Below are positions 1 to 11,611 of a stretch of 11,611 nt of DNA, piece after piece. Both the position numbers and the translations under genes were made by a program. This DNA comes from Evtepia sp. (lineage in GTDB: Bacteria > Bacillota > Clostridia > Oscillospirales > Oscillospiraceae): the NCBI GenBank assembly GCA_029256465.1, contig JAQSXW010000012.1, forward strand, positions 1-11,611, in the 5' to 3' direction. The first letter of the stretch is position 1. The number at the start of each line of letters is the position of its first letter. The notes beneath the pieces were generated by a model. That model searched no databases, was not told the origin of the DNA, and saw nothing but the letters and a program-made list of their open reading frames with translations.

Positions 1-497
1 TGAAAAACGGCATTGGTCCTTGGAAGGATCAGAAGGAGAACTTCCGAATCCTGTGGGATGGGATTGCCTGCTGGCCTTACCTTCGGCATACATATAAAAC
101 CCTCAAGAATCTTGGAATGAACATGGTCACCTCCTCCTATCCAAAGTCATGGACGGTGACCTATGAAACTGGCGACATTGAAGGGATGGCAAAAGCCTAC
201 TCTGCCAATGTGTATGGCAACCGCAACCTTCACTATGATGTGGATAATATGGTGTCCTTAGCAAGAAAGTTCGATCTGGACGGTATCGTGTTCCATTCCA
301 ACCGGAGCTGCAAGCTCATGGATTTCAGGCAGTACGAGGTCCAGCGCCGGGTCTTTGACGCGTGTGGCGTCCCCTCTGTCATCTTTGACGGGGACCAGAC
401 AGACCCCCGTCTCTTCTCGGAGGCTCAGTATGAAACGCGCATTCAGGCCCTTGCCGAAATGATGCAGGAAAATAAGCGAAAGAAAGAGAGGTTATAG
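1..497 (+). CDS. 2-hydroxyacyl-CoA dehydratase subunit (HgdA/HgdB-like), 3' part only
   Basis: This is the C-terminal end of a 2-hydroxyacyl-CoA dehydratase subunit; the frame is open from base 3 leftwards off the window, so the start is not seen. In this family two related subunits hold [4Fe-4S] clusters and dehydrate (R)-2-hydroxyacyl-CoA to the enoyl-CoA in amino acid fermentation. About 165 residues are visible. The stretches WDGIACWPYLR, DGIVFHSNRSCK (a probable cluster-ligand cysteine) and FSEAQYETRIQALAEMM are typical of the family's C-terminal half. An internal ATG at 117 is not a credible start because conserved sequence continues upstream of it. The stop (495-497) lies one base before the ATG of the next gene, so the two are surely one operon and the two proteins probable partners. 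The substrate cannot be told from the sequence. Confidence 0.9.
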   Translation, partial: KNGIGPWKDQKENFRILWDGIACWPYLRHTYKTLKNLGMNMVTSSYPKSWTVTYETGDIEGMAKAYSANVYGNRNLHYDVDNMVSLARKFDLDGIVFHSNRSCKLMDFRQYEVQRRVFDACGVPSVIFDGDQTDPRLFSEAQYETRIQALAEMMQENKRKKERL

Positions 498-498
498 T

Positions 499-1629
499 AT
501 GGATCGTCTGTCTACTCTGATACAAGATTTATACGAAGCTGGTCGACATCCAAAAAGCACCATAGAGGCCTCCCTTAAATACACCGGAAAAAGTGCCGTT
601 GGATGCTTCCCCCTGTTTCTGCCGGAAGAGCTTATTTACGCCTCTGGGTTCCTCCCCATTGGCTTATGGGGAGGCATCTCAGGCTTTCAGTTGGCTGATA
701 GATACCTTCAAAGCTTTGCCTGTTCCATCATGAGAGCTAACATGGAGCTGGCGCTGAACGGAAGCTACCACTTTTTAAAAGCCATCTTAGTTCCCTCTCA
801 ATGTGACACTTTAAAATGTGTTTGTGAAAACTTAAAGGTTGCGCTTCCAGCCATCCCAATCATTGGTGTCACCATTCCAAATAACCGAACCATTCAGGCC
901 GCCCATCAGCAGCTTCTCTGTGAATTCGATTACATCACGGAGTCACTTAGAAAGCTGCAGGATCCATCCGCAAAGCCCATCCCCATTGAAGAGGCTTTTG
1001 AGGTTTATCAGAAGTATAGAAATTGCATGATGGACTTTATTACCACTGTTCCACGTTATTTGAATACCATAACCGCCAAGATGCGCCACTATATTATAAA
1101 AGCTGCCTTTTTCATGGATAAGGCAGACTATACAAGGAAGATGGAAGCACTGCTTATTGAGTTAAAAAAGCAACCAGAGGAAACGTTTCATGGCACCCGC
1201 CTCATAGCAACCGGTATCATGATCGATTCTGAGCCTGTCCTAGATTTACTTACTGATCTCAAAATTGCTGTGGTCGATGATCTTCTTTGTCAGGAGTCAA
1301 TGCAGTTCCGCACTCCGCCAAGGGAAAAAGGAAGTGTCCTTTCTAAAATTGCTTATCGCCTTTTGGATTTGCAGGCCGCATCGGTTCTTTACGAGCCTAT
1401 GAAGCCGCGTGGAAACTTACTTGGCGACATAGTAGAAACACACCATGTAGATGCGGTACTTTTCTGTCTTATGAAGTTTTGTGATCCGGAAGCCTTTGAC
1501 CAGCCTTTGGTAAAAAAAGACTTAAAGGATCGCGGTATCAAGATGCTCAGCATTGAAATCGACCAACACGTCGATTCCATCGAACAGCTTCGTACCAGAA
1601 TCCAGGGCTTTTTAGAGATGAATCTGTAA
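499..1629 (+). CDS. 2-hydroxyacyl-CoA dehydratase, second subunit
   Basis: Complete 376-residue subunit of the 2-hydroxyacyl-CoA dehydratase family (HgdB/FldC/HadC type), a usual length for the family. It should pair with the preceding gene product to form the iron-sulfur dehydratase in the cytoplasm. Visible family marks are GCFPLFLPEELIYASG near residues 35-50 (C36), SQCDTLKCVCENLK near 100-113 (C102, C107, C109), and LMKFCDPEAFDQPLVKKDL near 324-342 (C328), then the terminal RTRIQGFLEM. C36, C102 and C328 are the likely [4Fe-4S] ligands by position; this is inferred. AGAGGT about 8 bases before the ATG is a good ribosome site. The activator gene follows after 32 bases. The substrate (2-hydroxyglutaryl-, 2-hydroxyisocaproyl-, phenyllactyl-CoA or another) is open. 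Confidence 0.92.
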   Translation: MDRLSTLIQDLYEAGRHPKSTIEASLKYTGKSAVGCFPLFLPEELIYASGFLPIGLWGGISGFQLADRYLQSFACSIMRANMELALNGSYHFLKAILVPSQCDTLKCVCENLKVALPAIPIIGVTIPNNRTIQAAHQQLLCEFDYITESLRKLQDPSAKPIPIEEAFEVYQKYRNCMMDFITTVPRYLNTITAKMRHYIIKAAFFMDKADYTRKMEALLIELKKQPEETFHGTRLIATGIMIDSEPVLDLLTDLKIAVVDDLLCQESMQFRTPPREKGSVLSKIAYRLLDLQAASVLYEPMKPRGNLLGDIVETHHVDAVLFCLMKFCDPEAFDQPLVKKDLKDRGIKMLSIEIDQHVDSIEQLRTRIQGFLEMNL

Positions 1630-1661
1630 GCCATCGGGCAGTCCAAAAAGGAAGTGTACTT

Positions 1662-2453
1662 ATGTTTTTAGGGATTGACATCGGGTCCTCCTCCTCGAAG
1701 GTGGTCATATTGAGTCAGGATCAGAAAATCTTGGCTTCACATGTGGTGAATCTTGGAACCGGAACCCGCGGCGTGCAGCAGGCATTGAATCAGGCCCTTC
1801 AGAAAGCAGGCATTCGGAAAGAAGACCTCCTTTTTACCGTGGTGACGGGTTACGGCAGAATGAACTACTCTGACGCAGACAAACAGATCACAGAGATCAG
1901 CTGCCATGCCAAAGGAGTCCAATTCTTAGAAAATGATGTCAGAACCATCATTGACATTGGTGGACAAGACACGAAGGTCATTCGCCTGGACTCAGACGGT
2001 TTGATTGAAAATTTTGTAATGAATGACAAGTGTGCTGCCGGAACGGGTCGTTTTTTGGAAGTCATGGCTCGCGTTCTTGACTGTAACATCAGTGCTCTAT
2101 CTGATCTTGCAAAGAATGGTCAGAATCCTGTCCCCATCAGTAACATGTGCACTGTGTTTGCAGAGTCGGAGGTCATTTCTCACCTTTCTTCTTCGGCAGC
2201 AGTGGAAGATGTGGCCGCAGGCGCCATCCTTTCCATCGCTGCACGAGTTGCCGGAATGGCAGGGCGTGTCGGTATTCAGCCATCCGTGATGATGACGGGT
2301 GGTGGTGCACTGAATCAATCCCTTGTTGATGCCTTGAGCGAAAAAATCTGTTTTCAAATCAGGGTACCCGAAAACCCTCAGGTCATTGGGGCGTTGGGCG
2401 CTGCTGTCTTTGCCTATGGGATATATCATAACGGAAAAATGAAACCTGCGTGA
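1662..2453 (+). CDS. hgdC: Activator (ATPase) of 2-hydroxyacyl-CoA dehydratase, HgdC/FldI/HadI type
   Basis: A 263-residue member of the BadF/BadG/BcrA/BcrD ATPase family, full length for the HgdC group. The homodimer carries one [4Fe-4S] cluster and uses ATP hydrolysis to inject a low-potential electron into the dehydratase. ASKHA-fold nucleotide motifs are clear: GIDIGSSSSK (residues 4-13), DIGGQDTK (98-105) and MTGGGALN (211-218). The two cysteines that bridge the cluster across the dimer are present as NDKCAAGTGRF (C124) and NMCTVFAESEVI (C163), so the protein looks functional. AGGAAGTG upstream of the ATG serves as the ribosome site. Being last of the three genes, it completes a dehydratase operon. 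The hgdC symbol denotes the activator family, not a proven substrate; fldI or hadI may suit better once the substrate is known. Confidence 0.95.
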   Translation: MFLGIDIGSSSSKVVILSQDQKILASHVVNLGTGTRGVQQALNQALQKAGIRKEDLLFTVVTGYGRMNYSDADKQITEISCHAKGVQFLENDVRTIIDIGGQDTKVIRLDSDGLIENFVMNDKCAAGTGRFLEVMARVLDCNISALSDLAKNGQNPVPISNMCTVFAESEVISHLSSSAAVEDVAAGAILSIAARVAGMAGRVGIQPSVMMTGGGALNQSLVDALSEKICFQIRVPENPQVIGALGAAVFAYGIYHNGKMKPA

Positions 2454-2480
2454 AGGGATCTAAATCAACCGATTATCTGT

Positions 2481-2520
2481 TATAATATAATTGGACGGCG
2501 TCCATATTTGGATGCCGTCC
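2481..2520 (+). promoter_or_regulatory. Probable lysR promoter with a stem-loop at the predicted transcript start
   Basis: A perfect -10 box TATAAT lies at 2481-2486, with no convincing -35 at 17 bp upstream. From 2493, about where transcription would begin, an 11-bp inverted repeat follows: GGACGGCGTCC (2493-2503), loop ATATTT, GGATGCCGTCC (2510-2520), with one G-T pair. No T-run follows on the + strand, so it is a poor terminator for the activator gene. It could be a 5' stabilising hairpin, an operator (possibly for the LysR protein itself), or a weak factor-independent stop on the opposite strand. Confidence 0.45.
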
Positions 2521-2551
2521 ACTAGCTTACGTAAGATTGGTTGGGGTGAAT

Positions 2552-3430
2552 GTGAGTATCAAAAAGTACGAAATATTTCTGAAAACAGTCGATTTAGGAA
2601 GCCTAACGAAAGCATCTCAGATCTTGGGCTATACCCAGTCTGCCATCAGTCATATCATTGCGGGACTTGAAGACGAGTTGGGAATTAAGCTATTAATTCG
2701 AGGGCGTACCGGCGTTCGTCTGACCGAGGAAGGGCATCACCTGATGGCGGCAATTCGCACAATCTGCCAAGATAACCAAGAGCTTTTGCGTCAAGCGTCT
2801 GAGCTACATGGCCTGGAAACGGGGACAATCCGAATTGGCACCATCTTAAGCGTCTCGATTCACCTATTACCGAAAATGATCCGTACTTTCTCGGAGCAGC
2901 ATCCCAATATAGACTTTGAGTTGTTACAAGGCAATTATGACGATATGGAACAGTGGATCAGCGAGGGACGGATTGACTGCGGATTTCTTCGCTTGCCAAC
3001 CAATGAAGCCTTTGATACGACCTTAATCGTGAGGGAAAAATTCCTAGCCATTTTCCCGGTAGACCGAGAAATCGAAGGAGATCGCTTCCGTTTTGATGAC
3101 GTGAAAGCAGAGCCTTACATCTTGCGACCGGATACCTTGGATGGTGATCTGGGAAAAGTATTAAAAAAGGCAGCGTATCGGCCGAAAATTACGTATTCAG
3201 CAAAGGACGACTATGCGGTTATGGCGTTGGTTGAGCAAGGTTTGGGTATGAGCATTCTACCAGAGCTTCTGATGAAGGGCACTACATATCAGTTAAAGAA
3301 AATGGAACTCGATCCACCCCTCTTTCGGGAAATCTGCCTTGCATATAAAAATGCGCAAACGCTTTCTCCAGCTGCAAAACAATTTATCAGCTATGTGAAA
3401 AACAACTTTGCTAACCAAGTCGAAACTTAA
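2552..3430 (+). CDS. LysR-type transcriptional regulator
   Basis: LysR-family regulator of 292 residues with this start, a usual length. The N-terminal winged helix-turn-helix covers about residues 1-60, with the classic GSLTKASQILGYTQSAISHII followed by LEDELGIKLLIR. The rest is the periplasmic-binding-protein-like effector domain, starting near GTIRIGTILSVS. The start was chosen at GTG 2552, giving MSIKKYEIFLKTVDLGSLTKA, which matches the usual beginning of this family; GGGGTGA sits just upstream. In-frame TTG 2537 or GTG 2546 would add only a few residues and cannot be excluded. It lies about 100 bp downstream of the dehydratase activator on the same strand but has its own -10 box. Control of the dehydratase operon or of nearby genes is plausible but inferred; no ligand can be named. 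Confidence 0.9.
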   Translation: MSIKKYEIFLKTVDLGSLTKASQILGYTQSAISHIIAGLEDELGIKLLIRGRTGVRLTEEGHHLMAAIRTICQDNQELLRQASELHGLETGTIRIGTILSVSIHLLPKMIRTFSEQHPNIDFELLQGNYDDMEQWISEGRIDCGFLRLPTNEAFDTTLIVREKFLAIFPVDREIEGDRFRFDDVKAEPYILRPDTLDGDLGKVLKKAAYRPKITYSAKDDYAVMALVEQGLGMSILPELLMKGTTYQLKKMELDPPLFREICLAYKNAQTLSPAAKQFISYVKNNFANQVET

Positions 3431-3534
3431 TGCAATTCTTCCTAACGAAACACGAAGACTTGTTAAGTTTGTCAACGAGGTTTGTTACCCTGTTAAAAAG
3501 AAATAATGTATAATTCTTGATAACCGATACAAAG

Positions 3535-3564
3535 CAGCGACATGGAGTTTGTTCCATTTCGCTG
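3535..3564. terminator. Hairpin between convergent lysR and XRE genes, possible bidirectional terminator
   Basis: Stem CAGCGA (3535-3540) pairs with TCGCTG (3559-3564) and ATGGA (3542-3546) with TCCAT (3553-3557), with one C-T mismatch and a 6-base loop. It begins six bases past the XRE stop codon on the - strand and lies about 100 bp after lysR. T-runs are weak: TTTGTATC on the - strand, TTACATCATTTTT on the + strand. It is therefore a candidate rather than a clear terminator. Confidence 0.4.
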
Positions 3565-3569
3565 TTACA

Positions 3570-3785
3570 TCATTTTTCGTATGGGGTTTTGTTCGCTGTC
3601 ATGCCAATCAAATAATCCACACTGGTTTTGTAATACTTAGACAACTTTACCATAATTTCTAATGGTACAGCGCGTTCTCCGCGCTCGTACTTGGAGTAAA
3701 GCGACTGGTCACACATTAAATATTCTGCTACTTGCTGTTGGGTAAGGTCGTTATCTTCTCTCATATCCCTAATTCTCAAATTCAT
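3570..3785 (-). CDS. Small XRE-family helix-turn-helix repressor
   Basis: A 71-residue single-domain Cro/CI (XRE) DNA-binding protein, likely the repressor of the divergent switch it starts from. The HTH_3 fold fills the protein: LRIRDMREDNDLTQQQVAEYL (helices 1-2), then QSLYSKYERGERAVPLEIMVKLSKYY (recognition helix and helix 4), ending with the typical SVDYLIGMTANKTPYEK. The start was set at ATG 3785 because AGGTGA (3796-3791) is placed five bases before it; GTG 3794 and ATG 3791 are in frame but overlap that ribosome site. The gene diverges from a 57-residue gene, and two similar 15-bp palindromes lie between them. It probably represses both directions, as phage- or ICE-type regulators do. 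The target range is unknown. Confidence 0.88.
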   Translation of the reverse strand: MNLRIRDMREDNDLTQQQVAEYLMCDQSLYSKYERGERAVPLEIMVKLSKYYKTSVDYLIGMTANKTPYEK

Positions 3786-3801
3786 TACCATCACCTAAAC
3801 T

Positions 3802-3856
3802 AGTATAACAAAGGACATATTGTCCTATTGACATTTAGGAATATTTGTCCTAAACT
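3802..3856. promoter_or_regulatory. Divergent promoters with two XRE-type operators
   Basis: Operator 1 is the perfect dyad AGGACA-TAT-TGTCCT (3812-3826). Operator 2 is the related AGGAATATTTGTCCT (3837-3851), set in a TTTAGGA-N7-TCCTAAA inverted repeat (3834-3854); it matches operator 1 at 11 of 15 positions, and the centres are 25 bp apart. On the + strand, TTGACA (3828-3833), 17 bp and TAAACT (3851-3856) form a promoter whose spacer is operator 2. On the - strand, TGTTATACT (3810-3802) is an extended -10 for the XRE gene, with operator 1 just upstream covering the -35 position. Both transcripts would have leaders of only about 10 nt. Confidence 0.65.
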
Positions 3857-3872
3857 ATGTTTGGTGATGAAA

Positions 3873-4046
3873 ATGCTGGATTACAAAGAAATGTATTTGA
3901 AGATGTTTCGAGCCTCAGAGCAGGCTATGAATATCATCATTTCAGCACAAAGGGAGTCTGAAGAGCTATACATTTCCATGACTGAGCCGGGAACTAAAAT
4001 CGTCTCCCTACCAACCAAAAACAGCAAGGGCGTGGATGAAGAGTGA
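3873..4046 (+). CDS. Hypothetical 57-residue protein paired with the XRE repressor
   Basis: A small protein of unknown function that I do not recognise as a named family. It begins MLDYKEMYLKMFRASEQAMN, is rich in Met, Glu and Lys, and its first 35 residues look like one or two amphipathic helices; the tail (TEPGTKIVSLPTKNSKGVDEE) is likely flexible. No signal peptide, membrane segment or metal motif is seen. The ATG at 3873 was chosen because GGTGA (3863-3867) precedes it by five bases, the same arrangement as the divergent XRE gene; ATG 3867 overlaps that site. A TTGACA-17-TAAACT promoter reads straight into it, so it is very probably expressed and controlled by the XRE repressor. Small proteins in this setting are often found in mobile-element modules, but that role is inferred. 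Confidence 0.6.
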   Translation: MLDYKEMYLKMFRASEQAMNIIISAQRESEELYISMTEPGTKIVSLPTKNSKGVDEE

Positions 4047-4226
4047 TTCTAAATCCATGCCCTTAAGCTTAGTTAATGGTTATGTATCCTAAATCTATAA
4101 AGCAAGCATGATTGCCTATTACTTTCGCAAAAAACAATCCTGTCTAGTTTGCGAGTAATGTCAATTTTGGATATTATCCTTTTTTCAGATAGGGATTTGA
4201 AACTATCCATCTTACAGAGATTATGC

Positions 4227-4460
4227 TCATAACCCCTGTATTATGGTATTTTTGATAAAAGACACACCTGCAACAATATCAACTTCATTCGGATGACCTT
4301 TTGCAATACCACCAATCAGTTTCCAAAAGCCATAAGTGTCGTATCCTTTGCATCGGTATATTCCAAGTATTTGAAGTCCTATTTGAGTCAAATGTTCAGA
4401 AAAGTTTTTTGCATATTTTCTGCTGGCGGTTCCGCTGGTATATAGAATAAAGGTTTTTTG
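4227..4460 (-). pseudogene. Flavodoxin C-terminal fragment, broken at the tRNA-Ser remnant
   Basis: Reading on the - strand from the tRNA remnant, about 77 residues match the C-terminal half of the flavodoxin family: TFILYTSGTASRKYAKNF (strand before the FMN-contacting loop), then LQILGIYRCKGYDTYGFWKLIGGIAKGHPNEVDI, ending in a normal stop (4229-4227). The KGYDT and GHPNE motifs are characteristic. The N-terminal half with the phosphate-binding loop (usually TxTGNT-like) is absent and is not found elsewhere in the window. Open frame continues through the tRNA remnant, but that part (LEISLPVTPARGFESHR) is merely translated tRNA sequence. The fragment cannot form a working flavodoxin. It shows that an intact gene was cut at about 4460. 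Confidence 0.75.
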
Positions 4461-4517
4461 CGGAAGACGGTGGGATTCGAACCCACGTGCCGGGGTTACC
4501 GGCAAACTGATTTCGAG
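4461..4517 (-). repeat. tRNA-Ser(CGA) 3'-half remnant, left copy (attachment-site-like)
   Basis: Read on the - strand this is the 3' half of a tRNA-Ser gene. It has the anticodon loop CTCGAAA, the 3' anticodon strand TCAGT, the long variable arm GCCGG-TAAC-CCCGGC, the T arm GTGGG-TTCGAAT-CCCAC, and part of the acceptor strand. Positions 4465-4517 are identical to 11364-11416 (53 bp). The acceptor end is decayed: GTCTTCCGCA here against GTCTCCGCCA in the right copy, with one extra base and no CCA. No 5' half (acceptor, D arm) lies at higher coordinates, so this is not a functional tRNA. Its sharp start at the anticodon loop suggests a recombinase attachment site. Confidence 0.85.
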
Positions 4518-4705
4518 GGAAATGAAAAATAACAACCAAAAATTATGGCAGAATGTTCTCAAACGCTTTACATGCTTTTTTAAGCAATCTTTGTCTTCTT
4601 ATCTTTATAAGACGAAAATATCAATGCTGCTATGGTGACTATATATAAGGCTGTATTTAATATTCGCAGCTTCTTATACTTAAGCCTTGATAATCCTCTT
4701 ATCAT
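4518..4705 (-). pseudogene. Permease-like N-terminal fragment, frameshifted and truncated
   Basis: From ATG 4705 (overlapping the 3' end of the CDF gene by 26 bases) the - strand reads MIRGLSRLKYKKLRILNTAL, then a hydrophobic segment YIVTIAALIFSSYKDKKTKIA, and stops at TAA 4582-4580. After a frameshift in the A-run, the sequence continues as KKACKAFENILP, a TAA where CAA would give Gln, then FLVVIF, and ends abruptly at the tRNA-Ser remnant (4517). The combined pattern, one membrane helix, KDKKKT, ALKKAxKxFENILPQFL, resembles from memory the start of putative permeases of the ArsP_1/DUF318 kind. The gene is dead by three lesions: frameshift, nonsense codon and truncation. Its overlap with the exporter gene suggests they were once co-expressed. 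Family assignment is moderate; its broken state is clear if the frame reading is right. Confidence 0.5.
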
Positions 4706-5612
4706 CACATTTATCAACTTCAGCCTGCAACGTTACATGACTGATACCATATTGTTTTATTAAAAGGTGTTCAATTTTATCATAAATTTTTTCAGCTTCT
4801 GAAATCGACATATCTTCCATATCAATATGAGCCTCAAAATATATTGTTTTTTCATTGAGCATCCATGAATGAACATGGTGAATATTTTTTACCTTATCTA
4901 TTCTTTCCACATCATTTTTTATAGCTTCATAATCCAAATCAGCTGATGATTGCATCAAAATACTAATGGTTGTTTTGATGACGATCCATGTTTCTCTCAG
5001 TATGTATAAAGATATCAGCACAGTAATCAGTGGATCAAGCCAAACGATGCCCCATAGTTTGATTGCAACACCACCAGCCAACACGCCTACTGAGGATACT
5101 GTGTCACTTAAAAGGTGCAGATAGCTTGACTTTATGTTCAAGTTTTCATGCGAATCCTTCTCTAAAAGGAATACCGAAATAAAGTTAGCAATCAGTCCGA
5201 TAAGTGCTACTGTTATCATCAGCGTTCCATCAATGCTTTCAGGTGACCTTAGTCTCTTAAACGCTTCAAAAAACAATAAAGCAGAGATTGCAAGCAAGAC
5301 TGTTGAATTGATAAAAGCCGAAAGTATTTCTGCTCTTTTATACCCGTACGTCATTCTAGGGTCCTTTGGTTTTTTTGCTATTTTGTTAGCAAAGTAAGAA
5401 AGTGCGATTGAAACGGTATCACTTAAATTGTGGACGGCATCAGACAATAATGCCAAACTGCCAGAAAGAATTCCTCCAACAAGTTCAGCAATAGTAATCG
5501 TAGCATTTAACAGAGTCACCCAGAATATTTTTTTACCTGATAAGTTTGACACGTTGTGTGTATGTTTAGCCTCTGAATGATTGTGATTATGTTCATGACC
5601 ATGCTCATGCAT
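4680..5612 (-). CDS. Cation diffusion facilitator (CDF) family zinc-type exporter
   Basis: A 310-residue CDF transporter, normal length, that should export Zn(II) or a related divalent metal (Cd, Co) against protons across the cytoplasmic membrane. The N-terminus is a His-rich metal-binding stretch (MHEHGHEHNHNHSEAKHTHN). Six membrane helices follow between about residues 28 and 220. The transport site is HNLSD in helix 2 (H61, D65) and HLLSD in helix 5 (H166, D170), the HD-HD set of ZitB/CzcD-like zinc carriers. Residues 221-300 are the cytoplasmic ferredoxin-like dimerisation domain with IHHVHSW (244-250). AAGGTGA precedes the ATG by six bases. A TTGACA-17-TAGGAT promoter candidate lies upstream. 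The coding sequence is AT-rich compared with the genes at 7-11 kb. A broken permease-like gene overlaps its 3' end. Confidence 0.95.
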   Translation of the reverse strand: MHEHGHEHNHNHSEAKHTHNVSNLSGKKIFWVTLLNATITIAELVGGILSGSLALLSDAVHNLSDTVSIALSYFANKIAKKPKDPRMTYGYKRAEILSAFINSTVLLAISALLFFEAFKRLRSPESIDGTLMITVALIGLIANFISVFLLEKDSHENLNIKSSYLHLLSDTVSSVGVLAGGVAIKLWGIVWLDPLITVLISLYILRETWIVIKTTISILMQSSADLDYEAIKNDVERIDKVKNIHHVHSWMLNEKTIYFEAHIDMEDMSISEAEKIYDKIEHLLIKQYGISHVTLQAEVDKCDDKRIIKA

Positions 5613-5701
5613 TACTTGTCACCTTCATTTACTTTTGCAAGTATTTTTAAAGCATTATTGCTATACTCTTCTTTGGCTTGAAGTCTGTTCTCGTATTCAT
5701 C
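5612..5701 (-). pseudogene. Possible remnant of a small gene upstream of the CDF exporter
   Basis: A - strand frame reads DEYENRLQAKEEYSNNAL and then KILAKVNEGDK. It ends in TAA sharing one base with the exporter ATG (TAATG), an arrangement typical of coupled genes. Just upstream the same frame holds a TAG (5704-5702), preceded by protein-like GYRITPIIIDKQKLIE. No start codon lies between the TAG and the fragment. It may be the tail of a degraded gene, perhaps a regulator, or chance coding in a leader. No family is recognised. Confidence 0.25.
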
Positions 5702-5727
5702 CTATTCGATTAATTTTTGTTTGTCAA
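5699..5727 (-). promoter_or_regulatory. Candidate promoter of the CDF exporter gene
   Basis: On the - strand a perfect -35 TTGACA (5727-5722), a 17-bp spacer and TAGGAT (5704-5699; four of six matches) would start transcription near 5692, giving an 80-nt leader to the exporter ATG. This competes with the reading of the same bases as a decayed gene. No clear operator is visible next to it. Confidence 0.4.
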
Positions 5728-6040
5728 TTATAATAGGAGTTATTCTATAACCCGTTTTAAAACATTATTGACAAATGCCAAACACTAGTTTCGAGAACTC
5801 CCCTAAACAAAGCATTCCCTCTGGCGGTGCTATGCGATTGAAATGAATGCTCGTATTTAACTAAGCGGAGAATCCAAAGTACTCCTTTAATATATGACTT
5901 TCATAAGAAAGTGTAACATGTTGTATCTGCGATACGGGGAGCATGGCTGATACTGATCACTTATCAGTGATATTATCACTTACTTTTTGTGGCTGACTAG
6001 TTATACTTCGGTCAATAAAACTAATGTGAGGTTATTTCTG
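5728..6040. other. AT-rich intergenic region between divergent CDF and ferredoxin genes
   Basis: No convincing gene was found on either strand. It contains a small stem ACTTTC-ATAA-GAAAGT (5897-5912), an AAAGGAGT on the - strand (about 5889-5882) with no usable frame behind it, and the TATCAGTGATA palindrome cluster described separately. An in-frame extension of the ferredoxin gene back to TTG 5987 is open but lacks a ribosome site and family resemblance. Confidence 0.5.
5952..5982. promoter_or_regulatory. TetR-operator-like palindrome cluster upstream of the ferredoxin gene
   Basis: The 11-mer TATCAGTGATA (5962-5972) is a dyad centred on G5967 and equals the core of the classical tet operator. 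It sits inside overlapping repeats: ATCACTTA occurs at 5956-5963 and 5975-5982, and AGTGAT (5966-5971) is its inverse. This looks like a binding site for a TetR-type or similar dimeric regulator of the ferredoxin operon, about 60-90 bp before its start. No TetR gene is in the window, so the role is inferred. Confidence 0.35.
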
Positions 6041-6235
6041 ATGTTAAAAAAAATTGCACGGGTAAAAACACAAGAATGTATTGCTTGCGGCGAATGTATA
6101 AACCATTGTAAAAAAAAATCAATTAATATTTGGAGAGGTATCTATGCTTTCATAAACGAACAATCATGCATTGGATGTGGACTATGTGCCAAAAAGTGCC
6201 CTGCGACAGCGATCCAGGTAGGTAATGCGGAATGA
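6041..6235 (+). CDS. Small 2[4Fe-4S] ferredoxin
   Basis: A 64-residue bacterial ferredoxin with two complete cluster motifs: CIACGECINHC (CxxCxxCxxxC, residues 12-22) and CIGCGLCAKKCP (about residues 45-56). Each motif's last cysteine normally ligates the other cluster, so two [4Fe-4S] clusters are expected. ATG 6041 was chosen over upstream TTG codons because TGAGGT (6027-6032) lies at a proper distance and the product matches the family length. The stop overlaps the start of the next gene in ATGA (6232-6235), so translation is coupled to a NapH-like membrane protein. The pair probably forms an electron-transfer module that passes electrons between a cytoplasmic donor and the membrane protein. 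The gene is AT-rich, like the exporter next to it. Confidence 0.93.
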   Translation: MLKKIARVKTQECIACGECINHCKKKSINIWRGIYAFINEQSCIGCGLCAKKCPATAIQVGNAE

Positions 6236-6798
6236 AAAAGAAGCAGTGGTATGATTATTTGTGGATCTTTTCAGCAATCTATTTGTTCTTGGGTATGTTT
6301 AACATTCTTTTTGCTTGGATTGGGTTGCTTTGCTTTTTGATTCCCCTCTCAATTGCGATAGTTTTTGGTTCTAAGGCATATTGCAACAAATACTGCGGAC
6401 GGGCCCAACTTCTTAATTTACTTGGAAGCAGTTGTAAAATGTCCCGAAACAAAAACATACCTGCATTATTTAAATTAAAATGGTTTAGATATGGGTTTAT
6501 GATTTTCTTTTTAATAATGTTTGGCGTGATGTTATTTAATACTTACCTTGTATTTGCAGGGCAGAATTTGCATCAAGTTGTAACGTTATTTTGGACGTTT
6601 AATCTACCATGGAATTTTGCTTATCGTGGTACCGAAGTTGCACCTTGGGTAGCGCAATTTGCTTTTGGTTTTTATAGTTTGATGCTGACATCCACACTTT
6701 TAGGGATGATTGCTATGTTCTTTTTTAAATCGCGCAGCTGGTGTGTCATTTGTCCCATGGGTACGATGACGCAGCTGATATGCAAAGCGAAAGTCTAA
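6232..6798 (+). CDS. NapH-like membrane iron-sulfur protein (short form)
   Basis: A 188-residue integral membrane protein of the NapH/NosR-C-terminal/MauN-like group, with four to five hydrophobic segments (about 10-45, 87-109, 145-166). Cysteine pairs sit at the membrane surface: YCNKYCGR (C51, C55), C68, and WCVICPMGTMTQL (C171, C174), the last being the CxxCPxG hallmark. The usual C-terminal double [4Fe-4S] domain is absent, but the co-translated ferredoxin upstream may provide it as a separate chain; that split arrangement is an inference. It likely moves electrons across or along the cytoplasmic membrane to or from an unidentified partner. The start overlaps the ferredoxin stop by four bases. 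A probable terminator follows about 25 bases after the stop, so the operon is two genes. Confidence 0.85.
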   Translation: MKKKQWYDYLWIFSAIYLFLGMFNILFAWIGLLCFLIPLSIAIVFGSKAYCNKYCGRAQLLNLLGSSCKMSRNKNIPALFKLKWFRYGFMIFFLIMFGVMLFNTYLVFAGQNLHQVVTLFWTFNLPWNFAYRGTEVAPWVAQFAFGFYSLMLTSTLLGMIAMFFFKSRSWCVICPMGTMTQLICKAKV

Positions 6799-6813
6799 CG
6801 GTAATATTACCGT
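6798..6813. repeat. Perfect 16-bp palindrome at the stop codon of the NapH-like gene
   Basis: ACGGTAATATTACCGT is fully self-complementary and begins on the last base of the TAA stop. It has no loop and no T-run, so it is not an intrinsic terminator. It may be a protein-binding dyad or chance. Confidence 0.5.
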
Positions 6814-6821
6814 TCAACACA

Positions 6822-6852
6822 TGCAGCATACAATCTTTTGTGCGGCATTTTT
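6822..6852 (+). terminator. Imperfect hairpin plus T5, probable terminator of the ferredoxin operon
   Basis: TGC-A-GCA-TA-CAA (6822-6833) can pair with TTG-TGC-G-GCA (6838-6847), with one mismatch, a two-base bulge and a TCTT loop; TTTTT (6848-6852) follows at once. It is placed 24 bases after the stop of the NapH-like gene. Confidence 0.45.
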
Positions 6853-6914
6853 CTACTAACATGTGTATGGGATCCGGGCATACCTCGCTTCCCGGCATAT
6901 CCGGGGGTGGAAGA

Positions 6915-6961
6915 CAATAAGACAGGGATAAATCCTTTTTAGGATTTATCCCTGTCTATTG
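6915..6961. terminator. Long hairpin between convergent genes, probable bidirectional terminator
   Basis: GACAGGGATAAATCCT (6921-6936) pairs perfectly with AGGATTTATCCCTGTC (6941-6956) around a TTTT loop. CAATA (6915-6919) and TATTG (6957-6961) extend the stem past a single bulged A. It lies 11 bases beyond the stop of the - strand DUF2680-like gene and after the + strand ferredoxin operon. Neither side has a long T-run, but the stem is very strong. Confidence 0.7.
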
Positions 6962-6971
6962 ACAAATGACT

Positions 6972-7442
6972 TTAGCTTGTCTGTCCAAAGTCTCCGCAAC
7001 TACCCTGACCACAGCCTACGCTACCCTGGCCTCGTCCTTGTCCGTTACCCATGCCACCACCGAATCCGGCTCCCATTTTCTGTCCAATTCTTCCCGAACC
7101 GGTGCCGTCACAGTTTGCCTGATTCTGTTCCATTGCCTTAATAATGGCGTCAGCTCTTTCCTGGCTCATTGTGCCAGCGGCCACTTTCTCCTTGAGCAGT
7201 TCTTTTTTCTGCTCAAGCATCTGGGACTTGAATTCGTCGAGCTTTCCGGCGTCGTTTGCAATTGTGCCATAGGTGTTGCCGGAATCATTTCTTTCCTCGA
7301 TCACGCTGTCGACGGTTTTACCGGTAAGCCCTGCAACAACCTCGGCGGGTGTTTTGTAGGACGCAGCAAGCGCCGTAACCGACATTGCGCTGACAACGAG
7401 CACAGCAAGACCGATAACTGCGAATTTCTTGAACTTTTTCAT
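6972..7442 (-). CDS. Secreted DUF2680-like protein with a Gly-rich, Cys-containing tail
   Basis: A 156-residue exported protein. Residues 1-27 are a signal peptide (KKFKK, hydrophobic core, SVTALA-A cleavage site). Residues 30-105 resemble the DUF2680 (YckD-like) helical domain: TPAEVVAGLTGKTVDSVIEE, YGTIANDAGKLDEFKSQML, then LLKEKVAAGTMSQERADAII. The tail from about 108 is rich in Gly, Gln and Met, with three cysteines (C111, C144, C149). Those could bind metal or form a disulfide outside the cell; this is inferred. AAGGAGT stands six bases before the ATG. Upstream lies one copy of the promoter box shared with the Fe-S protein and the response regulator, so it is probably a target of that two-component system. 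No biochemical role is known for the family from sequence. Confidence 0.85.
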   Translation of the reverse strand: MKKFKKFAVIGLAVLVVSAMSVTALAASYKTPAEVVAGLTGKTVDSVIEERNDSGNTYGTIANDAGKLDEFKSQMLEQKKELLKEKVAAGTMSQERADAIIKAMEQNQANCDGTGSGRIGQKMGAGFGGGMGNGQGRGQGSVGCGQGSCGDFGQTS

Positions 7443-7485
7443 AAAAATACTCCTTTTAATTTATTTGTTTCTGCTGTTTGATCTG

Positions 7486-7526
7486 TCTATATAATGCCTG
7501 AGGAATGTGGCAAAAGTATGTTTTTT
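7486..7526 (-). promoter_or_regulatory. Shared regulon promoter, copy A (secreted DUF2680-like gene)
   Basis: On the - strand the box AAAAAACATACTTTTGCCAC (from 7526) ends in the -35 TTGCCA (7513-7508). A 16-bp spacer and TATAGA (7491-7486) follow. Transcription would begin near 7480, about 38 bases before the ATG. The core ACATACTTTTGCCA is identical to that in copy B. Confidence 0.65.
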
Positions 7527-7575
7527 ATTTTCTATTTCTGCGACATTTCAGCATCACGAAACAGGAACCATATGA

Positions 7576-8979
7576 TTACTGCAAGGCAGTTTTAATGGAA
7601 TCAAAGTCATATCCTGCCACAACATTTCCGATATCCTTCATCTTTGTAGAAGCCGAAACGGATTCAGGGATCTGAAACAACTGGTAAAAGTCTTTATGGT
7701 CCAGCCCGACTGCTTTTGCCGCATCGCTAATGGTCATAGATCCACGAACCGCGCTTACATCAGCTTCACCCGCGGAATCAGATGTTTTTTTATCCGTATT
7801 GGATGATCCGGTACCAGTCGTGGCTGTGGTTGAGCTTTGGGTAAGGTTCGCTGCGGCAGATTCTTTGGCTGCATCAAAGTCATATCCGGGGACGACTGCG
7901 GTGATGCCTTTCATCAGTGTATCAGCTGGGACGCTTGGGGGAATTTTCATTCTGGATCGGAACTGCTCTTCAGAAAGACCGACTGCTTTTGCCGCATCGG
8001 CAATGGACATATATCCTTTGACTTCCGATAACGTTATGGTTTCATTGGGTTTGATAGATTCATTCACCACTTCAAAGATTCCTGCGCTCTGAGCTGCGAT
8101 GATAGGAATGAAGAACAAGCCTGCGACCAGGACAATCATCACGATCGGTGACACGCTCTTTTTGAAAGTTTTAATTTCAAGGGCACCCTTTTTGGGACAG
8201 ACATGGACGCATTCGTTGCAGTTTATGCATTCAGCGGAAATGACACGATCCATCTTGGCTACATCTAGATTGACCGGACAGGTCTTGGTACACAAGTTAC
8301 AATGGATGCAGGCATCATTATTGCGCACAACTTTTGTCGGGCTAACTTTGCCGATAAGCGCATAAAACGCGCCTGCCGGGCACAGATACTTGCAGAAGAA
8401 GCGGTCATAAATAAATGATCCAAGAAGCGTGACTCCGAGGAGAATGAAACTGATAATAGACAGAGGATCTTCGGCGAGTGTACCCGGTATGGCCGTGATG
8501 TGGCCATAAGCGACATAGGGATCAAAACTGGACATCCACAACCTGCCAAGATACCAGGCCATGAAAATCGTCAGGACCAATACGCCATATTTGAGGTAGC
8601 GCAGATATTTGTCCACCTTGGCTGGTAAGACAGGACGCTTCTTAAAGATCTTTTTACCTAGTATTCCGAAAAGCTCCTGCAATGCTCCAAACGGGCATAG
8701 CAGGCCGCAGAAACTGCGGCGGAACAGAATTGCGATCAGTATGGTAACTCCCAACAGAATTAGGGTGCCGGAATAGATTTTTTGAATATAAGTACCTGCT
8801 ACCATCAAGGTATAAAGGCTTTCCAGTGCACCATAAGGACACAAGGCGTGAATGGATGGAGATTTTCCGCCACCAAGCACTTGATGCATAATCGACTCAT
8901 AGGTTACCCAGATTAAAAGAAGAGTCAGCAGCCCTCCTCTGATCCAACGAGCAGCTGTGTTAGTTTTGTTCGTCTTCAC
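7576..8979 (-). CDS. NapH/NosR-like membrane iron-sulfur protein with two C-terminal extracytoplasmic repeats
   Basis: A 467-residue membrane protein. Cysteine motifs in order: ALCPYG (C47), CGLLCPFG (C91, C95), CKYLCPAG (C196, C200), then a double [4Fe-4S] ferredoxin domain CIHCNLCTKTCP (224-235) and CINCNECVHVCP (251-262). Hydrophobic segments lie near 13-30, 70-88, 127-146, 174-192 and 277-297. With five helices and the ferredoxin domain inside, the C-terminus falls outside the cell. That part has two related units of about 54 residues (321-374 and 412-465), sharing SIADAAKAVGL/TISDAAKAVGL, a Pro-Ser-Val turn and PGYDFD/AGYDFD, joined by a Ser/Thr/Gly linker. The start is GTG 8979, with AAGGGAG upstream. 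It likely carries electrons across the membrane; its partner is unknown. The shared promoter box stands upstream, divergent from the response regulator gene. Confidence 0.88.
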   Translation of the reverse strand: MKTNKTNTAARWIRGGLLTLLLIWVTYESIMHQVLGGGKSPSIHALCPYGALESLYTLMVAGTYIQKIYSGTLILLGVTILIAILFRRSFCGLLCPFGALQELFGILGKKIFKKRPVLPAKVDKYLRYLKYGVLVLTIFMAWYLGRLWMSSFDPYVAYGHITAIPGTLAEDPLSIISFILLGVTLLGSFIYDRFFCKYLCPAGAFYALIGKVSPTKVVRNNDACIHCNLCTKTCPVNLDVAKMDRVISAECINCNECVHVCPKKGALEIKTFKKSVSPIVMIVLVAGLFFIPIIAAQSAGIFEVVNESIKPNETITLSEVKGYMSIADAAKAVGLSEEQFRSRMKIPPSVPADTLMKGITAVVPGYDFDAAKESAAANLTQSSTTATTGTGSSNTDKKTSDSAGEADVSAVRGSMTISDAAKAVGLDHKDFYQLFQIPESVSASTKMKDIGNVVAGYDFDSIKTALQ

Positions 8980-9010
8980 CTTCGTTTTCTCCCTTCTAAC
9001 GTTTGATTTG

Positions 9011-9051
9011 TTTAGAAATTACCTTGCAAATATGGCAAAAGTATGTCTTTT
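9011..9051 (-). promoter_or_regulatory. Shared regulon promoter, copy B (large Fe-S protein gene)
   Basis: On the - strand AAAAGACATACTTTTGCCAT (from 9051) ends in -35 TTGCCA (9038-9033), then 16 bp and TCTAAA (9016-9011). This copy shows a perfect inverted repeat CAAAAG-ACATA-CTTTTG just upstream of and into the -35 box. The GTG start lies about 25 bases after the predicted transcript start. Confidence 0.65.
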
Positions 9052-9075
9052 GTTTTGTAAATCTGTGTTGACTTC

Positions 9076-9121
9076 AAAAAACACACTTTTGTCACAGTTC
9101 ATATTTACAATATGATATAAT
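9076..9121 (+). promoter_or_regulatory. Shared regulon promoter, copy C (two-component system)
   Basis: AAAAAACACACTTTTGTCAC (from 9076) ends in -35 TTGTCA (9089-9094). A 16-bp spacer leads to TATGAT (9111-9116), with TATAAT (9116-9121) overlapping it. It differs from copies A and B by C for T in the ACAYA part and T for C in TTGYCA. It lies back to back with copy B, 24 bp apart, so one intergenic region drives both directions. Confidence 0.65.
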
Positions 9122-9148
9122 CTAACAATAACGTTGTGGGGTGATCGT

Positions 9149-9844
9149 ATGCCAACTGTTCTTATCGCGGATGATAACCGTCAAATAACCTCCATTCTCG
9201 AAGAGTATTTTAAAAAAGAAGGGTATACACCCGAAATTGCACGAAACGGACAGGAGGCAATTAACCTGTTCTTAAAATGTAAGCCCGATATTGTTTTGCT
9301 CGACGTCATGATGCCGATCATGGACGGCTTTGAAGTATGCCGAGAGATTCGAAAAAACTCAAATACACCAGTCATTATGATCACTGCAAGAGGCGAAGAC
9401 TTTGAGAAAATCATGGGGCTCGACATCGGGGCGGACGACTATATTGTAAAACCATTTTCTCCCGGTGAAGTGATGGCAAGGGTTCGGGCGATCCTGCGCA
9501 GGGTCACCCGCACGGACGGGCAGAAAAAGCAGTTTTTCTCATTTAAGAATCTAACCGTTAACCTCGATGACTATATCGTGACCATTGACAATAAGGTAGT
9601 TACGCTTACGAAAAAAGAGCTTGAAATTCTGTGGACGCTTGCCACCAACCAAAACAAAGTATTTTCCCGTGACAATCTGTTGAACAGTTTGTGGGGCTAT
9701 GACTATTTTGGCGACAACCGGACTGTGGATTCCCATATTAAGCGCCTGCGTGCAAAGCTCGACGAATACAAGCACGAAGACTGGGATATCAAAACCATAT
9801 GGGGTGTAGGCTACAAATTCGAGGTGAAAGCCGATGAAAAATAA
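9149..9844 (+). CDS. OmpR/PhoB-family response regulator
   Basis: A 231-residue two-component response regulator. The receiver domain (1-118) has the acidic pair D8-D9, phospho-acceptor D52 in IVLLDVMMPIMDG, T79 in MITA and K101 in VKPFSP. The C-terminal winged-helix domain (about 134-228) has VTLTKKELEILWTL, FSRDNLLNSLWGYDY, RTVDSHIKRLRAKL and TIWGVGYKF, all classic for the OmpR group. ATG 9149 was chosen because GGGGTGAT lies just before it; TTG 9134 in the same frame overlaps that ribosome site. The gene overlaps the sensor kinase gene by 11 bases. A copy of the shared promoter box upstream suggests that the protein activates its own operon and the two adjacent units. Codon use and base content resemble the large Fe-S protein gene rather than the exporter gene. 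Confidence 0.95.
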   Translation: MPTVLIADDNRQITSILEEYFKKEGYTPEIARNGQEAINLFLKCKPDIVLLDVMMPIMDGFEVCREIRKNSNTPVIMITARGEDFEKIMGLDIGADDYIVKPFSPGEVMARVRAILRRVTRTDGQKKQFFSFKNLTVNLDDYIVTIDNKVVTLTKKELEILWTLATNQNKVFSRDNLLNSLWGYDYFGDNRTVDSHIKRLRAKLDEYKHEDWDIKTIWGVGYKFEVKADEK

Positions 9845-11282
9845 GATAGCTTTCAAGCTTACGGTCTATTTTTCCTCTGCACTGTTTTTGTTCTCCCTTA
9901 TTATCGGCGGTGTTTTCATAATACTGTTTCGAAGCCATACTATCGAAGTTCATAAAGCTGATTTGGAAAAACGGGCAGTTACAATGGCCGAGACACTATC
10001 TGGATTTATAAATGGTACAAATACAGTTTGGCAGGGCGTCGGTATGGGTAGGATGGTCGGTGGGCAGGGCGGTTACGGCGTCTATCTGCGTTTCTTAGAC
10101 GATATTGCAATGGCCGACGTTTGGATCGTAGACGAACATCTCAATCTCATTACAAGTGGAATGGCTGGCAACAAATTTAGTTACGCGGATTTGCCGCAGA
10201 ACGCGGAATCGGTTGTGACGGAAGTTTTTAAGGGTAACACAACCTTCAGCGAAGGCTTCAGCAATCTCTTGAAAGCACCCACCTTAACGGTTGGCACTCC
10301 TATTGAATCGGGAGGAAAAGTCATAGGCGCGCTTCTTTTGCATTCCCCGGTAGAAGGTATGAACGAAGCGACTGTGCAAGGGGTCAGCATACTTGCTGTC
10401 AGCATAGTGGCAGCATTGCTATTATCCATACTTTTGTCTGTCGCACTTGCACGTGCCTTCACAAAGCCTCTAAAGAAAATGAGGAATACCGCGGCTTTGC
10501 TTGCCGGAGGTGATTATACCGCAAAAACCGACGTGCGGCAAAATGATGAAATCGGCGAGCTAGCCTCTGCAATTGATGTTTTGAGTGAACGGCTCGAGCA
10601 AGCAAGGGGGGAAAGCGAAAAACTGGATAAACTCCGTCGGGATTTTGTGGCCAATGTCTCTCATGAACTCAAAACACCGATTACCGTCCTTCGGGGTTCT
10701 CTGGAAGCACTGTGCGATGAGGTTGTGACTGACCCCACGCAGGTAAAAGATTATCACCACCAGATGCTGGGAGAAAGTCTATTTCTTCAACGGTTGGTGA
10801 ACGACCTGCTGGATTTGTCCCGTCTGCAAAACACGGATTTCCAAATCGAAATGCAGGACATTAACCTTTGCGATGTATTGAGCGATGCTATCCGCAGCGC
10901 GGGGCAAATGGCTCTGAAAAAGAATATTGAGATACGCCTTGAACAATATAAGCAGATGCTGATGGTCTACGGTGATTATGGCCGTCTGCGCCAGATGTTT
11001 CTGATCATTTTGGATAATGCTGTTAAGTTTTCTCCGCAGGGAGAAGCTGTTGCCATTTCACTTAAAGACAAGACGGTTTCAATCCGTGACCACGGCATAG
11101 GAATTCATGATGAGGATTTGCCGTATATTTTCGATCGGTTTTATAAGGTAAATTCGGAAGAGAATAAGAACGGCTCTGGTCTAGGCCTCGCCATCGCAAA
11201 ACAGATCGCTGACCGGCACCATATCTCGGTTTCAGTCAGTAGTAAAGTTAATGAGGGAACTGATTTCCAGTTTCAATTTTAA
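9834..11282 (+). CDS. Sensor histidine kinase, partner of the response regulator
   Basis: A 482-residue membrane kinase. Two membrane helices (about 10-32 and 184-206) flank a roughly 150-residue extracytoplasmic sensor region. HAMP covers about 207-260 (FTKPLKKMRNTAALLAGGDY). The phospho-acceptor is H277 in FVANVSHELKTPI. The ATPase domain has the N box (LIILDNAVKFSP, N395), G1 (DHGIGI, 419-424), F box (IFDRFYKV) and G2 (GSGLGLAIAK, 447-456), so it looks active. The sensor region holds a Gly/Met/Gln-rich run (GVGMGRMVGGQGGYG, about 68-82) with no cysteine or His cluster; the signal is unknown. GAGGTGA precedes ATG 9834, which overlaps the regulator gene. A strong bidirectional terminator follows 40 bases after the stop. 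Confidence 0.95.
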   Translation: MKNKIAFKLTVYFSSALFLFSLIIGGVFIILFRSHTIEVHKADLEKRAVTMAETLSGFINGTNTVWQGVGMGRMVGGQGGYGVYLRFLDDIAMADVWIVDEHLNLITSGMAGNKFSYADLPQNAESVVTEVFKGNTTFSEGFSNLLKAPTLTVGTPIESGGKVIGALLLHSPVEGMNEATVQGVSILAVSIVAALLLSILLSVALARAFTKPLKKMRNTAALLAGGDYTAKTDVRQNDEIGELASAIDVLSERLEQARGESEKLDKLRRDFVANVSHELKTPITVLRGSLEALCDEVVTDPTQVKDYHHQMLGESLFLQRLVNDLLDLSRLQNTDFQIEMQDINLCDVLSDAIRSAGQMALKKNIEIRLEQYKQMLMVYGDYGRLRQMFLIILDNAVKFSPQGEAVAISLKDKTVSIRDHGIGIHDEDLPYIFDRFYKVNSEENKNGSGLGLAIAKQIADRHHISVSVSSKVNEGTDFQFQF

Positions 11283-11322
11283 TTGTTTTTTCAATGAATT
11301 AGAATGTAACTAAAGAAAATAG

Positions 11323-11358
11323 AAAACCCGCTGAATTCATTGAATTCAGCGGGTTTTT
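11323..11358. terminator. Strong bidirectional terminator (kinase operon and tRNA-Ser remnant)
   Basis: AAAACCCGCTGAATTCA (11323-11339) is exactly complementary to TGAATTCAGCGGGTTTT (11341-11357), with one base between (in practice a slightly larger loop). T5 (11354-11358) ends it on the + strand for the kinase gene; on the - strand the stem ends GGGTTTT, right after the tRNA-Ser CCA end, as a normal tRNA terminator would. Confidence 0.85.
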
Positions 11359-11416
11359 GGCGGAGACGGTGGGATTCGAACCCACGTGCCGGGGTTACCG
11401 GCAAACTGATTTCGAG
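11358..11416 (-). repeat. tRNA-Ser(CGA) 3'-half remnant, right copy (attachment-site-like)
   Basis: On the - strand this is nucleotides 32 to the end of a tRNA-Ser gene: anticodon loop CTCGAAA, variable arm GCCGG-TAAC-CCCGGC, T arm, acceptor strand CGTCTCC, discriminator G and encoded CCA (11360-11358). Its 53 bp 11364-11416 equal 4465-4517. The bases that should form the 5' half (upstream at 11417 and beyond) do not: AACGA cannot pair fully with TCAGT, and no D arm or GGAGACG acceptor strand appears. It is therefore a 3' half only, better preserved than the left copy. Confidence 0.85.
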
Positions 11417-11457
11417 TCGTTGGAAACCATTGTCTTTCCGTGTCCTCGGGTGGCTTT

Positions 11458-11596
11458 TGTGAGCGTATAAAAACGGCGAAAAGCTTGATTTCATGCGGGT
11501 TTACGGGCACAAATGCCCTTGCCAAAAGGCTTTTCAGAAAATCGCTCCCAAAGCAGGTTTTTTGGATAAGTGTGAGCAAGCTGTGAGCGCTCACAG
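11458..11596. repeat. TGTGAGC repeat cluster and 16-bp palindrome beside the right tRNA remnant
   Basis: TGTGAGC occurs at 11458-11464, 11571-11577 and 11582-11588, with an inverted copy at 11589-11595. The last two form the perfect palindrome CTGTGAGCGCTCACAG (11581-11596). No gene was recognised between 11417 and the window end. Placed next to an attachment-like site, the repeats could be arm-type integrase sites or an operator; this is inferred. Confidence 0.45.
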
Positions 11597-11611
11597 TGTT
11601 ATCATACAGAG

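Follow-up and report, generated by a model that had tools for sequence, protein, structure and literature searches.

The 11,611-nt stretch of DNA from Evtepia sp. analysed here (the window) contains a 14-base sequence, ACAYACTTTTGYCA, three times without a mismatch, at 7508–7521 (−), 9033–9046 (−) and 9081–9094 (+), which raises the question of which protein reads it and how the promoters around it are built. Each copy lies upstream of a gene, encoding respectively a DUF2680 protein (start at 7442, −), a membrane Fe-S protein (8979, −) and a response regulator, RR (9149, +), and all three copies end in TTGYCA, as the original prediction for this DNA had stated. The copies are genuine, as an order-1 Markov model predicts 0.0006 exact matches for the two strands of the window together; the corresponding Poisson probability of at least three copies, ~4e-11, overstates the case because two of the copies are not independent. 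A search of the genome of origin (873,951 bases) with up to one mismatch returned four matches: the three exact ones of the window and one that deviates at a single base and lies within a reading frame of 222 aa. The reversed pattern returned two. As the assembly is only 54.28% complete, this search is a partial test of specificity.

The features of the region are collected in Table 1. The RR combines a receiver domain with a Trans_reg_C winged helix, placing it in the OmpR family. The Fe-S protein shares the Fer4_5 membrane core and 4Fe-4S motifs with the membrane ferredoxins NapH, CcoG and NosR, but it reached no NCBIfam cut-off among the models listed (napH 96.7 vs 213.05; TIGR02163 also below cut-off), and it differs from them in its extra C-terminal repeats and in its genetic link to DUF2680 and a kinase-regulator pair. 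The Fe-S gene also contains a DNA repeat, D3. Behind the DUF2680 gene lies a perfect 17-bp, terminator-like hairpin (6920–6957). A small ferredoxin and a 188-aa protein with a Fer4_5 motif are encoded at 6041–6798, and none of the window's twelve best matrix sites (see below) lies upstream of them.

Table 1 Features of the regulator-kinase region and its promoters. Bit scores refer to the 22-bp matrix built from relatives; p values come from dinucleotide shuffles.
Feature	Position	Strand	Remarks
Regulator box, RR promoter	9078..9099	+	AAAACACACTTTTGTCACAGTT; left half AAACA, right half TGTCA, 11 bp apart; 12.5 bits, shuffle p 0.01, second-best site of the window
Most likely RR −10, TATAAT	9116..9121	+	21 bp after TTGTCA; best-scoring hexamer; 22 bp is modal in RR promoters of relatives
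Alternative RR −10s	TACAAT 9106..9111, TATGAT 9111..9116	+	
Regulator box, Fe-S promoter	9028..9049	−	AAGACATACTTTTGCCATATTT; 8.8 bits, shuffle p 0.03, third-best site of the window
Candidate Fe-S −10, TAATTT	9016..9021	−	11 bp after TTGCCA; weak; originally predicted hexamer TCTAAA at 16 bp
Regulator box, DUF2680 promoter	7503..7524	−	AAAACATACTTTTGCCACATTC; 13.3 bits, shuffle p 0.005, best site of the window
Candidate DUF2680 −10, CATTAT	7491..7496	−	11 bp after TTGCCA; weak; originally predicted hexamer TATAGA at 16 bp
DUF2680 protein, 156 aa, Gly-rich tail, secreted-looking N-terminus	6972..7442	−	PF10925 E 7e-8; secretion putative
Membrane Fe-S protein, 467 aa, NapH/polyferredoxin-like core and two C-terminal repeats	7576..8979	−	PF12801 and Fer4 models
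OmpR/PhoB-family response regulator, 231 aa	9149..9844	+	PF00072 106 bits, PF00486 98 bits
Sensor histidine kinase (HAMP, HisKA, HATPase)	9834..11282	+	Overlaps RR gene
72-nt promoter repeat, two copies	7469..7540 and 8994..9065		74% identical

Relatives of the locus were collected with the Fe-S gene as anchor, by protein search, alignment and genome searches, and wider stretches of 23 loci were taken. Fe-S homologues in the sampled genomes were at most 58% identical; the protein database holds relatives at 85–90%, and plasmids gave no match at E<=1e-40. Eight of the 27 Fe-S-anchored loci other than the window encoded an RR 61–65% identical to that of the window. Each of these RR genes diverges from a DUF2680 gene, except that of L157, which diverges from the Fe-S side. 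With the RR itself as query, a search around genome G707 matched 36 of 150 genomes (E<=1e-82; highest identity 78%), and 30 of the 38 RR places listed came with loci. Within 1.5-kb flanks of these 30 RR genes, DUF2680 was found in 18, the Fe-S gene in one (L176) and neither in 11; L175 does have a DUF2680 gene, preceded by an 8.5-bit box, but beyond this flank, in the wider region L263. A scan of named genomes gave 80 loci, largely from proteobacterial relatives, of which L036, L037, L039 and L041 were used for upstream regions (L035 is the same contig as L157).

The resulting upstream set comprised 33 RR, 28 Fe-S and 20 DUF2680 regions (tblastn cut-offs of 250, 220 and 80 bits, respectively, with identical ends removed). 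A 22-bp matrix was derived by expectation-maximisation from 32 RR upstreams, excluding the window, whose RRs are 54–79% identical to that of the window; its consensus, ATGCCATAAATATGTCACAAAC, is a tandem repeat with a period of 11. When both strands of the window were scored, the top three sites were the reported boxes (13.3, 12.5 and 8.8 bits), followed by a site of 6.2 bits, and this ranking is the strongest single result because the window was absent from training. An early two-mismatch scan of relatives with the 14-base core had given few matches, since the left half is TGYCA there, not ACA.

Each upstream region (300 bp) was then compared with 200 dinucleotide shuffles. At p<=0.01, a box was found in 31 of 33 RR upstreams, of which 32 were training sequences, in 19 of 20 DUF2680 upstreams and in 12 of 28 Fe-S upstreams; the RR gene thus carries a box in its own promoter in the window (p 0.01) and in 30 of the 32 relatives that form the training set. 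The two RR upstreams above the threshold were L172 (p 0.02) and L177 (p 0.49; interrupted by N), and in L173 the RR site counted overlaps the DUF2680 box on the opposite strand. Fifteen Fe-S upstreams had p values above 0.05. Seven of these genes follow a boxed DUF2680 gene (L150–L153, L159, L164 and L168), the L157 gene has a box-like sequence further upstream, and L037 has a site at p 0.065; for the remaining six of the 28 (L156, L160, L162, L165, L167 and L039), no box was found within 300 bp and no boxed DUF2680 gene lies ahead, the ORF ahead of the Fe-S gene in L162 being itself boxed. The recurrence of the box before RR, DUF2680 and Fe-S genes of relatives bears out what the original prediction implied for related loci.

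The box was also uncommon at other promoters of the same loci. Of the 194 ORFs (150 aa or longer) in L148–L170, loci chosen for the Fe-S gene, 29 had a box of at least 8 bits within 300 bp upstream, and 23 of these 29 were RR, DUF2680 or Fe-S genes, as judged by start position and N-terminus. A strict pattern searched in 16 genomes gave 19 matches, compared to one for the reversed pattern: eight before DUF2680-like genes, one before an Fe-S gene, two in the RR/DUF2680 gap, one each before a SHOCT and a DUF4405 protein, two before a 196-aa protein, three inside ORFs and one without an ORF near. Three of the eight DUF2680-like matches lie away from the RR gene (L205, on another contig, L206 and L217), and in genome G985 the Fe-S gene, although 1.2 Mb separate it from the RR gene, is preceded by a box, 11 bp and TATAAT. 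Seven of the 16 genomes had no strict match, among them the five nearest RR relatives, in which the boxes depart from that pattern. Overall, several families of the phylum have the box before these same kinds of genes. Genomes G237 and G327 have boxed Fe-S genes and RR homologues (E<=1e-55) of at most 46% identity, so another OmpR-family regulator must read the box there. The two strict matches before the 196-aa protein, which has a signal-like start, share TGCCACAGCTTTGCCACA (L214 and L219, with a small ORF in between in L219); the L214 protein matched no Pfam family above cut-off. A further arrangement was seen in the RR/DUF2680 gap of genome G1008 (L204, L213 and L218), where half-sites follow one another every 11 bp, which suggests cooperative binding by more than one dimer.

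OmpR-family regulators bind as head-to-tail dimers. In the boxes of relatives, 5.00 of 7 positions matched between half-sites at a direct lag of 11, compared to 1.1–3.0 at lags of 7–10 and 12–15, giving two direct half-sites with a period of 11 bp, of which the left one is degenerate in the window (AAACA or AGACA vs TGYCA). When the half-sites were paired in inverted orientation the score reached up to 4.19 per 7, which is high because TGNCA is nearly its own reverse complement; for the same reason, the direct orientation is a deduction from the CAYA tails and the habit of the regulator family. Judged from its sequence, the box is a tandem 11-bp repeat like those of PhoB and WalR, with TTGYCA as its right half-site. 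The left half reads RACA instead of TGYCA in the window and in most boxes of close kin (TGACG and AGTCA in L171). The recognition helix reads RTVDSH in the window and L171–L175 and RTVDTH in the other 27 RRs, a split that fits a change along one clade and is no proof of contact.

The original prediction had drawn a different architecture, in which an inverted repeat, CAAAAR-ACAYA-CTTTTG, overlies an ordinary −35 box, TTGYCA, separated by exactly 16 bp from the −10 hexamers TATAGA, TCTAAA and TATGAT. All of these elements are present in the window, the three copies matching the palindrome at 5, 4 and 6 of 6 positions. Among relatives (61 boxes), however, the palindrome averaged 2.03 of 6 positions against 1.74 expected from composition, and with conservation so near the composition level the inverted-repeat reading was rejected. 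The 16-bp spacing held as a description of the window, not as a rule. With a simple −10 score applied to promoters with a box of at least 8 bits, the best −10 in relatives was found 11 bp after TGYCA in 12 of 19 DUF2680 and 9 of 12 Fe-S promoters. For RR promoters the best distance was mostly 22 bp (23 of 31), and the mean profiles peaked at the same distances; these counts are not all independent because many loci come from one genus. Two named Clostridium loci, L039 and L041, likewise show the 22-bp register, as do four from family f197. In the window itself, the hexamers at 11 bp are weak, as Table 1 indicates, but together with TATAAT at 21 bp in the RR promoter they outscore those at 16 bp, TCTAAA scoring poorly. 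A consensus-promoter scan of 5600–11611 returned 14 promoters vs 10.6 in shuffles, too close to background to be informative, apart from listing the TTGTCA/TATGAT pair of the RR. Furthermore, 16 bp was the best distance in three of the 19 DUF2680 promoters, L189 and, both with TATAAT, L171 and L172; as the latter two are among the closest RR relatives, the 16-bp register may apply in the window. Taken as a whole, the inverted-repeat architecture with a plain −35 box is improbable.

The tandem repeat invites a second question, namely whether these might simply be Pho boxes recognised by PhoB/PhoP, the phosphate regulator. An excerpt of PMC2648988 describes the E. coli PhoB site as 22 bp with two 11-bp direct repeats, the same layout as in the window, and the PhoB consensus quoted in an excerpt of PMC4168254 is near-identical to that of the box family. 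Applied to a 6-kb pst region of E. coli K-12, our matrix scored highest (8.3 bits) on a tandem TGTCA repeat ahead of pstS, and 11 bp separate its final TGTCA from TATTTT, which we take to be the pstS −10. On the strength of this match and its spacing, the mode of action in the window is probably PhoB-like, though the RR falls below the PhoB model cut-off (207.8 vs 296.2 bits). The phosphate regulon itself was rejected as an explanation: none of 13 pstS-like genes above the family cut-off, drawn from 12 of the 14 genomes searched, had a site of at least 8 bits in the preceding 600 bp (highest score 6.0), a test that concerns relatives only, the pstS-like match of the window genome being below the cut-off, and none of the 19 strict-pattern matches was seen before a pst gene. 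The regulon thus differs from that of PhoB in its members, and the RR's own promoter differs in its 22-bp register; we regard a phosphate regulator as the reader of these boxes as very unlikely. The other close parallel is WalR/VicR (YycF), an OmpR-family regulator whose sites are given in an excerpt of PMC4168254 as hexameric direct repeats with a 5-bp spacer, i.e. the same period of 11. Among NCBIfam models the RR also scores best against YycF (233.6 bits), but this is below the cut-off of 340, the target genes are others, and the half-site is TGYCAYA in the window compared to the TGTTAT-like half-site of WalR in that excerpt.

There is also the view that the three similar sequences are a mere by-product of duplication within a genomic island and have no regulatory meaning. 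At 4460–4517 and 11358–11418 lie two directly repeated 3' fragments of tRNA-Ser(CGA), each beginning in the anticodon loop and running to the 3' end. The 6.9 kb between them contain the regulon, a CDF transporter and two Fe-S genes, the layout that an island integrated at a tRNA gene would have, and the region is probably such an island. No intact tRNA was found in the window, the tRNA-Ser(CGA) gene is intact in the three congeners tested, and no integrase was found among eight proteins run through Pfam. Parts of 15–3374 match congeners at 65–69% DNA identity, and the 4.4–11.4 kb part gave only matches of ~320 bases or less, a pattern that fits horizontal acquisition of the regulon cluster. 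Outside the box, the DUF2680 and Fe-S upstreams agree at 34 of 50 positions (shuffle mean 17.0, with none of 20,000 shuffles as high), and these two are probably one duplicated promoter. The RR copy, however, shares only 20 of 50 positions with the DUF2680 copy, and the box recurs before the same gene families across the phylum, including genes that do not adjoin the RR gene. Duplication as the whole explanation is therefore scarcely credible.

We consider it likely, from comparison of sequences, that the three boxes are binding sites of the RR encoded at 9149–9844, with PhoB-like geometry and as part of an autoregulated regulon. That the RR, the DUF2680 protein and the membrane Fe-S protein form such a two-component regulon is well supported, and the RR would bind the boxes. 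The original prediction is hence partly supported: one cis-element common to two targets and the regulator, its probable binder, stands, and TTGYCA becomes a half-site instead of a plain −35 box. In the proposed mechanism, the kinase would phosphorylate the RR, and an RR dimer would bind head-to-tail to two half-sites 11 bp apart, in the window in the form RACAYA-CTTT-TGYCAYA. At target promoters the right half-site would end 11 bp before the −10, and from this position the dimer may replace the −35 element and touch RNA polymerase as PhoB does; its effect would be activation rather than repression. At its own promoter the box would be shifted upstream by roughly one helical turn, to 22 bp from the −10 in most relatives and 21 bp in the window, and may confer positive autoregulation. 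The targets here would be the DUF2680 and membrane Fe-S proteins, to which relatives may add boxed SHOCT and DUF4405 proteins.

The signal can be approached through the neighbouring genes, identified by Pfam in L264, L262 and L035 and by eye in L265 and L266. In the near relatives L264–L266, the genes after that of the kinase encode a DsbD/CcdA-type membrane protein and a thioredoxin-like one; L262 and L035 have, close by, a gene for a pyridine-nucleotide disulphide reductase that includes a rhodanese domain. This neighbourhood suggests thiol/redox stress of the envelope, and the probable stimulus of the system is thiol, redox or metal stress outside the cytoplasm. A wider reading, tentative and in our judgement a little short of an even chance, is that Bacillota possess an undescribed and widespread two-component system in control of an envelope redox-maintenance regulon, in which one box in two registers (11 bp at targets, ~22 bp at its own promoter) would mean that two promoter classes are activated differently. 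Members in that reading are the DUF2680, SHOCT, polyferredoxin-like and DUF4405 membrane proteins, with DsbD/CcdA-thioredoxin neighbours.

A search of the open-licence literature found nothing on such a regulon, and the name DUF2680 turned up in a single paper there. The analysis provides a testable binding site, promoter geometry and target list for an uncharacterised two-component system and for DUF2680, and the use of one box in two registers offers a natural comparison. If the proposal is true, DUF2680, the polyferredoxin-like protein and their partners would fall into one stress response.
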